This document shows positions 1 to 64,000 of a DNA stretch of 64,000 bases, piece after piece (the first letter of the stretch is position 1; the number at the start of each line of letters is the position of its first letter). The stretch spans positions 124,001 through 188,000 of the forward strand of contig NZ_JAPWHE010000006.1 in NCBI RefSeq assembly GCF_027214045.1, read 5' to 3'. Under the pieces are notes generated by a model. The model was not told the origin of the DNA. It did no database searches and saw only the letters and a list, made by a program, of their open reading frames with translations. The position numbers and the translations under genes were made by a program. This DNA is from Castellaniella denitrificans (GTDB lineage Bacteria; Pseudomonadota; Gammaproteobacteria; Burkholderiales; Burkholderiaceae_B).

Positions 1-983
1 CAGCCGCCGTCCTGAGCCTGGCATGCGGCGCGCATGCCGCCGACGTCACGCTGCTGAACGCGTCCTACGATCCCACGCGGGAGCTGTACCAGGCCTACAA
101 CCAGGCTTTCGCCCGGTACTGGCGGGAGAAGACCGGCGACCATGTCACGATCCGCCAGTCTCATGGGGGCTCGGGCAAGCAGGCGCGCTCGGTGATCGAC
201 GGCCTGAGAGCCGACGTGGTGACCCTGGCGCTGGCGCCGGACATCGACGCCATCGCCGCACGCGGTTCGATCCCCGCAGATTGGCAGGAGCGACTGCCCC
301 TGAACAGCGCCCCCTACACCTCCACCATCGTCTTCCTGGTGCGCAAGGGCAACCCCAAGGGCATCCACGACTGGAACGATCTGGTCAGGCCGGGCGTGCA
401 GGTCATCACACCCAATCCCAAGACGTCCGGCGGCGCCCGCTGGAACTATCTGGCGGCCTGGGGCTACGCCCTGCGCCAGCCCGGCGGCGACGAAGCCAAG
501 GCGCGGGCATTCGTCGGCAAACTCTACCGCCAAGTGCCGGTGCTGGATTCAGGAGCCCGGGGAGCGACCACGACCTTCGTCGAGCGCGGCATCGGCGACG
601 TGCTGCTCGCCTGGGAAAACGAGGCTTTCCTGGCCATCGAGGAACTGGGGCCGGACAAGGTGGACATCGTCGTGCCCTCGGCCAGCATTCTGGCCGAGCC
701 CCCCGTGGCGGTGGTGGACAAGGTCGTCGATGCCCGAGGCACGCGCGACGTGGCCCGTGCCTACCTGGACTACCTGTATTCCGAGGCTGGCCAGGAGATC
801 GCCGCGCAGAACCACTACCGGCCCACGCTGAAGGCGGTCGCCGACAAGTATGCGCATCAGTTTCCCGAACTGTCCCTGTTCACTGTCGCCGACGTGGCGT
901 CGAACTGGACCGAGGCACAGAAGACGCATTTCGCGGACGGCGGCGTGTTCGACCAGATCTACCAGCCTGGCGCGCGGCAGTAA
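1..983 (+). CDS. sbp: Sulfate ABC transporter periplasmic binding protein (5' end cut off)
   Basis: This is the sulfate/thiosulfate-binding protein that delivers its ligand to the CysTWA importer. The reading frame is open from the left edge, so the start and most of the signal peptide lie outside the window. The visible N-terminus is the end of a signal peptide ([13 protein letters not shown]) followed by the family-typical mature start [16 protein letters not shown]. Further on, [17 protein letters not shown] and the [11 protein letters not shown] region match the Sbp ligand-binding fold. The stop lies 4 bases before cysT, which is the classical sbp-cysT-cysW-cysA order. Some paralogues (CysP) prefer thiosulfate; I favour Sbp by overall similarity but cannot exclude CysP. 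Confidence 0.93.
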
Positions 984-987
984 GGCC

Positions 988-1842
988 ATGTCCACGACGC
1001 TTGCACCGCAATGCTCCGCCACGCCCCGGGTTCTGTCCGGCCGCAATCTGACGTTGGGTCTGACGCTGACCTATCTGTGCCTGGTGGTCCTGCTCCCGCT
1101 GTCGGCCGCGTTCCTGACGGCCTCGACCCTGAGCGGGGAGGCTTTCTGGAGAACGGTCACCGCGCCCCGGGTGCTGGCCTCGTATCGCCTGAGTTTCGGC
1201 GCTGCGCTGCTGGCAGCGGCCGTGAATTCGGTCTTCGGCGGCCTCGTGGCCTGGATGCTGGCGCGCTATGACTTTCCCGGCCGGCGGCTGGTCGATGCCC
1301 TGGTGGATCTGCCTTTTGCCTTGCCCACGGCCGTGGCCGGGATCGCTCTGACCTCTTTGTACGCGCCCAGCGGCTGGCTGGGCGGGCCGCTGGCATCGTT
1401 GGGCGTCCAGGTGGCTTTCAAACCGCTGGGCGTGGTGGTGGCGCTGGTTTTCATCGGACTGCCCTTCGTGGTCCGCACCGTCCAGCCGGTGCTGGAAGAC
1501 ATGGCCTCCGAATACGAGGAAGCCGCCAGCAGCCTGGGGGCCTCGCGCGCGCAGGTCTTCATCCGTGTGGTCTTTCCCGCGATCCTGCCGGCCCTGCTGA
1601 CGGGCTTCGCCCTCGCTTTCGCGCGCGCGGCGGGCGAGTACGGCTCGGTGATCTTCATCGCCGGCAACATGCCGATGATTTCGGAAATCGCGCCCCTGCT
1701 GATCGTCACCAAACTGGAGCAATACGATTACGCTGGCGCTACGGCCATCGCCGTGGTGATGCTGGGAATCTCCTTCCTGCTGTTGCTGGTCATCAATCTG
1801 CTGCAGGCCTGGGTACGGCGCCGCTCGACCGGCCAGACCTGA
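988..1842 (+). CDS. cysT: Sulfate ABC transporter permease CysT (CysU)
   Basis: First of two inner-membrane permease subunits of the sulfate/thiosulfate importer. The 284-residue product begins MSTTLAPQCS at an ATG 4 bases after the sbp stop; a longer in-frame reading upstream would overlap sbp and is unlikely. It has about six hydrophobic segments, with TM1 near residues 27-50. The ABC-permease EAA loop is visible as EEAASSLGASRAQVFIRVVFP. FARAAGEYGSVIFIAGNMP is typical of CysT/CysW. Its length is close to the usual 275-285 residues. It is expected to pair with CysW and to be energised by CysA. Confidence 0.95.
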   Translation: MSTTLAPQCSATPRVLSGRNLTLGLTLTYLCLVVLLPLSAAFLTASTLSGEAFWRTVTAPRVLASYRLSFGAALLAAAVNSVFGGLVAWMLARYDFPGRRLVDALVDLPFALPTAVAGIALTSLYAPSGWLGGPLASLGVQVAFKPLGVVVALVFIGLPFVVRTVQPVLEDMASEYEEAASSLGASRAQVFIRVVFPAILPALLTGFALAFARAAGEYGSVIFIAGNMPMISEIAPLLIVTKLEQYDYAGATAIAVVMLGISFLLLLVINLLQAWVRRRSTGQT

Positions 1843-1860
1843 CATGCGTGTGCTGCCTCC

Positions 1861-2751
1861 ATGACCTCCATTGCTTTCGATTCCCGCTCACGGACCGTCG
1901 TCGTCGCCCGGCCGGCCGCCGAAGGCCGGCTTGTCCGCCTTGCGTTGATGGGAACGGCATTCGCTTTCCTCTTCCTGTTCCTCTTCATTCCATTGGCGGC
2001 GGTCTTTCACGAGGCCCTGGGCAAAGGTTGGGAAGCCTGCGTGGCCGCGGTCGCCGAGCCCGACGCGCAGGCGGCCATCCGGCTGACACTGCTCGCGGCC
2101 GGGCTCGCCGTGCCGTTGAACCTGGTGTTCGGGGTCTGCGCCGCCTGGGCCCTCACCCGATTCGATTTCCGGGGCAAGAGCCTGCTCATCACCCTGATCG
2201 ACCTGCCCTTCTCCGTGTCCCCTGTGATCGCCGGTCTGATCTACGTGCTGATGTTCGGCGCCCAGGGCTGGTTCGGCCCCTGGCTGCAGGCGCACGACAT
2301 CCAGATTCTCTTCGCCGTGCCGGGCATCGTCCTGGCCACGATCTTCGTCACCGTGCCCTTCGTCGCGCGCGAACTGATTCCACTGATGCAGTCCCAGGGC
2401 TGCGAGGAAGAAGAGGCCGCCATCGTGCTGGGCGCCTCGGGCTGGCGCGTCTTCTGGCATGTCACGCTGCCCAACATCCGCTGGGGACTGTTCTACGGCG
2501 TGATCCTGTGCAACGCGCGCGCCATGGGCGAATTCGGCGCAGTGTCGGTGGTGTCGGGCCATATCCGCGGCCTGACCAACACCCTGCCCCTGCACGTTGA
2601 AATCCTCTACAACGAATACAACTTCGCGGCCGCCTTTTCGGTGGCGTCGCTGCTGGCACTGCTGGCCTTGCTGACGCTGGCCCTGAAATCCTTGGCGGAA
2701 TGGCGCTTGCACGCTCAGACCGCCCGCATCGCACTGGAGCAATCCCCATGA
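1861..2751 (+). CDS. cysW: Sulfate ABC transporter permease CysW
   Basis: Second permease subunit of the sulfate importer, 296 residues. The N-terminus carries about 28 extra polar residues before a very hydrophobic first helix ([16 protein letters not shown]). The EAA-loop signature is [23 protein letters not shown], and [20 protein letters not shown] is characteristic of CysW. The gene follows cysT after 18 bases and its stop overlaps the cysA start by 4 bases (ATGA), so translational coupling is likely. Confidence 0.95.
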
Positions 2752-3821
2752 GCATCGAAGTCCGCCACATTCACAAGCGGTTCGGCGCGTTCACGGCGCT
2801 CGACGACGTGTCCCTGGCCTTCCCGGAAGGGCGGCTGACCGCGTTGCTGGGGCCCTCGGGCTGCGGCAAGACCACGCTGCTGCGCATCATCGCCGGCCTC
2901 GAACATCCCGATGGGGGCCAGGTGCTGCTGGAAGGCCAGGACGCGTCCCATACGCACGTGCGCCAGCGGCAGGTTGGCTTCGTGTTCCAGCACTACGCCC
3001 TGTTCAAGCACATGACGGTCTTCGAAAATGTCGCTTTCGGCCTGCGCGTCAAGCCGCGCGCCCTGCGGCCGGACGAGCGCAGGATCCGCGAGACGGTCAT
3101 GGGACTGCTGGAATTGGTGCAACTGGACTGGCTGGCCGACCGCCGGCCGGCGGCCCTGTCAGGCGGACAGCGCCAGCGCATCGCCCTGGCCCGCGCCCTG
3201 GCGGTGAAGCCGCGCGTGCTGCTGCTGGACGAACCATTCGGCGCGCTGGACGCCAAGGTCCGGAAGGAACTGCGGCGCTGGCTGCGCCGTCTGCACGACG
3301 AGTTGCACATGACCAGTCTGTTCGTCACGCACGACCAGGAAGAGGCGCTGGAGGTCGCCGACGAGGTCGTGATCATGAACAAGGGCCGGGTCGAGCAGCA
3401 AGGCGAGCCGCAAGCGGTCTACGACGCCCCGGGCACGGCCTTCGTGTACGGTTTCCTGGGGCACGTGAACCTGTTTCACGGCCGCGTGCGCGGTGGCCGG
3501 CTGCATACCGGCGGCGCGGCGCTCGACATGCCGGGCCTGGAGGGCGCGGCCGATGCGCCCGGCACCGCCTATGTCCGGCCGCACGACATCCAGATCGAGC
3601 CCATGCCCGCTTCGGGCAGGCCGGCCACTGGCCAGGGGCTGCCGGTGAATCTGCAGCGGGCGCATGCTTTCGGCCCGCTGGCGCAACTGGAGCTGCGGCG
3701 CGAGGATACCCAGGAAATCATCGAGGTGGTCATGCCCAGCCTGGAGTTCGACCGGATCCGGGCGCAAGGCCACCGACGCTTCATCGCCCGGCCCCGTCAG
3801 GCGCGGGTGTTCCTGAGTTAG
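2748..3821 (+). CDS. cysA: Sulfate/thiosulfate ABC transporter ATPase CysA
   Basis: ATP-binding subunit that drives sulfate/thiosulfate import through CysT and CysW. The 357-residue product starts at the ATG overlapping the cysW stop. Walker A is GPSGCGKTT (about 35-43), the Q-loop [22 protein letters not shown] follows, the ABC signature is LSGGQRQR (137-144), and Walker B/D-loop is [22 protein letters not shown]. The switch histidine is in [16 protein letters not shown]-terminal regulatory (TOBE-like) domain from about residue 235 contains [11 protein letters not shown], typical of CysA. It ends the operon. Confidence 0.96.
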
Positions 3822-3824
3822 CGG

Positions 3825-3865
3825 CTGTTCTCACACGCACCACGGAGATTGATTCCTGAGAACAG
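3825..3865. other. Inverted repeat between convergent cysA and ankyrin genes
   Basis: A perfect 9-base inverted repeat (CTGTTCTCA at 3825-3833 and TGAGAACAG at 3857-3865) with a 23-base loop starts 3 bases after the cysA stop. There is no T-run on either strand, so a classical intrinsic terminator is not shown. It may act as a 3' mRNA stabilising stem or a weak bidirectional terminator. Confidence 0.4.
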
Positions 3866-3888
3866 GCCCTGGCCGGGCGAAGCGCCGA

Positions 3889-4722
3889 CTACCGGCCTTG
3901 CGGCGTGTCCTCGAAGCGGCCGAGGTCGAAATAGCGCGAGAACGAAGACGCGTCGTCCTTGGCTTCCGGCGCGGGCGCCTGCGGCGCCGGGTCCGGCCCG
4001 TTCGCCGCAGGCGCGGGGCCATCGTCCCGGCGGTTCCGCGCCCGGCGGGCGGCATCGTCCAGCCCGGCGGCCAGGGACTGATGCTGGCGCTTGCGCGCCC
4101 AGTCCGCCGCCGTCTCGTGGGCGGCGTTGAACATGGTGGGGTCCGCCCCGTGCGCCAGCAGCAGGCGGACGATGTCCGGCTTGCCGGACAAGGCCGCCAT
4201 CATCAGCGGCGTCGTGCCGTCCGGCCCGGGCGCGTTGACGATGGCGCCCTGCCCGATCAGCATGCGGGCCGTATCCACCTGGGCCTTGGACGCGGCATAG
4301 TGCAACGGTGTCCATCCCAGACGGTTGACCTGGGCGCCTGCGGAGATCAGCGCGCGGGCCCGGTCGGTCTGGCCCAGGATGCACAGGTACATCAGTGCCG
4401 TCTCGTCGCGGGCGTTGGGCGCGTCGATCAGCACATCAGGTGCCGTGCGCAGCGCATCGAACACCTTCCAGGACTGATCCCGCGCCGCCTGGGTCAGCGC
4501 GGGATTGCCCAGGGCGTTGAGGGCATTCGGGTCGGTGTGGCGCAGCAGCATGCCTTGCACCGCTGACACGTCGTCGCGGCGGATGGCCGACCACCAGTCG
4601 GCCGTCGGCGCCGGCTGGGCGAAGGCCGTGGGCGGCGCGCCGGCGCCCAGGGCCAGGATCAGCGCCAAGCCGGCCAACTGGCCGCGCCGCGCGCCGGATC
4701 GAACGAGAGTGGACAAGAACAT
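3889..4722 (-). CDS. Secreted ankyrin-repeat protein
   Basis: A 277-residue protein with an N-terminal signal peptide (hydrophobic LAGLALILALGAGAPPTAFAQ region, probable cleavage after AFA), so it should act in the periplasm. Several ankyrin repeats follow: ALNALGNPALTQAARD, RDETALMYLCILGQTDRARALIS, LGWTPLHYAASKAQVDTARMLI, and DGTTPLMMAALSGKPDIVRLLL. The last about 60 residues are proline/alanine-rich and low complexity. Ankyrin repeats mediate protein binding; no enzymatic domain is visible and the partner is unknown. It lies 56 bases downstream of tatD on the same strand and may be co-transcribed with the tmk-holB-tatD group. Confidence 0.85.
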   Translation of the reverse strand: MFLSTLVRSGARRGQLAGLALILALGAGAPPTAFAQPAPTADWWSAIRRDDVSAVQGMLLRHTDPNALNALGNPALTQAARDQSWKVFDALRTAPDVLIDAPNARDETALMYLCILGQTDRARALISAGAQVNRLGWTPLHYAASKAQVDTARMLIGQGAIVNAPGPDGTTPLMMAALSGKPDIVRLLLAHGADPTMFNAAHETAADWARKRQHQSLAAGLDDAARRARNRRDDGPAPAANGPDPAPQAPAPEAKDDASSFSRYFDLGRFEDTPQGR

Positions 4723-4778
4723 GGCGGAGACCTCCGTCGGCGGGAATGGTGACAGGCGACCCGGATGGGGACCGGGGT

Positions 4779-5561
4779 TCAGGCGGGCGCGGCCGCTTTG
4801 TCGAACAGACGCCAGTAGTTCTCGGCGCTTGCCCGCTCGATCTCGGCGACGGGGACGCCGCGCAATCCGGCGATTTTTTCGGCCACGTGGATCACCCGGG
4901 AGGGATCGTTCATCTTTCCCCGGTACGGCACCGGCGCCAGATACGGGGAATCAGTCTCGATCAGCAGGCGGTCCAGGGGCACCCTGCGGGCGACGTCCTG
5001 GATCTGGGCGGCGTTCTTGAAGGTCACGATGCCGGAGATGGAGATATAGAACCCCAGGTCCAGGGCACCCTGCGCGACTTCCCAGGATTCGGTGAAGCAG
5101 TGCATGACCCCGCCGGGCGCGCGTTCCTCGCGCATCAGGCGCAGGGTGTCCTCGGCGGCGGCGCGGGTATGGATGATCAGCGGCAGCCCGGTGGCGTGCG
5201 CTGCGCGGATGTGGGTGCGAAAACGCTCGCGCTGCCATTCCAGCGGTTCGCCGAGGCGATAGTAGTCGAGTCCGGTCTCTCCGATGGCGACGACCCGGGG
5301 ATGGGCCGCGCGGCCGACCAGGTCGTCCAGGGTCGGTTCGGCACCGTCGTCGTCCTCGGGGTCGTTGTCCGGATGCACGCCCACCGAGGCTCGCAGGAAG
5401 GGATGTTGCTCCACCAGTTCCATCAGGCCGGGCCAGTCGCGCAGATTGACGCTGACCACCAGGGCGTGGCCCACGCCGGCGGCCCGCATGCGTTCCAGCA
5501 CATCCGGCAACTGGGCGCGCAGGTCGGGGAAATTCAGGTGACAGTGGGAATCGATATACAT
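4779..5561 (-). CDS. tatD: TatD-family metal-dependent DNase
   Basis: Two-metal TIM-barrel hydrolase of the TatD family, 260 residues, usually a 3'-5' exonuclease/DNase with a role in DNA repair. The start MYIDSHCHLN places the metal-binding HxH at residues 6-8. The conserved GETGLDYYR holds the metal-bridging Glu at about 95. HTRAAAEDT, VMHCFTESWE and LLIETDSPYLAP supply the remaining metal ligands. A longer upstream reading in the same frame enters holB coding sequence and is rejected. It sits 16 bases downstream of holB, the usual order in beta- and gammaproteobacteria. Confidence 0.95.
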   Translation of the reverse strand: MYIDSHCHLNFPDLRAQLPDVLERMRAAGVGHALVVSVNLRDWPGLMELVEQHPFLRASVGVHPDNDPEDDDGAEPTLDDLVGRAAHPRVVAIGETGLDYYRLGEPLEWQRERFRTHIRAAHATGLPLIIHTRAAAEDTLRLMREERAPGGVMHCFTESWEVAQGALDLGFYISISGIVTFKNAAQIQDVARRVPLDRLLIETDSPYLAPVPYRGKMNDPSRVIHVAEKIAGLRGVPVAEIERASAENYWRLFDKAAAPA

Positions 5562-5577
5562 GGGATCGAAAAGGAAT

Positions 5578-6591
5578 CTATCGGGGCCGCACCGACTGCA
5601 GCAGGGTGCGGGCGGCGTGGTCGGCCAGCAGCTTGGGATTGAGGGCGTGGCGCGCCAGGCGCCGCTGTTCCCGCAGCCAGTCCGCCGCACGGGCCAGTGC
5701 CGCCGGGTCCAGGCGCTTGGCGATTGCGGCGATCCGCGTCGCCTGTCCGGGATGATAACGCGGCGGCAGGCCGTGCGTGCCCAGGCTGAGATCCAGCCAC
5801 AGGCGCTGGAATCCGTCCACCCAGTCGGCCGGCTCGGCCGCCTGGAGTGCGTCGGCCAGCGCGGCGCCATCGCCGCCATGGCCCGCCTGATCCAGGAACA
5901 GTTCCAGCCAGTCGGGCGTCACGGGCCGCCCTTCCCGCGCCTGTTCCAACGCCAGCAGCGGCGCGCCGCCGGCCGCCGCCAGGCGGTCGGCGGCGTCCTT
6001 CACGCCCTGCGCCTCCAGCCAGGTCAGTGATTCGGCAACGGGCGGCACCGTCAGGGGCAGGCGCCGGCAGCGCGACACCAGTGTCGGCAGCAGTCGGTCG
6101 GGCGCCTGGGCCGACAGCAGGAAAACCGTGTGTTCGGGCGGCTCTTCGAGGATCTTCAGCAGCGCGTTGGCCGCGATGGTGTTCAGCGATTCGGCCGGAT
6201 ACAGCAGGGCGACGCGCCAGCCGCCCCGGTGGGTGGCCGTATTGAACCAGGGCAGCAGGCTGCGGATCTGTTCGATGCGGATCTCGCGCGAGGGCTGTTT
6301 CTTGGCGTCCTCGGCAACGTCCAGTGCGCCTTCGCGCACGGCCTGGGCGTCGGGCCGGATGCGGCGCAAATCGGGATGATTGCCGGCCACCACCCAGCGG
6401 CAGGCCTGGCATGCGCCGCAAGCCAGGCCGTCGCGGGGCGATTCGCACAACAGGCTGGCGGCCCCCGCGAGTGCGAATTCCATCTGGCCGCAACCGGGCC
6501 GGCCGTGGATCAGCCAGGCGTGGGCGAAGCGCTCGCGCGTGGCCAGCCAGCGGCGCGCCGGCGCCTGTTGCCAGGGCAGGAAGTCCATCAT
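5578..6591 (-). CDS. holB: DNA polymerase III subunit delta'
   Basis: Delta-prime subunit of the clamp-loader complex, 337 residues. The N-terminal AAA+ domain begins MMDFLPWQQAPARRW and has a degenerate P-loop (GRPGCGQM at 30-37), as expected because delta' does not bind ATP. A zinc-binding set of four cysteines is visible at about 49, 58, 61 and 64 (CESPRDGLACGACQAC). RIEQIRSLLPWFNT and NALLKILEEPPEHTVFLLSA are diagnostic of clamp-loader subunits, the latter including the sensor 1 region. The start codon overlaps the tmk stop by 4 bases. Confidence 0.95.
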   Translation of the reverse strand: MMDFLPWQQAPARRWLATRERFAHAWLIHGRPGCGQMEFALAGAASLLCESPRDGLACGACQACRWVVAGNHPDLRRIRPDAQAVREGALDVAEDAKKQPSREIRIEQIRSLLPWFNTATHRGGWRVALLYPAESLNTIAANALLKILEEPPEHTVFLLSAQAPDRLLPTLVSRCRRLPLTVPPVAESLTWLEAQGVKDAADRLAAAGGAPLLALEQAREGRPVTPDWLELFLDQAGHGGDGAALADALQAAEPADWVDGFQRLWLDLSLGTHGLPPRYHPGQATRIAAIAKRLDPAALARAADWLREQRRLARHALNPKLLADHAARTLLQSVRPR

Positions 6592-7253
6592 GCCGGATCC
6601 AGGCCGCCGGACGCGGGCGCATGGCCGCGCGCGCGCAGCAGCCCATCCAGGATGCCGCCCAGCTCGGCGCGGATCTCTTCGAGATTCCGGCGGGCGTCGA
6701 TCACCCGGAAGCGGTCCGGATCGGCCGCCGCCCGGGCGTGATAGGCCTGGCGGGTGCGCTCGAAGAACGCCGCATCCTCGCGCTCGAAGCGGTCGGAGCG
6801 CGCGCGCCCGCGCGACAGGCGTTCACGCGCAGTCGCCAGCGGCACATCGAACAGCAGGGTGCAATCCGGCCCCCTGCCCTGCTGCACCCATTCTTCCAGG
6901 ATGCGCACGGGTTCAGCGCCCAGTCCCCGGCCTCCGCCCTGGTAGGCGAACGAAGCATCGGTATAGCGATCGCACAGCACCCACCGGCCCTGCTCCAGAG
7001 CGGGCAGGATGCGCGTGCGCCAGTGCTCATTGCGGGCGGCGAACATGAGCAGGGTCTCGGTGCGCAGGTCCATGGGCTTGTGCAGCAGCAGTTCGCGCAA
7101 GGTTTCACCCAGGGGGGTGCCGCCTGGCTCGCGGGTGGACAGCAGATCCACCCCGGCCTGGCGCAGCCGGTCCTCGATCCAGGGAATGTGCGTGCTCTTG
7201 CCGGCCCCATCCAGGCCTTCGAGCGTGATGAAACAGGCGCCTCGGGTCGTCAT
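6588..7253 (-). CDS. tmk: Thymidylate kinase
   Basis: Converts dTMP to dTDP in dTTP synthesis. The product has 221 residues. The P-loop ITLEGLDGAGKST (about 9-21) is the tmk signature. STREPGGTPLGE and the DRYTDASFAYQGGGRGL segment bind dTMP, and the lid region is around RGRARSDRFEREDAAFFER. The gene begins 3 bases after the mltG stop and ends overlapping holB, so mltG-tmk-holB-tatD are probably co-transcribed. Confidence 0.97.
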   Translation of the reverse strand: MTTRGACFITLEGLDGAGKSTHIPWIEDRLRQAGVDLLSTREPGGTPLGETLRELLLHKPMDLRTETLLMFAARNEHWRTRILPALEQGRWVLCDRYTDASFAYQGGGRGLGAEPVRILEEWVQQGRGPDCTLLFDVPLATARERLSRGRARSDRFEREDAAFFERTRQAYHARAAADPDRFRVIDARRNLEEIRAELGGILDGLLRARGHAPASGGLDPA

Positions 7254-7256
7254 GGA

Positions 7257-8255
7257 CTATCGTTTCAGGATGTATTTGCCGACGGCGCGATTGTGCGCCG
7301 CCAGATCGGTGGAGAACTCGCTGGTGCCGTCGCCCCGCGAGACGAAATACAGGAATTTGTGCCTCTCCGGATGCAGGACCGCCTCCAGGGCGGCTTTTCC
7401 GGGGTTGGCGATGGGCGTGGGCGGCAGGCCCGCGCGGGTATAGGTGTTCCAGGGCGTGTCGCGTTCCAGATCCTTCTTGCGCAGGCGGCCCTGGTAATCG
7501 TCGCCCAGCCCGTAGATGACGGTCGGATCGGTCTGCAAGGGCATGCCGATGCGCAAGCGGTTGATGAACACGCCGGCGATGCGCGCCCGGTCGGCACCGT
7601 GACCCGTCTCCTTTTCGACGATGGAGGCCAGGATGAGCGCCTGGTACGGAGTTTCCAGAGGCAGGTCGCGGTCGCGCCCCGCCCAGGCGCGCTCGAGCGT
7701 CTGCCGGCCCGCCGAGACGGCGCGGCGCAGGATGTCCAGATCGGAACTGCCCGGTGCGAACACATAAGTGTCGGGATGGAACAGGCCTTCGAGTGCGTCG
7801 GCCTCCAGCCCCAGTCGCCGGACCAGGGTCTGCTCGTCCATGCCAAGCGTGTCGTGACGGACCTGGGGATCGGCGTCCAGCGCCGCCCGGATCTGGGCGA
7901 AGGTCCAGCCTTCGGGAAAGGTCAGGCGGGTCTGGGTCATGTCCCCGTTGGCCATGCGTTCCAGCAGCATCCAGGGCGTGTCGCCCTCGCGGGCCTCATA
8001 GGCGCCGGCCTTCAGCAATTTGTCGCGGCCGCTCAAGCGGGCCAGCCAGACGAAGGCATCGGGCTGGATCTCGATGCCCGCGTCCCGCATCGTCTGGGCG
8101 ATCCGGCGCGGCGTACCGCCAGCGTCGATGAGATAGTCGACGACGGGTGCCCGCAGGGGCACGGGCCGTCTCCAGCCCCACCAGGCCGCCGAGACGATGA
8201 CCGACGCCGCAGCCAGCAGGCCGAGGATCAGCAACCGGAGGATGAGTTTTTTCAT
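7257..8255 (-). CDS. mltG: Endolytic murein transglycosylase MltG (YceG family)
   Basis: Inner-membrane lytic transglycosylase that cuts nascent glycan strands and terminates peptidoglycan polymerisation. The product has 332 residues. An N-terminal membrane anchor (about 4-24, ILRLLILGLLAAASVIVSAAW) is followed by a LysM-like region and the YceG catalytic domain. The catalytic Glu lies in ILASIVEKETG (about 214), and QTDPTVIYGLGDDYQGRL and NTYTRAGLPPTPIANPG are family signatures. The start codon directly abuts a strong hairpin (8258-8280) that leaves no room for a normal Shine-Dalgarno sequence. Confidence 0.95.
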   Translation of the reverse strand: MKKLILRLLILGLLAAASVIVSAAWWGWRRPVPLRAPVVDYLIDAGGTPRRIAQTMRDAGIEIQPDAFVWLARLSGRDKLLKAGAYEAREGDTPWMLLERMANGDMTQTRLTFPEGWTFAQIRAALDADPQVRHDTLGMDEQTLVRRLGLEADALEGLFHPDTYVFAPGSSDLDILRRAVSAGRQTLERAWAGRDRDLPLETPYQALILASIVEKETGHGADRARIAGVFINRLRIGMPLQTDPTVIYGLGDDYQGRLRKKDLERDTPWNTYTRAGLPPTPIANPGKAALEAVLHPERHKFLYFVSRGDGTSEFSTDLAAHNRAVGKYILKR

Positions 8256-8257
8256 GT

Positions 8258-8280
8258 GCGCCAGTTTAACGAACTGGCGC
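8258..8280 (-). other. Hairpin abutting the mltG start codon
   Basis: A perfect 9-base inverted repeat (GCGCCAGTT at 8258-8266 and AACTGGCGC at 8272-8280, 5-base loop) ends 2 bases upstream of the mltG ATG and 22 bases downstream of the exporter stop at 8302. No T-run follows it on the minus strand. It could be an operator, an RNA stem limiting mltG translation, or an attenuating/processing stem between the two genes. Confidence 0.5.
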
Positions 8281-8301
8281 GTCGGGCGGCGGGGCTGACG
8301 T

Positions 8302-9408
8302 TCAGAGACTGCCCATCAGCCACTGGACGCCCAGGCTGCTGAGCGATACGGCCACCCATACGCCCAGGCCGAGCAGCAACGGGCGGGCGCCCGCCAGCGC
8401 CATGCGACGCAGGTCGGAGGACAGCCCGATGGCGGTCAGGGCCATGATGATGAGGAACTGCGACAGCAGGTGCAGCGGCCCGAGCAGCGTTTCCGGAATC
8501 AGGCCCAGGCTGCGCGTCGCCGAAGCCGCCAGGAACCAGAGAATGAACCACGGAAAGATCGTGACCAGGGACACCCGGGTTTCCGAACGCTGGTTGCGCC
8601 AGGCCACCCAGAAGGCGATGACGATGCAGATCGGGATGATCAGCGTCGCGCGGGTGAGTTTGACGATCGTGGCGATGTCGCCCGCCGCCACGCTGTAGCT
8701 GTAGCCCGCCGCCACGACGGAAGAGGTGTCGTTGATGGCGGTCCCGGCCCATAGACCGAAACCGTGGTCGCTCAGACCCATCCAGTGGCCCAAGGGCGGG
8801 AACAGCAACACCGCCACGACGTTGAAGAGAAAGATGGTCGAAATCGACAGGGCGGTCTCATGGTCGTCGGGCTTGATGATCGGCGCCACCGCCGCAATGG
8901 CCGATCCGCCGCAGATCGCGGTGCCGACCCCGATCAGGGTGCGAAGATCGCCGCCCAGTTTCAACCAGCGCCCCAGCAGCCAGGCGGTCAGGAACGCGGT
9001 GGACAGCGTGATCAAGGTCACGGCCAGCGACGAGGCGCCGGTTTTCATGACCTGGCCGAAGCTCAGGCCGAACCCCAGACCGATGATGGACCATTTGAGC
9101 ACCTGGCGGCTGCTGAAGACCACGCCGGGGGTGAAGACCGGGGACAGTCCCAGTACATTGCGCCAGACCATGCCCAGCAGAATGCCGAACACGGGGCCGC
9201 CGATGAGCGGGAACAGGGTGCCCAGCCACCAGGCCGCCAGACCGAGCCCCGCTGCGAGCAGGAGACCATACCACAGCGAGGGGGTGCGCGAAGAGCCGCG
9301 AGCATGCGTCTGGGCGGCGGGGCGGCCGGCGGCCGAGGGCAGTGGGTGCGGGACGGCGGAAATGGGCGGCATGCTGAAGGCTCGTAGAGAGAGGGGACTG
9401 ACGGCCAT
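8302..9408 (-). CDS. yeiH: YeiH/SuyZ-type putative sulfate exporter (UPF0324)
   Basis: Polytopic membrane protein of 368 residues in the UPF0324/YeiH family, the family that includes the SuyZ-type exporter proposed to expel sulfate during sulfonate degradation. About ten hydrophobic segments follow a polar N-terminus. Recognisable family stretches are FPLIGGPVFGILLGMVWRN, VLKWSIIGLGFGLSFGQV, GVGTAICGGSAIAAVAPII, and WAGTAINDTSSVVAAGYSYS. An alternative start lies 12 codons downstream (9372). Its placement beside the taurine genes suggests export of sulfite or sulfate released by Xsc. The direction and the substrate are inferred from context, not shown by the sequence. Confidence 0.8.
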   Translation of the reverse strand: MAVSPLSLRAFSMPPISAVPHPLPSAAGRPAAQTHARGSSRTPSLWYGLLLAAGLGLAAWWLGTLFPLIGGPVFGILLGMVWRNVLGLSPVFTPGVVFSSRQVLKWSIIGLGFGLSFGQVMKTGASSLAVTLITLSTAFLTAWLLGRWLKLGGDLRTLIGVGTAICGGSAIAAVAPIIKPDDHETALSISTIFLFNVVAVLLFPPLGHWMGLSDHGFGLWAGTAINDTSSVVAAGYSYSVAAGDIATIVKLTRATLIIPICIVIAFWVAWRNQRSETRVSLVTIFPWFILWFLAASATRSLGLIPETLLGPLHLLSQFLIIMALTAIGLSSDLRRMALAGARPLLLGLGVWVAVSLSSLGVQWLMGSL

Positions 9409-9566
9409 TCTAAGCAGGGGTTATGAATAAATAAATTCAAATCATTTTAGTGGACACATAAGGAATATTTAATTAGCAAGACCGGGATCGCTTTCGGCGG
9501 CGAGGACCGGCGCCGGTTCGCGCTATTCTGTCCGGCCCGACCCTTTTCGCGGCTTCCCCTTCCTCC
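9409..9566. promoter_or_regulatory. AT-rich divergent promoter region, exporter / EamA transporter
   Basis: This 158-base gap between divergent genes contains a markedly AT-rich core (about 9421-9475) in otherwise GC-rich DNA, consistent with promoters for both sides. It includes a small inverted repeat TGAAT-N6-ATTCA at 9424-9439. I cannot assign -35/-10 pairs with confidence. Confidence 0.4.
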
Positions 9567-10415
9567 ATGTCGCCCAGCCTTGATTTCGTCCATGGCGCCG
9601 TCCTGGTCTCCGCCCTCTTCCATGCGGCCTGGAATGCCTCGATCAAGGGCAGTCCCGACAAACCGCTGAGTGCGGTCGGCATCACGGGCGTGGCGATGCT
9701 GCTGGCCGCGATCGGCCTGCCCTGGCTGCCGCAGCCGGCGCCGGCCAGCTGGCCCTTTCTGCTGGCCTCGCTGATCCTGCAGGTGGCCTATATGCGGCTG
9801 GTCGCGCGCATCTACCGCGTGACCGACCTGAGCGTCAGCTATCCCGTCATGCGGGGCACCGCGCCGCTGCTTGTGGCGCTCGTTTCCGCCCTGTTCTTTC
9901 ATGATGCGCCCGGCCCTGGCGCGATGGCCGGCGTGGCCACGATATGCGCCGGCATCCTGTGCATCGGCCTGCCCGGCCGCGCGGTGCGCGCGCCCGGAGG
10001 CATGACGCTTGCTTTGCTGAACGCCGTCGTGATTGCGAGCTACACCCTGGTGGACGGTGCGGGCGCCAGGCTTTCGCAGGCGCCGGCCAGCTACACATTG
10101 TGGATCTTTCTGCTGCAGGGCATCGTCATGATCGGCCTGACCGTGCCCAGCCGGGCCGGGGATCTGGCGCGCCATGTGAAAAGCCACTGGGGCGCGGTCA
10201 CGCTGGGCGGCTGCGGCACCGTGATTTCCTACGGCATAGTGCTTTGGGCCATGACCCTGGCGCCCATTGCGATCATCGCCGCACTGCGAGAGACTTCCAT
10301 CCTGTTCGGCATCCTGATTTCGTGGCTTTTTCTGCGAGAACGCCTGACGCCCGCCCGTATCGCGGGCGCCTGTGTCCTCGTGCTGGGTGTGATCATGCTG
10401 CGCCTGGCCCCATGA
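9567..10415 (+). CDS. EamA/DMT-family transporter
   Basis: A 282-residue drug/metabolite-superfamily carrier with about ten transmembrane helices arranged as two EamA repeats. Repeat one includes HGAVLVSALFHAAWNASIK and VTDLSVSYPVMRGTAPLLVAL; repeat two includes GGCGTVISYGIVLWAMTLAP and SILFGILISWLFLRERLTPAR. The family exports amino acids, metabolites or toxic compounds, and the substrate is not predictable. It lies directly upstream of tauABC on the same strand but 302 bases away, so it is probably a separate unit. A role in sulfite or sulfonate export is possible but unsupported. Confidence 0.85.
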   Translation: MSPSLDFVHGAVLVSALFHAAWNASIKGSPDKPLSAVGITGVAMLLAAIGLPWLPQPAPASWPFLLASLILQVAYMRLVARIYRVTDLSVSYPVMRGTAPLLVALVSALFFHDAPGPGAMAGVATICAGILCIGLPGRAVRAPGGMTLALLNAVVIASYTLVDGAGARLSQAPASYTLWIFLLQGIVMIGLTVPSRAGDLARHVKSHWGAVTLGGCGTVISYGIVLWAMTLAPIAIIAALRETSILFGILISWLFLRERLTPARIAGACVLVLGVIMLRLAP

Positions 10416-10717
10416 CTGCGGAAATCGCCCGGCCACTTCTCTTCGCCTGGTGCCATGAGTCCCGGAAAATCCGGTTTGGCATCAGCATTTACCCTAGATC
10501 GTCTCCGCCATGCTCCAGGCTTTTGCGCTCGGTCAGTCAGTATTTACGCGACTTTTGAATGATCTGGATCAAATTTCGGAATATTCTGGCTCTAAAGTTC
10601 GAAGCGAACTGGACCTAGTTTACTTGGCGGACTATGGGCACCATGGACGAACAAGAGCCGCGCTGGAACAGATCCATGGACTGGCATCCGACGCGACTTC
10701 CATAAAAGGAGACGACC
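10416..10717 (+). promoter_or_regulatory. Intergenic region and probable control region upstream of tauA
   Basis: This 302-base stretch has no convincing gene. Near its start is a short stem (CCGGA-AAA-TCCGG, 10462-10474) that might mark the end of the EamA transcript. From about 10540 the base composition becomes AT-richer, and three CTGG-type direct repeats lie at 10564-10618. A ribosome binding site (AAAGGAGA, ending about 7 bases before the GTG) precedes tauA. A clear consensus -35/-10 pair was not found, as expected for an activator-dependent promoter. Confidence 0.6.
10564..10618 (+). promoter_or_regulatory. Candidate TauR operator: three direct repeats
   Basis: Three similar 10-mers lie in the same orientation: CTGGATCAAA (10564-10573), CTGGCTCTAA (10586-10595), and CTGGACCTAG (10609-10618). 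Their starts are 22 and 23 bases apart, about two DNA turns. The TauR operator described in other proteobacteria is a direct repeat of roughly CTGGACYTAA; the third copy differs only at its last base and the others at two positions. A MocR-type TauR is encoded in the same operon. Confidence 0.55.
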
Positions 10718-11761
10718 GTGAAACCATCATTTCGCTTCATTCGCAAGCTGACCATGCTGGGTGTTGCCGCAGGGGCCCTGAGCCTGAGCTGCGGGGCCTT
10801 CGCCGCGACCAAGGTCGTGGTCGGCTATCAGCAGATCGTAGGTCCCTTCGTCAGCGCCATCGCCGATGGCAGCTTCGACAAGGCGCTCCAGGAGGCCGGG
10901 TACGAAGTGGACTGGCGCCAGTTCAGTTCGGCGGGTGACATTTCCAGCGCGTTCGCCTCGCGCGATGTTCCTGTGGGCGTGCTGGGTTCCACCGGCATCA
11001 CGGCGGCCGTGACGCGCGGCGTGGACATGCAGCTTTTCTGGGTCCTGGACAATATCGGCAAGTCGGAAGCGCTGATCGCCCGCAACGGGTCCGGCATCGA
11101 AAAACCCAAGGATCTGGTGGGCAAGAAGGTAGGTGTGCCTTTCGTGTCGACGTCGCACTTTCACCTGCTGCTCGGCCTGAATGACATCTGGCGCATCAAA
11201 GCCAACGAGGTGCAGATCCTGAACATGCAGCCGCCGCAGATCGTGGCCGCCTGGCAGCGCGGCGACATCGACGCCGCCTATGTCTGGCCGCCCGCGCTCA
11301 CGGAAATCATGAAGACGGGCAAGGAAATCGCCAATTCCGAGGAGATCGGCGCCAGGACCGTTCCCACTTTCGACGGCATCGTGGTCGACAAGGCCTGGGC
11401 CGCCAAGAATCCGAAATTCATGGCGGCCTTCACACAGGTTCTGGCCAGGTCCTACCAGGGCTTTGACGCGCGCAAGGGCTCCCTGACGCCCGATTCCCCC
11501 GAGATCAAGGGAATCGTCAAGATGATCGGCGGCACGCCCGCCGACATCGTCAGCGCCATGAACCTGCTGCTGTTCCCCGATGTGAAGGAACAGGCCTCCA
11601 ACGTCTGGCTGGGCGGTGGGGCGCAGGGCGGCGCTGTCAAGGCCCTGACCGCCAGCGCGAAATTCTTGAAGGCACAGCGCCAGATCAACGCGCCCCTGGG
11701 CGACTACACCCCCTTCGTCACCTCCAGCTTTGCCGACGCGGCCGCGAAAACCGTGAAGTGA
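10718..11761 (+). CDS. tauA: Taurine ABC transporter substrate-binding protein TauA
   Basis: Periplasmic taurine-binding protein, 347 residues, GTG start with a good Shine-Dalgarno. The signal peptide is about residues 1-29 ([20 protein letters not shown]). The mature protein starts [21 protein letters not shown], typical of TauA. Ligand-region motifs of the TauA/SsuA/NMT1 fold are [43 protein letters not shown] and [16 protein letters not shown]. It is first in the tauABC-tauR operon. The dissimilatory context (xsc, pta, tauXY) supports taurine rather than a general alkanesulfonate. Confidence 0.93.
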
Positions 11762-11798
11762 CGGAAACATTCTGGACTGGAACCGGTCCGCGCGGCCC

Positions 11799-11826
11799 CC
11801 GGAGCATCGCTTCCATGAAGCTCCGG
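11799..11826 (+). other. Intercistronic hairpin between tauA and tauB
   Basis: CCGGAGC (11799-11805) and GCTCCGG (11820-11826) form a perfect 7-base stem with a 14-base loop in the 94-base tauA-tauB gap. Stems like this after binding-protein genes often protect the upstream message and raise its yield over the membrane subunits. That function is inferred here. Confidence 0.4.
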
Positions 11827-11855
11827 CGGCTGCGCAACATCTGAAGGAGACCCGC

Positions 11856-12683
11856 ATGTCCGCCGCCATGGCCAACCTCAGTATCCGCAATGTCAGCGTG
11901 ACGTATCCCTCCCAGATGATGGGCGGCGCGGTCACCGCGCTCAAGGATGTCAATCTCGAAATCGCCCCGGGGGACTTCGTCGTCGCCCTGGGGGCCTCCG
12001 GCTGCGGCAAGACCACGCTGCTCAGCGTGATCGCGGGATTCCTGACCCCGACCGAGGGCGAAGTCCTGCTCGGAGGCGCGCCGGTCGTCGGTCCCGGCGC
12101 CGACCGGGGGGTGGTGTTCCAGAAACACGCACTGCTGCCGTGGCTCAACGTCATCGACAACACCGAATTCGGGCTGAAACTGCGCGGAGTGCCCAAGAAC
12201 AAGCGCAACGAGATCGCCGCCAGGAACCTCGAACTGGTGGGCCTGAAGGATTTCCACAGACACATGATCTACCAGTTGTCGGGCGGGATGCAGCAGCGAG
12301 TCGGGATCGCCCGGGCGCTGACCTGCGACCCGGCCATGCTGCTGATGGACGAGCCGATGGCGGCTCTGGACGCGCTGTCGCGCGAGACCATCCAGGAACT
12401 GCTGCTGGATGTCTGGCAGCACACCCACAAGATGTTCTTCTTCATCACGCACAGCGTGGAAGAGGCCCTGTTCCTGGGCAACAAACTGATCGTGATGTCG
12501 CCCCGCCCGGGGCGCGTCACCAACACCTACGAGCTCGATTTCAACCGCCGCTTCCTGAAGGAGCGGAACGCCCGCGCCATCAAGTCCAGCCCCGACTTCA
12601 TCCAGATGCGGGAGACCGTGCTGGACATCATCTACGGGGACGAACGGGCCGCCGGCGATCCCGAATATCACCAGAGTGCCTGA
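11856..12683 (+). CDS. tauB: Taurine ABC transporter ATP-binding protein TauB
   Basis: ATPase subunit of the taurine importer, 275 residues. Walker A is GASGCGKTT (about 46-54), the Q-loop is [22 protein letters not shown], the ABC signature is [15 protein letters not shown] (about 141), and Walker B is [37 protein letters not shown] contains the switch His, and the MSPRPGRV motif is typical of TauB/SsuB. A Shine-Dalgarno (GAAGGAGA) precedes the ATG. It is followed by tauC in a tight operon. Confidence 0.95.
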
Positions 12684-12717
12684 AATGTTTCTTCAATCGC
12701 ATTATCGGAGCCACAGC

Positions 12718-13548
12718 ATGTCCATCGTATCCAAGCGCAAGCGCCGTTCTGCGGAACCCGGAAAAGTCTACGGCGCGCCCGGGGCCGGCTACAGCGGCCA
12801 CATCAGCGTCATGACGGCGATCGTGCTGCTCGCGCTGTGGTTCCTCGTCACCGGCATGGGATGGATCAAGCCCATCTTCCTGCCTTCGCCCGGCGCCGTT
12901 TACGGCAAGTTCATCGAGGCGGCGACCGAGGGCGTCGCCAATTCCACGCTGGCCCAGCACACCCTGGTCAGCCTGGGGCGGGTCATGGGCGCTTTCCTGC
13001 TGGCGCTGGTGACGGCCGTTCCGATCGGCATCCTGATGGGGGTGAACCGCACGATGCGCGGGCTTTTCGACCCCATCATCGAGTTCTACCGCCCCCTGCC
13101 GCCGCTGGCCTATCTGCCGCTGGTCATCATCTGGTTCGGAATCGGCGAATTCCCCAAGGTCTTCCTGATCTTTCTGGCGATCTTCGCCCCCATGGCCATC
13201 GCCGCCCGGGCCGGGGTCAAGTCCGTTTCCATCGAGCAGATCCATGCCGCCTACGCCATGGGAGCCAGCAGCCGCCAGATCATCTTCCACGTCATCCTGA
13301 AGGCGGCGCTGCCCGAGATTTTCACCGGGATGCGGATCGGCATCGGCGTGGGCTGGACGACGCTGGTGGCCGCGGAGATGGTGGCGGCCGCGCGCGGCCT
13401 GGGCTTCATGGTGTTGAACGCCGCCCAGTACCTGGCGAGCGACACCGTGATCATGGGCATCATCGTCATCGGATTCTTCGCCTTCTCGTTCGATTTGCTT
13501 TTGCGCTATCTCGAACGCATCATGATCCCCTGGAAAGGCAAGATCTGA
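12718..13548 (+). CDS. tauC: Taurine ABC transporter permease TauC
   Basis: Inner-membrane permease of the taurine importer, 276 residues from the ATG at 12718, which has a GGAG Shine-Dalgarno; a start at 12676 would overlap tauB and has none. About six hydrophobic helices are visible. The family stretch PIFLPSPGAVYGKFIEA follows TM1, and the EAA loop is HAAYAMGASSRQIIFHVILKAALPEIFTG. GIGVGWTTLVAAEMVAAARGLGFM is highly typical of TauC/SsuC permeases. Confidence 0.94.
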   Translation: MSIVSKRKRRSAEPGKVYGAPGAGYSGHISVMTAIVLLALWFLVTGMGWIKPIFLPSPGAVYGKFIEAATEGVANSTLAQHTLVSLGRVMGAFLLALVTAVPIGILMGVNRTMRGLFDPIIEFYRPLPPLAYLPLVIIWFGIGEFPKVFLIFLAIFAPMAIAARAGVKSVSIEQIHAAYAMGASSRQIIFHVILKAALPEIFTGMRIGIGVGWTTLVAAEMVAAARGLGFMVLNAAQYLASDTVIMGIIVIGFFAFSFDLLLRYLERIMIPWKGKI

Positions 13549-13565
13549 GAGAGGAAACACCCGCC

Positions 13566-15074
13566 ATGCCTGAAAGCGGCTCCGTCGGCTCGGTCCAGTG
13601 GTCGGCCCTGTTCGAGCGGGTTGACGATTACAACCTCAGCCTGCAAGGTCGCATTCGCAAGATGCTGGTGTCCGCCATCCTGAGCGGACATCTGCCGCCG
13701 GGCACCCCCGTGCCGTCCAGCCGGGAACTGGCCCGGGCGCTGGGGGTCGCGCGCAACACGACGGTCTTCGCCTATCAGCAACTCGTCGTCGAAGGCTACC
13801 TGGAGTCCCGCGAACGCAGCGGCCACTATGTGGCCCGGAGCATGGCCGGCCAGCAGGCCGCCACGCACGCCGCGCCGGCCGCCGAGCCACCGCCGCGCAC
13901 GGGCGTGGACTGGTCCGGACGGCTGGTTTTCCACCCTTTTTCCCAGCGCAACATCGTCAAGCCGGCCCACTGGCAGAGCCTGCCCTACCCCTTCAGCTAT
14001 GCCCAGTTCGATGCCAAGCAGTTTCCCACGGCGGAATGGCGCGAATGCTGTCTGCGGGCGCTGTCCGTGCTGGACATCCGCATGTGGGCGCCGGATCTGA
14101 TCGCCAGCGACGATCCGGCGCTGGTGGAGGCCATCCGCAACCAGGTGTTGCCCCGGCGCGGCATCTGGGCCGAGGACAGCGAGATCATGGTCACGCTGGG
14201 TGCCCAGCATGCGCTCTATCTGGTGGCCACGCTGCTGATCCACGACCACACCGTGGTCGGCATGGAGGATCCCGGCTACCCCGACGCACGCAATATATTC
14301 GCGCACCGGACGAGTCATCTGGTGCCGCTGCCCATCGACGAAGACGGCCTGATTCCTTCGCCGGCCCTGGGCGAGTGCGATTACATTTTCGTCACGCCCA
14401 GTCATCAATGCCCGACCAATGCCACCCTGTCCATGGAACGCCGGGTCGCCCTGCTGGAACTGGCCAGCCGCACGGACGGCATTTTGATCGAAGACGATTA
14501 CGAGACCGAAAACCGCTATGACGGACACCCTTCTCCGGCGCTCAAGAGCCTGGACAAGCACGGCCGCGTGCTCTATATCGGTAGCCTGTCGAAAAGCTTC
14601 GCACCCGGACTGCGCCTGGGCTACATCGTGGCGCCACGCGAGTTGCTGATCGAACTGCGCGCCTTGCGCCGCCTGATGATCCGTCACCCGCCCGCCTATC
14701 TGCAACGCGCGTTCGCGCTGTTCATTTCGCTGGGCCACTACCATGCGCTGTTGCGCCGCTTGTCCCAGGTATACGCCGAACGCGCCCAGGTGTTGCAGGA
14801 AGCGGTCCATGCCCATCTGCCGGAGTTCAGTGGCAGGCCCATTCACGGCGGATCGTCCTGGTGGGTGGAGGGGCCGCCGGATCTCGACACCGATCTGCTC
14901 GCGCAGGCGGCCTTGAAAGCCGGGGTGGTGATCGAGCCCGGCCGGGTCTTCTACCAGGACCCCCGGTCGCAGGATCATCGGCACATCCGGCTGGGGTTCT
15001 CATCCATCGACCGGAACAAGATCGCGGAAGGCATCGCCGCGCTGGCCAGTGTGGTCGAACAATCTTTCCGCTGA
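13566..15074 (+). CDS. tauR: Taurine regulator TauR (MocR/GntR-aminotransferase type)
   Basis: A 502-residue MocR-subfamily regulator. The N-terminal GntR winged helix (about 25-90) has IRKMLVSAILSGHLPPGTPVP and SSRELARALGVARNTTVFAYQQL. A linker follows to about 120, then a fold-type I aminotransferase-like effector domain. The PLP-binding Lys is in YIGSLSKSFAPGLRLGY (about K343), and DPGYP, LIEDDYE (about 310) and SHQCP(T) are conserved. It starts 17 bases after tauC, so it is last in the tauABC operon. By analogy it activates the taurine genes in the presence of taurine. In sequence alone MocR proteins with other effectors look similar; the location makes TauR the best call. Confidence 0.88.
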   Translation: MPESGSVGSVQWSALFERVDDYNLSLQGRIRKMLVSAILSGHLPPGTPVPSSRELARALGVARNTTVFAYQQLVVEGYLESRERSGHYVARSMAGQQAATHAAPAAEPPPRTGVDWSGRLVFHPFSQRNIVKPAHWQSLPYPFSYAQFDAKQFPTAEWRECCLRALSVLDIRMWAPDLIASDDPALVEAIRNQVLPRRGIWAEDSEIMVTLGAQHALYLVATLLIHDHTVVGMEDPGYPDARNIFAHRTSHLVPLPIDEDGLIPSPALGECDYIFVTPSHQCPTNATLSMERRVALLELASRTDGILIEDDYETENRYDGHPSPALKSLDKHGRVLYIGSLSKSFAPGLRLGYIVAPRELLIELRALRRLMIRHPPAYLQRAFALFISLGHYHALLRRLSQVYAERAQVLQEAVHAHLPEFSGRPIHGGSSWWVEGPPDLDTDLLAQAALKAGVVIEPGRVFYQDPRSQDHRHIRLGFSSIDRNKIAEGIAALASVVEQSFR

Positions 15075-15096
15075 GAAGAAACCGAAACAGGCTCCA

Positions 15097-15120
15097 GGCG
15101 GGCGCATCCCTGCGCCCGCC
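15097..15120. terminator. Hairpin between convergent tauR and permease genes
   Basis: A perfect 9-base GC-only stem (GGCGGGCGC at 15097-15105 and GCGCCCGCC at 15112-15120) with a 6-base loop lies between the two convergent stop codons. No T-run follows, so termination efficiency is uncertain, but the position suits a bidirectional terminator. Confidence 0.5.
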
Positions 15121-15133
15121 CCCTCATCCGCAT

Positions 15134-16576
15134 TCAGGCCGCGGCATGTCCAAGAATCAGGCGATCCATCTCCGCTTTCGGCGTGTTGCAGTATTCGCGC
15201 GCCAGCGTCAGATAGAACCCCAGCCCGATCAGCACCCAACAACCCAGCGCGATCCAGGCGGGCGTTTCCAGGAAAGCGGGTGAGCCCGGCACGAGCAGCA
15301 GCCCCAGCAGGCCGATGCTGCAGAGCATGCCCGCCAGCGCGATCAGTTTCTTGCCTGGCGCGGTTTCTTTGCAGAAAGCCGGAGCCCGCTGCGTCGGGGT
15401 CCATTTGAACAGGCGGTAGGCCACGGCGCAGTAGTAGATGAAGGCGATCGAGATCCCCACGGCCGACATGTCCACGATCCAGAGCAGCACCGAACGGCCG
15501 AACCAGGGGGCCAGCAGGCAGATCGCGCAGACGAACACGATGCTGGCCCATGGTGTGCCATGCTTGCCGTGCAGGCGGCAAAACACGGCGGGCAGCGCCT
15601 TGGCACGGCCCATGGCGAACATCAGCCGGCTGCACGAGATATAGAAGCCGATCAGGCCGGTGAAAATGCCCATGCAGAGCGCGATCGCCAGAGCGGCCAG
15701 GCCCGCCGTGCCCAGAACCTGCTGGACAGCCCACCCCGTGCCCCAGATTTCACGCAAGTCCACCAGATCCAGCCATGGCATGGCCAGACCGGTCGCAAGG
15801 ATCATGATCGAGTAATGAGAAGCCGCCACCACCAGCGCCGCCAGGATCAGGAACGTCGCCTTGGCGGGCGAGAAATTGAACTCCTCGGCCGCCTGCGGCA
15901 CCGTATCGAAGCCGACATAGGCCCAGGGAGAGATGGCGACGATGGCCGCGATCGCGGACCAGGACGGAATGCCGGGCTTGTAGAGCGGCAACAGGTTGCC
16001 GAAGGAGGTTTCTGGCGCGAACGACATGGCGGCCGTCACGCCGGTCGCGGCGGCGATCAGCAGGACGCAGAAATAGAATTGCGTCTGTGCCGTGGCGTCC
16101 GCGCCCCGGATGTTGAGCCAGGCGAACAGCACCAGGACGGCGCTGGCGATCAACACCTCCACGAAATACACGTCCCAGCCGGCGATGCGGTAGAGCAGCC
16201 CCACCTTGACGACATCCGGGACCAGGAATTTGATCATCAGGGCGAAGGCGGAAGCGTTGAGCGCCACGATGGCCGCGTAGCCCAGGATCAGGAACCAGCC
16301 GCACAGGAATGCGTGCTTGCGACCGAAGGCCAGGTAGGCATAGGTGAAGGCGCCGCCGGTGATCGGATACGCTTTCACCAGGAAACCGGTGCTCAGGCCG
16401 ACCAGGCTGAGAATCAGCCCGCCGATCCAGAGTCCGATGATGACCCCCATGGGTCCCGCCCTGTCCATCCATTCGACCGGCAGCACGAAACTGCCCCAGC
16501 CGATGGCCGAGCCAAAGGCGATGGCCCAGACCCAGTGGGGCTTGAAGGTTTTCCCCAGGGTGATTCGTTCCGACAT
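15134..16576 (-). CDS. APC-family amino acid permease, possibly for taurine or a related amine
   Basis: A 480-residue amino acid/polyamine/organocation permease with about twelve transmembrane segments. The first helix carries the APC-type unwound motif AIAFGSAIGWGSFVLP, and ITGGAFTYAYLAFGRKHAFLCGWFLILGY and PWAYVGFDTVPQAAEEF are family signatures. The ATG at 16576 has a Shine-Dalgarno (AGGAGA); a TTG one codon earlier is rejected. It lies between tauR and tauY. Co-location suggests secondary uptake of taurine or another amine feeding the same pathway; the substrate cannot be read from the sequence. Confidence 0.82.
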   Translation of the reverse strand: MSERITLGKTFKPHWVWAIAFGSAIGWGSFVLPVEWMDRAGPMGVIIGLWIGGLILSLVGLSTGFLVKAYPITGGAFTYAYLAFGRKHAFLCGWFLILGYAAIVALNASAFALMIKFLVPDVVKVGLLYRIAGWDVYFVEVLIASAVLVLFAWLNIRGADATAQTQFYFCVLLIAAATGVTAAMSFAPETSFGNLLPLYKPGIPSWSAIAAIVAISPWAYVGFDTVPQAAEEFNFSPAKATFLILAALVVAASHYSIMILATGLAMPWLDLVDLREIWGTGWAVQQVLGTAGLAALAIALCMGIFTGLIGFYISCSRLMFAMGRAKALPAVFCRLHGKHGTPWASIVFVCAICLLAPWFGRSVLLWIVDMSAVGISIAFIYYCAVAYRLFKWTPTQRAPAFCKETAPGKKLIALAGMLCSIGLLGLLLVPGSPAFLETPAWIALGCWVLIGLGFYLTLAREYCNTPKAEMDRLILGHAAA

Positions 16577-16738
16577 CAAGCGTCTCCTGAAAATATCATT
16601 TTCTATATTTTATTGTTCCAATAACCGAAACACATGAAGCAGTTTATCGGATCCAGAGAAAAGCGCGTAGGGCCAAATCCGGCCCATCGTGGAGACCAGA
16701 CGGGGGCGGATTGACTGATATCGGACCGTCATCAGATG
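16577..16738 (-). promoter_or_regulatory. AT-rich promoter region of the permease gene
   Basis: The first 60 bases upstream of the permease ATG are strikingly AT-rich (about 16590-16640) in a GC-rich neighbourhood, and a good Shine-Dalgarno lies next to the start. A promoter is likely here, but I could not choose a single -35/-10 pair. Confidence 0.4.
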
Positions 16739-16763
16739 AAAAAAAGCCGCCCACCCGGGCGGC
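16739..16763 (-). terminator. Intrinsic terminator after tauY
   Basis: Read on the minus strand, GCCGCCC-GGGT-GGGCGGC forms a 7-base GC stem with a 4-base loop, directly followed by seven T residues (A-run at 16739-16745 on the plus strand). It lies 40 bases downstream of the tauY stop and fits a classical rho-independent terminator for tauXY. Confidence 0.85.
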
Positions 16764-16802
16764 CTTGCCGCGATGTGGCGCTTGCGCGCCCCGGACATCC
16801 GG

Positions 16803-18233
16803 TCAGAACACCTCGTCTCTCAGGTAGTAGTACTTGTAGAACATCGCCTGCCCCAGCCGGCGGAAGGGCGCGAACAAATGGCCATTGAGCGGCGAGTTGT
16901 AGATCGGCAGGTCCCACTGCGGGCCGGCCTTGCCGACGACACGCTCGGCCAGGCGCCGGCCCGCCTGCGCGGAAAACGACACCCCGTTGCCACCGTATCC
17001 GATAGCGTAATAGATCCGCTGACCGGCGTCCGGCTGCGTGATGCGCGGCATCATGTCGTGACTGACGTCCACCCAGCCCCACCAGGAATACGCGATCGGC
17101 ACATCCTTCAGGGCGGGGAACTTGCGCGCCAGGCCTTGCTTGAGCAGTTCCAGATGCCTGGGGTTCTCCGCGTCGGCGCCCGTGAGCGCGCTGCGGCTGC
17201 CGATCTGCATCGAGCCGTCGGGCAGCAGGCGGTAGTAAAAGCGCAAGGTGCGCGTGTCCGTGATGAAGGTCGTGCTCTTGAGTCCGGCCGCATCCCGTTC
17301 CTGTTGCGTCAGCGGACGCGTCACCATCGAGTTCGACAGGATCGGCATGATCTTGTTGTCGAGCAGCGGATGCAGACCCTGCGGCGTGTAGCCGCCCGTG
17401 GCCACGGCCACGCGACGCGCGCGCACGACGCCACCGGGAGTGCGCAGATGATGGACCCCGCCCACGGTTTCCCAGCCCAGGACCGGACTGCCAGTATGGA
17501 TCTTGACTCCCAGTTCGCGCAGGCGCCGCAGATAGCCGAAGGCCAGCTTCAGCGGATGGATGCCGACGCCTTCGGGCTCGTACATCGCCCCGGCCGCCTC
17601 GCGGTCCATGGCATAGCGTTCCCACAGTTCCTCGCGGCTGAGCATGCGGGTGTCGTAGCCGAACTGTTCGCGCATGACGCGGCACAGGTTCTCCAGGAAG
17701 GCCATTTTCTTCGGTCGATGAGCCGTGTACAGGTGCCCGCCGGGTTGGGCATCGCACGGGAAACGCTCCACGAGGCTTTTCCAGTAGTCGAAGCCGTCGT
17801 GGATCTCGCGATCCAGACGCTTGGCGGTTTCCAGCCCCCACCGCTCGATCCATTGCGTGCGGTACAGACGGCCCGAAGCGTTCTGACCCTGACCGCCGTT
17901 GCGGCTGGTGCAGCCCCAGGATTCCTGGTTGGCCTCCAGGACGATGGGCATGACGCCGTGTTCCTCGGCCAGATTCAGGGCCGTCACCAGTCCCGTGAAA
18001 CCCGAGCCGATCACCACTACGTCCGCGTCCATGTCCTGGAGGACGGGACCGTCGTCGGGCGGCGGATCCCCGGCCGTGCCCACCCAGTATGTGGGCGCGT
18101 ATTGCTGGTTGCGGCCAGCGGGCGAGACCAGCGGATCGTAACGCGGATCGTAGGGGTTGGCCGCGTGTGGCGCGGCGGCGGGCGGGACGGCCTGCGCGCG
18201 GGCGTGCGGCGCCGTCGAAGTCAAAGTAGCCAT
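16803..18233 (-). CDS. tauY: Taurine dehydrogenase large subunit TauY (DadA-type FAD oxidoreductase)
   Basis: A 476-residue FAD-dependent amine oxidoreductase of the DAO/DadA fold. The N-terminal about 65 residues are Pro/Ala-rich. The FAD dinucleotide fold follows as ADVVVIGSGFTGLVTALNL (GxGxxG at 76-81), and the C-terminal FAD contact is YYAIGYGGNGVSFSAQAGRR. CTSRNGGQGQNASGR is typical of the TauY/PuuB-like group. It lies 30 bases after a SnoaL-like 130-residue gene and divergent from xsc. That two-gene layout matches TauXY, which oxidises taurine to sulfoacetaldehyde and ammonia and passes electrons to cytochrome c. By sequence alone gamma-glutamylputrescine oxidase is an alternative; the neighbours decide. 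Confidence 0.8.
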   Translation of the reverse strand: MATLTSTAPHARAQAVPPAAAPHAANPYDPRYDPLVSPAGRNQQYAPTYWVGTAGDPPPDDGPVLQDMDADVVVIGSGFTGLVTALNLAEEHGVMPIVLEANQESWGCTSRNGGQGQNASGRLYRTQWIERWGLETAKRLDREIHDGFDYWKSLVERFPCDAQPGGHLYTAHRPKKMAFLENLCRVMREQFGYDTRMLSREELWERYAMDREAAGAMYEPEGVGIHPLKLAFGYLRRLRELGVKIHTGSPVLGWETVGGVHHLRTPGGVVRARRVAVATGGYTPQGLHPLLDNKIMPILSNSMVTRPLTQQERDAAGLKSTTFITDTRTLRFYYRLLPDGSMQIGSRSALTGADAENPRHLELLKQGLARKFPALKDVPIAYSWWGWVDVSHDMMPRITQPDAGQRIYYAIGYGGNGVSFSAQAGRRLAERVVGKAGPQWDLPIYNSPLNGHLFAPFRRLGQAMFYKYYYLRDEVF

Positions 18234-18263
18234 GATGTCTCCTGGGGGGCAGGCGCGAGCGGT

Positions 18264-18656
18264 TCAGGCTTGTGCGGGCAAAGGGGGGCGCTGTTTGCGG
18301 AAAGCGTTCTTGATCAGGATCTTGCCGTCCTTGAAGGTCAGCAGGTCCACCATGTCGGCCTCGATCCGGGAACCGTCCGGGGTCGTGCCCGTGAATGTCG
18401 ATTCCATGACGCCCCGATCGCCGGACACCCAGCAGCGGGCATTGCGCCAGGCGGCGTCGGGCATGGTCTGCCAGGCCGCCTCGAAGGCCTTGCGCACGGC
18501 GGCCGGCCCTTCGTGACGCACCCCGCAGGCCAGCGGCCCCGCCACGCCCTCGAAAACGCATGCTTCGTGCATGCACGCCATCAGGGCTTCGATGTCGTGG
18601 CGGTTCCAGGCTTCGCCGAAGGTCTGGAGCATGGAAAGCAACTGATCCTGTGTCAT
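18264..18656 (-). CDS. tauX: Taurine dehydrogenase small subunit TauX (SnoaL/NTF2-like)
   Basis: A 130-residue protein with an NTF2/SnoaL-like fold: LQTFGEAWNRHDIEALMACMHEACVFEG is the usual first helix-strand unit, HEGPAAVRKAFEAAW the second helix, and DMVDLLTFKDGKILIKNAFRK the final sheet. Its size and place directly before tauY match the small TauX subunit of taurine dehydrogenase. The fold is shared by many unrelated enzymes, so the assignment depends on the neighbour and on the divergent xsc. It has a Shine-Dalgarno (GAGGAGA) upstream of the ATG. Confidence 0.72.
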   Translation of the reverse strand: MTQDQLLSMLQTFGEAWNRHDIEALMACMHEACVFEGVAGPLACGVRHEGPAAVRKAFEAAWQTMPDAAWRNARCWVSGDRGVMESTFTGTTPDGSRIEADMVDLLTFKDGKILIKNAFRKQRPPLPAQA

Positions 18657-18969
18657 GGGGTCTCCTCATTGACCGATGTGATGCGGCGCCGGCCCGCAGG
18701 TCGGAGGGGCGCCGTGATGTTCACACATTAGGAGAACGCCCCGGGCTGGTCTAGGGCCAGTGATTACGTTTCGCTGGCGCCAGATTGCCCGGCTGGACCC
18801 TTATCTCTTATCTATCATACGAAACGATTGGTTCCAGATTCAGAGATTCAAGTTGACAATCCAAAAAGGCTCTGTAGAATTCAATTCACACGATATCGAA
18901 ATAAATCATCTCGATATTTGAAAAAACAGGGTCATCACGACCCCCGCATACCGCATCAGGAGACACACG
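18657..18969. promoter_or_regulatory. Divergent control region of tauXY and xsc-pta
   Basis: This 313-base gap holds no gene. It contains a near-consensus promoter for xsc (18853-18880), a weaker candidate for tauX on the minus strand (TAGACC-N17-TAATGT, 18725-18753), and several CTGG elements: CTGGTCTAGGGCCAG (18746-18760), the palindrome CTGGCGCCAG (18774-18783) and CTGGACCCTT (18793-18802). The last resembles the TauR half-site. An AGATTCA direct repeat lies at 18836-18850. Confidence 0.6.
18853..18880 (+). promoter_or_regulatory. Sigma70-type promoter of xsc
   Basis: TTGACA (18853-18858) and TAGAAT (18875-18880) are separated by 16 bases. The -35 is perfect and the -10 has one mismatch. 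Transcription would start near 18887, giving a leader of about 80 bases before the xsc ATG at 18970, which has an AGGAGA ribosome binding site. Confidence 0.7.
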
Positions 18970-20766
18970 ATGGCAAACGATACCCGCCAAGTCGTTCAAG
19001 GCATCCAGGAAATGACCCCGTCCGAGGCCTTTGTCGAAACCATGGTTGCCAATGGCGTGACCGAAATCTTCGGCATCATGGGCTCGGCGTTCATGGACGC
19101 CATGGACATCTTCGCCCCGGCCGGCATCACGCTGATTCCGGTGGTCCACGAACAGGGCGCCGCCCACATGGCCGATGGTTTCGCCCGCGTCAGTGGCCGC
19201 ACGGGCGTGGTGATCGGTCAGAATGGCCCCGGCATCAGCAATTGCGTCACCGCGATCGCCGCCGCCTACTGGGCCCATACCCCCGTGGTCATCGTCACCC
19301 CGGAGGCCGGCACCACCGGGATCGGCCTGGGCGGCTTCCAGGAAGCCAAGCAACTGCCGATGTTCCAGGAATTCACCAAATACCAGGGCCATGTCACCCA
19401 TCCGGCCCGCATGGCCGAATACACTGCCCGCTGTTTCGCCCGGGCCCGGGACGAAATGGGGCCGACCCAGCTCAACATTCCGCGCGACTATTTCTACGGC
19501 AAGATCAAGTGCGAGATCCCCCTGCCCCAGCCGCTGGAACGCGGCCCGGGCGGCGCCCAAAGCCTGGACGCGGCCGCCAAATTGCTGGCCGAGGCGAAAT
19601 TCCCGGTCATCATTTCCGGCGGCGGCGTGGTCATGGGGGACGCGGTCGAGGAATGCAAGGCCCTGGCCGAGCGCCTGGGTGCGCCGGTGGTCAACAGCTA
19701 CCTGCACAATGACTCCTTTCCCGCCAGCCATCCGCTGTGGTGCGGCCCTCTGGGCTACCAGGGCTCCAAGGCGGCCATGAAGCTGCTGGCCGACGCCGAT
19801 GTGGTGCTGGCCCTGGGCACCCGCCTCGGCCCCTTCGGCACCCTGCCGCAGCATGGCCTGGACTACTGGCCCAAGAACGCCAGGATCATCCAGGTCGACG
19901 CCGACAGCAAGATGCTGGGCCTGGTCAAGAAGATCACCGTCGGTGTCTGCGGCGACGCCAAGGCCTCCGCGGCCGAGATCTTCCGCCGCATCGACGGCAT
20001 GAAGCTGGCCTGCGACGCCAACAAGGCCGAACGCGCCGCCCGCATCCAGGCGGAAAAGGACGCCTGGGAACAGGAACTGACCGACTGGACCCATGAGCGA
20101 GATCCATTCAGCCTGGACATGATCGATGAACAGAGCAAGGAGGAAGGCAACTGGCTGCACCCGCGCCAGGTGCTGCGCGAACTGGAAAAGGCCATGCCGG
20201 AAGACGTGATGGTGTCCACCGACATCGGCAACATCAACTCGGTGGCCAACAGCTACCTTCGCTTCGAGAAACCCCGCAGTTTCTTCGCCGCCATGAGCTG
20301 GGGCAACTGCGGCTATGCCTTCCCGACCATCATCGGCGCCAAGGTCGCGGCGCCGCATCGTCCGGCCGTGTCCTACGCGGGCGACGGTGCCTGGGGTATG
20401 AGCATGAGCGAAATCATGACCTGCGTGCGCCACGACATCCCCGTGACCGCCGTGGTCTTCCACAATCGCCAATGGGGCGCGGAAAAGAAGAACCAGGTGG
20501 ATTTCTACAACCGCCGCTTCGTGGCGGGCGAGCTGGAAAGCGAGAGCTTCGCCGGCATCGCCAAGGCCATGGGCGCCGAGGGCGTCGTGGTTGATCGCCT
20601 GGAGGACGTGGGTCCCGCCCTGAAGAAGGCCATCGACGCACAGATGAATGATCGCAAGACCACCGTGATCGAAATCATGTGCACCCGGGAACTGGGCGAT
20701 CCTTTCCGCCGCGACGCGCTGTCCAAACCCGTGCGCTTGCTGGAAAAGTATCGCGATTACACCTGA
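18970..20766 (+). CDS. xsc: Sulfoacetaldehyde acetyltransferase (Xsc)
   Basis: Thiamine-diphosphate and Mg-dependent enzyme that desulfonates sulfoacetaldehyde with phosphate, giving sulfite and acetyl phosphate. The product has 598 residues, the normal family length. The catalytic-type Glu is in [17 protein letters not shown] (E61). The TPP pyrophosphate/Mg motif is [14 protein letters not shown] (about 470-482) with Asn near 499 ([19 protein letters not shown]). The last two segments and [14 protein letters not shown] are strongly characteristic of Xsc rather than acetolactate synthase. It is followed 22 bases later by pta, the usual partner. Confidence 0.96.
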
Positions 20767-20788
20767 TCCCCGAGTCGAGGAGACGCCC

Positions 20789-21757
20789 ATGCGCACGCAG
20801 GACATGCTGCTGGATGCCGCCCGGCGCGCCCCGAAGCGGATCGTCCTGTGCGAGGGGGACGACCCCCGCGTGCGGTCGGCGGCCCGTCGGGCGGCCGACG
20901 ACGGTATCGCCCAGGTCTTTCTGGTGGGATCGGATGAGGAAATCCCGGGTGTGCGCGTCATCCGGCCCGCCGAGTCCGGCTGGCTGGATGTGTTCGCCGG
21001 GGAACTGCTGGTCCTGCGACGCGCGCGCGGCATGACGCCGGAACAGGCCCTGGAAGCCGTCCGTCAGCCACTGGTCTTCGCCGCCCTGATGGTGCGGCTC
21101 GGACATGCCGATGGCACTGTCGCCGGCGCCGTCCACACCACGGCCGACGTGGTGCGCACCGCCCTCCAGATCATCGGCAGGCGGTCCGGCGTGCGGACCG
21201 TGTCCAGTTTCTTCCTGATGATGCGCGACGAGCCCTTCCCGACCGGTGGGCACGCCATGGTGTTTTCGGATTGCGGCCTCGTGATCGAACCCGACAGCCG
21301 CGAACTGGCCGAGATCGCCCTGGCCTCGGCGCGCAGCGCCCGGACCCTGCTGGGGATCGAGCCGCGCGTGGCCATGCTTTCGTTCTCCACCCATGGCAGC
21401 GCCGCCCATCAGCAGGTCGACAAGATCCGGGAGGCCATGGAATGGGCCCGCCAGCAGGCGCCGGACCTGCTCATCGACGGCGAAATGCAGCTCGATACGG
21501 CCATCGTGCCGGAAGTCGCCCGGCGCAAATGGCCGCAGTCCCCCGTGGCGGGCCGGGCCAACGTACTGGTCTTTCCCAGCCTGGACGCCGGGAACATCGG
21601 CTACAAGCTCGTCGAACGCCTGGGCCATGCGACCGCCCTGGGGCCGATTCTTCAGGGCCTGGACAAGCCGGCGAACGACCTGTCACGGGGCTGCTCGGTG
21701 GAGGATATCCATCAGGTGATCGCCGTCACCGCCGTGCAGGCGGCCCGGACGGGTTGA
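20789..21757 (+). CDS. pta: Phosphate acetyltransferase (short Pta)
   Basis: Converts the acetyl phosphate made by Xsc plus CoA into acetyl-CoA. The 322-residue product consists only of the PTA_PTB catalytic domain, as in sulfonate-degradation clusters, without the long regulatory N-terminus of enterobacterial Pta. Motifs visible are [63 protein letters not shown], and [17 protein letters not shown]. It is co-transcribed with xsc and ends only 4 bases from the convergent cobT-like stop. Confidence 0.95.
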
Positions 21758-21761
21758 CGCG

Positions 21762-23474
21762 CTATCGGCGCGGCGCGAGCGTCCGGATCAGCGCCTGCAA
21801 CGCCTGCATGGTCACCCCGCCATCGAGGTCCAGCCCGATCGAATGCGGGTAATAGCCGCTCAGATCCTGGTTCACGCCGATCGCCAGGATCTCGACCCCG
21901 CGTTCGCGCGTGTAATGGCGCACCACCCGGCGCAGATGCGCGTCGAGGAATCCGGGCGGATTGGCCAGGGCGGTGGCGCTGTCCATCGGACCGCCATCGG
22001 ATACGACCCACAGAATCCTGCGCCCCTCGTCCCGCTGGGCCAGCAGGCGTTCGCACGCCCATTGCACGGCTTCGCCGTCGATGCCTTCGCGGAACAGTTC
22101 CGGCTTCATCGCGGCCGTCAGGCCCAGCCGGCCCTGCCGGCGCGACATGTCCCGCGACCAGAAGACCAGATGCTGCAATTCGTTGAGCCGGCCCGGGTGC
22201 CTGGGCCGGTCGCGTGCCGCCTGCCATTCCCGGGCCGGCCGGCCGCCGTTCCAGGCGCCGGTGGTGAAGCCCAGCAGCTCGAACGGCACATCGGCGCGCC
22301 CGAACACGCGCGCGAGCAGATCCATCAGCAACGCCAGGCGCGGGCCATGGTGCCGCATCGATCCGGAGCAGTCCAGCAACAGCGCAATCCGGGCCTGCGC
22401 GGCAGGCTCGACACGCTCGCGGAAAAACACGCGATGGTCGTCAGGCGAACCGATCAGTTGCGCCAGACGGCGCCCATCGATCAGACCCTCGTCCTGGCCG
22501 AACAGGCGGCCCGAGGGCCGGGGCTCGCACAGCATCCGCCGCACAGTCTGCGCCAGGCGGGACAGCGACCAGGGCAGCCGGGCGACTTCCTCATCGAGGC
22601 GGCGGCGGTAGTCCAGCAACAAGGCCGGACGCACCAGGCTGGCGGCCTCGACGCCCCGGTCATGGCGACGGGTCCAGACGGCATAGCCGGAACCGGCCGC
22701 CTCGTCGGCGGACGAACCGCCCGCCGCCAGGCCGGCCGCCTCGCCCTCATCGCCTTCCGGCACCGGCAGGGCGATGGAAAAATCCAGATGCCGCCTGGGC
22801 GGGCGTGCCGTTTCCTTGCCGATCAGATCCTGGAAGTACCGGGCCAGCGTCATCGCCAAGGCTGCCGCCTCGGGAGCGTAGGCAGCCTGGTCCGCACGCA
22901 GCTGGCGCAGCCGCGCCAGCGGCCCGCCCAGCACGGTGCCCATCCGGTAGCGGGCGGATTCGATCAGATCCGCCTGGGGTTCCGGGATCGGCTCGTCGAA
23001 CAGCCGGCTTCGGGCCATCAGGGCGAGGCAGAGCAGATGCTGGCCCGTACGGGTTTCGTCCAGACCGGATCCCTGGAACAGGAACAGCCATTGCTCGAAG
23101 CGGCGGCGCAGGTTGACGCGCATGCCTGGCCAGCGCTCGGGTGCCAGGGCCTCCACGCGCCACTGCTCCAGCCATTCGAAGATCAGCGCGGCGACCGGAT
23201 CCCGCGAGGGAATCCGGTCCTGATGCAGGCGCGCGTCCGATTGCAGCAGGCGCAGGGCCAGCGCGTCGGCCAGCGCCCGGTAGGCCGGCGGATCGTCCAG
23301 CCCCGGTTGCGTCTGCAGATGAGGAGCGCCGGCCGGCAAAGGCATGTCGCCGTTCCAGGGCCGGCCCGCTTCGAAGTGCACCCGCGGCTGCCGGGACAGC
23401 GCCCGGACCGTCGCGGCCGTCCGGGCTTCGAGCGCGTGACGGCGGGTCCAGTCACGGGCGTCAGGCGCCGTCAT
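21762..23474 (-). CDS. CobT-like VWA-domain protein
   Basis: A 570-residue homologue of the CobT subunit of aerobic cobaltochelatase, a partner of an AAA+ ATPase. The first about 220 residues are helical and resemble the CobT N-terminal domain. A linker (about 236-266) is short and only mildly acidic compared with classical CobT. The C-terminal von Willebrand A domain has a MIDAS motif DCSGSMR (about 368-374), then ILWVVSDGGPMDSATALANPPGF and VEILAIGVNQDLSGYYPHS, which are CobT-type. The start at 23474 overlaps the cobS-like stop by 14 bases. No cobN or other cobalamin gene is in the window, so a cobaltochelatase role is doubtful. Confidence 0.78.
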   Translation of the reverse strand: MTAPDARDWTRRHALEARTAATVRALSRQPRVHFEAGRPWNGDMPLPAGAPHLQTQPGLDDPPAYRALADALALRLLQSDARLHQDRIPSRDPVAALIFEWLEQWRVEALAPERWPGMRVNLRRRFEQWLFLFQGSGLDETRTGQHLLCLALMARSRLFDEPIPEPQADLIESARYRMGTVLGGPLARLRQLRADQAAYAPEAAALAMTLARYFQDLIGKETARPPRRHLDFSIALPVPEGDEGEAAGLAAGGSSADEAAGSGYAVWTRRHDRGVEAASLVRPALLLDYRRRLDEEVARLPWSLSRLAQTVRRMLCEPRPSGRLFGQDEGLIDGRRLAQLIGSPDDHRVFFRERVEPAAQARIALLLDCSGSMRHHGPRLALLMDLLARVFGRADVPFELLGFTTGAWNGGRPAREWQAARDRPRHPGRLNELQHLVFWSRDMSRRQGRLGLTAAMKPELFREGIDGEAVQWACERLLAQRDEGRRILWVVSDGGPMDSATALANPPGFLDAHLRRVVRHYTRERGVEILAIGVNQDLSGYYPHSIGLDLDGGVTMQALQALIRTLAPRR

Positions 23475-24453
23475 GCCCGGGCAGCGGGCCGGCGGCGGCC
23501 GCCCCCAGCTCCGTGTCGAAGCAGCGCTGAAAGTATTCCGCCACGACATCCTGCTCCGAAGCGTCGCATTTGTTCAGGAACGCGTAGCGGAAAGCGCGCG
23601 CGGGCGACTGGAATATCCGCAGGTTTTCGGCCCAGGAGATCAAAGTGCGCGGCGACATCAGCGTGGACAGGTCGCCGCTCTGGAAGCCGGCGCGTGTCAG
23701 CGAGGCGACTTCGACCATGGCGGCGATCAGGCGACGGCCTTCAGGGTGATTCAATTCGGGGACCTGCATGGAGACGATTTCGACTTCCGCCTCGGGGCTG
23801 AGATAGTTCAGGGTGGCGACGATGTTCCAGCGGTCCAGTTGCGCGTGATTGAGGCGCTGGACGCCGTAGTACAAACCGCTATTGTCGCCCAGGCCTACGC
23901 TGTTGGCGGTGGCGAACAGGCGGAAGCCCGAGTGCGGCGCGATGACGCGGTTTTGGTCCAGCAGGGTGAAATGGCCGTCGCGCTCCAGGATGCGCTGCAG
24001 GACGAACATGACCTCCGGCCGGCCGGCATCGTATTCATCGAGCACCAGCGCCATGGGCCGCTGCAGCGCCCAGGGCAGGATGCCTTCTTTGAATTCGGTG
24101 ACCTGGCGGCCATCGCGCAGCACGATGGCGTCGCGTCCGACCAGATCCAGGCGGCTGATGTGGCCGTCCAGGTTGACCCGGACGCAGGGCCAGTTCAGAC
24201 GGGCCGCGACCTGCTCGATGTGTGTGGATTTGCCCGTACCGTGCATGCCCTGGATCAGGACGCGCCGGTTGCACGAAAAGCCCGCCAGGATTGCCAGGGT
24301 CGTGTCCGGGTCGAAACGGTAGCCCGGATCGATTTCGGGCACATGCTCGCCGGGTTCGGCGAACGCCATGACCTCAAGATCGCTGTCCAGGCCGAAGCCG
24401 TCGCGCACGGACAGGCGCGTCGTGCCCAGGTCCGTGTCAACCAGGCGTTTCAT
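23461..24453 (-). CDS. CobS-like AAA+ ATPase (MoxR/chelatase group)
   Basis: A 330-residue AAA+ ATPase closely resembling CobS of cobaltochelatase. Walker A is GMHGTGKST (about 69-77), followed by HIEQVAARLNWPCVRVNLDG. Walker B is ALVLDEYDAG (135-144), and sensor 1 is FRLFATANSVGLGDNSGLY. MSPRTLISWAENLRIF lies near the C-terminus. Such ATPases form hexamers that, with a VWA partner, insert metals or remodel enzymes. It lies between an iclR gene (4-base overlap) and the CobT-like gene. The target here is unknown. Confidence 0.85.
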   Translation of the reverse strand: MKRLVDTDLGTTRLSVRDGFGLDSDLEVMAFAEPGEHVPEIDPGYRFDPDTTLAILAGFSCNRRVLIQGMHGTGKSTHIEQVAARLNWPCVRVNLDGHISRLDLVGRDAIVLRDGRQVTEFKEGILPWALQRPMALVLDEYDAGRPEVMFVLQRILERDGHFTLLDQNRVIAPHSGFRLFATANSVGLGDNSGLYYGVQRLNHAQLDRWNIVATLNYLSPEAEVEIVSMQVPELNHPEGRRLIAAMVEVASLTRAGFQSGDLSTLMSPRTLISWAENLRIFQSPARAFRYAFLNKCDASEQDVVAEYFQRCFDTELGAAAAGPLPGHDGA

Positions 24454-25280
24454 GATGCGGCCCGCTGCCGGGCGGCGGTACGCTCGGGATAGCTGCCGGC
24501 CTCGATGTCCGCCAGTGCCTGCGCGGCGCGGCGCAACGCGGGCAGGCAGGACTCGATGCGCGTCGTCTGGAACCGGATCGTCGGCGCCTGGATGGCGATG
24601 CCCAGGTTGGACTTGCCCGACGGCACCGGCACCAGCATGGCGACGCAGGTCAGTCCGGGCAGGAACTCCTCATCGTCCAGGGCGTAACCGTCCTCGGCGG
24701 CCCGCCGCAGCTCGATCTCCAGCGCCTGGGGGTCGGTGATCGTTTTTTCCGTGTACTTTTCCAGCGTGCCCGGCACCAGCAGGCGCTTGCGCTGCGAGGC
24801 CGTCATCTGCGTCAGGAAGAGCTTGCCGCTGGCGGAGCAATGCAGGGGCACACGCGACCCCGGATGCAGATAAAAGCGCAGGGGCGCCGGCGTTTCCACG
24901 CGGTCCAGGTACAGGACCTCGCTGCCGGCGCAACTGGTGATGTTGCAGCTTTCGCCCACCTCGGACACCAGCGTCCGCAGCACGTTGCGGCGGGCACCGT
25001 GGACAGTGTTGTTCAGCAACAGGTTTTCGGCGATCCGCCGCAGGCGCACGCCGGTGCTGTAATGGCGCCCGTCGCCGTCGCGCTGGATCATGCCGGCACT
25101 GTCGAGCTGTTGCAGCATGCGGTGCAGCGTGGGCTTGGGCAGCCCCAGTTCCTCGACCAGGCTCTGGAGCGAGAAGTACTGATCCTTTTCTGCGATCACT
25201 TCCAGGAGCGCGAACAGGCGGATGGCGGGGGTATCGCCATCCAGTTTGGTCGGCGGGGGGGCAAGTTCGACTGGACGCAT
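24450..25280 (-). CDS. IclR-family transcriptional regulator
   Basis: A 276-residue IclR regulator. The N-terminal winged helix (about 19-85) has IRLFALLEVIAEKDQYFSLQSLVEELGLPKPTLHRMLQQLD. The C-terminal effector domain has SGKLFLTQMTASQRKRLL, DDEEFLPGLTCVAMLVPV and LGIAIQAPT, all family-typical. Its stop overlaps the cobS-like start, so regulator and AAA+/VWA genes form one transcript, probably autoregulated from the 69-base gap shared with thiO. The effector is unknown. Confidence 0.92.
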   Translation of the reverse strand: MRPVELAPPPTKLDGDTPAIRLFALLEVIAEKDQYFSLQSLVEELGLPKPTLHRMLQQLDSAGMIQRDGDGRHYSTGVRLRRIAENLLLNNTVHGARRNVLRTLVSEVGESCNITSCAGSEVLYLDRVETPAPLRFYLHPGSRVPLHCSASGKLFLTQMTASQRKRLLVPGTLEKYTEKTITDPQALEIELRRAAEDGYALDDEEFLPGLTCVAMLVPVPSGKSNLGIAIQAPTIRFQTTRIESCLPALRRAAQALADIEAGSYPERTAARQRAAS

Positions 25281-25301
25281 GAGATTCTAAGTCTTATATT
25301 T

Positions 25302-25320
25302 CAATAACAGGAACTTATTG
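25302..25320. promoter_or_regulatory. Inverted repeat in the iclR/thiO divergent region
   Basis: CAATAA (25302-25307) and TTATTG (25315-25320) form a perfect inverted repeat with a 7-base spacer, in an AT-rich 69-base divergent gap. Size and location suit an operator for the adjacent IclR regulator. No THI-box/TPP riboswitch consensus is present here. Confidence 0.35.
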
Positions 25321-25349
25321 TACCGATTTTAGAATTTTTAGCTAGGCTT

Positions 25350-26420
25350 ATGATGCATATTGGAATCGCGGGCGCGGGCGTGCTCGGGCGGCTGCTGGCC
25401 TGGAGGCTGGTCCGCGCCGGCCATCGGGTCACCCTCTTCGATCCGGCGGACGGTCCGCTGTCCAGGGGCGCGGCCGGATGGACGGCGGCAGGCATGCTCT
25501 CGCCGTCCGCCGAACTCGAATGCGCCGATCTCCAGGTCTTCCAGGACGGCCTGGACTCGATCGACATGTGGTCGGAAATCGTGCCGGCGCTGCCTGGCGC
25601 CCCCGATTTCGACCGCCGGGGCAGCCTGCTGCTGGCGCATCGCGGCGACGGCGGCGCCGCGCGACGCCTGGTGGACCAGATCGAGCGCAAGGCGCCCGAA
25701 GCCCACCGGCCCCGGCCGCTGGCCGTCACATCCCTGGGCGAGCTGGAACCGGACATCCACGGCCCTTCCCTGGCCTGGTTCCTGCCCCACGAGGGCGCCA
25801 TCGATCCGACACAGCTCATGCCGGCATTGTACGAAAGCGCGAAGACGGCCGACTGGCGCTGGAACCAGCCGGTTCAAGATGTGGGCGAAGGCTTCCTGAC
25901 GGTCGGCGGGCGGCGGCACGTCTTCGACCACGTATTCGACGCCCGCGGCCTGGGGCAGCGTCCCGCGAAAAGCCCCGCCGCCGGCTGCTCGGATGTGCGC
26001 GGTGTGCGCGGCGAAATTTTCCTGGTGCGGGCGCCGGGCGTCCGGCTGGCCAGGCCCGTGCGTCTGTTGCACCCGCGGCACCGCGTCTACATCGTGCCGC
26101 GCCGCGATCATCATTTCGTCATTGGCGCAAGCGAAATCGAAAGCGAAGACCGTTCCCCCGTGTCGCTGCGTTCCACCGTCGAACTGCTGGCCGCCGCGCA
26201 CAGCGTGCTGCCGGGACTGGCCGAAGCGCGCATCGTGCGCGCGGAGACCAATCTGCGGCCGGCGCTGCGCGACAACCTGCCCCTGATCGAACAATCCGCC
26301 CGCCTGACGCGCATCAACGGCCTGTTCCGCCATGGCTGGATGATCGCGCCGGCCATGACCGCGCGCGCGATCGTCCAGGCCGGCATACTCGTCTCTTCTT
26401 CAGGAGTCTCCTCAGCATGA
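25350..26420 (+). CDS. thiO: Glycine oxidase ThiO
   Basis: FAD enzyme that oxidises glycine to dehydroglycine (iminoacetate) for the thiazole moiety of thiamine. The product has 356 residues. The FAD fold is at the N-terminus ([21 protein letters not shown]), followed by the ThiO-type [43 protein letters not shown] is diagnostic of ThiO, as is [15 protein letters not shown] near the C-terminus. Two consecutive ATG codons occur at the start and no strong Shine-Dalgarno is visible. Its stop overlaps thiS by 4 bases. Confidence 0.92.
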
Positions 26421-26638
26421 ACACAATTCCGATCTATTTCAATGGCGAGCCTCGCGACGTGCCCGAGGGATCGACCCTGCGGCAGGCGCTGGCGCTGCTG
26501 ACGCCCGGCGGCGCGCAGGAAGACGCGCCACTGGCCACCGCGCTCAACGGCGACCATGTCGCCCGCCCCCAACGGGAACGGACCCGGGTGACGGCTGGAG
26601 ACCACATCACCACATTTACCCCCATCGTCGGAGGCTGA
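26417..26638 (+). CDS. thiS: Sulfur carrier protein ThiS
   Basis: A 73-residue ubiquitin-like sulfur carrier for thiazole formation. It begins [20 protein letters not shown] and ends in the obligatory C-terminal Gly-Gly (TFTPIVGG), which is adenylated by ThiF and thiocarboxylated. The region [17 protein letters not shown] matches the usual ThiS core. It starts inside the thiO stop and ends 5 bases before thiG. Confidence 0.93.
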
Positions 26639-26643
26639 GCGCC

Positions 26644-27426
26644 ATGAGCTGGACAATCGCCGATCGGGAGCTCGACAGCCGCTTCTTCCTGGGAACGGCC
26701 GCCTACCCTTCCCCACAGGTCATGCTGGACGCCGTGCGCGCCTCCGGCGCGCGGGTCGTCACGGTCGGCCTCAAACGCCAGGCGGCGGCCGGCGCCTCGG
26801 ACGGACAACCTTTTTTCTCGATGCTGCGGGAGCTGGGATGCCAGTTGCTGCCGAACACGGCGGGCTGCGGCACGGCGGCCGAGGCGGTCGCGTTGGCCCG
26901 CATGGCACGGGAGCTCTTCGGCACATCCTGGATCAAACTGGAAGTGATCGGGGACGATCACACGCTGCAGCCGGACGTCTTCGAGCTGGTCTCGGCTGCC
27001 CGGACGCTGGCGCGCGACGGCTTTCAGGTCTTTCCCTATTGCACGGACGACCTGGTCGTCTGCCGGCGCCTGCTGGACGAGGGCTGTGTGGCGCTGATGC
27101 CCTGGGGAGCGCCCATCGGCTCGGGCCAGGGGCTGCTCAATCCCTCCGCACTGCGCACGCTGCGCGAGCGTCTGCCGGACACCCCCTTGATCGTGGACGC
27201 CGGCATCGGTTCGCCCATGGACGCGACTCAGGCCATGGAGCTCGGCTTCGACGCGGTGCTGCTGAATTCGGCCGTCTCCCGCGCCCTGGATCCGGTGCGC
27301 ATGGCCGAGGCCTTCAAGTGGGCGATCCAGGCCGGACGGCTGGCCTGGGAAGCCGGCATCATGGCGGAACAGGACATGGCAATCGCCACGACGCCGGTCT
27401 CGGGGCGTCCCTTCGTGCTGGGCTGA
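26644..27426 (+). CDS. thiG: Thiazole synthase ThiG
   Basis: TIM-barrel enzyme that condenses DXP, dehydroglycine and ThiS thiocarboxylate into thiazole phosphate. The product has 260 residues. The Schiff-base Lys is in [12 protein letters not shown] (about K98). Other signatures are [34 protein letters not shown] and [29 protein letters not shown]. The local operon is thiO-thiS-thiG only; thiE, thiC and thiF must be elsewhere. It converges on the TRAP gene with 15 bases between stops. Confidence 0.96.
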
Positions 27427-27441
27427 GACCGGCGGTGGCCA

Positions 27442-28563
27442 TCACTGGCGCTGTTCGTTGGCCGTCTTGACCATGCTGTCGTACAGAGTCAGGATGCGCG
27501 ACCGGTATGGAAAGACCATTTTCGCGAAATCGCTCTGGGAATCCAGCACCTTCTTGAAGAACGGATTGGCCGCAGCATACTTCGCCGTGACCTTTCTTTC
27601 CTCCTCGATGAAGCGCGTGTAGTAATCCGGGGGCGTGTCCAGCACCTTCACGCCTTCCTTGTCCATGAACTCGTGCAGCGCCACGGAATTGTCATACACG
27701 TTGGCATCCAGGGTATCGGCGATGTTGGCTTTGGCGGCGACCCGGATGATTTCCTTCAAGTCGTCGGGCAGCGACTTCCAGAAGTCCCCGTTGATGAAAA
27801 TCTGCCCGATGTCGGTTTGCTGATGCAGTCCCTGCAGGTAGTAGTATTTCCAGATCTTCTGCAGGCCCAGGTTGCGGTCGTCCGCGGGACCGATCCATTC
27901 CGCCGCGTCGATCACCCCTCTTTGCGCCGAAGGCACGATATCGCCGCCCGGCACGCCCACCGCCGCAATGCCCATGGCCTGGTAGGTCTCGCCCGGGATG
28001 CCCGGGGGCGAGCGGTACTTGAAGCGCTTGAATTCCTCCACGTCCTTGATCGGTTTCTTGAACCAGCCCAGGGGATCGGGCCCCATGGGCTGCATCAGAA
28101 AGGCCTTGACGTTGTAGTGCATCACGTCTTCCAGGAGTTCCTTGTAGAGTTGCTCCCCGCCCCCCTTGTAGTACCACGCGACCATGCTGGTCTGGTCCAG
28201 GCCGGTGCTGGCCGGCGCGTTCGAGAACAGCACGAACGCGGAATTCTTGCCCGAGAAATAATTGGGCCAGACGTAGCCGGCCTTGACCACGTCGTTGCTG
28301 ACCGCGTCCAGGATTTCGAAGGGCCCCACCACGGCGCCGGCAGCCAGCACTTCAACCTTCAACCGCCCGCCGGACATCAGATCGACCTGTTTGGAAAACT
28401 GCTCCAGCAGTTTGAAGTACAGGCTGGCGTTCGGTACCGCCGTCTGGATGGAAAATTGATAGACTTTTTGATCGGCCGCCTGTGTCAGGGCGGGGGCGCA
28501 TGTCAGCAGTCCCGCCGAAAGACACAGGATGCCGGCAAACCTGGATTTGAAAAAACGGATCAT
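27442..28563 (-). CDS. TRAP transporter periplasmic binding protein (DctP family)
   Basis: A 373-residue solute-binding protein of a tripartite ATP-independent periplasmic transporter. The signal peptide is at about 1-29 (ILCLSAGLLTCAPALTQAA). The DctP fold is visible in QVDLMSGGRLKVEVLAAGAVVGPFEILDAV and YRSPPGIPGETYQAMGIAAVGVPGGDI, where the conserved Arg pairs with a carboxylate, then GVIDAAEWIGPADD. The GVIDAAEWIGP group often binds 2-oxo acids or related carboxylates, but the ligand here is not known. It is the last gene of a GMC-dctQ-dctM-dctP transcript. Confidence 0.9.
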   Translation of the reverse strand: MIRFFKSRFAGILCLSAGLLTCAPALTQAADQKVYQFSIQTAVPNASLYFKLLEQFSKQVDLMSGGRLKVEVLAAGAVVGPFEILDAVSNDVVKAGYVWPNYFSGKNSAFVLFSNAPASTGLDQTSMVAWYYKGGGEQLYKELLEDVMHYNVKAFLMQPMGPDPLGWFKKPIKDVEEFKRFKYRSPPGIPGETYQAMGIAAVGVPGGDIVPSAQRGVIDAAEWIGPADDRNLGLQKIWKYYYLQGLHQQTDIGQIFINGDFWKSLPDDLKEIIRVAAKANIADTLDANVYDNSVALHEFMDKEGVKVLDTPPDYYTRFIEEERKVTAKYAAANPFFKKVLDSQSDFAKMVFPYRSRILTLYDSMVKTANEQRQ

Positions 28564-28637
28564 GTTGGTCTCCTTGAGTCAAACCGATTCGACAAGCTAG
28601 GTCACGCCATGGCTCACCCTCCGTAAGAATGGCTGCG

Positions 28638-29960
28638 TCAATCCGCCAGCCCCGTGATTTGCGGCAGCCAATGGACCAGGATCGGGAACTTGATGAGGAT
28701 CAGCACGACCAGCGCCTGCAGGCCGACGAACTGGATCATGCCCAGGTAGATATCCTTCATGCGCCATTGCGGCACGACCCCCTTGAGGAAGTACGAGGAC
28801 AACGCCAGGGGCGGCGTCAACCAGGAAGTCTGCAGGGTGACGGCGACCAGGATGCTGAACCAGAGGATGTCGAAGTCCAGGCTGCGGGCAACCGGCAGCA
28901 GGATGGGGACGACCACCAGAACGATGGGGATCCATTCCAGCGGACCGCCCAGCAGGAAGATCAGGAAAAGCATCAACAGCAGCATGATCAGCGGCGAGAC
29001 CGGCAGGGATGTGAGAATCTCGGTGATCAGCCGGCCACTGCCCAGGCGGGCGAAGACCGCGCCGAAAAAATTGGCCGCGCCGATCAGGAACATGATGAAA
29101 GCGCTGACTTCCATCGTCCTGATGACGGCGATGCGCAGCGCTTTCCAGCTCAGGCGCCGGTAGATGGCGGTCAGCGCCAGCGATGCGAACGCGCCCGTCG
29201 CCGCCGCGTCGGTCGGTGTGGTCACGCCGCCGACGATGAGTCCCAGGGTGGACAGGATGACGACCGTGATGGGGATCACGCCGACGAACAGTTCGCGCAG
29301 TTTGTCGAGCAGGGAGAGCGGCGGCCCATCGTATGGAATCGGCGGCCCCAGCCTGGGATTGATCTGACAGCGGATGACGGTGTAGATGAGATAGGCGCCC
29401 GAGAGCATCAGGCCCGGAACCACCGCGGCGGCGAACAGGGTGGACACGGGAATGCCGACCAGCGGTCCCAGGACGATCAGCATCACGCTGGGAGGAATCA
29501 GGATGCCGAGCGTACCACCCGCCGCGATCACGCCAGCCGACAGGCGGGTGTCGTATCCGCTGCGAATCAGCATGGGAGCGGCCATGACGCCCAGGACGGT
29601 CACCGACGCGCCGACGATGCCGGTGGCCGCCGCAAACAGCGTGGCCGTCGCCAGGACGATGACATAGAGCGAACCCTTGTATTTCCCCAGCATGATCTGC
29701 AGGGCGCGGAACATCCGGTCCATCAGGCCCGACTGGTCCAGAACGTAGCCCATGAACAGGAACAGGGGAATGGCGGCCAGCTCGACGCTGGTCATCAGCG
29801 AGAAGAACTGATAGGTCAGCAGGTTGAAGACTTGCTGGCCGATGGCCAGGAAGCCGAACAGCAGGGCCACGAAAATGAACACGAAGGCCATCGGAAACCC
29901 GGTGAGCACGCCCACCACGGCGACCAGCAGGGACACGAGGCCGAGGACGGGATTGCTCAT
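28638..29960 (-). CDS. TRAP transporter large permease (DctM family)
   Basis: A 440-residue ion-coupled permease with about twelve hydrophobic segments. The start MSNPVLGLVSLLVAVVGVLTG overlaps the small-subunit stop by 4 bases; a longer upstream reading would run through that gene and is rejected. DctM signatures include IPLFLFMGYVLDQSGLMDRMF, GTLGILIPPSVMLIVLGPLVGIPVS and TPTDAAATGAFASL. It pairs with the DctQ subunit at 29957-30514. Confidence 0.94.
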   Translation of the reverse strand: MSNPVLGLVSLLVAVVGVLTGFPMAFVFIFVALLFGFLAIGQQVFNLLTYQFFSLMTSVELAAIPLFLFMGYVLDQSGLMDRMFRALQIMLGKYKGSLYVIVLATATLFAAATGIVGASVTVLGVMAAPMLIRSGYDTRLSAGVIAAGGTLGILIPPSVMLIVLGPLVGIPVSTLFAAAVVPGLMLSGAYLIYTVIRCQINPRLGPPIPYDGPPLSLLDKLRELFVGVIPITVVILSTLGLIVGGVTTPTDAAATGAFASLALTAIYRRLSWKALRIAVIRTMEVSAFIMFLIGAANFFGAVFARLGSGRLITEILTSLPVSPLIMLLLMLFLIFLLGGPLEWIPIVLVVVPILLPVARSLDFDILWFSILVAVTLQTSWLTPPLALSSYFLKGVVPQWRMKDIYLGMIQFVGLQALVVLILIKFPILVHWLPQITGLAD

Positions 29961-30514
29961 GATTGGGATTCCTCGTTCTGGAACGGCACGTTGTGCCGGA
30001 TGACCCAGCAGGCCTTGATCAGTTCGGCCACGCCTTGCAGCAACAGCAGCAGGATCGTGAGGGGAATCACCGCCTTGAGCGGATAGATCGGCGGCATCCA
30101 AGGGCTCTGCGGGTAAAGCTCGTGCTGCGCCCATGACTGGCCGGCGAAGCGCAGACTGACCATGAAGAACAGTCCCATGGCCGGGAAATACAGCACGACG
30201 TACATCACGGCATCCAGCAAGGCCTGCCAGCGCGGCTTGAGCAGGGCGAGCAGGAAATCCGCCCGGACGTGGCTGCCTTTTTGCAAGGCATAGGCCGCGC
30301 CCAGCATGAACACCGCGCTGGAGAGCATATAGGTCATGTCATACGCCCAGATGGTGGGTTTGTTGAAGAGGTAGCGGGATGTGACCTCGTAGACCAGCGC
30401 GCCCGTCAGGGGCAGAATCAGCCAGGCCGCCAGCTTGCCGATCAGCCGCGATGGATATTCCAGCACCGCCAGCAGCCTGCGCAATCCGGGGGAAGGTTTT
30501 CGAGCGTTGTCCAT
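29957..30514 (-). CDS. TRAP transporter small permease (DctQ family)
   Basis: A 185-residue protein with four membrane helices, the small membrane subunit of a TRAP transporter. The first helix is LAAWLILPLTGALVYEVTSRYLFNKPT, where the VTSRYLFNKPT end is typical of DctQ. YALQKGSHVRADFLL and the C-terminal YPLKAVIPLTILLLLLQGVAELIK also match the family. It lies between the GMC oxidoreductase and the large permease, 21 bases after the former. Confidence 0.92.
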   Translation of the reverse strand: MDNARKPSPGLRRLLAVLEYPSRLIGKLAAWLILPLTGALVYEVTSRYLFNKPTIWAYDMTYMLSSAVFMLGAAYALQKGSHVRADFLLALLKPRWQALLDAVMYVVLYFPAMGLFFMVSLRFAGQSWAQHELYPQSPWMPPIYPLKAVIPLTILLLLLQGVAELIKACWVIRHNVPFQNEESQS

Positions 30515-30535
30515 GGGATTCCGGGCTCCTTGCGG

Positions 30536-32170
30536 TCAGTGCGCCACTTCTTGTGGAACCGGTGCCCGGCCGGCATCGGTCAGGATGAACTCCGCGGCGC
30601 GTTCGGCCATCATGATGATGGGGACGTTCGTATTGCCAGATACCAGGGTGGGCATGACCGAACCATCCACTACCCGCAGCCCGTCGACGCCATGGACTTT
30701 CATGTGGTGGTCGACGACCGCCATGGGGTCGGTGCGAACGCCCATTCTGGCTGTGCCGGTGGGATGAAAAATGGTCGCGCCATGCTCCCGGCAGAAGTGC
30801 AGGATCTCGTCGTCGCTGCGAGCGTCAGGTCCCGGCCTGTACTCGCGCTTCATCAGCGGCTTCATGGGCTCCGTGTCGGCGATGCGGCGGGCGAGCCGCA
30901 CCGCCGCGATGGCCGTGCGCCGGTCGAGTTCGGCATCCAGATAGTTGGGCCGCATCGACGGCGGCTGGAGCGGATCGGGCGACTGTATCCTCACATGTCC
31001 GCGGGACTCGGGACGCAATTGGCAGACAGAGTAGGTGCAGCCGGAAAAATCGTGCACACGCGCACCGGCCAGATCGGCGGACAAAGTGCCCAGGTGGAAC
31101 TGAACGTCGGGCCGGTCGGATTCCGGCAGTGCCCGGCAGAACAGTGCGCCCTGGTTGATGCCGATGGCCAGTGGACCGCTGCGGAACAGCAGCCACTGCA
31201 GTCCCATCCTGGCCCGGCCCCAAAGGCTGCGCAACTGATCGTTGTTGGTGATCGGCTTCGAGACCTCGTAGATCAGGCGCAACTGCAGGTGATCCTGTAG
31301 GTTTTCGCCGACACCGGGCAGATCCAGGACGACCGGTGCGCCGTGGCGCCGCAGCAGGTCCGCCGGACCGAGGCCGGAGAGCTGGAGCAACTGGGGTGAC
31401 AGCAAGGCGCCCGCGCACAGGATGACCTCCCGGTTGGCACGCAGCGTCCGCATCTGGCCGCCGACGCGATATTCCACCGCCGTGGCGCGCCGGTTCTGGA
31501 GCACGACCCGGGTCGCCTGCGCGCGGGTGATGACCTCCAGGTTGGACCGGCCGCGCGCGGGCTTGAGGTACGCCACCGCCGACGAGCAGCGCCATCCGCC
31601 ATGTGTGGTGAGCTGGTAATAACCGACCCCTTCCTGATCGCCTGTGTTGAAATCGTCTGTTCTGGGAATGCCATTCGCCTCGGCCGACTGGATGAAGGCC
31701 TCGACCAGTTCATGCCTGGCGCGAATGGAGGACGCATACAGCGGACCGTCCGTGCCGCGCGTGGGACCGGGCCCCAGATCGTTATGCTCCAGCTTGCGGA
31801 AATACGGCAGGCAGTCGTCCCAGCCCCAGCCCGGATTGCCGAGCTCGGCCCAGTGATCGTAGTCCTGTCTTTGCCCGCGGATGTAGATCAGGCCGTTGAT
31901 CGAACTGCTGCCGCCCAGCGTCTTGCCGCGTGGCCAGTAGATCCGGCGCCCCAGCATGTTGGGCTCGGGATCGGTATAGAAACCCCAGTTGACGTGCTTG
32001 TCGAACATGGTCCGGCCGTAGCCGATCGGAATGTGGATCCAGAGATTGGAATCCGGCGGGCCGGCCTCGAGCAGGCAGACGCTGTGCTTGCCGTTCTCGC
32101 TCAACCGGTTGGCCAGAACGCAACCGGCCGAGCCCGCGCCCACGATGATGTAGTCCACAGCCTGGTTCAT
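30536..32170 (-). CDS. GMC-family FAD oxidoreductase (choline/alcohol dehydrogenase type)
   Basis: A 544-residue glucose-methanol-choline oxidoreductase. The N-terminal FAD fold is VDYIIVGAGSAGCVLANRL with LLEAGPPDSN. GMC signature 1 is YWPRGKTLGGSSSINGLIYIRG and signature 2 is GALLSPQLLQLSGLGP. The catalytic His pair region is IFHPTGTARMG and SGNTNVPIIMMAERAAEFI. It is closest to the BetA/AlkJ-like alcohol dehydrogenases by motif, but the substrate is unknown. Co-transcription with a TRAP importer suggests that it oxidises the imported alcohol or a derivative. Confidence 0.92.
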   Translation of the reverse strand: MNQAVDYIIVGAGSAGCVLANRLSENGKHSVCLLEAGPPDSNLWIHIPIGYGRTMFDKHVNWGFYTDPEPNMLGRRIYWPRGKTLGGSSSINGLIYIRGQRQDYDHWAELGNPGWGWDDCLPYFRKLEHNDLGPGPTRGTDGPLYASSIRARHELVEAFIQSAEANGIPRTDDFNTGDQEGVGYYQLTTHGGWRCSSAVAYLKPARGRSNLEVITRAQATRVVLQNRRATAVEYRVGGQMRTLRANREVILCAGALLSPQLLQLSGLGPADLLRRHGAPVVLDLPGVGENLQDHLQLRLIYEVSKPITNNDQLRSLWGRARMGLQWLLFRSGPLAIGINQGALFCRALPESDRPDVQFHLGTLSADLAGARVHDFSGCTYSVCQLRPESRGHVRIQSPDPLQPPSMRPNYLDAELDRRTAIAAVRLARRIADTEPMKPLMKREYRPGPDARSDDEILHFCREHGATIFHPTGTARMGVRTDPMAVVDHHMKVHGVDGLRVVDGSVMPTLVSGNTNVPIIMMAERAAEFILTDAGRAPVPQEVAH

Positions 32171-32298
32171 GGGATGGCGTCTCCTTTGCGCTGACCGGGC
32201 GATGATCGTTTCTTTTTCGGCCAGTGTGACTGGGGCTCGCCGCGTCTCACCACGGGGTTAATACTATGAATTCCACCCGTGGCACGGAATGTGTCATC

Positions 32299-32315
32299 AT
32301 GGTTCCATTTACCAT
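32299..32315. promoter_or_regulatory. Candidate IclR operator between GMC gene and iclR
   Basis: ATGGT (32299-32303) and ACCAT (32311-32315) form an inverted repeat with a 7-base spacer, shortly upstream of the preferred iclR start at 32338. A second imperfect repeat, ATTCC-N11-GGAAT (32270-32290), lies next to it. The 7-base spacer equals that of the other IclR-linked repeat in this window. Confidence 0.3.
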
Positions 32316-32337
32316 TGGCTCATCGGGGTCTTTCACG

Positions 32338-33102
32338 ATGAACGAACTCGCCGATCGTGCCCTGCGCGCGCTGCGGATCCTGGAAAACCTGTCGGTCGCC
32401 TCCCTTCCTCAGACGCTGGCGCAATTGGCCCAGCGAACCGGCCTGCCGAAATCCAGCCTGTTGCGCGTGCTCAACGACCTGGAGCGGGCCTCCTATGTCA
32501 CCCGGCTGCCCGGCCGGAGGGGATACGTGACCGGCTCGCGGACGCACGAACTGGGCTTGTCCATCCTGCGTGCCCCCCAACTGCTGCGAGCGTGCCGCGC
32601 GGCGCTGAGCCGGCTCGTCGAGATCACGGGTGAAACGTGCAACCTGAACACGCTGTCGGGCGATGCCGTGCAATACCTGGCCCGGGTGGAGAGCCCCGGT
32701 CATTTGCGCCTGCAACTGCACATGGACATCGGCTCCCACGTACCGCTGCATTGCACCGCCAGCGGCAAGCTGTTCCTGGCCTTCATGCGTCCGGCGGAAC
32801 AACGCGCCCTGCTGGACAGAATGGAACTGACGCGGATGACGCCCAAGACGATCACCCGGCCCGAGGCGCTGGTATCGGCGCTCAGGCCGATCCGGGAACA
32901 AGAGATCGGCATCGACGACGAGGAATTCATCGTCGGGATGGTGGCCGTCGCAGTCCCGATCAGGGATCGCGACGGCAAGATGATCGCGGCCCTGGCCTGC
33001 CATGCGCCGACCGCCCAGGCATCACTCAAGGATCTGATGGAGAAGGCCCATTTCATGCACCGGACTGCGAACGAACTGGGTCTGATCCTGGCGGGCGATT
33101 AG
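32338..33102 (+). CDS. IclR-family transcriptional regulator
   Basis: A 254-residue IclR regulator, probable local regulator of the divergent GMC-TRAP operon. The preferred start is MNELADRALRALRILE; an in-frame ATG at 32266 would add 24 residues that look non-coding and would cover the candidate operator. The helix-turn-helix is TLAQLAQRTGLPKSSLLRVLNDLERASYV. The effector domain has HCTASGKLFLAFMRPAEQRALLDRM and DDEEFIVGMVAVAVPIRD. Its effector is presumably a substrate or product of the divergent genes. Confidence 0.9.
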   Translation: MNELADRALRALRILENLSVASLPQTLAQLAQRTGLPKSSLLRVLNDLERASYVTRLPGRRGYVTGSRTHELGLSILRAPQLLRACRAALSRLVEITGETCNLNTLSGDAVQYLARVESPGHLRLQLHMDIGSHVPLHCTASGKLFLAFMRPAEQRALLDRMELTRMTPKTITRPEALVSALRPIREQEIGIDDEEFIVGMVAVAVPIRDRDGKMIAALACHAPTAQASLKDLMEKAHFMHRTANELGLILAGD

Positions 33103-33212
33103 CCATCGCCCTCCGCAAGGCCATCATCCCCTTTGTCCTTTCCGCCAACCGGTCCTCTCGCCGGCCCGACTCGCACCCGCGCTATCATGGGCGCTGTCCG
33201 ATTGTTTGAACC

Positions 33213-34151
33213 ATGCATATTCACGGATTCACCATGGAAGGCCTTGCGACCAACGGTTTTCAACCCCTGCCCGGCTGCGCGCTGTTACGCATCCAGGGGC
33301 CCGACGCTCCTTCGTTCCTGCACGGGCAACTGACGCACGGCGTCACTGCCCTGGGTGACGGCCAGGCGGCGCCGGCCGCCTACTGCATGCCCCAGGGCCG
33401 CCTGCTGGCGAACGGCGTGGTCTGGCGGATGGGAAACGACGGTCTCGTGTGGATGGTGTCGCGGGACGTGGCGGAGGGGCTGATCAAGCGGCTGCGCATG
33501 TTCGTGCTGCGCGCGCGGGTCACGATCGGCCTGGATGAAGCGCCCCGGGTCTGGGGTGTGTGGGGCGCCGGCGCCGTGCCGGCCCCGCTGCACCGGGCGC
33601 CAGCCTGGTCCCGCGCCTCGATCGGAGGTGCGGACTGGATCGTGGCCCCCATGTCCCGAGAGGATCGGCCGGCCGCCTGGCGCTTCGCGGATGCGGCGCC
33701 GACCGGGGCCGACGCCGCCGAAGACGACGCCTGGACCGCCCTGAGGCTGGCTGGCGGCTGGCCCTGGATCCAGGCGGCATCCCAGGATCTGTTCCTGCCG
33801 GCTTCCCTGGACATGGATCTGAACGGCACCATCGATTTCGCCAAGGGCTGCTATCCGGGCCAGGAAGTCATCGCCCGCAGCCACTATCGGGGGACGGTCA
33901 AGCGCCGCATGGCCTACGGCACTGTGGCCTGGTCGCAGGACACCCCCGCCCCGTCCCCGGCATCCGATCTGTACCCCGCGGGGGATCAGGCGGGCCGGCC
34001 CACTGGCCGCGTGATCGAGTCGGCCGTCCATCGGGGTCTGCTGCACGTGACGGCCGAAATCACCCTGGCGGACTGGCCGGCGATGCGCTATGCCGTCGGT
34101 GCGCCGGACGGCCCGGTCCTCGACTTGCGCGCGCCTTCCGGAACCGCCTGA
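33213..34151 (+). CDS. ygfZ: YgfZ/GcvT-like folate-binding Fe-S cluster assembly protein
   Basis: A 312-residue GcvT-fold protein that uses tetrahydrofolate to help maintain iron-sulfur enzymes. The diagnostic motif K-G-C-Y-x-G-Q-E appears as DFAKGCYPGQEVIARSHYRG near residue 215. The N-terminal LPGCALLRIQGPDAPSFLHGQLT is the usual beginning, so a start at 33234 is an alternative. In many betaproteobacteria ygfZ neighbours mltG; here about 25 kb of transport and catabolic genes separate them. Confidence 0.92.
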   Translation: MHIHGFTMEGLATNGFQPLPGCALLRIQGPDAPSFLHGQLTHGVTALGDGQAAPAAYCMPQGRLLANGVVWRMGNDGLVWMVSRDVAEGLIKRLRMFVLRARVTIGLDEAPRVWGVWGAGAVPAPLHRAPAWSRASIGGADWIVAPMSREDRPAAWRFADAAPTGADAAEDDAWTALRLAGGWPWIQAASQDLFLPASLDMDLNGTIDFAKGCYPGQEVIARSHYRGTVKRRMAYGTVAWSQDTPAPSPASDLYPAGDQAGRPTGRVIESAVHRGLLHVTAEITLADWPAMRYAVGAPDGPVLDLRAPSGTA

Positions 34152-34190
34152 ATCCGGACAGGTGCTCGCGCGTGCATCAATGGCCAGGGC

Positions 34191-34204
34191 GCGGGCATGC
34201 CCGC
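34191..34204. other. Palindrome between convergent ygfZ and mmsB-like gene
   Basis: The perfect 14-base palindrome GCGGGCATGCCCGC lies in the 68-base gap between two convergent stops. It may be a termination stem, but has no T-run and almost no loop. Confidence 0.25.
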
Positions 34205-34219
34205 CGCCCCGCCCTGCTG

Positions 34220-35113
34220 TCAGCGCGGCTGGTGGTACAGCTTCAGGATGCTGGAGAAGTCCAGCTGGCCATGCCCCTGGGTGCTGTGCAGCGCGTACAG
34301 ATTGCGCGCCAGTTCGCCCAGCGGGGTGGTCGCGCGGGCCTGCATGGACGCCTCGGCCGCCAGCCCCAGGTCCTTGAGCATCAGGTCCACGCCGAAACCG
34401 CCGGCGTAGTCCTTGGAGGCCGGCGCGTTTTCCATCACGCCGGGCCACGGGTTGTACAGTTCCGTCGCCCAGTTGCGCCCGGAGCTCTTGGCGATGATGT
34501 CCGACAGGGTCTTGGGATCCAGGCCGTTGGCCACGCCCAGGGCCAGGGCCTCGGCCGTGCCGGCCATCAGGATGCCCAGGAGCATGTTGTTGCAGATCTT
34601 CGCCACCTGACCCGCACCCGCGTCCCCCGCATGGAAGATGTTCTTGCCCATTTTTTCGAGGTAAGGCCGGGCCGATTCCAGATCGGCGGCCGCGCCGCCG
34701 ACGATGAAGGTCAATGTGCCCGCCACGGCGCCGCCCGTGCCGCCGGACACCGGCGCGTCGATCATCCGGATGCCACGCTGCGCGGCGGCGGCCGAGACCT
34801 TGCGCGCCGACTCGGGCGCGATGGTGCTGCATTCCAGGACCAGCGTGCCGCGGGCGATCGAGGCGAGCAGGCCGTCGTCGCCCAGGTACAGGCTTTCGAC
34901 GTGGCGGCTGGCCGGCAGCATGGTGATGACCAGGTCGGCTCCCGCAACGGCTTCGGCCGCGGAAGACGCCGCCGTCGCGCCCGCCCCGGCCAGGGCCTGG
35001 ACGGCCTGCGGGACCAGATCGAAGACCTGGAGCCTGTGGCCCGCTTTCAGCAGGTTCTGTGCCATCGGGCCGCCCATGTGGCCCAATCCGATGAATCCGA
35101 TGATGCTGCTCAT
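34220..35113 (-). CDS. mmsB: 3-Hydroxyisobutyrate dehydrogenase
   Basis: NAD-dependent beta-hydroxyacid dehydrogenase that oxidises 3-hydroxyisobutyrate to methylmalonate semialdehyde in valine breakdown. The product has 297 residues, the family norm. The nucleotide fold is IGFIGLGHMGGPMAQNLLKAGH. The substrate motif is DAPVSGGTGGAVAGTLTFIVGG, and the catalytic Lys is in GAGQVAKICNNMLLG. The C-terminal helix domain has GFGVDLMLKDLGLAAEA. It is the last gene of a three-gene group with a HIBYL-CoA hydrolase and an acyl-CoA dehydrogenase; mmsA is not beside it. Confidence 0.92.
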   Translation of the reverse strand: MSSIIGFIGLGHMGGPMAQNLLKAGHRLQVFDLVPQAVQALAGAGATAASSAAEAVAGADLVITMLPASRHVESLYLGDDGLLASIARGTLVLECSTIAPESARKVSAAAAQRGIRMIDAPVSGGTGGAVAGTLTFIVGGAAADLESARPYLEKMGKNIFHAGDAGAGQVAKICNNMLLGILMAGTAEALALGVANGLDPKTLSDIIAKSSGRNWATELYNPWPGVMENAPASKDYAGGFGVDLMLKDLGLAAEASMQARATTPLGELARNLYALHSTQGHGQLDFSSILKLYHQPR

Positions 35114-35184
35114 GCGTGTCTCCTGTGATGATGCGTGGAATTCTTATGATCATGTGCCCCGGGCCACCGGTCCGGTCATCCGGT

Positions 35185-36345
35185 TCAGGGCCCCAGATCG
35201 GCCAGAGGATGAGGCCGACCGACCGGCCCGAGCGGGGCCAGAAAACGCTGTACCCATTGCGCCGTGGCCTGTTCGCGCGTGGCCGGATTCCAGCGCGGGG
35301 TCTTGTCCTTGTCGATCAGCAGCGCGCGGATGCCTTCGCGGAAATCCGGCTCGGCGCAGCAATGCAGCGAAGCCGTGAATTCCATGCGGAAGGTTTCCGC
35401 CAGGGACTGGTGCCGGGCGCGCGCCAGCAGCGTGTGGCTGAGGCGGGCCGAGCCTGGCGATCCCGCCAGGAAGGTGGCCGCCGCCCGGGCCAGCCAGGGA
35501 TCGGAGTCGTCCTTCCAGGCGGCGACGGCGGCGGCGATTTCAAGAAAATCGGCCCGGTCGCAGGCCCGGCGGATGCCGTCGGCATGGCGTTGCAGCGGGC
35601 CGGGCTCGGGCTCCGGTGTCTGGCAGGCATCCAGCACGACGTCCACCTGGGCGGCGTGGCCGGCAGGGTCTGCCGACCAGTCCGTGGCCGCCAGCGCGGC
35701 CAGCAGGGCGTCCAGCCCCCCCGCGTCGCAGACCCGGTCGGCCAGCCCGTAATGCAGGCAATCGCCCGCGCCCAGTTGCGCGCCGGTGAACGCCAGGAAA
35801 GTGCCGATCCCGCGCGGCAGGCGGCTGAGCATCCAGGTGCCCGCGACATCGGGATACAGGCCGATGGTCACCTCCGGCATGGCGAAGCGCGTCGCGCCGG
35901 TGACGATGCGGTGGCTGGCGCCCAGCATCAGCCCCACGCCGCCGCCCATCACGATGCCGCTTGCCCAGCACAGCACCGGCTTGGAATAGCGGTGGATCCG
36001 GTGGTCCAGCCGATATTCGGTCTCGAAAAATGCGCGGGCCGTGACGTTGGCCCAGGCATCATCCGCCGGACTCTCGAGCATGGCACGGTACAGGGCGTGC
36101 AGATCGCCGCCGGCACAGAAGGCCTTGCCGCCCGCGCCGTTCAGGACCACGGCGACGAGACCGTCGTCGGCCGCCCAGGCCTGCAGGCGCGCCTCCAGCA
36201 GCCGGCACATGGGCAGGGACAGGCCGTTCAGGGTCTGGGGGCTGTTCAGGGTGGCCACGCCGATGCGACGGCCGCCACGCGCGGGGATTTCGTGAAAAAG
36301 CACCGGGTCCTGGCCCGCGGCTTCGGGAAGGGCGGACGCGCTCAT
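35185..36345 (-). CDS. 3-Hydroxyisobutyryl-CoA hydrolase (enoyl-CoA hydratase family)
   Basis: A 386-residue crotonase-fold enzyme. Its length (rather than about 260) and motifs indicate HIBYL-CoA hydrolase, which frees 3-hydroxyisobutyrate in valine catabolism. The N-terminal AVVLNGAGGKAFCAGGDLHALY is the first CoA/oxyanion motif. The second is SGIVMGGGVGLMLGASHRI followed by the acidic residues in FAMPEVTIGLYPDVAGTWMLSRLP, typical of the hydrolase. It starts inside the stop of the acyl-CoA dehydrogenase gene (4-base overlap). Confidence 0.9.
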   Translation of the reverse strand: MSASALPEAAGQDPVLFHEIPARGGRRIGVATLNSPQTLNGLSLPMCRLLEARLQAWAADDGLVAVVLNGAGGKAFCAGGDLHALYRAMLESPADDAWANVTARAFFETEYRLDHRIHRYSKPVLCWASGIVMGGGVGLMLGASHRIVTGATRFAMPEVTIGLYPDVAGTWMLSRLPRGIGTFLAFTGAQLGAGDCLHYGLADRVCDAGGLDALLAALAATDWSADPAGHAAQVDVVLDACQTPEPEPGPLQRHADGIRRACDRADFLEIAAAVAAWKDDSDPWLARAAATFLAGSPGSARLSHTLLARARHQSLAETFRMEFTASLHCCAEPDFREGIRALLIDKDKTPRWNPATREQATAQWVQRFLAPLGPVGRPHPLADLGP

Positions 36346-37496
36346 CGCAGATCGGCCTCCTGGGTGAGGATGTGGCGCGCCACGATCAGGCGCATGATTT
36401 CGTTGGTGCCTTCCAGGATCTGGTGCACACGGGTGTCACGCACCAGCCGTTCCAACGGGTAGTCCTTCAGGTAGCCGTAGCCGCCGTGGATCTGCTGTGC
36501 GTCCAGGCAGGACTGGAAGCACAGGTCCGTGGCCAGGCGCTTGGCCATCGCGCAATAGGCGGTGGCCTGGGGGTCGCCCTCGTCGAGCTTGGAGGCCGCC
36601 AGCCGCACCATCTGGCGCGAGGCGACGATATTGGCCAGCAGGTCGGCCAGCTTGAACTGCAAGGCCTGGAAATCCGCCAGGGCGCGCCCGAACTGGCGCC
36701 GTTCGCCCATGTAGCGGCGCGCGGCCTCGTAGGCGCCCTGGGCGGCGCCGACCGAGCAGGTGGCGATGTTGATGCGTCCGCCGTCCAGACCCTTCATGGC
36801 GAAGCGGAAGCCCTCGCCTTCCTCGCCCAGGCGGTTTTCCACCGGCACCCGGACGTTTTCGAAGGTGATCGGGCGCGTGGACTGGCTGTTCCAGCCCATC
36901 TTGTTTTCCTTGCGGCCGTAGGCGATCCCGGCGCTGTCGGCCGGCACGACCAGGGCCGAGATGCCGCGCGCACCCTCGCCGCCCGTGCGGGCCATCACCA
37001 CCAGGACATCGGTGTCGCCCGCGCCGGAAATGAAGGCCTTGGCGCCGTTCAGGACATAGTGATCCCCTTCGCGGCGGGCACTGGTGGTGAGCGCAGCGGC
37101 GTCCGATCCCGCGCCGGGTTCGGTCAGACAGTAGGATGCGAGCTTTTCACCGCTGGCCAGCAGCGGTCCCCAGTGATCGCGCACGCCGGGCTGCGCCCAG
37201 GAACCGATCATCCAGGTCGCCATGTTGTGGATGGTGATGAAGGCCGTGGTGGAGGGATCGACAGCGGCCATTTCCTCGAACACCAGCGTGGCGTCCAGGC
37301 GGGGCAGTCCGAGCCCGCCGATGGATTCGGGCGCGTACATGGCGCAGAAACCGAGCTGACCGGCCTTGGCGAAGGCCTCGCGGGGAAAGATGTGCTCTTC
37401 GTCCCACTGCGCCGCGTAAGGGGCCAGTTCCCCCTGGGCGAATTCGCGGGCGGCCTGTGCGAAGGCCTGTTGCTCCTCGGTGAGGCGAAAATCCAT
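36342..37496 (-). CDS. Acyl-CoA dehydrogenase, probably isobutyryl-CoA dehydrogenase
   Basis: A 384-residue FAD acyl-CoA dehydrogenase starting MDFRLTEEQQAFAQAAREF. Family signatures are YCLTEPGAGSDAAALTTSAR (FAD/substrate loop), KNKMGWNSQST-like segment, FGRALADFQALQFKLADL and QIHGGYGYLKDYPLERLVRD. The catalytic base region is QILEGTNEIMRLIVARHIL. Operon context with HIBYL-CoA hydrolase and 3-hydroxyisobutyrate dehydrogenase points to isobutyryl-CoA as substrate. A much longer reading upstream has no start signal and is rejected. Confidence 0.9.
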   Translation of the reverse strand: MDFRLTEEQQAFAQAAREFAQGELAPYAAQWDEEHIFPREAFAKAGQLGFCAMYAPESIGGLGLPRLDATLVFEEMAAVDPSTTAFITIHNMATWMIGSWAQPGVRDHWGPLLASGEKLASYCLTEPGAGSDAAALTTSARREGDHYVLNGAKAFISGAGDTDVLVVMARTGGEGARGISALVVPADSAGIAYGRKENKMGWNSQSTRPITFENVRVPVENRLGEEGEGFRFAMKGLDGGRINIATCSVGAAQGAYEAARRYMGERRQFGRALADFQALQFKLADLLANIVASRQMVRLAASKLDEGDPQATAYCAMAKRLATDLCFQSCLDAQQIHGGYGYLKDYPLERLVRDTRVHQILEGTNEIMRLIVARHILTQEADLR

Positions 37497-37702
37497 GGTG
37501 CGTGTCTCCGGATTTTGTATGGGGCTGTCGCGGCATGCTCGTGGCGCCGCCCGACGCGGCCTGGCCCGGGTGAAGGCCGGCCGTTGCGCCGCGGGTTTAC
37601 TGTAGCACTTCGTCGGGCAGCGCCCGTACGGCCCGCCCACCTTAGCGCAGCCGCCGCGGCGCGGCTGTCGCGCACGCGACAATCCGCGGGGGGCCCGGAA
37701 TC

Positions 37703-38017
37703 CTAGACGCGCGGCGCGCCCGGTCGCGCGGCGCGGCGCGCCGTTTCCCGCCGATGCGCCGCACGGCGGCGCCGGGACTCCAGGGGATCGAAGACCAGCG
37801 GCCGGTAAAGCTCGACCCGGTCTTGCTCGCGCAGGACACGGCGCTCGTCGCAGCGTTCCCCATACACGCCCGTCGCGGGCGGATGATCCGTGAACTCGGG
37901 AAACTCGGCCGCGAAGCCGCTCAGGGCCAGCGCCTGGCCGACGGTCGAACCCTCTGGGACGTCCAGGGTCCGCCGCCACAGGCGCGTGGGTGCGGCGAAG
38001 GCGATATGCACCTTCAA
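37703..38017 (-). CDS. rnfH: RatB/RnfH-family ubiquitin-like protein
   Basis: About 104 residues of the UPF0125/RnfH beta-grasp family, usually encoded with RatA. The core LKVHIAFAAPTRLWRRTLDV, VGQALALSGFAAEFPEF and VYGERCDERRVLREQDRVELYRPLVFDP is typical. The C-terminal about 25 residues are Arg/Ala-rich. The start appears to be TTG overlapping the ratA stop, with GGGAGGGG just upstream; a GTG two codons further in is the alternative. Function is not established for the family. Confidence 0.85.
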   Translation of the reverse strand: MKVHIAFAAPTRLWRRTLDVPEGSTVGQALALSGFAAEFPEFTDHPPATGVYGERCDERRVLREQDRVELYRPLVFDPLESRRRRAAHRRETARRAARPGAPRV

Positions 38018-38454
38018 TTGCCCCTCCCGTAGACCGCGTGGGCGCGCTGGGTGAAGGAATCGATGAAGCTGGTGGCGATCCGGTTGAAGACCGGCCCCAC
38101 CACCGCCGAGAGCGTCCTGCTGGAAAAGGTGTATTCCATGGTGTAGAGCACCTTGCAGCCATCCTCGCCCAGAGGCTGGAAGGCCCAGTGTCCGGTCAGG
38201 CTGGAAAACGGGCCATCCACCAGGTGGAAGACGATCCGGTGCGGATATTCGTGATCGTTGCGCGTGGTGAAGCTCTGGCGGATGCCCGCGAAATGGATCT
38301 GCACTGTGGCTTGCATGCCCTGCTCGTTGCGCCACTGCACCTGGGCCCCGCCGCACCAGGGCATGAATTCCGGGTAGCGCCCGACGTCGGCCACCAGATC
38401 GAACATCTGTTCGCAACTGAAAGGGACGAGGACGGAGCGCTGGATCGAGGGCAT
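38014..38454 (-). CDS. ratA: RatA/CoQ10-binding START-domain protein
   Basis: A 146-residue polyketide-cyclase/START-fold protein of the RatA (YfjG) family, related to Coq10. The start is the ATG giving MPSIQRSVLVPFSCEQMFDLVADV; a TTG two codons earlier is less likely. YPEFMPWCGGAQVQ and FNRIATSFIDSFTQRAHAVYG are diagnostic. In E. coli RatA has been reported as a toxin that blocks 70S assembly, while other work suggests ubiquinone binding. It is divergent from smpB, the standard arrangement. Confidence 0.92.
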   Translation of the reverse strand: MPSIQRSVLVPFSCEQMFDLVADVGRYPEFMPWCGGAQVQWRNEQGMQATVQIHFAGIRQSFTTRNDHEYPHRIVFHLVDGPFSSLTGHWAFQPLGEDGCKVLYTMEYTFSSRTLSAVVGPVFNRIATSFIDSFTQRAHAVYGRGN

Positions 38455-38523
38455 CGGCAAATCGGTCGGTTGGGCTAGAATGTTTGGATTTTACATTTTC
38501 AGTTCCCGCCTTGGTCGGACCCC

Positions 38524-38988
38524 ATGAGTATTGTCGAAAATCGCAAAGCCACCCACGATTACTTCATCGAGGAGCGCTTCGAGGCCGGACTGGTGCTGGA
38601 AGGCTGGGAGGTCAAGGCCATCCGCGCCGGCCACGTCCAGCTCAAAGAGGCCTACGTCATCGTGCGCGATGGCGCCCTGTGGATCCTGGGCATGCACGTC
38701 AGCCCCTTGCCCACGGCCTCGACGCACATCCATCCCAACGCCACCCGCACGCGCAAGCTGCTCCTGCACGCCCAGGAAATCAGCAAGCTGATCGGCAAGG
38801 TCGAACAGCGCGGCTACGCCCTGGTGCCGTTGAACCTGCACTACAAGGGCGGGCGCATCAAGCTGGATTTCGGTCTGGGACGCGGCAAGAAACTGCACGA
38901 CAAGCGCGACACCCAGCGCGACAAGGACTGGGCGCGCGAGAAAGAGCGGCTGATGAAGCACGATACCCGCAACCGCAAGGGGGAATGA
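38524..38988 (+). CDS. smpB: SsrA-binding protein SmpB
   Basis: Small basic RNA-binding protein that delivers tmRNA to stalled ribosomes for trans-translation. The product has 154 residues. Signatures are [52 protein letters not shown], and the basic tail [25 protein letters not shown] saw no tmRNA gene next to it. Confidence 0.97.
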
Positions 38989-39013
38989 TCGCCTGCGGGG
39001 CGCAGCGTCTGAC

Positions 39014-39029
39014 GACGGCCCCGGCCGTC
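39014..39029. other. Short stem between convergent smpB and AraC-type gene
   Basis: GACGGCC and GGCCGTC (39014-39020 and 39023-39029) form a GC-rich stem in the 49-base convergent gap. No T-run follows, so termination is only possible. Confidence 0.3.
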
Positions 39030-39037
39030 TCGCGCCC

Positions 39038-40066
39038 TCATGAAGACCGCGCAGCCTGGAAAGTCCGCCGATAGGCCGTGGGCGTTGTCCGCAGACGGGC
39101 GCGGAAATGCTGCCGCAACGACAGGGCGGAACCGAAACCGGCCGCCTGGGCCACCGCATCGATCGACAGGACGCCCCCCTCAAGCATCTCGCGCGCCCGC
39201 GCCAGGCGCAGCGCCAGCAGCCATTGCTTCAGCGATGTCCCCGTGGCCTGCTGGAAATGACGGGTGAAACTGCGCCGGCTCATGGCCGCGCGTGCGGCCA
39301 GCGAGTCGATGGTATGCGGTTCTTGCGCATGCGCGGCGGCCCAGCCCAGCACGCGCGCCAGCCTGCCTTCGCCGGCGCTGGCGGGCATCGGCCGCTCGAT
39401 GAACTGGGCCTGTCCTCCGTCCCGATGCGGCGCGACGACCAGTCTGCGGGCTGCGCGACTGGCGGCCCCGACCCCGCCGAGCCGGCCCAGCAGATGCAGG
39501 CAGCAGTCCAGCCCGGCCGCGACCCCGGCGGAAGTCAGCACCCGGCCCTCGTCCACATACAACGCCTCGCGTTCGACCCGGATGCGGGGGTGGCGCTCGG
39601 CCAGCCGGTCCGCGTAGGCCCAGTGCGTCGTCGCGCGCAAGCCGTCCAGCAACCCCGCCTGGGCCAGGGGGAACGCGCCCAGACACAGCCCCACCAGGCC
39701 CGCTCCGCGTTCTCCGGCAAGGCGCAAAGCCCGGATCAAGACATCCGGCGCAGGACGGCAGTCGTCGTGCCAGGTGGGCACGATCACCCAATCGGCCTGT
39801 TCCAGTTCCGTCAGGTCATGTTCGGGAGTGATCGAGAATCCCCCCGTCGTCCGCAACGGCGGCGGATCGACGGCGCATACGCGGACATCGAAGCCCATGG
39901 CGCCGCCGCCCGCGCCCGATCTGAGGCCGAAGACCAGCGAAGGCACGGACAGGTGAAATGGCGTCATTCCATCAAAGGCCACGACGGCGATCCTGGGAAC
40001 GGTCGCGCCGGCGCCGTCCGCATCGAGCGGTTTCGCAGCAGGAGTGGCTGAATCAGAATCGCACAT
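39038..40066 (-). CDS. GlxA-type transcriptional regulator (DJ-1/PfpI plus AraC domains)
   Basis: A 342-residue regulator. The N-terminal about 200 residues form a DJ-1/PfpI-like amidotransferase fold (RIAVVAFDGMTPFHLSVPSLVFG; GLVGLCLGAFPLAQAGLL, with Cys in the nucleophile-elbow position; RVLTSAGVAAGLDCCLHL). The C-terminal about 100 residues are an AraC helix-turn-helix pair (SLAARAAMSRRSFTRHFQQATG, SIDAVAQAAGFGSALSLRQHF). It is divergent from the isochorismatase-family gene, which it may control. Confidence 0.9.
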   Translation of the reverse strand: MCDSDSATPAAKPLDADGAGATVPRIAVVAFDGMTPFHLSVPSLVFGLRSGAGGGAMGFDVRVCAVDPPPLRTTGGFSITPEHDLTELEQADWVIVPTWHDDCRPAPDVLIRALRLAGERGAGLVGLCLGAFPLAQAGLLDGLRATTHWAYADRLAERHPRIRVEREALYVDEGRVLTSAGVAAGLDCCLHLLGRLGGVGAASRAARRLVVAPHRDGGQAQFIERPMPASAGEGRLARVLGWAAAHAQEPHTIDSLAARAAMSRRSFTRHFQQATGTSLKQWLLALRLARAREMLEGGVLSIDAVAQAAGFGSALSLRQHFRARLRTTPTAYRRTFQAARSS

Positions 40067-40186
40067 GATGGCCCAATTTTATCGAATCATGTGTCCCAGG
40101 CCAATGCCGGCCTGCTTCAGCCTCCGCCACAATGGCGCATCGGCCCGGAAACGGGACGCTTCCTCTCTACCCTTTTGGAGTTTCCC

Positions 40187-40801
40187 ATGTCTGCCAATCC
40201 TCGCCGCGCCCTGCTCGTCATCGACGTCCAGAACGAATATTTCACCGGTAATCTGCCCATCACCTACCCGCCTGCGGAAGACTCGCTGCGCAACATCGGC
40301 CTGGCCATGGAAGCCGCCCGGGAATCCGGCATTCCGGTCGTTCGCGTGTTGCAACACAGCCCCTCGGGCGCCCCCCTGTTCGCGGCGGACTCGGAGGGGC
40401 GGCAACCTCATCCGGCCCTTGCCGGTCACCCCGTGGACCACACAGTCCACAAGACTCGCGCCAGCGCCTTCATGGGGACCGATCTGGCCGACTGGCTGGC
40501 CGCGCGCGATATCGATACTGTGACGGTCGTCGGCTACATGACGCACAATTGCGATGCGGCGACGATCTTCGACGCCCGGCACTGGGAGCTCGGTGCGGAG
40601 TTCCTGTCCGACGCCAGCGGCTCTCTCGCCTACCGGAACGCGGCGGGCGAGGCGAACGGCGAGGAAATCCACCGTGTGTTCTGCACCGTGTTCCATTCGA
40701 ATTTCGCGGCAGTGGCCACGACGGCCCAATGGATCGAAGCCATCCGTGCGGGCCAGCCGCTGGAAAAGGACAATATCTTCCTGTCGAGCCGCGGGCGCTG
40801 A
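40187..40801 (+). CDS. Isochorismatase-family cysteine hydrolase
   Basis: A 204-residue cysteine hydrolase of the isochorismatase/nicotinamidase fold. RRALLVIDVQNEYFTG carries the catalytic Asp, HKTRASAFMGTDLADWL includes the Lys region, and VVGYMTHNCDAATIFDA holds the nucleophilic Cys with the preceding cis-peptide site. The preferred ATG at 40187 has a TGGAG Shine-Dalgarno. Substrates in this family range from isochorismate to nicotinamide, ureidoacrylate and N-carbamoyl compounds; none can be chosen here. Confidence 0.9.
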   Translation: MSANPRRALLVIDVQNEYFTGNLPITYPPAEDSLRNIGLAMEAARESGIPVVRVLQHSPSGAPLFAADSEGRQPHPALAGHPVDHTVHKTRASAFMGTDLADWLAARDIDTVTVVGYMTHNCDAATIFDARHWELGAEFLSDASGSLAYRNAAGEANGEEIHRVFCTVFHSNFAAVATTAQWIEAIRAGQPLEKDNIFLSSRGR

Positions 40802-40846
40802 ACGCCAGCCCCCGCCCGCCAACAAGGAGAGCCCGAAACCCTCGCG

Positions 40847-42466
40847 TCAGCCGGCGTCCCGACGCAGGCGCCCGGCCAGATGCCCGCCGAGCCGATGCGC
40901 CAGCGCCATGATGGTCAGTGTCAGATGTTTGTCGGGCAGGACCGGCACCACGCCACCGTCGCAAACATACAGGTTCTCCAATCCATGGGCCTTCAGATCG
41001 CCATCGACCACGCCATCGCGCGCGCTGTCGGCCATGGCGGTGGTGCCGGCATAATGAATGCCGGTCCCGCTGTTGTCACGCGTCGTGTGGCAGAGCGTCG
41101 CGGAAGCGCGGCGCAGCACCTTGCGCCCCCATGCCATCATGGCATCCATCTGCTGATGCGCGCGCGCCGGGACCTCGAAGTCGATCTCGACCTGGGGAAC
41201 GCCCCAGACATCGCGGGACATGCCGGGCCTGACGCGATTGCCGGCGAGGGGCTCGCCCGCGCAGAACAGGCCGAGCGTCAGATAACTGTGGAACATCAGA
41301 CGCGACAACCTGTCCTTCAAACCGGGCCCCAGATGCCGCATCCATTGGAGATAATGCGGCGTGGCGGGAATGCCATGGATGGCATGGCCAATGAACGGGA
41401 ATTCCGAGCCGTCTCGCAACCGGCCGCGCGACATCAGGATCAGCAGATCGCCGTAGCCGATATCGTAATCGCGATGCTTGCCCCAGAGCTTGTACAGTGA
41501 AGTCGACAGCACGACTTTCGGGTTGTCCTGCAGGCGCCTGCCCAATTGATCCTCATGGTTTGCCAGTCCTTGAGGCCGCCGCTCGTCGGCTGAATTGAAC
41601 AGGATGCGCGGTGTTTCAATGGCCCCGGCCGCCAGCACGACATAACGGGCCCGGATCCGGCGGCGCTCGCCGTTGGCGGTGTCCAGGTATTCCACGCCGG
41701 TTACGCGCTTTCCCTCGCCATCGGTCTCCAGACGCAGTACCTTGGCGTTGGTGATCAGCCGATAATTGGAGCGCCGTGCAATGGCCGGCAACAAGCGCGT
41801 GGAAAATTTGTAGACTGCGCCCACCGGGCAGCCTGAGGTGCAGATGCCCGTGGAAATACAGCTGTGCGGCGTGCCTTCGCGCGTGTTGATCGCCTTGCGG
41901 TTTGGAATGGCGTGCGAGTGCGGCTCGCCCAGGGATTTGACGGCATCGACGATGATCCGATCGGCGGGTCGCAAAGGCTTGGGGGGCACATAGCGCCCAT
42001 CGGGCAACTCCGGGATACCCTCGCGGGTCCCGCAGACCGTGATCAGCGTTTCGACCGCGTCGTAATGTGGTTCGAGCGCGTCGTAACTGATGGGCCAACC
42101 GGCCAGATCCCGGGGTGAGAAGCGCACACTGACGCCATTCCAGAGATTCTGCAGGCCATTGAGCGCGAGAATCTGGAAATGCTGGAACTCGCCGGGCCGC
42201 CGCGCGGTGGATCCCGTCCGGCCATCAGCGAACAGCGGGTGGACGAACAGGCTGTCGTGAGGATCGCTGGGCCAGACGGTGTCCGGGCCGATGCCCAGCG
42301 TATCGCCGCCGTCCGGCGGGGTCACGCGGGTGAACTGATCGTCGGGCAACGCCGGACCCTGTTCGAGGGAAATCACATCGATGCCCGCGGTCACCAGCGC
42401 ATGCGCGAGCATTCCGCCGCCCGCACCGGTGCCGACGATACATACTTCGCAGTCGAACTCAGCCAT
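40847..42466 (-). CDS. GMC-family oxidoreductase, membrane sugar-dehydrogenase type
   Basis: A 539-residue GMC oxidoreductase of the gluconate/fructose-dehydrogenase large-subunit type. The FAD fold is EVCIVGTGAGGGMLAHALVTAG. SCISTGICTSGCPVGAVYKF is the Cys-rich motif typical of this group, and VVLAAGAIETPRILFNSA is GMC signature 2. The C-terminal active-site region is NSGTGIHYAGTTAMADS, VCDGGVVPVLPDKHLTLTIMALAHRLG. The ATG at 42466 overlaps the upstream MFS gene by 8 bases. It is the third gene of a DegT-MFS-GMC operon, suggesting oxidation of a sugar or polyol hydroxyl. Electron acceptor and substrate are unknown. Confidence 0.88.
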   Translation of the reverse strand: MAEFDCEVCIVGTGAGGGMLAHALVTAGIDVISLEQGPALPDDQFTRVTPPDGGDTLGIGPDTVWPSDPHDSLFVHPLFADGRTGSTARRPGEFQHFQILALNGLQNLWNGVSVRFSPRDLAGWPISYDALEPHYDAVETLITVCGTREGIPELPDGRYVPPKPLRPADRIIVDAVKSLGEPHSHAIPNRKAINTREGTPHSCISTGICTSGCPVGAVYKFSTRLLPAIARRSNYRLITNAKVLRLETDGEGKRVTGVEYLDTANGERRRIRARYVVLAAGAIETPRILFNSADERRPQGLANHEDQLGRRLQDNPKVVLSTSLYKLWGKHRDYDIGYGDLLILMSRGRLRDGSEFPFIGHAIHGIPATPHYLQWMRHLGPGLKDRLSRLMFHSYLTLGLFCAGEPLAGNRVRPGMSRDVWGVPQVEIDFEVPARAHQQMDAMMAWGRKVLRRASATLCHTTRDNSGTGIHYAGTTAMADSARDGVVDGDLKAHGLENLYVCDGGVVPVLPDKHLTLTIMALAHRLGGHLAGRLRRDAG

Positions 42467-44159
42467 GGCGGTTGTCCTTTGCATTCGCATCTGTGCCAAC
42501 CGACGCCAGGAAAGCCGGCGAGGCATACCGCACGTGCTCCAGAAACATCTTCAGCACTCGCGCTTCGGCACCGAACGACACCCGGTCTGGCATCGAACCG
42601 CCGGCGCGCAGCCAGACCGCGTGCAACGCCACTCGAACCTGGTGATTGTCGTAGGCCAGTTCGCTGATGCGCACGGCCATGTGCTGGAGATCCGCCCGGT
42701 AGGGACTCAGGGCGATCAGCACATCAATGAGGCGGCCCGCCTGCTCGCGCGGCAATGCGTAGCTGGCCTGCACCGCCGCGGCGTCGGGCGCCGGAGCCGT
42801 CAGGTGAGGACGCAGCAGGCGCAACGGTCGACCCGCGGCGAGATGGGCCTCGATGGTTTCAAGCGGCACACCATTGGTCTCGGGCACATAGCGCCGTGAG
42901 AAAAACAGCCCGGCAATACAGACGAACGCGTAGAAAGCGAATACGCCCCCCAGGCCAATGGCCGCGACCAGGACGGGAAATGAAAACACCACGACAAAGT
43001 TGAGGCCCCAATTGGCCAGGGTGGCCACGCTCATGCCCAGCGCCCTGACATGCCGCGGATAGACCTCCGCCATCATCACATAAGGCAAGGGGCCAAGACT
43101 CGCGGCGAAAGCCGCGATGTAGATCACCAACCCCCCCACGGCGATGACGTCGAGCCATTGGGCCTGGGTCCAGGCGCCCAGGGCGATCAGGCCCAAGCTC
43201 AGGGCGGCGCCGCCGAAACCGATGTACAGCAACGGCCGTCGGCCGATGCGGTCGATCAGCGCCATGCCCACCAAGGTCATCAGGACGTTGACGACCCCAA
43301 TGCCCATGGTCGCCAAGACCTGGATACCGTGGGAATCGAACCCCGCTTCCTGGAAAACGGTGGGCGCATAGTAGATCACCGCATTGATGCCGCTGAACTG
43401 CTGCAGCGCGAACAAGCCGACGCCGACTACGAGCGCAGGCCGGACGTTTTGATCGAGCAGGTCGCGCCATCGGGCGCCCCGCCCTCCGTGGGACAGCGCT
43501 TCGGCGGCCATGATCCGTTCGAGTTCGCGTTCGACCTCGGGATCGTCGCGCGGCACGCCGTGCAGCCGGGCCAGCGCCGCACGGGCCGGCGCGGCCCCGC
43601 GCCGGCCAGCCAGCCAGCGCGGCGTATCGGACAGGCACAGCATGCCCGCGAACAGGGCCACGCCCGGGACGGCTCCCAGAAGGAACATGGTGCGCCAGTC
43701 CTCGCCGAGGGCATAATTCGCGACATAGGCGCCAAGTATGCCCAGGGTGACCGACAATTGATAGATCGAAACCAGCATGCCGCGCCGTCGGGCCGGCGCG
43801 CTTTCGGCGATGTAGAGGGGAGCGACCAATGCCGCCACGCCCACCGCGAACCCCAGTATCAGCCTCGCGATGCTGAGCATCCAGACGGATGTGATCTGGC
43901 TGGAAATCACGGCGCCGGCGACGAACATCAAGGCGGCGGCAAGCAGCGAAGTTCGCCGGCCGTAGCGCTCGGCGGCCCGCCCGGCCACCACCGCGCCAAA
44001 GAGAGCCCCCAGGGGGACGGCGGCCGTCATGAACCCTTCCGCGCCCGGCGCAATGTCGAACGCCTCGCGCAAGAAGCCCAAGGCGCCGGCGATGACCCCC
44101 TCGTCGAAACCGAAAAGGATGCCCGCCAGGCCGGCAACGATCGCGACGAAATAGATCAT
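42459..44159 (-). CDS. MFS sugar porter with an extra C-terminal domain
   Basis: A 566-residue protein. Residues 1 to about 450 are a twelve-helix MFS sugar porter: FGFDEGVIAGALGFLREAF, GRRTSLLAAALMFVAG, PLYIAESAPARRRGMLVSIYQL, QQFSGINAVIYYAPTVFQEAG, and the closing VPETNGVPLETIE. A further about 110 residues follow, soluble and predicted helical (LPREQAGRLIDVLIALSPYR; VALHAVWLRAGGSMPDRV). I do not recognise this domain. It overlaps the DegT gene upstream and the GMC gene downstream, so transport is coupled to both enzymes. Likely imports a sugar or cyclitol. Confidence 0.85.
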   Translation of the reverse strand: MIYFVAIVAGLAGILFGFDEGVIAGALGFLREAFDIAPGAEGFMTAAVPLGALFGAVVAGRAAERYGRRTSLLAAALMFVAGAVISSQITSVWMLSIARLILGFAVGVAALVAPLYIAESAPARRRGMLVSIYQLSVTLGILGAYVANYALGEDWRTMFLLGAVPGVALFAGMLCLSDTPRWLAGRRGAAPARAALARLHGVPRDDPEVERELERIMAAEALSHGGRGARWRDLLDQNVRPALVVGVGLFALQQFSGINAVIYYAPTVFQEAGFDSHGIQVLATMGIGVVNVLMTLVGMALIDRIGRRPLLYIGFGGAALSLGLIALGAWTQAQWLDVIAVGGLVIYIAAFAASLGPLPYVMMAEVYPRHVRALGMSVATLANWGLNFVVVFSFPVLVAAIGLGGVFAFYAFVCIAGLFFSRRYVPETNGVPLETIEAHLAAGRPLRLLRPHLTAPAPDAAAVQASYALPREQAGRLIDVLIALSPYRADLQHMAVRISELAYDNHQVRVALHAVWLRAGGSMPDRVSFGAEARVLKMFLEHVRYASPAFLASVGTDANAKDNRHG

Positions 44160-45490
44160 CGCAGCACCGCCGCCGAGACCTTGCGCATGGCGACGACGAT
44201 GTCATCGACGTCTTCGTCCGTCAGGCAGGAGGCAATCGTCAGCAAGGCGCCGTTCGCATGCAGCGCGTCGCAACGCGGCAAGGTCCCGGCGCCATAGCCG
44301 TAGGCCTGGGCAAAGGCATTGGCGGGATGGGTCCATGGGTAACCATCGCGGGTATTGGAGCGACGGTGAACGAGGCTGGGAATGTTCGAGTACCAGTGCA
44401 GCCCCCAGTCGCGCATGGTGATGCATGCCAGGCTGCCCGCCGGCCCGGAGATGCCTTCGGCGCGCAGCGCGGCCACGAAGCGGGCCGCCAGATGCTCGTC
44501 GGGTAGCTCCATCAGCAGGAACGGGCCCGAGTCCCCCTGCGGATCGGGCACATTGCGAAACGACAGGCCTTGCGTATTTTCGAGTGCCGCACGGATTCGC
44601 CATTTGGCTGAACGCATGGCGCCGGTGATGCGCGGCAACTTGCGCAACTGAGCCAGAAGCATGGCGCCGGACAACTCGCTGAGCCGCGCACCCATGCCCC
44701 AGAGCTGGATATCCTGGTCATTGGTATCGAGCCGGCCGGCCGGCGTGCGTGGATACCCGAGATCATGCAACGCCACGATGCGGCGATGCAGGGTGTCGTC
44801 CTCGCAGACGATCAGGCCGCCGTCCCCGGCGGTCATGTTCTTGTTCAACTGGAAGCTGAAAATACCGATATCGCCGAAGCGGCCGACCGGGGTGCCGTGG
44901 AAGCTGGCGCCGGCTGTCTGGGCGCAGTCCTCGATCAATGCAAGACCGTGCGCACGGCACACCGCCGCGACACGATCGATCCGGCCGGGCGCGCCGCTCA
45001 TGTGGACGCACAGCACCGCACGCGTGTGCGGCCCGATCTTGCGTTCGAGATCGTCGGGATCGAGGCAGAAGGTGTCATCGATGTCGACCAGCCGCGGAAT
45101 GGCGCCGGCCCGGACGATGGCCGATACGCAACTCACCCAGAGATAGCCGGGCACCATGACTTCGTCGCCCGGACCGATTTCCAGGGCGGACATGGCGATG
45201 GAGAGGGCCGCTGTTCCCGAGGACACCGCCAGGGCGTGCCGATGACCGAAAGCTGCCTTCCATTCGTCCTCGAACGTATCCACCATCCGCTGAAGGTCCG
45301 GGCCGTAAAAGCGGAACGGACTTTGCGCCCGAATCACACGCTGAATCAGTTCGAGCTCTTCTTCGCCGATCCAGTGCGCGCCGGGAAGCTCCCAGGGCAA
45401 AGGTCTGGTGCGCACCGGCCTGCCGCCATCAATGGCCAGCGGACCGGTGCCTCGTTGGGAGCCCTGCGGGGTCGTTTTGATGTGATCCAT
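44156..45490 (-). CDS. DegT/DnrJ/EryC1-family PLP aminotransferase
   Basis: A 444-residue sugar aminotransferase-family enzyme. The N-terminal LAIDGGRPVRTRPLPW is typical of the subgroup that includes scyllo-inosose aminotransferases. ALAVSSGTAALSIAMSALEI, DEVMVPGYLWVSCVSAIVRAGA, and LIEDCAQTAGASFHG bind PLP, and the Schiff-base Lys is in FSFQLNKNMTAGDGG (K217). All key residues look intact. Members aminate keto-sugars or keto-cyclitols, and a few are dehydratases. It is first in an operon with a sugar porter and a GMC dehydrogenase, which is an unusual setting outside surface-polysaccharide loci. Confidence 0.9.
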   Translation of the reverse strand: MDHIKTTPQGSQRGTGPLAIDGGRPVRTRPLPWELPGAHWIGEEELELIQRVIRAQSPFRFYGPDLQRMVDTFEDEWKAAFGHRHALAVSSGTAALSIAMSALEIGPGDEVMVPGYLWVSCVSAIVRAGAIPRLVDIDDTFCLDPDDLERKIGPHTRAVLCVHMSGAPGRIDRVAAVCRAHGLALIEDCAQTAGASFHGTPVGRFGDIGIFSFQLNKNMTAGDGGLIVCEDDTLHRRIVALHDLGYPRTPAGRLDTNDQDIQLWGMGARLSELSGAMLLAQLRKLPRITGAMRSAKWRIRAALENTQGLSFRNVPDPQGDSGPFLLMELPDEHLAARFVAALRAEGISGPAGSLACITMRDWGLHWYSNIPSLVHRRSNTRDGYPWTHPANAFAQAYGYGAGTLPRCDALHANGALLTIASCLTDEDVDDIVVAMRKVSAAVLR

Positions 45491-45666
45491 GAAAAGCTCC
45501 CGGGACGCTCGGTCCGACGGCGAACGACACTCAGGCGGTTGATGACATCCCGCCGCAAACGCCGCTCCAGAGAAACACTTCGTACGTCATGGAATTGATT
45601 TAAGTATAATTTTTATAGAATGTAAAGAAACCGGAAAGCCTGGAAAACGGCTTAAATCGCCCACTG
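45491..45666. promoter_or_regulatory. Divergent promoter region, DegT operon / second sugar porter
   Basis: A 176-base gap with an AT-rich core at about 45590-45640. A perfect -10 hexamer TATAAT lies at 45605-45610 on the plus strand with no good -35, compatible with an activated promoter for the gene at 45667. No regulator gene is adjacent. Confidence 0.45.
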
Positions 45667-47082
45667 ATGTCCGATTCTGCCGTCTTCATGGCAAATCCGG
45701 ATGTTTTTTTATCCAGCCGAGGGCCCATGCCAAATCCCACCTTGTGGATCGCCTTTCTGGTCTCGTGCGCAGGCGTGCTCTTCGGCTACGGCATCACCTC
45801 GATCGCCGGCGTGCTCGATACGCTCAGCGATGTGTTCGCGCTGACTCTGCTCGAAACCCAATTCCTCGTGTTCATTCTGGTGGCGGGGTGTTTTGCCGGC
45901 GCGGTCATGGCGGGCCCGCTGTCCCTGCGTTGGGGACGCCGGCCCACCATGGCGGTGGCCACACTGGCTTCCGCCTGCGCTTATGCCTTCCTGCTGACCG
46001 CGCCGACCCTGACCGGTCTGACCGTCGCGCGCGCACTGGCGGGGATCACCATCGGCCTGTATTCGATGGTCATCCCCATGTACGCGGCAGAAACCGCCAG
46101 GGCCTCCCAGCGCGGCGCCATGGTGGCCTTGTTCCAGCTCGCAATCACCGGCGGCATCCTGCTCTCCTATGGCCTGGCGCTATGGCTGGACGCGTCGGGC
46201 CAGTGGTCCCTGGTGCTGGGAGCGGGCCTGGCGCCCACCGCGCTGGCCGCCCTGGGACTGACCGTCCTGCCCGAGAGCCCGCGCTGGCTTGCCGCGCGTG
46301 GCCGTCATGTTCAGGCCAGCGCCTCCGCGATGCGCCTGGGCCTGGCCGGCGAATGGCGGACCCTGCCCGATTCGCCCCTCCCCGCCACGCCGCCCGCCGG
46401 GCTGCTGCGCCAAGGACGCGTGCCAGGCGTGCTGGCGCTGTGCAGCACACTGTTCATCCTCCAGAATCTCAGCGGCATCGACGCGATCCTGTACTATGCG
46501 CCGCGGATCTTCGGCGATCTGGGGTTTTCGTCCAGCGCGGCCGCACTGGGTGCCACCTTTGGCCTGGGCCTGACGAACTTCATCGCGACATTCGCCAGCG
46601 TCGCGCTCGTCGACCACCTTGGACGTCGTCGGCTGTGGATCGGAGGCTCGGCGGCAATGGTCGTCGGTTTGGCGGCGGTGATCATCGCCGCGCACGGCGA
46701 CTCCCCCTGGCTTGGCCTGGCGGGCCTGTGCGTCTACATCCTCGCGTTCGCTGTCAGCCTGGGGCCCCTGCCCTATGTCCTGATGTCGGAACTCTTCCCC
46801 AGCGCGTTGCGGGAACAGGGTATCGCGCTTGCTTCCGCAGTCAGCTGGCTGTTCAACGCCCTGATCGCGCTGACCTTCCTTTCCATCGTCGAGGCCATGA
46901 GCCTGTCGGGCGCCATGCTGCTGTTTCTCGGTGTTTGCCTGGCATCTTTGCTGCTGGGCATCCGACTGTTGCCAGAAACCCGTCACATGCCGCTGGAAGC
47001 CATCGAATCCCGGGTGCTCGCCGGCCTGCCGCTGCGCGAACTGGGCCATCCACGGCATGCCGCCAGCCCGGCGGACACTTGA
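45667..47082 (+). CDS. MFS sugar porter
   Basis: A 471-residue sugar porter of the major facilitator superfamily with twelve predicted helices. Motifs visible are GVLFGYGITSIAGVLDTL, LSLRWGRRPTMAVATLAS, IPMYAAETARASQRGAMVALFQ, LQNLSGIDAILYYAPRIFGDLG, and PETRHMPLEAIESRV. The start is uncertain: the ATG at 45667 has no clear Shine-Dalgarno, while one at 45727 follows GAGGG but leaves almost nothing before TM1. It is divergent from the DegT operon and may import the same class of substrate. It differs from the other porter by lacking the C-terminal extension. Confidence 0.88.
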   Translation: MSDSAVFMANPDVFLSSRGPMPNPTLWIAFLVSCAGVLFGYGITSIAGVLDTLSDVFALTLLETQFLVFILVAGCFAGAVMAGPLSLRWGRRPTMAVATLASACAYAFLLTAPTLTGLTVARALAGITIGLYSMVIPMYAAETARASQRGAMVALFQLAITGGILLSYGLALWLDASGQWSLVLGAGLAPTALAALGLTVLPESPRWLAARGRHVQASASAMRLGLAGEWRTLPDSPLPATPPAGLLRQGRVPGVLALCSTLFILQNLSGIDAILYYAPRIFGDLGFSSSAAALGATFGLGLTNFIATFASVALVDHLGRRRLWIGGSAAMVVGLAAVIIAAHGDSPWLGLAGLCVYILAFAVSLGPLPYVLMSELFPSALREQGIALASAVSWLFNALIALTFLSIVEAMSLSGAMLLFLGVCLASLLLGIRLLPETRHMPLEAIESRVLAGLPLRELGHPRHAASPADT

Positions 47083-47115
47083 ATTCCAAGGGCGATCCTC
47101 CCCGGAGGCCACTCA

Positions 47116-47796
47116 TCAGCGGATCGTGAAGCCTTCGATCTCCAGCAGCCGGATTTTGCGATGGAGTCCGCCGCCGTAGCCGTTCAAGGTCCCGTTGCGC
47201 GCCAGGATCCGATGGCAGGGGATGATGATGCTGATGGGATTGCTGCCCACGGCCGTGCCGACCGCACGGCCGTGGCCGGCCCCCAGACCCGCGCGCACGG
47301 CCAGTTCGCCATAGGACAGGGTCCCGCCGCAAGGCACTGTCAGCAGCGCGCCCCACACCGTTTGCTGGAAAGCCGTGCCCCGGGGCGCCAAGGGCACCTC
47401 GAAGACCTTGCGTTCGCCGCGCCAGTATTCATCCAGTTCGCGGCGGGCCTGCTCCAGCACCGCCAGGGCGCCGGCCGGCATGTCCTCACTCAGCGGATGC
47501 AGAGCCGCCGTTTCCGCCCGCGGCGCATCCCGGGACGGGACGACTGCCTCGTCGGCGTCCGGGAAAAGCGTCCCGCAGCGGTCCGCCGCCCGTCCCCGCA
47601 CGGCCCTGAACGTGCGGATCGCCCGCCCCCCCAGCAAGCCCGCCGTGGGATCGGACACCACCGACATGGCGTCCCGCATGCCGGGCACCCGGGGCAGGTC
47701 CCGCTGGTCCGTGAAATACAAGCCCAGCAGGCTGGTCTCGTCCGACTCCAGGAGAATCGGACCCAGAGGGGATGGAATCAGGGCATGGAACGGCAT
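47116..47796 (-). CDS. ogt: Methylated-DNA-protein-cysteine methyltransferase
   Basis: Suicide repair protein that removes alkyl groups from O6-alkylguanine. The product has 226 residues from the ATG at 47796. The C-terminal domain has FQQTVWGALLTVPCGGTLSYGELA and the active-site IIPCHRILARNGTLNGYGGG (C194), followed by RKIRLLEIEG. The N-terminal domain (MPFHALIPSPLGPILLESDE) is interrupted by about 65 extra, Arg/Asp-rich residues (about 40-105) that are not usual in Ogt. It lies just downstream of ppsA on the same strand. Confidence 0.9.
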   Translation of the reverse strand: MPFHALIPSPLGPILLESDETSLLGLYFTDQRDLPRVPGMRDAMSVVSDPTAGLLGGRAIRTFRAVRGRAADRCGTLFPDADEAVVPSRDAPRAETAALHPLSEDMPAGALAVLEQARRELDEYWRGERKVFEVPLAPRGTAFQQTVWGALLTVPCGGTLSYGELAVRAGLGAGHGRAVGTAVGSNPISIIIPCHRILARNGTLNGYGGGLHRKIRLLEIEGFTIR

Positions 47797-47806
47797 GCCC
47801 GTCGCA

Positions 47807-50185
47807 TCAGGCGGCAACCTTTGTATCGGCCAGGCGCTGCCAGGTGTCGACCACCGTGTCCGGGTTCAGGGACATGGACAGGATGCCCTCGTCGCGCAGC
47901 CACTGGGCCAGATCGGGATGGTCGCTGGGGCCCTGGCCGCAGATGCCGACGTATTTGCCGGCCTTCAGGCAGGCCTGGATCGCGCGGCGCAGCATGAACT
48001 GCACGGCCGGATCGCGCTCGTCGAAGTCGGCGGCCAGGAGCTCCATGCCGGAATCCCGATCCAGCCCCAGGGTGAGCTGGGTCATGTCGTTCGAACCGAT
48101 CGAGAAGCCGTCGAAATACTGCAGGAATTCCTCGGCCAGGATGGCGTTGGTCGGGACCTCGCACATCATGATCAGGCGCAGGCCGTTTTCGCCCCGTTTC
48201 AGGCCGTGCGAGGCCAGCAGATCGACCACGCGGGCCGCCTGGCTGAGCGTGCGCACGAAGGGCACCATGATCTCGACGTTGGTCAGACCCATCTCGTCAC
48301 GGACTTTTTTCAGGGCCTCGCATTCCATGCGGAAGCATTCGGCGAAGTCATCGGAAATGTAGCGCGACGCGCCCCGGAAGCCCAGCATCGGGTTCTCTTC
48401 CTCGGGTTCATAGCGCGAACCGCCCACCAGTTTGCGGTATTCGTTGGACTTGAAGTCCGACAGGCGCACGATCACGGGCTTGGGGTAGAAAGCCGCGCCG
48501 ATGGTCGCGATGCCTTCGGCCAGTTTTTCCACGAAGAAGGCGCGCGGGCTCGCGTAGCCCCGGGCGGCGGATTCCACGGCCTTCTTCAGGTCGCCGTCGA
48601 CGTTCGGATAGTCGAGGATCGCCTTGGGATGGACGTTGATGTTGTTGTTGATGATGAACTCGAGGCGCGCCAGGCCGACGCCGGCGTTGGGGATCTGGGA
48701 GAAATCGAAGGCCAGTTGAGGATTGCCGACATTCATCATGATCTTCAGGCCGATGTCGGGCATCTGGCCCCAGCGGACTTCCTCGATCTCGGTCTCGATC
48801 AGGCCGTCGTAGATGCGGCCCTCGTCGCCTTCGGCGCAGGACACGGTGACCTCCCGGCCGTTTGCCAGTACGTCGGTCGCGTCGGCGCAACCCACCACGG
48901 CCGGGATGCCCAGCTCACGCGCAATGATGGCGGCGTGACAGGTGCGCCCGCCCCGGTTGGTGACGATGGCCGAGGCCATCTTCATGACGGGTTCCCAGTT
49001 GGGGTCGGTCATGTCGGTCACCAGGATGTCGCCGGGCCGCACCTTGTCCATTTCGGAAGCGTCGGCCACGACGCGCACCGTGCCGGAACCGATCTTCTGG
49101 CCGATGGCGCGACCGGTGATCAGGACCTCGCCGGTGGCCTTCAGGCGGTAGCGTTCCTGGACGTCGTGGTGGCCCTGCTGTGATTTCACGGTTTCGGGCC
49201 GGGCCTGCAGGATGTAGAGCTTGCCGTCCACCCCGTCGCGGCCCCACTCGATGTCCATCGGACGCTGGTAGTGCTTTTCGATGATGGTCGCGTAGCGGGC
49301 CAGCTCGATGATCTCGTCATCGGTCAGGGAATAGCGATTGCGTTCGGAGGCGGGGACTTCGACCGTGCGCACGGCATGGCCGGAGACGCGCTGCTCGTCG
49401 AATTCCATCTTGATCAGCTTGGAGCCGATGCGGCGGCTGATGACGGGATAGTGACCGGAGGCCAGCGTGGGCTTGAAAACGTAGAATTCGTCGGGGTTGA
49501 CGGCGCCCTGGACGACGGTTTCGCCCAGTCCGTAGGACGAGGTGATGAACACCACGTCCTTGAAGCCGGATTCGGTATCCAGCGTGAACATCACACCCGC
49601 GCTGCCCTTGTCCGAACGCACCATGCGCTGGATGCCGGCCGACAGGGCGACCTCGGCGTGCGCATAGCCCTTGTGCACGCGGTAGGAAATCGCGCGGTCG
49701 TTGTACAGCGAAGCGAACACATGGCGGATCTTTTCCAGCACGTCGTCGATGCCGACCACGTTCAGGTAGGTCTCCTGCTGGCCCGCGAAAGAAGCGTCGG
49801 GCAGGTCCTCGGCGGTGGCCGACGAGCGCACGGCGAAAGACCCCTTGCCGTCGGCATCCAGCGCGGCGAAGGCGCCGCGGATGGCCTGCTCGAAATCGGC
49901 CGGAAACGGGGTGTCGATCACCCACTGGCGGATTTCGGCGCCGGCGGCGGCCAGCTCGCGCACGTCGTCGGCGTTCAGCGCGTCCAGTCGCGCTTTGATG
50001 CGGGCATCCAGTCCCGTGGACTTCAGGAAATCGCGAAAGGCCTCGGCCGTGGTCGCGAAGCCGCCCGGCACGCGCACGCCCGCGCCGGCCAGCTGGCTGA
50101 TCATTTCCCCAAGAGAAGCGTTCTTGCCTCCTACCGAGTCCACATCCGTCATGCGGAGCTGCTCGAACGATACGACATACGACAT
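47807..50185 (-). CDS. ppsA: Phosphoenolpyruvate synthase
   Basis: Makes phosphoenolpyruvate from pyruvate and ATP during growth on C2/C3 substrates. The product has 792 residues, the same length as the E. coli enzyme. The start is [20 protein letters not shown]. The ATP-grasp region has [23 protein letters not shown], the phosphohistidine is in [22 protein letters not shown] (H417, with the regulatory Thr at 415), and the C-terminal TIM barrel has [15 protein letters not shown] and [17 protein letters not shown]. It is divergent from its regulator ppsR. Acetyl-CoA from taurine makes this step physiologically relevant, though it is a general function. Confidence 0.97.
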
Positions 50186-50222
50186 GGTGTCACCTTTGAG
50201 ATAGAGAAAGCGAGTTTGCCCG

Positions 50223-50261
50223 GCGCACGCGGCGCGGGGGGACGATGCCCCCCGCGTGCGC
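50223..50261. other. Large inverted repeat in the ppsA leader
   Basis: GCGCACGC (50223-50230) and GCGTGCGC (50254-50261) flank a second stem GGGGGG (50236-50241) / CCCCCC (50248-50253), with a 5-base bulge on one side. It lies 38 bases upstream of the ppsA ATG, in the 220-base gap shared with ppsR. It could form a stable leader stem in ppsA mRNA; its role is unknown. Confidence 0.4.
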
Positions 50262-50405
50262 GGCATGAACGCGTGCGCCCGGCAAACCAGCCTTGGAATC
50301 CCCGGATACGCCCTTGGCTCGTCCGAAGTTCCCTTGATCCCGGTTCGGGTGACTGGTAACCTTCGCGGATTGTACCGTTTCTGACGCGTGGTGGTTCAAC
50401 AATCC

Positions 50406-51239
50406 ATGACCGACTCCCTTATCGAACGACCGGTGTTCATCGTCTCGGACAGCACTGGAATCACCGCTGAGACTTTCAGCCACGCGGTGCTCTCGCAATT
50501 CGAGGAAATCGCCTTCCAGTCCGTGCGCCTGCCCTTCATCGACTCGGTGGAAAAGGCCGACGCCGCCGCGCGGCGCATCGCCGCGCAGGCCGACGGGGGC
50601 GGCCCGCCGCCACTGGTCTTCAGCACCCTGGTGGACCCGGAAATCGCCGACCGCATCCGCGCCGCGCCATGCGTCTTCCTGGACCTGTTCGGCTCCTTCG
50701 TTCATCATCTGGAAGGCGTCCTGGGCATGAACGCCAGCCGTTCGGTGGGCCGGTCGCACACCAACGGCCTGAGCAAGCAGTACAACAACCGCATCGAGGC
50801 CATCAATTTCAGCCTGGCCCACGATGACGGCCAGTACGTCCAGGGTCTGGAACAGGCCGACGTCATCCTGGTGGGCGTCTCGCGCTGCGGCAAGACCCCC
50901 ACCAGCCTGTACCTGGCGATGCAGTACGCGGTCAAGGCCGCCAACTATCCGCTGATCCCGGAAGATTTCGACCGGGGCGCCCTGCCGGCCACCCTGCTTC
51001 CCTATCGACGCAAGCTGTTCGGCCTGTCGATCCAGCCCGAACGGCTGGCCGAGGTCCGCAACGAACGACGCCCCAACAGCACCTACGCCTCGTTGAAGCA
51101 ATGCCTCCAGGAAGTCGCCGACGCCGAACGCCTGATGCGCATGGAAAACATTCCCTGGCTGTCCACCACCACCCGCTCGATCGAAGAAATCTCCACGAAG
51201 ATTCTCGACGAGGTCGGCCTGGACAAGATGAGCTATTGA
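50406..51239 (+). CDS. ppsR: PEP synthase regulatory protein (bifunctional kinase/pyrophosphorylase, DUF299)
   Basis: Regulates PEP synthase by ADP-dependent phosphorylation of its active-site Thr and by Pi-dependent dephosphorylation. From the ATG at 50406 the product has 277 residues, equal to E. coli PpsR; a GTG at 50388 is an alternative. The family start is ERPVFIVSDSTGITAETFSHAVLSQF, and the P-loop-like motif is VGVSRCGKTPTSLYLA (about 157-164). YTNGLSKQY-like HTNGLSKQYNNRIEAINF is also conserved. It is divergent from ppsA, the usual pairing. Confidence 0.96.
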   Translation: MTDSLIERPVFIVSDSTGITAETFSHAVLSQFEEIAFQSVRLPFIDSVEKADAAARRIAAQADGGGPPPLVFSTLVDPEIADRIRAAPCVFLDLFGSFVHHLEGVLGMNASRSVGRSHTNGLSKQYNNRIEAINFSLAHDDGQYVQGLEQADVILVGVSRCGKTPTSLYLAMQYAVKAANYPLIPEDFDRGALPATLLPYRRKLFGLSIQPERLAEVRNERRPNSTYASLKQCLQEVADAERLMRMENIPWLSTTTRSIEEISTKILDEVGLDKMSY

Positions 51240-51289
51240 TTTTTGACCGCCGGCCCCCAAGGTCAACAAGCCCGCCCGGGATCTTGTTC

Positions 51290-52114
51290 CTACTGCCGGG
51301 CCGTGCGCGCCCGCACGGCGGCCACCAGTTGCTGGCGCCGCTGCTCGAACAGGCAGACGGCGGCCGCGGCGGCGACATTCAGAGACTCGACCGCCGTGGA
51401 TTGCGGAATGCGGATCCGCCAATCGGCCTGCGCCAGCAGGTCGTCGGCCACGCCCTGCCCCTCATTGCCGAACAGCCAGACGCAAGGCTGCCGCAGGTCC
51501 TTGACATAGAGGATCTCGGCCTTGTCCAGTGTCGTGGCGGCCAACGGAATGTCGAGCCGCCGCGCCAGCGCCGACAGGTCCGCATGCTCATGGATTTCCA
51601 GGGCGAAATGCGCGCCTTGGCCGCTGCGCATGGCCTTGGGCGACCAGGCCGAGGCGCAGCCGTCCGACAAGTAGGCCTGCCGCAGCCCCGCGGCAGCCGC
51701 CGTGCGCAGCAGCGTGCCCAGATTGCCGGGATCCTGGACCCGGTCCAGCCACAGGCAACCGGCCGTGATGCGCGCGGGCGGCTCCGGAGCGGGCGTTTCG
51801 ACGATGAAAAACACGGCGGGGCCATGCTCGACCTGGGACAGGACGGCGGCCAGATTGTCTTGCAGCACGACACGGCGACCACGCGCGCAGGCCGCCCAGA
51901 TCGGCCCGACCCAATCCAGGGACAATGCCGACTCACCGACCACCAGCACCGAAGGCAGCCCCTTGCTCTCCAGCCAGGCGTGACACAGGTGTTCGCCTTC
52001 AAGAAAGACACGGGCATCGTGACGCCCCGGCCGGCCCTGGGCCAGACGCAGCCAGCCGCGGTAATCCGGATTGTCGCGTGACGCAATGTGGCGCACGGGC
52101 ATCGACAGGGTCAT
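51290..52114 (-). CDS. SpoU/TrmH-family RNA methyltransferase
   Basis: A 274-residue RNA 2'-O-ribose methyltransferase of the SPOUT class. The start at 52114 overlaps the rnhB stop. The N-terminal substrate-binding domain has [17 protein letters not shown] and [14 protein letters not shown]. The SpoU catalytic domain has [23 protein letters not shown], and the knot motif [14 protein letters not shown] followed by [23 protein letters not shown]. The target nucleotide (23S rRNA or tRNA) cannot be told. Its place after rnhB is common in betaproteobacteria. Confidence 0.93.
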
Positions 52115-52728
52115 GGTGAACCTCCCCCTTCGAGCAGGCGGCGGACGGGGGCGAAGCCGCGCCGGTGCTCTGGACACGGGCCGAACTCGGCCAGCCGGGC
52201 CAGGTGCAGCGCCGTACCGTAGCCCTTGTGGCGGTCGAAGGCGTATTGCGGATGGCGCGCATGCATATCCATGCAACACGCGTCGCGTGCGGTCTTGGCC
52301 AGAATGGAGGCGGCGGAAATCGCGGGTTCCAGGGCGTCGCCCCCCACCACGGCCCGGGCGGAACACGGCAATCCCTTGGGAAGACGGTTGCCGTCCACCA
52401 GGATCAGTGCCGGTGCAAAGGACAGGCCCAGGCAGGCCCGCCGCATGGCCAGCATCGTCGCCTGGAGGATGTTCAGACGCTCGATCTCCTCGACGCTGGC
52501 GCTGGCGACGGCCCAGGCCAACGCCCGTTCGCGGATCAAAACGGCCAGGACATCCCGGCGTTCGGGGTTGAGCCTCTTGGAGTCGTCCAGGCCTTCGATC
52601 GGACGGTCCGGATCCAGGACGACGGCGGCGGCGTAGACCGGACCCGCCAGGGGCCCGCGCCCCGCCTCGTCCACGCCGGCGACCGGGCCGGACGCCACGG
52701 GAGTGTCGAACAGATCAGGCGTTCGCAC
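52111..52728 (-). CDS. rnhB: Ribonuclease HII
   Basis: Cleaves RNA in RNA-DNA hybrids and at embedded ribonucleotides. The product has 205 residues from a GTG start that overlaps the lpxB stop by 14 bases. The catalytic acidic pair is in [23 protein letters not shown] (D20, E21). [14 protein letters not shown] and [12 protein letters not shown] carry further active-site residues, and [34 protein letters not shown] is family-typical. Confidence 0.96.
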
Positions 52729-53938
52729 GGCTGGTTTCCAGAATGGCCTGCGCCGCCAGGCCCGGCGTATCGCGGCTCAGCGTCTCGTGCAGTGCCGTGA
52801 AACGCCGCGCAACGCGTTCGGCCAGGTCGGCGTCGGTCAACGCCGCCCAGGTATGCTCCGCCAGGGCCTCGGGCGTGGCGGCTTCCTGGAGCAGTTCCGG
52901 CACGACGAACTCCCGCTCGAGAATGTTCGGCAGCCCGACCCAGGGCAGGCTCGGTGCGTCCTGCCCGGATTTCCAGGCCATGATGCGCCGCATCCAAGGG
53001 GTGATGACGTAGGAAATCACCAGGGGCCGCTTGAAGAGCGCGGCCTCGAGGGTTGCCGTGCCGCTGGCCACCAGCACGGCATCGGCGGCCTCCATGGCGT
53101 GCCAGGCGATTGGCCATCCAGAGGTATCCAGACCGTCGACCCGTGGCGGCGCGGCGGCCTGCCCCGTCTCCGGCAATGCCGACAGAACCCGGCATCCTGG
53201 GAGCGGGTATTGCGCCAGGATGGCCTCGAACTGGGTGCGACGTCGCTCGTTGACCACCGGCACGACGCATTCCAGATCGGGATCCTGGCGCATCAGGATC
53301 CTGGCGGCCTGCAGGAATCGGGGGGCGAGCAGGCGAATCTCGGATTCGCGGCTGCCCGGCATCAGCGCCAGCACCCGGCGGCCGGCTTGCAGACCCAGCC
53401 GCGCGCGCGCGGCCGCGCGGTCCGGCCGTGCGGGGATGAGTTCAGCCAGGGGATGCCCCACATAAGTCACGGGCACGCCCTGTTCCCGGTAGAGATCGAC
53501 TTCAAAGGGAAACAGCACCAGCATGTGCGATACCGCTCGACGGATCTGATGGATGCGCTCGAAGCGCCAGGCCCAGATCGACGGACCGACAAAATGCACG
53601 GTGGGGATGCCGGCGGCGCGCAGTTTTTCTTCCAGGCGCAGATTGAAGTCCGGCGCGTCGACCCCCACGAACACGTCCGGACGCCAGCCCAGCGTGCGGC
53701 GACGGGTGTCGCGCCAGGTGCGGATCAGTCGCGGCGCCTGACGCAGCGCGTCGACATAGCCGAATACGGACAGTGCATCCATGGGATGCCAGGCCTCGAA
53801 CCCTTCACGGGCCATGGCCGGCCCGCCAATGCCCATGGCGCGGACATCGGCATCACGCGCCCGCAGACCGCGCAGCATGCGCGCCGCCAGCAGGTCGCCG
53901 GAAGGTTCTCCTGCCACAATGGCGGCGGAGAAGGTCAT
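52715..53938 (-). CDS. lpxB: Lipid A disaccharide synthase
   Basis: Joins lipid X and UDP-2,3-diacylglucosamine in lipid A synthesis. The product has 407 residues. It starts [21 protein letters not shown], the LpxB signature. [33 protein letters not shown] and [13 protein letters not shown] follow, and [15 protein letters not shown] and [22 protein letters not shown] form the sugar-nucleotide site. It overlaps lpxA by 4 bases. Confidence 0.97.
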
Positions 53939-54735
53939 GGCCGGGCGATCCCCCGGCTGGACGCGCGCAGGAAATCGATCAGCGTCTGGATGGCGGGCGA
54001 CTCGGCCGGGTGTTCCGTCTGCAGGACAACCAGCGCCTCGATGGCCTGTTCCACGTTCAACTGGCGTCGGTAGAGGATCTTGTAGGCGTCTTTGAGCGCC
54101 TGGACGTCGGCCGGCGTGAAACCGCGCCGTCCCAGGCCTTCGGCGTTGATGCCGACCGGCCGGAACGAGTCGCCCGCGCCGATCACGTAAGGTGGCACGT
54201 CCTGGCGGACGGAACTGGTGCCGCCGATCATGGCATGCGCACCGATGCGCACGAACTGGTGCACCGCCGACAGGCCGCCCAGGATGGCCCAGTCGCCGAT
54301 GTGGATGTGGCCCGCCAGCTGCACGCTGTTGGCGATCACGATATGGCTGCCCAACTGGCAATCATGGGCAATGTGGACGTAGGCCATGATCCAGTTGTCG
54401 TCGCCCAGCCGCGTGGTGCCCACGTCCTGCGCGGTGCCGGTATTCACGGTCACGAACTCGCGGAACGTGTTGCCCGCGCCGATTTCCAGCGCCGTGGGCT
54501 CGCCCGCGTATTTCTTGTCCTGGGGAATGCCGCCGATGGAGCAATACCGGTAAAAATGGTTGTCCGGGCCGATGACGGTATGCCCGTCGATGGCGCAATG
54601 CGGGCCAATGCGCGTGCGCGCCCCGACGCTGACGTGCTCGCCGACGATGCTGTAGGGTCCGACGACGACGTCTTCGCCCAGCACCGCGCCCGGCGCGACG
54701 AGGGCCGTGGGGTGGATCTGCGCCGCGCCCATCAT
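53935..54735 (-). CDS. lpxA: UDP-N-acetylglucosamine acyltransferase
   Basis: First step of lipid A synthesis, transferring a 3-hydroxyacyl chain from ACP to UDP-GlcNAc. The product has 266 residues, starting [20 protein letters not shown] at the fabZ overlap. It is built of left-handed beta-helix hexapeptide repeats. The catalytic His is in [16 protein letters not shown], and the C-terminal helical part has [29 protein letters not shown]. Confidence 0.96.
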
Positions 54736-55184
54736 TCCTCCAGGATACGCACCGCGCACATGATCTTGGCTTCGGCGGCGATCTGATCGTCGACCTTGGC
54801 CACGGCGGTGTACTTGCAGATGGAACGGCTGAGCTTGTCGGCCGAGACTTCCATGCGCAACTGGTCGCCGGGCACCACGGGGCGGCGGAAGCGGGCGCCG
54901 TCCACGCCGACCAGATAATAGGCGACTTTGGCGCTGGCCAGATTGGGCGCGCCGGCGTCGGCGAAGGAGAACAGCGCGGCCGCCTGGGCCAGGGCCTCGA
55001 TGATGAGGACACCGGGCATCACCGGATGATGGGCGAAGTGTCCCTGGAAAAAAGGCTCGTTGTAGGTGACATTCTTGATGGCCACGATGCTCTTGCCCGG
55101 GTCCATTTCCAGGACGCGGTCCACGAGCAGCATCGGCTGCCGGTGCGGCAGCCGTTCCATGATGTCTTTGATATCGAGTTCCAT
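54732..55184 (-). CDS. fabZ: 3-Hydroxyacyl-ACP dehydratase FabZ
   Basis: Hot-dog-fold dehydratase of fatty acid elongation. The product has 150 residues. [26 protein letters not shown] is the family start. The catalytic His and Glu lie in [29 protein letters not shown]. It sits between lpxD (1-base overlap) and lpxA, so it competes with LpxA/LpxD for 3-hydroxyacyl-ACP. Confidence 0.97.
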
Positions 55185-56329
55185 TATTGTGTGTCCTGCT
55201 TGGGGGTCGTCGGCTGGCCGGATGTTTCGGCGATGCCTTGTCTTTCCGCGGCGCGCAGCCGCTTGCGCAATTGCGCGAGCTGACCGATCACGGCCGCATT
55301 ATGTTGCCAGGCGCCGTGCTCGGCCACGGGGAATACTCCGGTGTAGCGCCCGGCCTTGAGAATGTCCGAGGTGACTGCGGTGCCACCCGAGATGTGCACG
55401 TCGTCGCCCAGCGTCAGGTGCCCGCCGAACATCGCCGCACCGCCGATCACGCAACGCCGGCCCATGGTGGTGGAACCGGCCACCCCCACGCAGGCGGCCA
55501 TCGCGGTGTGGTCACCGATCCGGCAATTGTGACCGATCATGATCTGGTTATCGAGTTTCACGCCGTTGCCCAGCACCGTGTCCTCGACCGCGCCCCGGTC
55601 GACGGTGGTATTGGCGCCGATTTCCACGTCGTCGCCGATGCGTACGCCACCCAGTTGGGCGATCTTGGCCCAGGCGCCGGGCGTGCGCGGATCAGGCGCG
55701 AACCCGAAGCCGTCGGCCCCCAACACAACGCCTGAGTGGAGGATGGCACGCGCGCCCACCTGCACACCGTGATAGAGCGTCACATGGGCATGCAACAGGC
55801 TGTCCGCACCGATGGAACTATCCGCGCCGACGACGCAGCCCGCGCCGATGCGCACGCCCGAGCCGATGCGCACACCCGATTCGATCACGGTCAGTGGACC
55901 GATGTGCACGCCATCGGCCAGCACGGCATCGTCGGCGATGACGGCGCTGGGATGGATACCCTGGGGCAGGCCGGCCTGGCGGTGGCGATCAAACCACTGG
56001 GCCAGCAGCGCGTACATCAGGTAGGGCTGTGGACACAGCACCGCCGCCCAGGACGGCTGATCGCCGTGACGGGAGCGATAGTCGTCCCAATCCTGTTGGC
56101 GCAGGATGACGGCGGCCGCGCCGCAATCATCCAGCTGGGACTGCAGGCGTGGATTGGAGAGAAAACTGATTTCGCTCCGGCCTGCCGAGCCCAGGGATCC
56201 GATGCCCGCGATTTTCAGCGCATCGGCACCCGGCGCCCCTGTGATGCCGCATCCCAATCCGACCGTATCGGCGACCCGCAACAGTTCGGTCAGCGCGGGT
56301 GCCCGATCGGGCGCGAGCAGCACAGGCAT
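55184..56329 (-). CDS. lpxD: UDP-3-O-acylglucosamine N-acyltransferase
   Basis: Third acylation enzyme of lipid A synthesis. The product has 381 residues; the family norm is about 340-360, with the excess mostly at the C-terminus. The N-terminal uridine-binding domain has [24 protein letters not shown] long left-handed beta helix of hexapeptide repeats follows, with the catalytic-His region [29 protein letters not shown]. The C-terminus ([14 protein letters not shown]) is helical. Confidence 0.95.
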
Positions 56330-56335
56330 GGGAAA

Positions 56336-56887
56336 TCAGCCGCCCAGCGCGCCGATGACCTGGTCGGTGATGTCCACGCGGGGGCTGACCGTGACAGCGT
56401 CCTGGATGATCAGGTCGTAGTTCTGCTGTTCGGCGATTTTCTTGATCGCGGCGTCGGCCTTTTCCACGATGGCGGAAAATTCCTCGTTGCGGCGACGGTT
56501 GAAATCTTCCTGGAATTCGCGGCGCTTGCGCTGCAAGTCGGAATCCATGTCCTGGAGCTTGCGCTGGCGCTTGACGCGGTCGGCCTCGGACAGCACCGGA
56601 GCGTCCTTGTCGAGCTTCTGGGCTTCCGCGCGCAGATTGTCGGACAGGCGCTGCAGTTCCTGATCGCGCTTCTTGAATTCGGCTTCGATCTTGGCCTGAG
56701 CCGCCTTGGCGGGCTTGGAGTCGCGCAGAATGCGTTCCGTACTGACGAAACCGATCTTCGTACCCTGAGCGTAGGATGGCGCGACGAAAAGCGCCCCCAG
56801 GCCCACGGCCGCCGCCAGGGCCAGCGCCCGGTGGCTACGCACGGCGCGTTGCGCCAACGTTGAAACATTCAGACCTGAAACAAACAT
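56336..56887 (-). CDS. skp: Periplasmic chaperone Skp/OmpH
   Basis: Trimeric periplasmic chaperone that carries unfolded outer-membrane proteins to BamA. The product has 183 residues from the ATG at 56887. A signal peptide (ALALAAAVGLGALFVAPSYAQ) is followed by TKIGFVSTERILRDSKPAKAAQAKIEAEFKKR. A long charged coiled coil (about 55-140) ends in FSAIVEKADAAIKKIAEQQNYDLIIQDAV. It lies between bamA and lpxD as usual. Confidence 0.94.
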   Translation of the reverse strand: MFVSGLNVSTLAQRAVRSHRALALAAAVGLGALFVAPSYAQGTKIGFVSTERILRDSKPAKAAQAKIEAEFKKRDQELQRLSDNLRAEAQKLDKDAPVLSEADRVKRQRKLQDMDSDLQRKRREFQEDFNRRRNEEFSAIVEKADAAIKKIAEQQNYDLIIQDAVTVSPRVDITDQVIGALGG

Positions 56888-56953
56888 GATGAGGAATCCA
56901 CCTAGGATCAAAGCAGCTACAAAAAGGGTTATTGTGCCATCAAACGCGGGGAA

Positions 56954-59317
56954 TCAGAAACCAGTGCCGATCTGGAACTGGAAGACCTGTTTCTGGTCGC
57001 CTTCCTTGGCGTTCAAGGCGCGGCCGAAGGACAGCTGCAGCGGACCCAGCGGCGATTCCCAGGACAGGCCCAGACCGGCGGAGTATTTCCAGCCGCAGGG
57101 ATCGGCCACCTGCCCGTACTGGCCATTGGCACAACCCGAGCCGTCGGTCGTGGAGATCTGGCCGGCATCCGAGAAGATGAACCAGCGCAGGGTACGGTCG
57201 CGCGAGGCGCCCGGGAACGGCAGGTACAGCTGCACGTTCCCGACGATGCGCCGGGAGCCGCCCAGGTAGGTGTCGGTCAAGGTATCGCGAGGCCCCAGGG
57301 ACGCGCCTTCGTAGCCGCGCACCGATCCAATGCCGCCCGCATACATGTTCTTGATGACAGGGAAGGCCTTGCCGCTGTTGCCGTAGGTCTTGGCCCAGTC
57401 CATCTGGCCGTTCAGGGCCAGGGTGAAGGCGCGGCCCAGGGGCAGATAATATTGTTGCTGGCCGCTGAGCTTGTAGTAGCGCAGGTCCATGGTGGACATG
57501 TCGGCGGATACACGGGTATAGCTGCCGCGGTGGGGTGCCAGCGCACTGTCCCGGGTGTCCTTGGCCCAGCCCACGCTGAAGATGGCGGCATTGGTGGTGT
57601 CGCCGTAATCGTCGACGAACTTCTGGTAGGCCAGGGGCGCCGGATTGGTGCCGGTGCGGCGGATGTCCTTCAGCGCGTTGCGTTCGAAGGTCACGCCGGC
57701 GAAGATGCGGTCCACTTCCGAAATCGGGACGCCGAAATTCAAGCCCAGGCCCATGGATTCGACCGTGTACCACCCGGTCGAACCGCTGTCGGCCACGTCG
57801 TAAGGCGTGGTGCGCCGGTAGTACAGGGACGTGGTCTTGCTGATGCCGTCCTGGGTCCAATAAGGATTGGTGTGGGAGATCACCGCCGCGCGGTTGGTCT
57901 TGCTGGTATTGACGTTCAGGGACAGGGAATTGCCGCTGCCGAACACGTTGTCCTGACTGATGCCGGCCGACAGCATCAGCTTGTCCGTGGTGCCGTAGCC
58001 CACGCCCAGGCTGATCATGCCGGTGGGTTTTTCCTTGACATCGACATTGACGTCCACCTGGTCGGGCGAGCCCGGCACGGGATCGGTCTTGACGTCCACA
58101 TCGGTGAAATAGCCCAGCCGGTCGATGCGTTCCTTGGAGGTCTTGATGCTGGAAGAGTCGTACCAGGCGGCTTCCTGCTGGCGCATTTCGCGGCGCACGA
58201 CCTCGTCACGGGTGCGGGTGTTGCCACCGACGTTGATGCGGCGCACGTAAACGCGGCGGCCCGGATCGACGTAGAAGTTCAGCTTGGCGACGTGATTTTC
58301 GCGATCCAGCACAGGACTGGGGTTGACATTGGCGAAGGCGTAGCCCAGCGAGCCCAGATAGTCGGTGATGGACTTCGCCACGGCATTGGTCTTTTCGGCC
58401 GAGAAAGTCTCGCCTTCCTTGATGGTCACCAGCGGCTGAAGCTTGTCGTCCAGACCGAGCAGATCGCCAGCCAGGCCGACCTCGCCCAGTTTGTAGGGCT
58501 CGCCTTCGTGCAGGGTCATGGTGATGTAGATGGCCTTGCGGTCGGGCGAGATCGATACCTGGGGCGGTTCCATGGAAAATTCCAGGTAGCCGCGGTCCAG
58601 ATAGTACGAGCGGATACGCTCCATATCGCCTTCGAGCTTTTCGCGCGAATACTTGTTGGTGCCCGTGTACCAGGTCATGAAACCGCCGGTGGTCAGTTCC
58701 ATCTGGTCTTCGAGCGTCCCGGCGGAAAAGGCTTCGTTGCCGATGAATTCGATCTTGTCGATGGTGGCGACGTCGCCTTCGAAGATGTCGAAGCTGACCC
58801 CCACCCGATTGCGCTCCAGCGGCGTGATGACGGGGCTGATCTGGACGCCGTACTTGCCCTTGGACAGGTATTGCTGCTTGAGTTCGAAGACGGCGCGGTC
58901 CAGCATGGCCTGATCGAAGATCCGGCCCTGGCCGAAGCCGACCTGGGACAGGGATTTCGTCAGGGCCTTGGCGTCGAATTCACGCATGCCGTTGAAATTG
59001 ATCGAGGCGATCGTGGGCCGCTCTTCAACGGTGACGACCAGCACGTCGCCCTGCGCGTCGATCTTGACGTCGTTGAAAAAACCTGTGCCATAGAGTTTCT
59101 GGATGGCGACCGAGGCCTCTTCCTGGGTGAAGGTCTGGCCGACTTTGACCGGCAGATAGGTGAAGATCGTGCCCGGATCGACGCGTTCAATCCCCTTGAC
59201 CTGAATGTCCTTCACCACGAAAGGGGTGAAGGCGGCCGCGACGGCGGGGGCCAGGAGGGCCGCCAGCACCAGGGGAATGGCGCGCTTGATCAGACGAAAT
59301 TTCCGGGGAGACGACAT
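56954..59317 (-). CDS. bamA: Outer membrane protein assembly factor BamA
   Basis: Central Omp85 protein that folds beta-barrel proteins into the outer membrane. The product has 787 residues from MSSPRKFRLIKRAIPLVLAALL, a signal peptide cleaved near AAAFT. Five POTRA domains occupy about 25-430 (first VVKDIQVKGIERVDPGTIFTYLPV). The C-terminal 16-strand barrel ends in the obligatory Phe (QIGTGF). GGIGSVRGYEG is the conserved VRGF/Y-like loop motif. A longer upstream reading contains rseP-side sequence and is rejected. Confidence 0.97.
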   Translation of the reverse strand: MSSPRKFRLIKRAIPLVLAALLAPAVAAAFTPFVVKDIQVKGIERVDPGTIFTYLPVKVGQTFTQEEASVAIQKLYGTGFFNDVKIDAQGDVLVVTVEERPTIASINFNGMREFDAKALTKSLSQVGFGQGRIFDQAMLDRAVFELKQQYLSKGKYGVQISPVITPLERNRVGVSFDIFEGDVATIDKIEFIGNEAFSAGTLEDQMELTTGGFMTWYTGTNKYSREKLEGDMERIRSYYLDRGYLEFSMEPPQVSISPDRKAIYITMTLHEGEPYKLGEVGLAGDLLGLDDKLQPLVTIKEGETFSAEKTNAVAKSITDYLGSLGYAFANVNPSPVLDRENHVAKLNFYVDPGRRVYVRRINVGGNTRTRDEVVRREMRQQEAAWYDSSSIKTSKERIDRLGYFTDVDVKTDPVPGSPDQVDVNVDVKEKPTGMISLGVGYGTTDKLMLSAGISQDNVFGSGNSLSLNVNTSKTNRAAVISHTNPYWTQDGISKTTSLYYRRTTPYDVADSGSTGWYTVESMGLGLNFGVPISEVDRIFAGVTFERNALKDIRRTGTNPAPLAYQKFVDDYGDTTNAAIFSVGWAKDTRDSALAPHRGSYTRVSADMSTMDLRYYKLSGQQQYYLPLGRAFTLALNGQMDWAKTYGNSGKAFPVIKNMYAGGIGSVRGYEGASLGPRDTLTDTYLGGSRRIVGNVQLYLPFPGASRDRTLRWFIFSDAGQISTTDGSGCANGQYGQVADPCGWKYSAGLGLSWESPLGPLQLSFGRALNAKEGDQKQVFQFQIGTGF

Positions 59318-59384
59318 CCTGGCAATCCTATTTGGCCGTGGAGGAACACGCTTGAGCGATGCGCGATTGTAAGTCACAACCTCA

Positions 59385-60722
59385 TCACCTGAAAAGCCGC
59401 GCAAAATCGTTGAACAGGGCCAGAACCATGAGGCCCAGAACGATGCCCAGACCCAGCCTTTGGCCCAGCTCGCGGGCCCGTTCGGGCAGCGGCCGGCCGC
59501 CACGCAACGCCTCGATCAGGTAGAAAAGCAGATGGCCGCCGTCCAGCATCGGAATGGGCAACAGGTTCAGCACGCCGATGCTGATGCTGATGAGCGCCAG
59601 GAAGCCCAGATAGGACTCCAGACCGATGCGCGCGGTGCGGCCGGCGTATTCCGCGATCGTGACCGGGCCGGTGACGTTTTTCCAGGACGCCTCGCCCGCG
59701 ACCATCCTGCCCATCATGCGCAGCGTGAACAGGCTCATGTCGGCCGTGCGCCGCACGCCCTGCCACAGACTGTCCAGGGGGCCCAGGCGCACCAGCACCT
59801 GGGGTCGCTCCGCCTGGATCAGGGCGCCGATGCGCCCGACCTCGAGACCATTCTTCACGGCTTCGGGCCTGGGCGTCACGGACAGCGAAAGCCGGTCTGC
59901 CTGGCGCAGCACCACCAGGGCCAGCGGTTGTCCGGCGTGCGACTCGACGGTTTCAACGAAGGCCTCGACGGAGGGATCCTCCAGGCCGCCGACCACCAGA
60001 ATCCGGTCGCCGACGCGCAGGCCGGCCCGTTCCGCGGCCCCGCCCGGGACAAGTTCGCCCACCACCGGGTAAGGCGCCCGCAATGAAAGGCCGGCGCCCA
60101 GGAGCGGGTCGGGACCGTCCGGCGTCACGGCCTGCGGGGCGAGCCGCAGCGTGTCCGTGCGGACCGTGCCATCGGGGGATCGCAGCGTCAGGATCACGTC
60201 GCCGCCCAGGGACAGGGGCTCGGCCAGCCGCCATCTGGCCTGGGTCCAGGAAGCCACCGGTTCGCCAGCCACCGCCGTCAGCATATCGCCTTCGCGCACG
60301 CCCGACTGGGCGGCCGGAGTGCCGACCGGCGGCGCCGCCAGCACGGCGGCAGGCTCCTGCGTGCCCCACAGGCTCAGGAATGCGTAGATCAGGGCGGCCA
60401 GCGCCAGGTTGGCTGCGGGACCGGCCGTCACCACCGCCACGCGCCGGATCAGCGGCTGGGCATTGAACACGACGCGGCGCGTGGCCTCGTCGGCCCCCGG
60501 CGGCGCCTCGTCGAGCATCTTCACATAGCCGCCCAAGGGAATGGCCGACAACGCCCACTCGGTACCGTGCCGGTCGTGGCGGCGCAGCAGCACCGGACCG
60601 AAACCGACCGAGAAACGCACAATGGGCACGCCCGCGCGCCGCGCCACCCAATAATGGCCCAACTCGTGGAAAGTCACGAGCAGACCTAAGGCGAGGATGA
60701 AGGCGAACAAAGTCAGAAGCAT
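59385..60722 (-). CDS. rseP: RIP metalloprotease RseP
   Basis: Inner-membrane site-2 protease that cleaves anti-sigma factors and signal peptide remnants. The product has 445 residues from MLLTLFAFILALGLLVTFHELGH, with the zinc motif HELGH at 19-23. Two PDZ domains (about 115-290) include GVREGDMLTAVAGEPV and GLRVGDRILVVGGLEDPS. The C-terminal metal-ligand motif is NLLPIPMLDGGHLLFYLIE. It lies between dxr and bamA. Confidence 0.96.
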   Translation of the reverse strand: MLLTLFAFILALGLLVTFHELGHYWVARRAGVPIVRFSVGFGPVLLRRHDRHGTEWALSAIPLGGYVKMLDEAPPGADEATRRVVFNAQPLIRRVAVVTAGPAANLALAALIYAFLSLWGTQEPAAVLAAPPVGTPAAQSGVREGDMLTAVAGEPVASWTQARWRLAEPLSLGGDVILTLRSPDGTVRTDTLRLAPQAVTPDGPDPLLGAGLSLRAPYPVVGELVPGGAAERAGLRVGDRILVVGGLEDPSVEAFVETVESHAGQPLALVVLRQADRLSLSVTPRPEAVKNGLEVGRIGALIQAERPQVLVRLGPLDSLWQGVRRTADMSLFTLRMMGRMVAGEASWKNVTGPVTIAEYAGRTARIGLESYLGFLALISISIGVLNLLPIPMLDGGHLLFYLIEALRGGRPLPERARELGQRLGLGIVLGLMVLALFNDFARLFR

Positions 60723-60768
60723 GGGGAAAACGAAAAGTCGGTCGGGTCTGCAGGACTGGAGGGCGGTC

Positions 60769-61974
60769 TCAGCGGGCCTGGCAGAAGCCTGCCGCGACAC
60801 TGCGCGTGCGTGCGTCCAGATCGAGGATCTCCGCCAGAGAGGACGGGGTTTGCGATCCGTGCGCCATGGAATCGTCCAGGCAGTGTTCGATGATGGATGG
60901 GATCTGGGTGTATCGGATGCGCCCGCGCAGGAAGCCGTCGACCGCGACCTCGTTGGCCGCGTTCAGTGCGATGCAAGCGCCCTGCCCTTGGCCCAGGGCA
61001 TCGAAAGACAGCCGCAGACAGGGAAAACGCGCCAGATCCGGCGTTTCGAAATCCAGACGCCCGAGACGGGCGAGCTCCAGCAGGCCGACGCCGCCGTCGA
61101 TGCGCTCAGGATAGCCCAGGCCGTACGCGATGGGCGTGCGCATGTCGGGCTGGCCCAATTGGGCCAGGATGGAGCCGTCCAGGTATTCAACCATGGAATG
61201 CACCACGCTCTGAGGATGGACCACGACCTGGATGCGCTCCATCGGCATCGCGAACAGCCAGTGAGCCTCGATGACTTCCAGCCCCTTGTTCAGCATGGTG
61301 GCCGAATCCACCGAAATCTTGCGCCCCATGCGCCAGTTGGGATGCGCGCAGGCCTGGTCCGGCGTGACGGATTCCAGTTGATCCAGTGCGGTTCGCCGGA
61401 ACGGCCCGCCGGAGGCGGTCAGCAGCAGCCGCCGCACGCCCTCCGCCGGACTTGCCGGCGCCCTTGCCCGGTCGGCCGACTGGGGCAGGCATTGAAAAAT
61501 GGCATTGTGCTCGCTGTCGATGGGCAGCAGTTCGGCGCCGGATTCGCGCACGGCCCGCATGAAGAGACTGCCCGCCGCCACCAAGGCCTCTTTGTTGGCC
61601 AGCAGGACGCGCTTGCCGGCCCGTGCCGCCGCCAGCGCCCCGGGCAGTCCGGCCGCGCCGACGATGGCGGCCATGACGGCGGTGACTTCAGGATCGGCCG
61701 CGGTGTCGGCCAGCGCCTGGGCTCCCTGGCGGATTTCGGGCAATGGCCGGCCCGCCGGCCAGGCGGCCTTGAAGCGCGCCCGGGCGGCGTCATCGGGCAC
61801 GATCACCACCCGTGCCGCATGCCGCGCCGCCTGCTCCGCCAGCGACTCGATCCGGCTGTGCGCGCTCAGGGCGTGGACGGAAAAGCGGTCCGGATGCCGC
61901 GCCACCACATCCAGCGTGCTCACGCCGATGGAACCGGTCGAGCCGAGGATGCAGAGGCGTTGCTGGACGGGCAT
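60769..61974 (-). CDS. dxr: 1-Deoxy-D-xylulose 5-phosphate reductoisomerase
   Basis: NADPH enzyme of the MEP isoprenoid pathway. The product has 401 residues. The nucleotide fold is [18 protein letters not shown] (GxTGxxG at 11-17). [35 protein letters not shown] and [23 protein letters not shown] are the metal and substrate motifs. The MEP pathway supplies the precursor used by UppS two genes upstream. Confidence 0.97.
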
Positions 61975-62031
61975 GGTGTCGGATCCTGTGGATGATGCGG
62001 GGCGAAAGGGCGCCGGAAGAATGGCCTGGCC

Positions 62032-62874
62032 TTAGAGCCCGGCCATCAGCAACAGCGCGGCGGCCGGCGCCACCGGCAGCACCGCGTCGATACGGTCGTA
62101 CACGCCGCCATGGCCCGGCAGCAGCTGGCTGGAATCCTTGACCCCCGCGCGGCGCTTGAGCAGCGATTCGAACAGGTCGCCGACGATGGACCAGGCAGCC
62201 AGCGCCACGCCGGCCGCGACCAGACCCGCCCAGCCGACGTGCGCCAGCAGCAGCGCGCCGAAGCTGTCCGGCCACCACACGGCCGTGGCGACCAGCCAAG
62301 CGGTCGCCGCCAGGATGCCGCCCGCCGCGCCTTCGATCGTCTTGCCGGGGCTGACGCGTGGTGCCAGTTTATGACGTCCCAACGAGCGACCCGTGAAATA
62401 GGCGGCGATGTCGGCAGCCCAGATCAAGGCCCAAAGACTGATCAGCGCCGCCGCGCCATGGCGCAGGAAGACCCACGCCAGGGCGTACCAGGTCGAGGCC
62501 AGGACCAGCGCTCCGACCAGGGCCAGCGCGGTGGGCCGGCAAATGTCCGGCACCCGGGCGCGCGCCACCGCGACGGGGGCGATGGTCAGCCAGAACAGCA
62601 CCGCCAACGGCAAGAGAAATGAACCGAAGGCGGCTTCAAGCGCCGGCTGGCCATCGACCAGCAAACGGGACAGAGGCAGCAGCGCCAGGACGGCCAGTAC
62701 CGCCGCTCCCCACCGCGCGGCCGCGCCGTCCATCACCAGCCGCAGCCATTCCCACAATGCGCAGCCGGTCATCAGACCCAGCAGGGCGAGCATCGGCCAG
62801 GGGGTCGGAGCGGTCACGGCGCCCGCCACGATCAGCAGCAGGACGATGGCGGTAAGGATGCGCTGGCGCAGCAT
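62032..62874 (-). CDS. cdsA: Phosphatidate cytidylyltransferase
   Basis: Makes CDP-diacylglycerol, the precursor of membrane phospholipids. The product has 280 residues with about seven to eight membrane helices from MLRQRILTAIVLLLIVAGAV. The CDP-alcohol motif is LFESLLKRRAGVKDSSQLLPGHGGVYDRID. AADIAAYFTGRSLGRHKLAPRVSPGKTIEGA contains conserved catalytic residues. Confidence 0.96.
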   Translation of the reverse strand: MLRQRILTAIVLLLIVAGAVTAPTPWPMLALLGLMTGCALWEWLRLVMDGAAARWGAAVLAVLALLPLSRLLVDGQPALEAAFGSFLLPLAVLFWLTIAPVAVARARVPDICRPTALALVGALVLASTWYALAWVFLRHGAAALISLWALIWAADIAAYFTGRSLGRHKLAPRVSPGKTIEGAAGGILAATAWLVATAVWWPDSFGALLLAHVGWAGLVAAGVALAAWSIVGDLFESLLKRRAGVKDSSQLLPGHGGVYDRIDAVLPVAPAAALLLMAGL

Positions 62875-62902
62875 GAGCGGGTTTCCTTGGGGCGGACGGG
62901 CT

Positions 62903-63667
62903 CTAGACGGCGCCGCGCAACTGATCGCTGGTGCGACCGAAGCGCCGTTCGCGGCCCCGGTACCAGGTAAAGGCCCGATCGAGCTGCGCAGCGTCGAAAT
63001 CCGGCCACCAGCAGTCGGTGAAATACAGTTCAGTATAGGCCAGTTGCCAGATCAGGAAATTGGAGATCCGCTGCTCCCCGCCGGTGCGGATGAACAAGTC
63101 GGGCTCCGGCGCATAGGCCATGGCCAGCCAGGGCGTCAGGGCGGCCTCGTCCAGGGCCTCGGGATGCGCGGCAAGATCGGGCCTGTCGGCCAGCAGGGCG
63201 CGGGTGGCCTGCAGGATGTCCCAGCGGCCGCCATAGTTGGCGGCAATGGTCAGCGTCAAGGCCGATTGTCCGGCGGTGCGCCGCTCGGCGGCCTCAATCA
63301 ATCCGCGCAGGTGTGGGTCGAAGGCCGAGAGGTCGCCCACCACGCGCAGGCATACGCCCTGCGCCTCCAGACGGTCGACTTCCTTTTCCAGGGTGCGTAC
63401 GAACAAACGCATCAGCAGGGAGACTTCCTCGGCCGGACGGCGCCAGTTCTCGGAACTGAAGGCGAACAACGTCAGGTAGCGCACCCCCCGGTGTCCACAG
63501 GCCTCGACGATGCGGCGCACGGCCTGGACACCTCGCACATGCCCCGCCGTGCGGGGCAGCATCCGCCGGGTTGCCCAACGGCCGTTTCCATCCATGATGA
63601 TGGCGACATGCCGAGGCACGTCCCCGGTCTCGGGAATGGCGAGTGTTGAGGAAGAGATTTCGATCAT
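62903..63667 (-). CDS. uppS: Isoprenyl transferase (undecaprenyl diphosphate synthase)
   Basis: Cis-prenyltransferase making the undecaprenyl carrier for cell wall and O-antigen synthesis. The product has 254 residues. The catalytic Asp and P-loop are in [26 protein letters not shown] (D26). [18 protein letters not shown], and [33 protein letters not shown] are diagnostic. Confidence 0.97.
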
Positions 63668-63686
63668 GGGCCGTGGCGCCGCGCGG

Positions 63687-64000
63687 CTAGACCGTCATGA
63701 TCTCGGCTTCCTTCTGGGCGACGAGTTTGTCGATTTCGGCCACGTAACGGTCGGTGAGCTTTTGCACATCGTCCTGGCCACGGCGGTCCTCGTCCTCCGA
63801 GATTTCCTTGTCCTTGACGAGCTTCTTCAGGGTTTCATTGGCCTCGCGGCGCAGATTGCGCACTGCGACCTTGGTATCCTCGCCTTCGCCGCGCACGACC
63901 TTGGTCAGGTCCCGGCGGCGCTCCTCCGTGAGGGCCGGCATCGGCACGCGGATGTTGTCGCCCATGGCGATGGGGTTCAGCCCCAGATCGGATTCGCGGA
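63687..64000 (-). CDS. frr: Ribosome recycling factor (N-terminal part outside window)
   Basis: C-terminal about 104 residues of ribosome recycling factor, which splits post-termination ribosomes with EF-G. The reading frame runs off the right edge; the visible part includes [26 protein letters not shown] and [18 protein letters not shown], and the helical end [26 protein letters not shown]. Full proteins are about 185 residues. It is the first visible gene of the uppS-cdsA-dxr-rseP-bamA group. Confidence 0.96.

Follow-up and report, generated by a model that had tools for sequence, protein, structure and literature searches.

Four neighboring genes, encoding a DegT/DnrJ/EryC1/StrS aminotransferase (DegT), a sugar porter (MFS1), a GMC-family FAD dehydrogenase, and a divergent second porter (MFS2), form a real unit in the window (the whole 64,000-nucleotide stretch of Castellaniella denitrificans DNA that was analyzed). 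At 54 of the 78 loci fetched with DegT alone, the fetched stretch contains one GMC gene, one MFS1-type porter, and one MFS2-type porter, so the association is more than chance. We consider it probable that a glucose-derived amino sugar is the product and that the sugar is oxidized, aminated, and secreted. On balance, we also lean, if only just, toward the fuller proposal that this cassette, complete in itself, converts glucose to an amino sugar and secretes it in four steps. The MFS1-type porter would take up glucose by H+ symport, and the GMC flavoenzyme, whose type 1 has a small helical partner, would convert free glucose to keto-glucose, most likely at C3. DegT, using PLP and an amino acid as amine donor, would then aminate the keto-glucose to 3-amino-3-deoxyglucose (kanosamine) or an epimer. 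Finally, the MFS2-type porter, with its altered pocket and mostly without the proton-coupling Asp, would let the amino sugar out. A preliminary description of this DNA had proposed import, oxidation to a ketone, and transamination by the three overlapping genes; that reading is the best supported, with the amendment that the second porter also belongs to the unit. No description of this glucose-to-amino-sugar route was found in the literature.

Gene layout and the two porters

The ORF coordinates agree with the overlaps and the divergent porter reported in the preliminary description. On the reverse strand, DegT (44156..45490, 444 aa) overlaps the MFS1 ORF (42459-44159, 566 aa) by 4 bases (44156-44159), and MFS1 overlaps the type-1 GMC gene (40847..42466, 539 aa) by 8 bases (42459-42466). 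The latter figure uses the GMC start at MAEFDCEV, which was chosen to fit the alignment of relatives; the longest ORF spans 40847-42526 on the same strand. MFS2 (45667..47082, 471 aa) lies on the forward strand, and the 176 bases between its start and that of DegT (45491..45666) would hold the promoters for both arms, although a consensus scan of this region detected none. The earlier statement that no glycosyltransferase is near overlooked LpxB (ORF 52715-54361), about 6 kb from the cassette and accompanied by LpxA (53935-54759), although both are housekeeping lipid A genes.

The porter domain of MFS1 (42825..44159, reverse strand, aa 1-445) matches the TIGR00879 sugar porters at 372 bits (cut-off 238), and its best solved relative is GlcP. 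It shares family, motifs, and the TM5, TM7, and TM1 pocket residues (Q253 Q254 ... N259 and TM1 Asp19) with GlcP, XylE, and GLUT, with the TM10 Trp replaced by Tyr. The final 100 or so residues are not porter but an extra helical domain (42480..42779, reverse strand, approximately aa 461-560), homologous to a separate protein of about 100 residues that adjoins type-1 GMC genes elsewhere, as in relatives from Bosea or Xanthobacter. As a domain or as a separate protein, this partner is present at 29 of 29 type-1 GMC loci versus 0 of 49 other loci, and it is fused to the porter C-terminus in several Betaproteobacteria. Searches with the partner protein gave no match of weight; it is an unrecognized domain that goes with the dehydrogenase.

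MFS2 is a member of the same family by profile (TIGR00879, 288 bits against the cut-off of 238), yet differs from GlcP, XylE, and GLUT in its pocket, where the TM7 Gln and Asn have become N267 and D272 and the TM1 Asp is lost (LFGYG). Porter domains longer than 300 residues with E values of at most 1e-15 were kept (97, including the two from the window), and 57 MFS1-type N-porters and 38 MFS2-type D-porters fall into two separate clades. The only columns that are invariant within both clades and yet different between them are Q/N, N/D, and I/L in TM7; all 38 D-porters carry Asn for Gln and Asp for Asn at pocket residues. It weakens the argument that the D-porters make up one clade, so that the Asn to Asp change is a single event that was kept rather than many. 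This Asn is conserved across sugar porters and is retained in MFS1, and MFS2 is expected to have a different substrate. Background porters were those scoring at least 150 bits; of the ones below that score, L114 and L136 also have Asn, and L116 and L117 were unaligned. The TM1 Asp is found in 57 of 57 N-porters and 19 of 19 background porters but in only 2 of 38 D-porters. In XylE, the TM1 Asp is the protonation site, and its loss by itself yields no uniporter (PMC5491310). A further point against the proposal is that the second porter half carries another motif at two Ancylobacter loci.

The two enzymes and the carbon position

The dehydrogenase matches PF00732 and PF05199. Its start carries the motif VGTGAGGG, which we take to be the FAD motif, and its H471 and H514, presumably the catalytic His pair of GMC enzymes, are invariant in 18 aligned relatives. 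The type-1 enzyme also carries C203-x5-C209-x3-C213, invariant in 18 of 18 relatives and aligned with the same Cys spacing in its nearest solved relatives, FAD glucose dehydrogenase and fructose dehydrogenase (6a2u, 162 bits; 7w2j, 126 bits). We assume that this triad provides 3Fe-4S ligands as in FAD glucose dehydrogenase. Those enzymes have an exported gamma subunit and a multihaem cytochrome c subunit; neither an exported gamma subunit nor a cytochrome subunit occurs among the eight genes scanned between 39.0 and 50.3 kb. Two distant GMC kinds occupy the same slot in cassette loci, and the type-2 profile scores pyranose oxidase 9fl2 first (112 bits), then glucose dehydrogenase (111 bits), with 7dve (88 bits) and glycoside 3-oxidase 7qf8 (83 bits) lower. 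Pyranose oxidase acts at C2 and glucose dehydrogenase at C1, and 7dve is an oxidase of aminoglycoside biosynthesis that acts on the C6 hydroxyl.

DegT matches PF01041 (251 bits). In the comparison of DegT copies, rows of more than 300 residues were retained, 77 in all. Its N216-K217-N218, within NKNMT, is invariant in 22 aligned sequences, and K217, presumably the PLP-binding (Schiff-base) lysine, aligns with a Lys of KdnA. Among solved structures, the profile places KdnA (PDB 5k8b) nearest at 279 bits, the next being 187; scyllo-inosose aminotransferases, which are DegT enzymes, match at 171 bits, and the known kanosamine aminotransferases RifK and NtdA lie far off at 158 and 118 bits, which speaks against the proposal. 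KdnA aminates oxidized free Kdo, which supports a free sugar as the substrate here. The Shewanella pair KdnB/KdnA, which makes 8-amino-Kdo, resembles the cassette in combining a dehydrogenase with a DegT enzyme on a free sugar, but KdnB comes from a different dehydrogenase family, and Kdo is the sugar acted on.

Placing the oxidation at C3 is a tentative choice. It is supported by locus L062, where the gene preceding DegT matches NtdB best among solved structures (135 bits, against 40 for the next). This is the one such case among the 78 loci; the L062 copy is among the most diverged, and its genome shows no D-porter. A weak second NtdB match in L049 (21% identity) lies within a sucrose-phosphatase fusion. 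The porter pocket offers a further indication. In GLUT3, the Gln pair holds the C2-OH and C3-OH of glucose (PMC10322154). The TM7 Asn contacts C3-OH and C4-OH, and our confidence in C3 was lowered because these contacts were measured with a fructose analogue, not with glucose.

The same logic at another carbon is the strongest rival, improbable overall but worth weighing: the GMC enzyme would oxidize C2, C4, or C6, giving glucosamine or mannosamine, 4-amino-, or 6-amino-6-deoxyglucose. C2 would suit the first place of pyranose oxidase in the type-2 profile, and C6 would fit both the presence of 7dve among the matches and the action of KdnA on a terminal aldehyde. Contacts other than C3-OH exist too, the TM7 Asn reaching C4-OH and the Gln pair C2-OH. 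However, C3-OH is the sole hydroxyl that the accessible text names for both changed residues, and the NtdB relative of L062 argues for C3 as well.

C3 chemistry on a glucose unit followed by a DegT-fold aminotransferase would also be the likeness to the Bacillus NtdCAB/KabCAB pathway, to which the L062 cassette adds its NtdB relative. That pathway starts from glucose 6-phosphate and uses the NtdC dehydrogenase with a phosphatase afterward (PMC8788734), whereas the window's cassette has a GMC flavoenzyme, two porters, and no phosphatase. Identity with the Ntd/Kab kanosamine operon is ruled out by the DegT scores (NtdA 118 bits versus KdnA 279) and by the absence of both an NtdC-type dehydrogenase and an NtdB phosphatase among the window's cassette genes. 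In Amycolatopsis RifL/RifK/RifM, a DegT enzyme aminates a 3-keto-glucose unit, as proposed for the cassette, but that unit is bound to UDP, and the accessible portion names no GMC enzyme or porter for the route (PMC8788734).

Substrate and direction of transport

Glucose, not a cyclitol, seems to be the sugar that is imported, judging from GlcP as the nearest solved relative of MFS1, from a Legionella porter (63% identical to a cassette N-porter) that adjoins glucokinase, KDPG aldolase, and GH15 genes, and from the glucokinase and OprB contained in Reyranella cassettes. Those Reyranella genes would equally suit catabolism, in which MFS2 imports an amino sugar such as kanosamine, DegT deaminates it, and the product is used alongside imported glucose. 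Distant DegT relatives that sit with ABC sugar importers, Gfo/Idh enzymes, and TIM-barrel isomerases point the same way. We nevertheless regard this reverse direction, also raised in the preliminary description, as unlikely: GMC enzymes oxidize, and the flavoenzyme would have to run backward to reduce a ketone. The proton-coupling Asp is mostly lost in MFS2-type porters, and a search of the window's genome for two kinase families, PF02685 and PF00480, found neither.

Still less credence goes to the cyclitol substrate suggested earlier, with inositol oxidized to inosose and aminated to inosamine. Scyllo-inosose aminotransferases do match the DegT profile, but KdnA and ArnB score above them, and glucose genes go with the cassette or with a close porter. 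The glucose-like substrate, the extra domain of MFS1, and the two porter clades are points that the preliminary description had missed.

With glucose imported and MFS2 as the putative amino sugar exporter, a more speculative and rather doubtful picture can be drawn. The cassette would be a new and mobile route, free of both phosphates and nucleotides, by which alpha-, beta-, and gammaproteobacteria make and secrete a kanosamine-type antibiotic or private sugar. The MFS2 pocket would have been retuned once from hydroxyl to ammonium and decoupled from protons for export, and the undescribed dehydrogenase partner, fused to the importer in several Betaproteobacteria, would let glucose be oxidized as it emerges from the porter.

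If the main proposal is true, a widespread set bearing general family names alone turns plain glucose into a secreted amino sugar, adding a further route to kanosamine-type sugars. Import and oxidation would be physically linked, and a testable rule would follow: exchanging the TM7 Asn for Asp makes an amino sugar exporter out of a sugar porter.

Distribution of the gene set

A porter-led search covered 397 genomes from the order of the genome of L020 (E ≤ 1e-50, at most 4 candidates scored per genome). Ten genomes, the centre genome included, have a D-porter, and DegT, GMC, and an N-porter accompany it in all ten. A Gln/Asn porter was found in 13 further genomes, of which G576 and G639 were read solely in the short loci L182 (4.3 kb) and L181 (2.6 kb) and the remaining 11 in stretches of 15-16 kb; 2 of these 13 porters outside cassettes also lack the TM1 Asp. 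Inheritance is patchy, with the cassette carried by 2 of 10 genus genomes; in all 5 others that were read, the corresponding site has no cassette. This patchiness is what unrelated genes thrown together by chance might show, an explanation that has next to no probability and is refuted by the full set in 54 of 78 loci, in several gene orders, and by the ten of ten D-porter genomes.

The conservation that the preliminary description had proposed to look for is thus present, and the link to a polysaccharide locus that it had raised as a counterindication was not seen in the 78 loci, read with automatic and mostly unannotated gene calls. In the same calls, 11 of the 78 loci is the most that any gene cluster reaches besides porter, DegT, and GMC. 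Against the proposal, DegT stands without GMC and without a porter at 16 of the 78, some of them in catabolic-looking clusters. The gene set itself ranges from soil bacteria to Legionella.

Conservation of the cassette

Open reading frames stand at all four places given in the preliminary description, and profile matches bear out the families that it named: a DegT aminotransferase (44156-45490, minus strand), the sugar porter MFS1 (42459-44159, minus), a GMC dehydrogenase (40847-42466, minus, with the start chosen to fit relatives), and a second sugar porter, MFS2 (45667-47082, plus), which diverges from DegT across 176 bases. DegT and MFS1 overlap by 4 bases and, with this GMC start, MFS1 and GMC by 8. 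MFS1 and MFS2 are the only proteins in the 3.1 Mb genome that exceed the sugar-porter family cut-off. A DJ-1/AraC-type regulator beside an isochorismatase-family hydrolase (39038-40801) was excluded from the cassette because locus L154 has both genes without it.

A scan led by DegT only, with the best 80 of 88 candidates retained, gave 78 loci. Within the fetched stretches, a GMC of the window's kind (type 1) occurs in 29, a distant kind of about 500 residues (type 2) occurs in 32, and none or a fragment occurs in 17. One GMC, one MFS1-type porter (N-porter, with TM7 Asn), and one MFS2-type porter (D-porter, with TM7 Asp) are present in 54 of the 78 loci, 27 for each GMC type; 16 DegT loci are without both GMC and porter, and eight are partial or odd (L028, L042, L045, L046, L048, L049, L062, and L079). 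Gene order varies from divergent, as in the window, to all in the same direction (Stappiaceae) or with GMC ahead of DegT (Legionella). In a tree of 77 DegT rows, the GMC type switches several times; type 2 needs six changes, at least three of them forced by well-supported branches.

In a porter-led test, MFS2 was compared with 397 genomes of one order, that of the cassette locus L020 and including its genome, with at most four candidates scored per genome, and 23 genomes held a match at E ≤ 1e-50. Ten of these (nine fetched, the tenth being L020) match MFS2 at 48-58% identity, and all ten have the motif Asn/Asp together with DegT, GMC, and an N-porter in the same stretch. The porter motif of the remaining 13 is Gln/Asn; DegT and GMC are absent around these porters in stretches of 15-16 kb from 11 genomes and 4.3 kb from another (L182), and in the 2.6 kb piece from the last (L181) a type-2 GMC adjoins the N-porter. 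The two tests overlap, since the DegT-led set already contained at least five of the nine cassettes fetched here. The cassette is real and widespread, with a coherent, testable mechanism whose chemistry we infer throughout.

The dehydrogenase and a small helical domain

The preliminary description missed an extra part, the C-terminal domain of MFS1, which extends about 120 residues past the porter domain. MFS1 aligns to locus L143 as one unbroken stretch. In most type-1 relatives the homologue of this tail has its own gene ahead of GMC and is 94-122 residues long; L026, where GMC lies apart on the opposite strand, is an exception. A profile grown from the small protein finds the domain in 29 of 29 type-1 loci versus none of the 49 others. 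Porter and domain are joined in one frame in the window, L011, L017, L025, L027, L032, and L073. The Castellaniella sp. S9 fusion (L009 12785-13030; L142 7273-7576) has a frame change inside the small domain near residue 525, leaving two pieces in L009, which is either a sequencing error or decay. Searches with the domain returned nothing of weight from Pfam (best E 0.0058 among 25 members) and no solved relatives. The AlphaFold2 model of 117 residues (mean pLDDT 86.8) is a helical bundle, for which a fold search gave no convincing match. The small protein sits between DegT and GMC in Ancylobacter and ahead of GMC, away from the porter, in Legionella, and these positions indicate that it tracks GMC rather than the porter. 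We interpret this small protein as a subunit of type-1 GMC. The C-terminus of sugar porters of this kind is cytoplasmic, so the MFS1 fusion would dock the GMC enzyme beneath the importer.

The nearest solved relatives of type-1 GMC are FAD glucose dehydrogenase (162 bits) and fructose dehydrogenase (126 bits). Three Cys residues are invariant in 18 aligned relatives, and the pattern C-x5-C-x3-CPxG occurs in 24 of 29 type-1 versus 0 of 32 type-2 enzymes. The Cys spacing is that of the iron-sulfur cluster in the FAD glucose/fructose dehydrogenases, and its retention alongside these nearest relatives makes an electron carrier the probable acceptor for type-1 GMC. The type-2 profile scores highest with pyranose oxidase (112 bits) and glucose dehydrogenase (111), followed lower down by 7dve (88), fructose dehydrogenase (85), and 7qf8 (83). 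C3 oxidation of glycosides is known for some GMC enzymes (PMC10646112).

Two porter clades

Among 97 aligned porter domains, the TM7 motif is QQ..GIN in 57, QN..GID in 27, AN..GID in 11, and otherwise in two, each the second half of a fused double porter of Ancylobacter. These double porters (L045 13293-18083, and L049) run through a single open frame (about 890 residues), with IV..GWD in the second half; that of L045 adjoins a fused glycosyltransferase-sucrose-phosphatase gene. In a tree built with the motif columns removed, the QQ..GIN porters (57) and the [QA]N..GID porters (38) fall into separate clades, with both odd halves and 19 background porters outside them. Only three columns are invariant within each clade yet differ between the two: the second Gln (Asn in D-porters), the Asn (Asp in D-porters), and, three positions later, an Ile/Leu.

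All 19 background porters above 150 bits have the TM7 Asn, which PMC13095657 calls "conserved across all sugar porters". The same text has the PfHT1 Asn contacting C3-OH and C4-OH of 2,5-anhydromannitol, a fructose analogue, with C3-OH met first by the second Gln and then by Asn, and transport abolished in PfHT1 and GLUT5 when Ala replaces Asn. We matched this Asn to the cassette column by its spacing to Gln and the XylE alignment rather than by published residue numbers. The Gln pair of GLUT3 binds C2-OH and C3-OH of glucose (PMC10322154). The Ile/Leu column is the position of XylE L297, a gate residue that matters for the choice of sugar moved (PMC13095657).

In TM1, every one of the 57 N-porters and 19 background porters carries Asp; the same column in the D-porters holds Ser (16), Gly (9), Asn (9), Asp (2), Cys (1), or a gap (1). 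According to PMC5491310, this Asp is the proton carrier of XylE; the uniporter GLUT1 has Asn there, and XylE D27N alone gives no conversion. Porters outside cassettes have Asn at this position in two of 13 cases (L206 and L207, both keeping QQ..GIN). Others at L198, L199, and L201 are 57-65% identical to MFS1 and keep QQ..GIN, with DegT and GMC absent in the 15-16 kb read. Judged by these residues, the N-porter looks like a proton-driven importer of an ordinary hexose, and the D-porter looks like an uncoupled carrier for a sugar that is positively charged near C3, traits that would match the needs of an exporter for the DegT product.

Substrate, amine position, and inheritance

Several observations point to glucose as the probable imported sugar. 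The best solved relative of MFS1 is GlcP (249 bits). In the genome of L062, a porter 63% identical to the N-porter of the L061 cassette adjoins genes for glucokinase, KDPG aldolase, and a GH15 enzyme. Reyranella-type cassettes (L050, L058, and others) also contain genes for glucokinase (8935-9924 in L058) and an OprB porin (12852-14201 in L058); a further MFS-like gene comes after the cassette genes in L050. Neither PF02685 glucokinase nor ROK kinase was found in the window's genome, and the absence of these two families argues against uptake as food.

We place the amine tentatively at C3, based on the porter residues and a phosphatase gene ahead of DegT in L062. Among solved structures, this phosphatase matches NtdB best (135 bits, next 40), the kanosamine-6-phosphate phosphatase of Bacillus (PMC8788734). 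This Legionella MAG locus (L062 1-4803) has in a row the phosphatase, DegT, a diverged GMC, and an acyltransferase-like PF03417 gene. An amine at another carbon is rated somewhat less likely than at C3. Several points count against C3: the NtdB relative occurs in one of 78 loci, the L062 DegT sits on a long branch, a search of the L062 genome gave no D-porter match, and the nearest solved relative of DegT is KdnA (279 bits, next 187), with NtdA at 118. C3 is also rated lower because the Asn contacts were measured with a fructose analogue. An NtdB match in L049 (21% identity) lies within a sucrose-phosphatase fusion. KdnA acts on a free oxidized sugar, which suggests the same ability for this DegT branch.

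The cassette works like NtdC/NtdA and KdnB/KdnA as a dehydrogenase-aminotransferase pair. Membership in the Ntd operon family was rejected, because its dehydrogenase is a GMC and its aminotransferase has a closer relative than NtdA. The open-licence literature searched gave no description of a pathway with this gene set.

DegT of the cassette kind occurs in two of ten Castellaniella genomes, with Castellaniella sp. S9 as the nearest named relative (86%), and at 73% in one more of 61 genomes searched. The site in the genus lies between smpB and methylguanine methyltransferase/PEP synthase genes; the cassette is present there in L142 (Castellaniella sp. S9), and five other Castellaniella genomes that were read lack it at this site. 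Among 45 genomes of the L062 genus, three have this DegT. We regard the cassette as accessory and likely to spread by horizontal transfer.

Distant DegT relatives (L074, L066, and L078) lie beside genes for ABC sugar importers (judged by eye), a methyltransferase of the MTTB type, or Gfo/Idh enzymes and TIM-barrel isomerases. Given these neighbors, the wider DegT family may have catabolic roles as well. The window's genome has three further strong DegT genes on contig 11, all within 34 kb (about 209-243 kb), which may belong to a surface polysaccharide locus.
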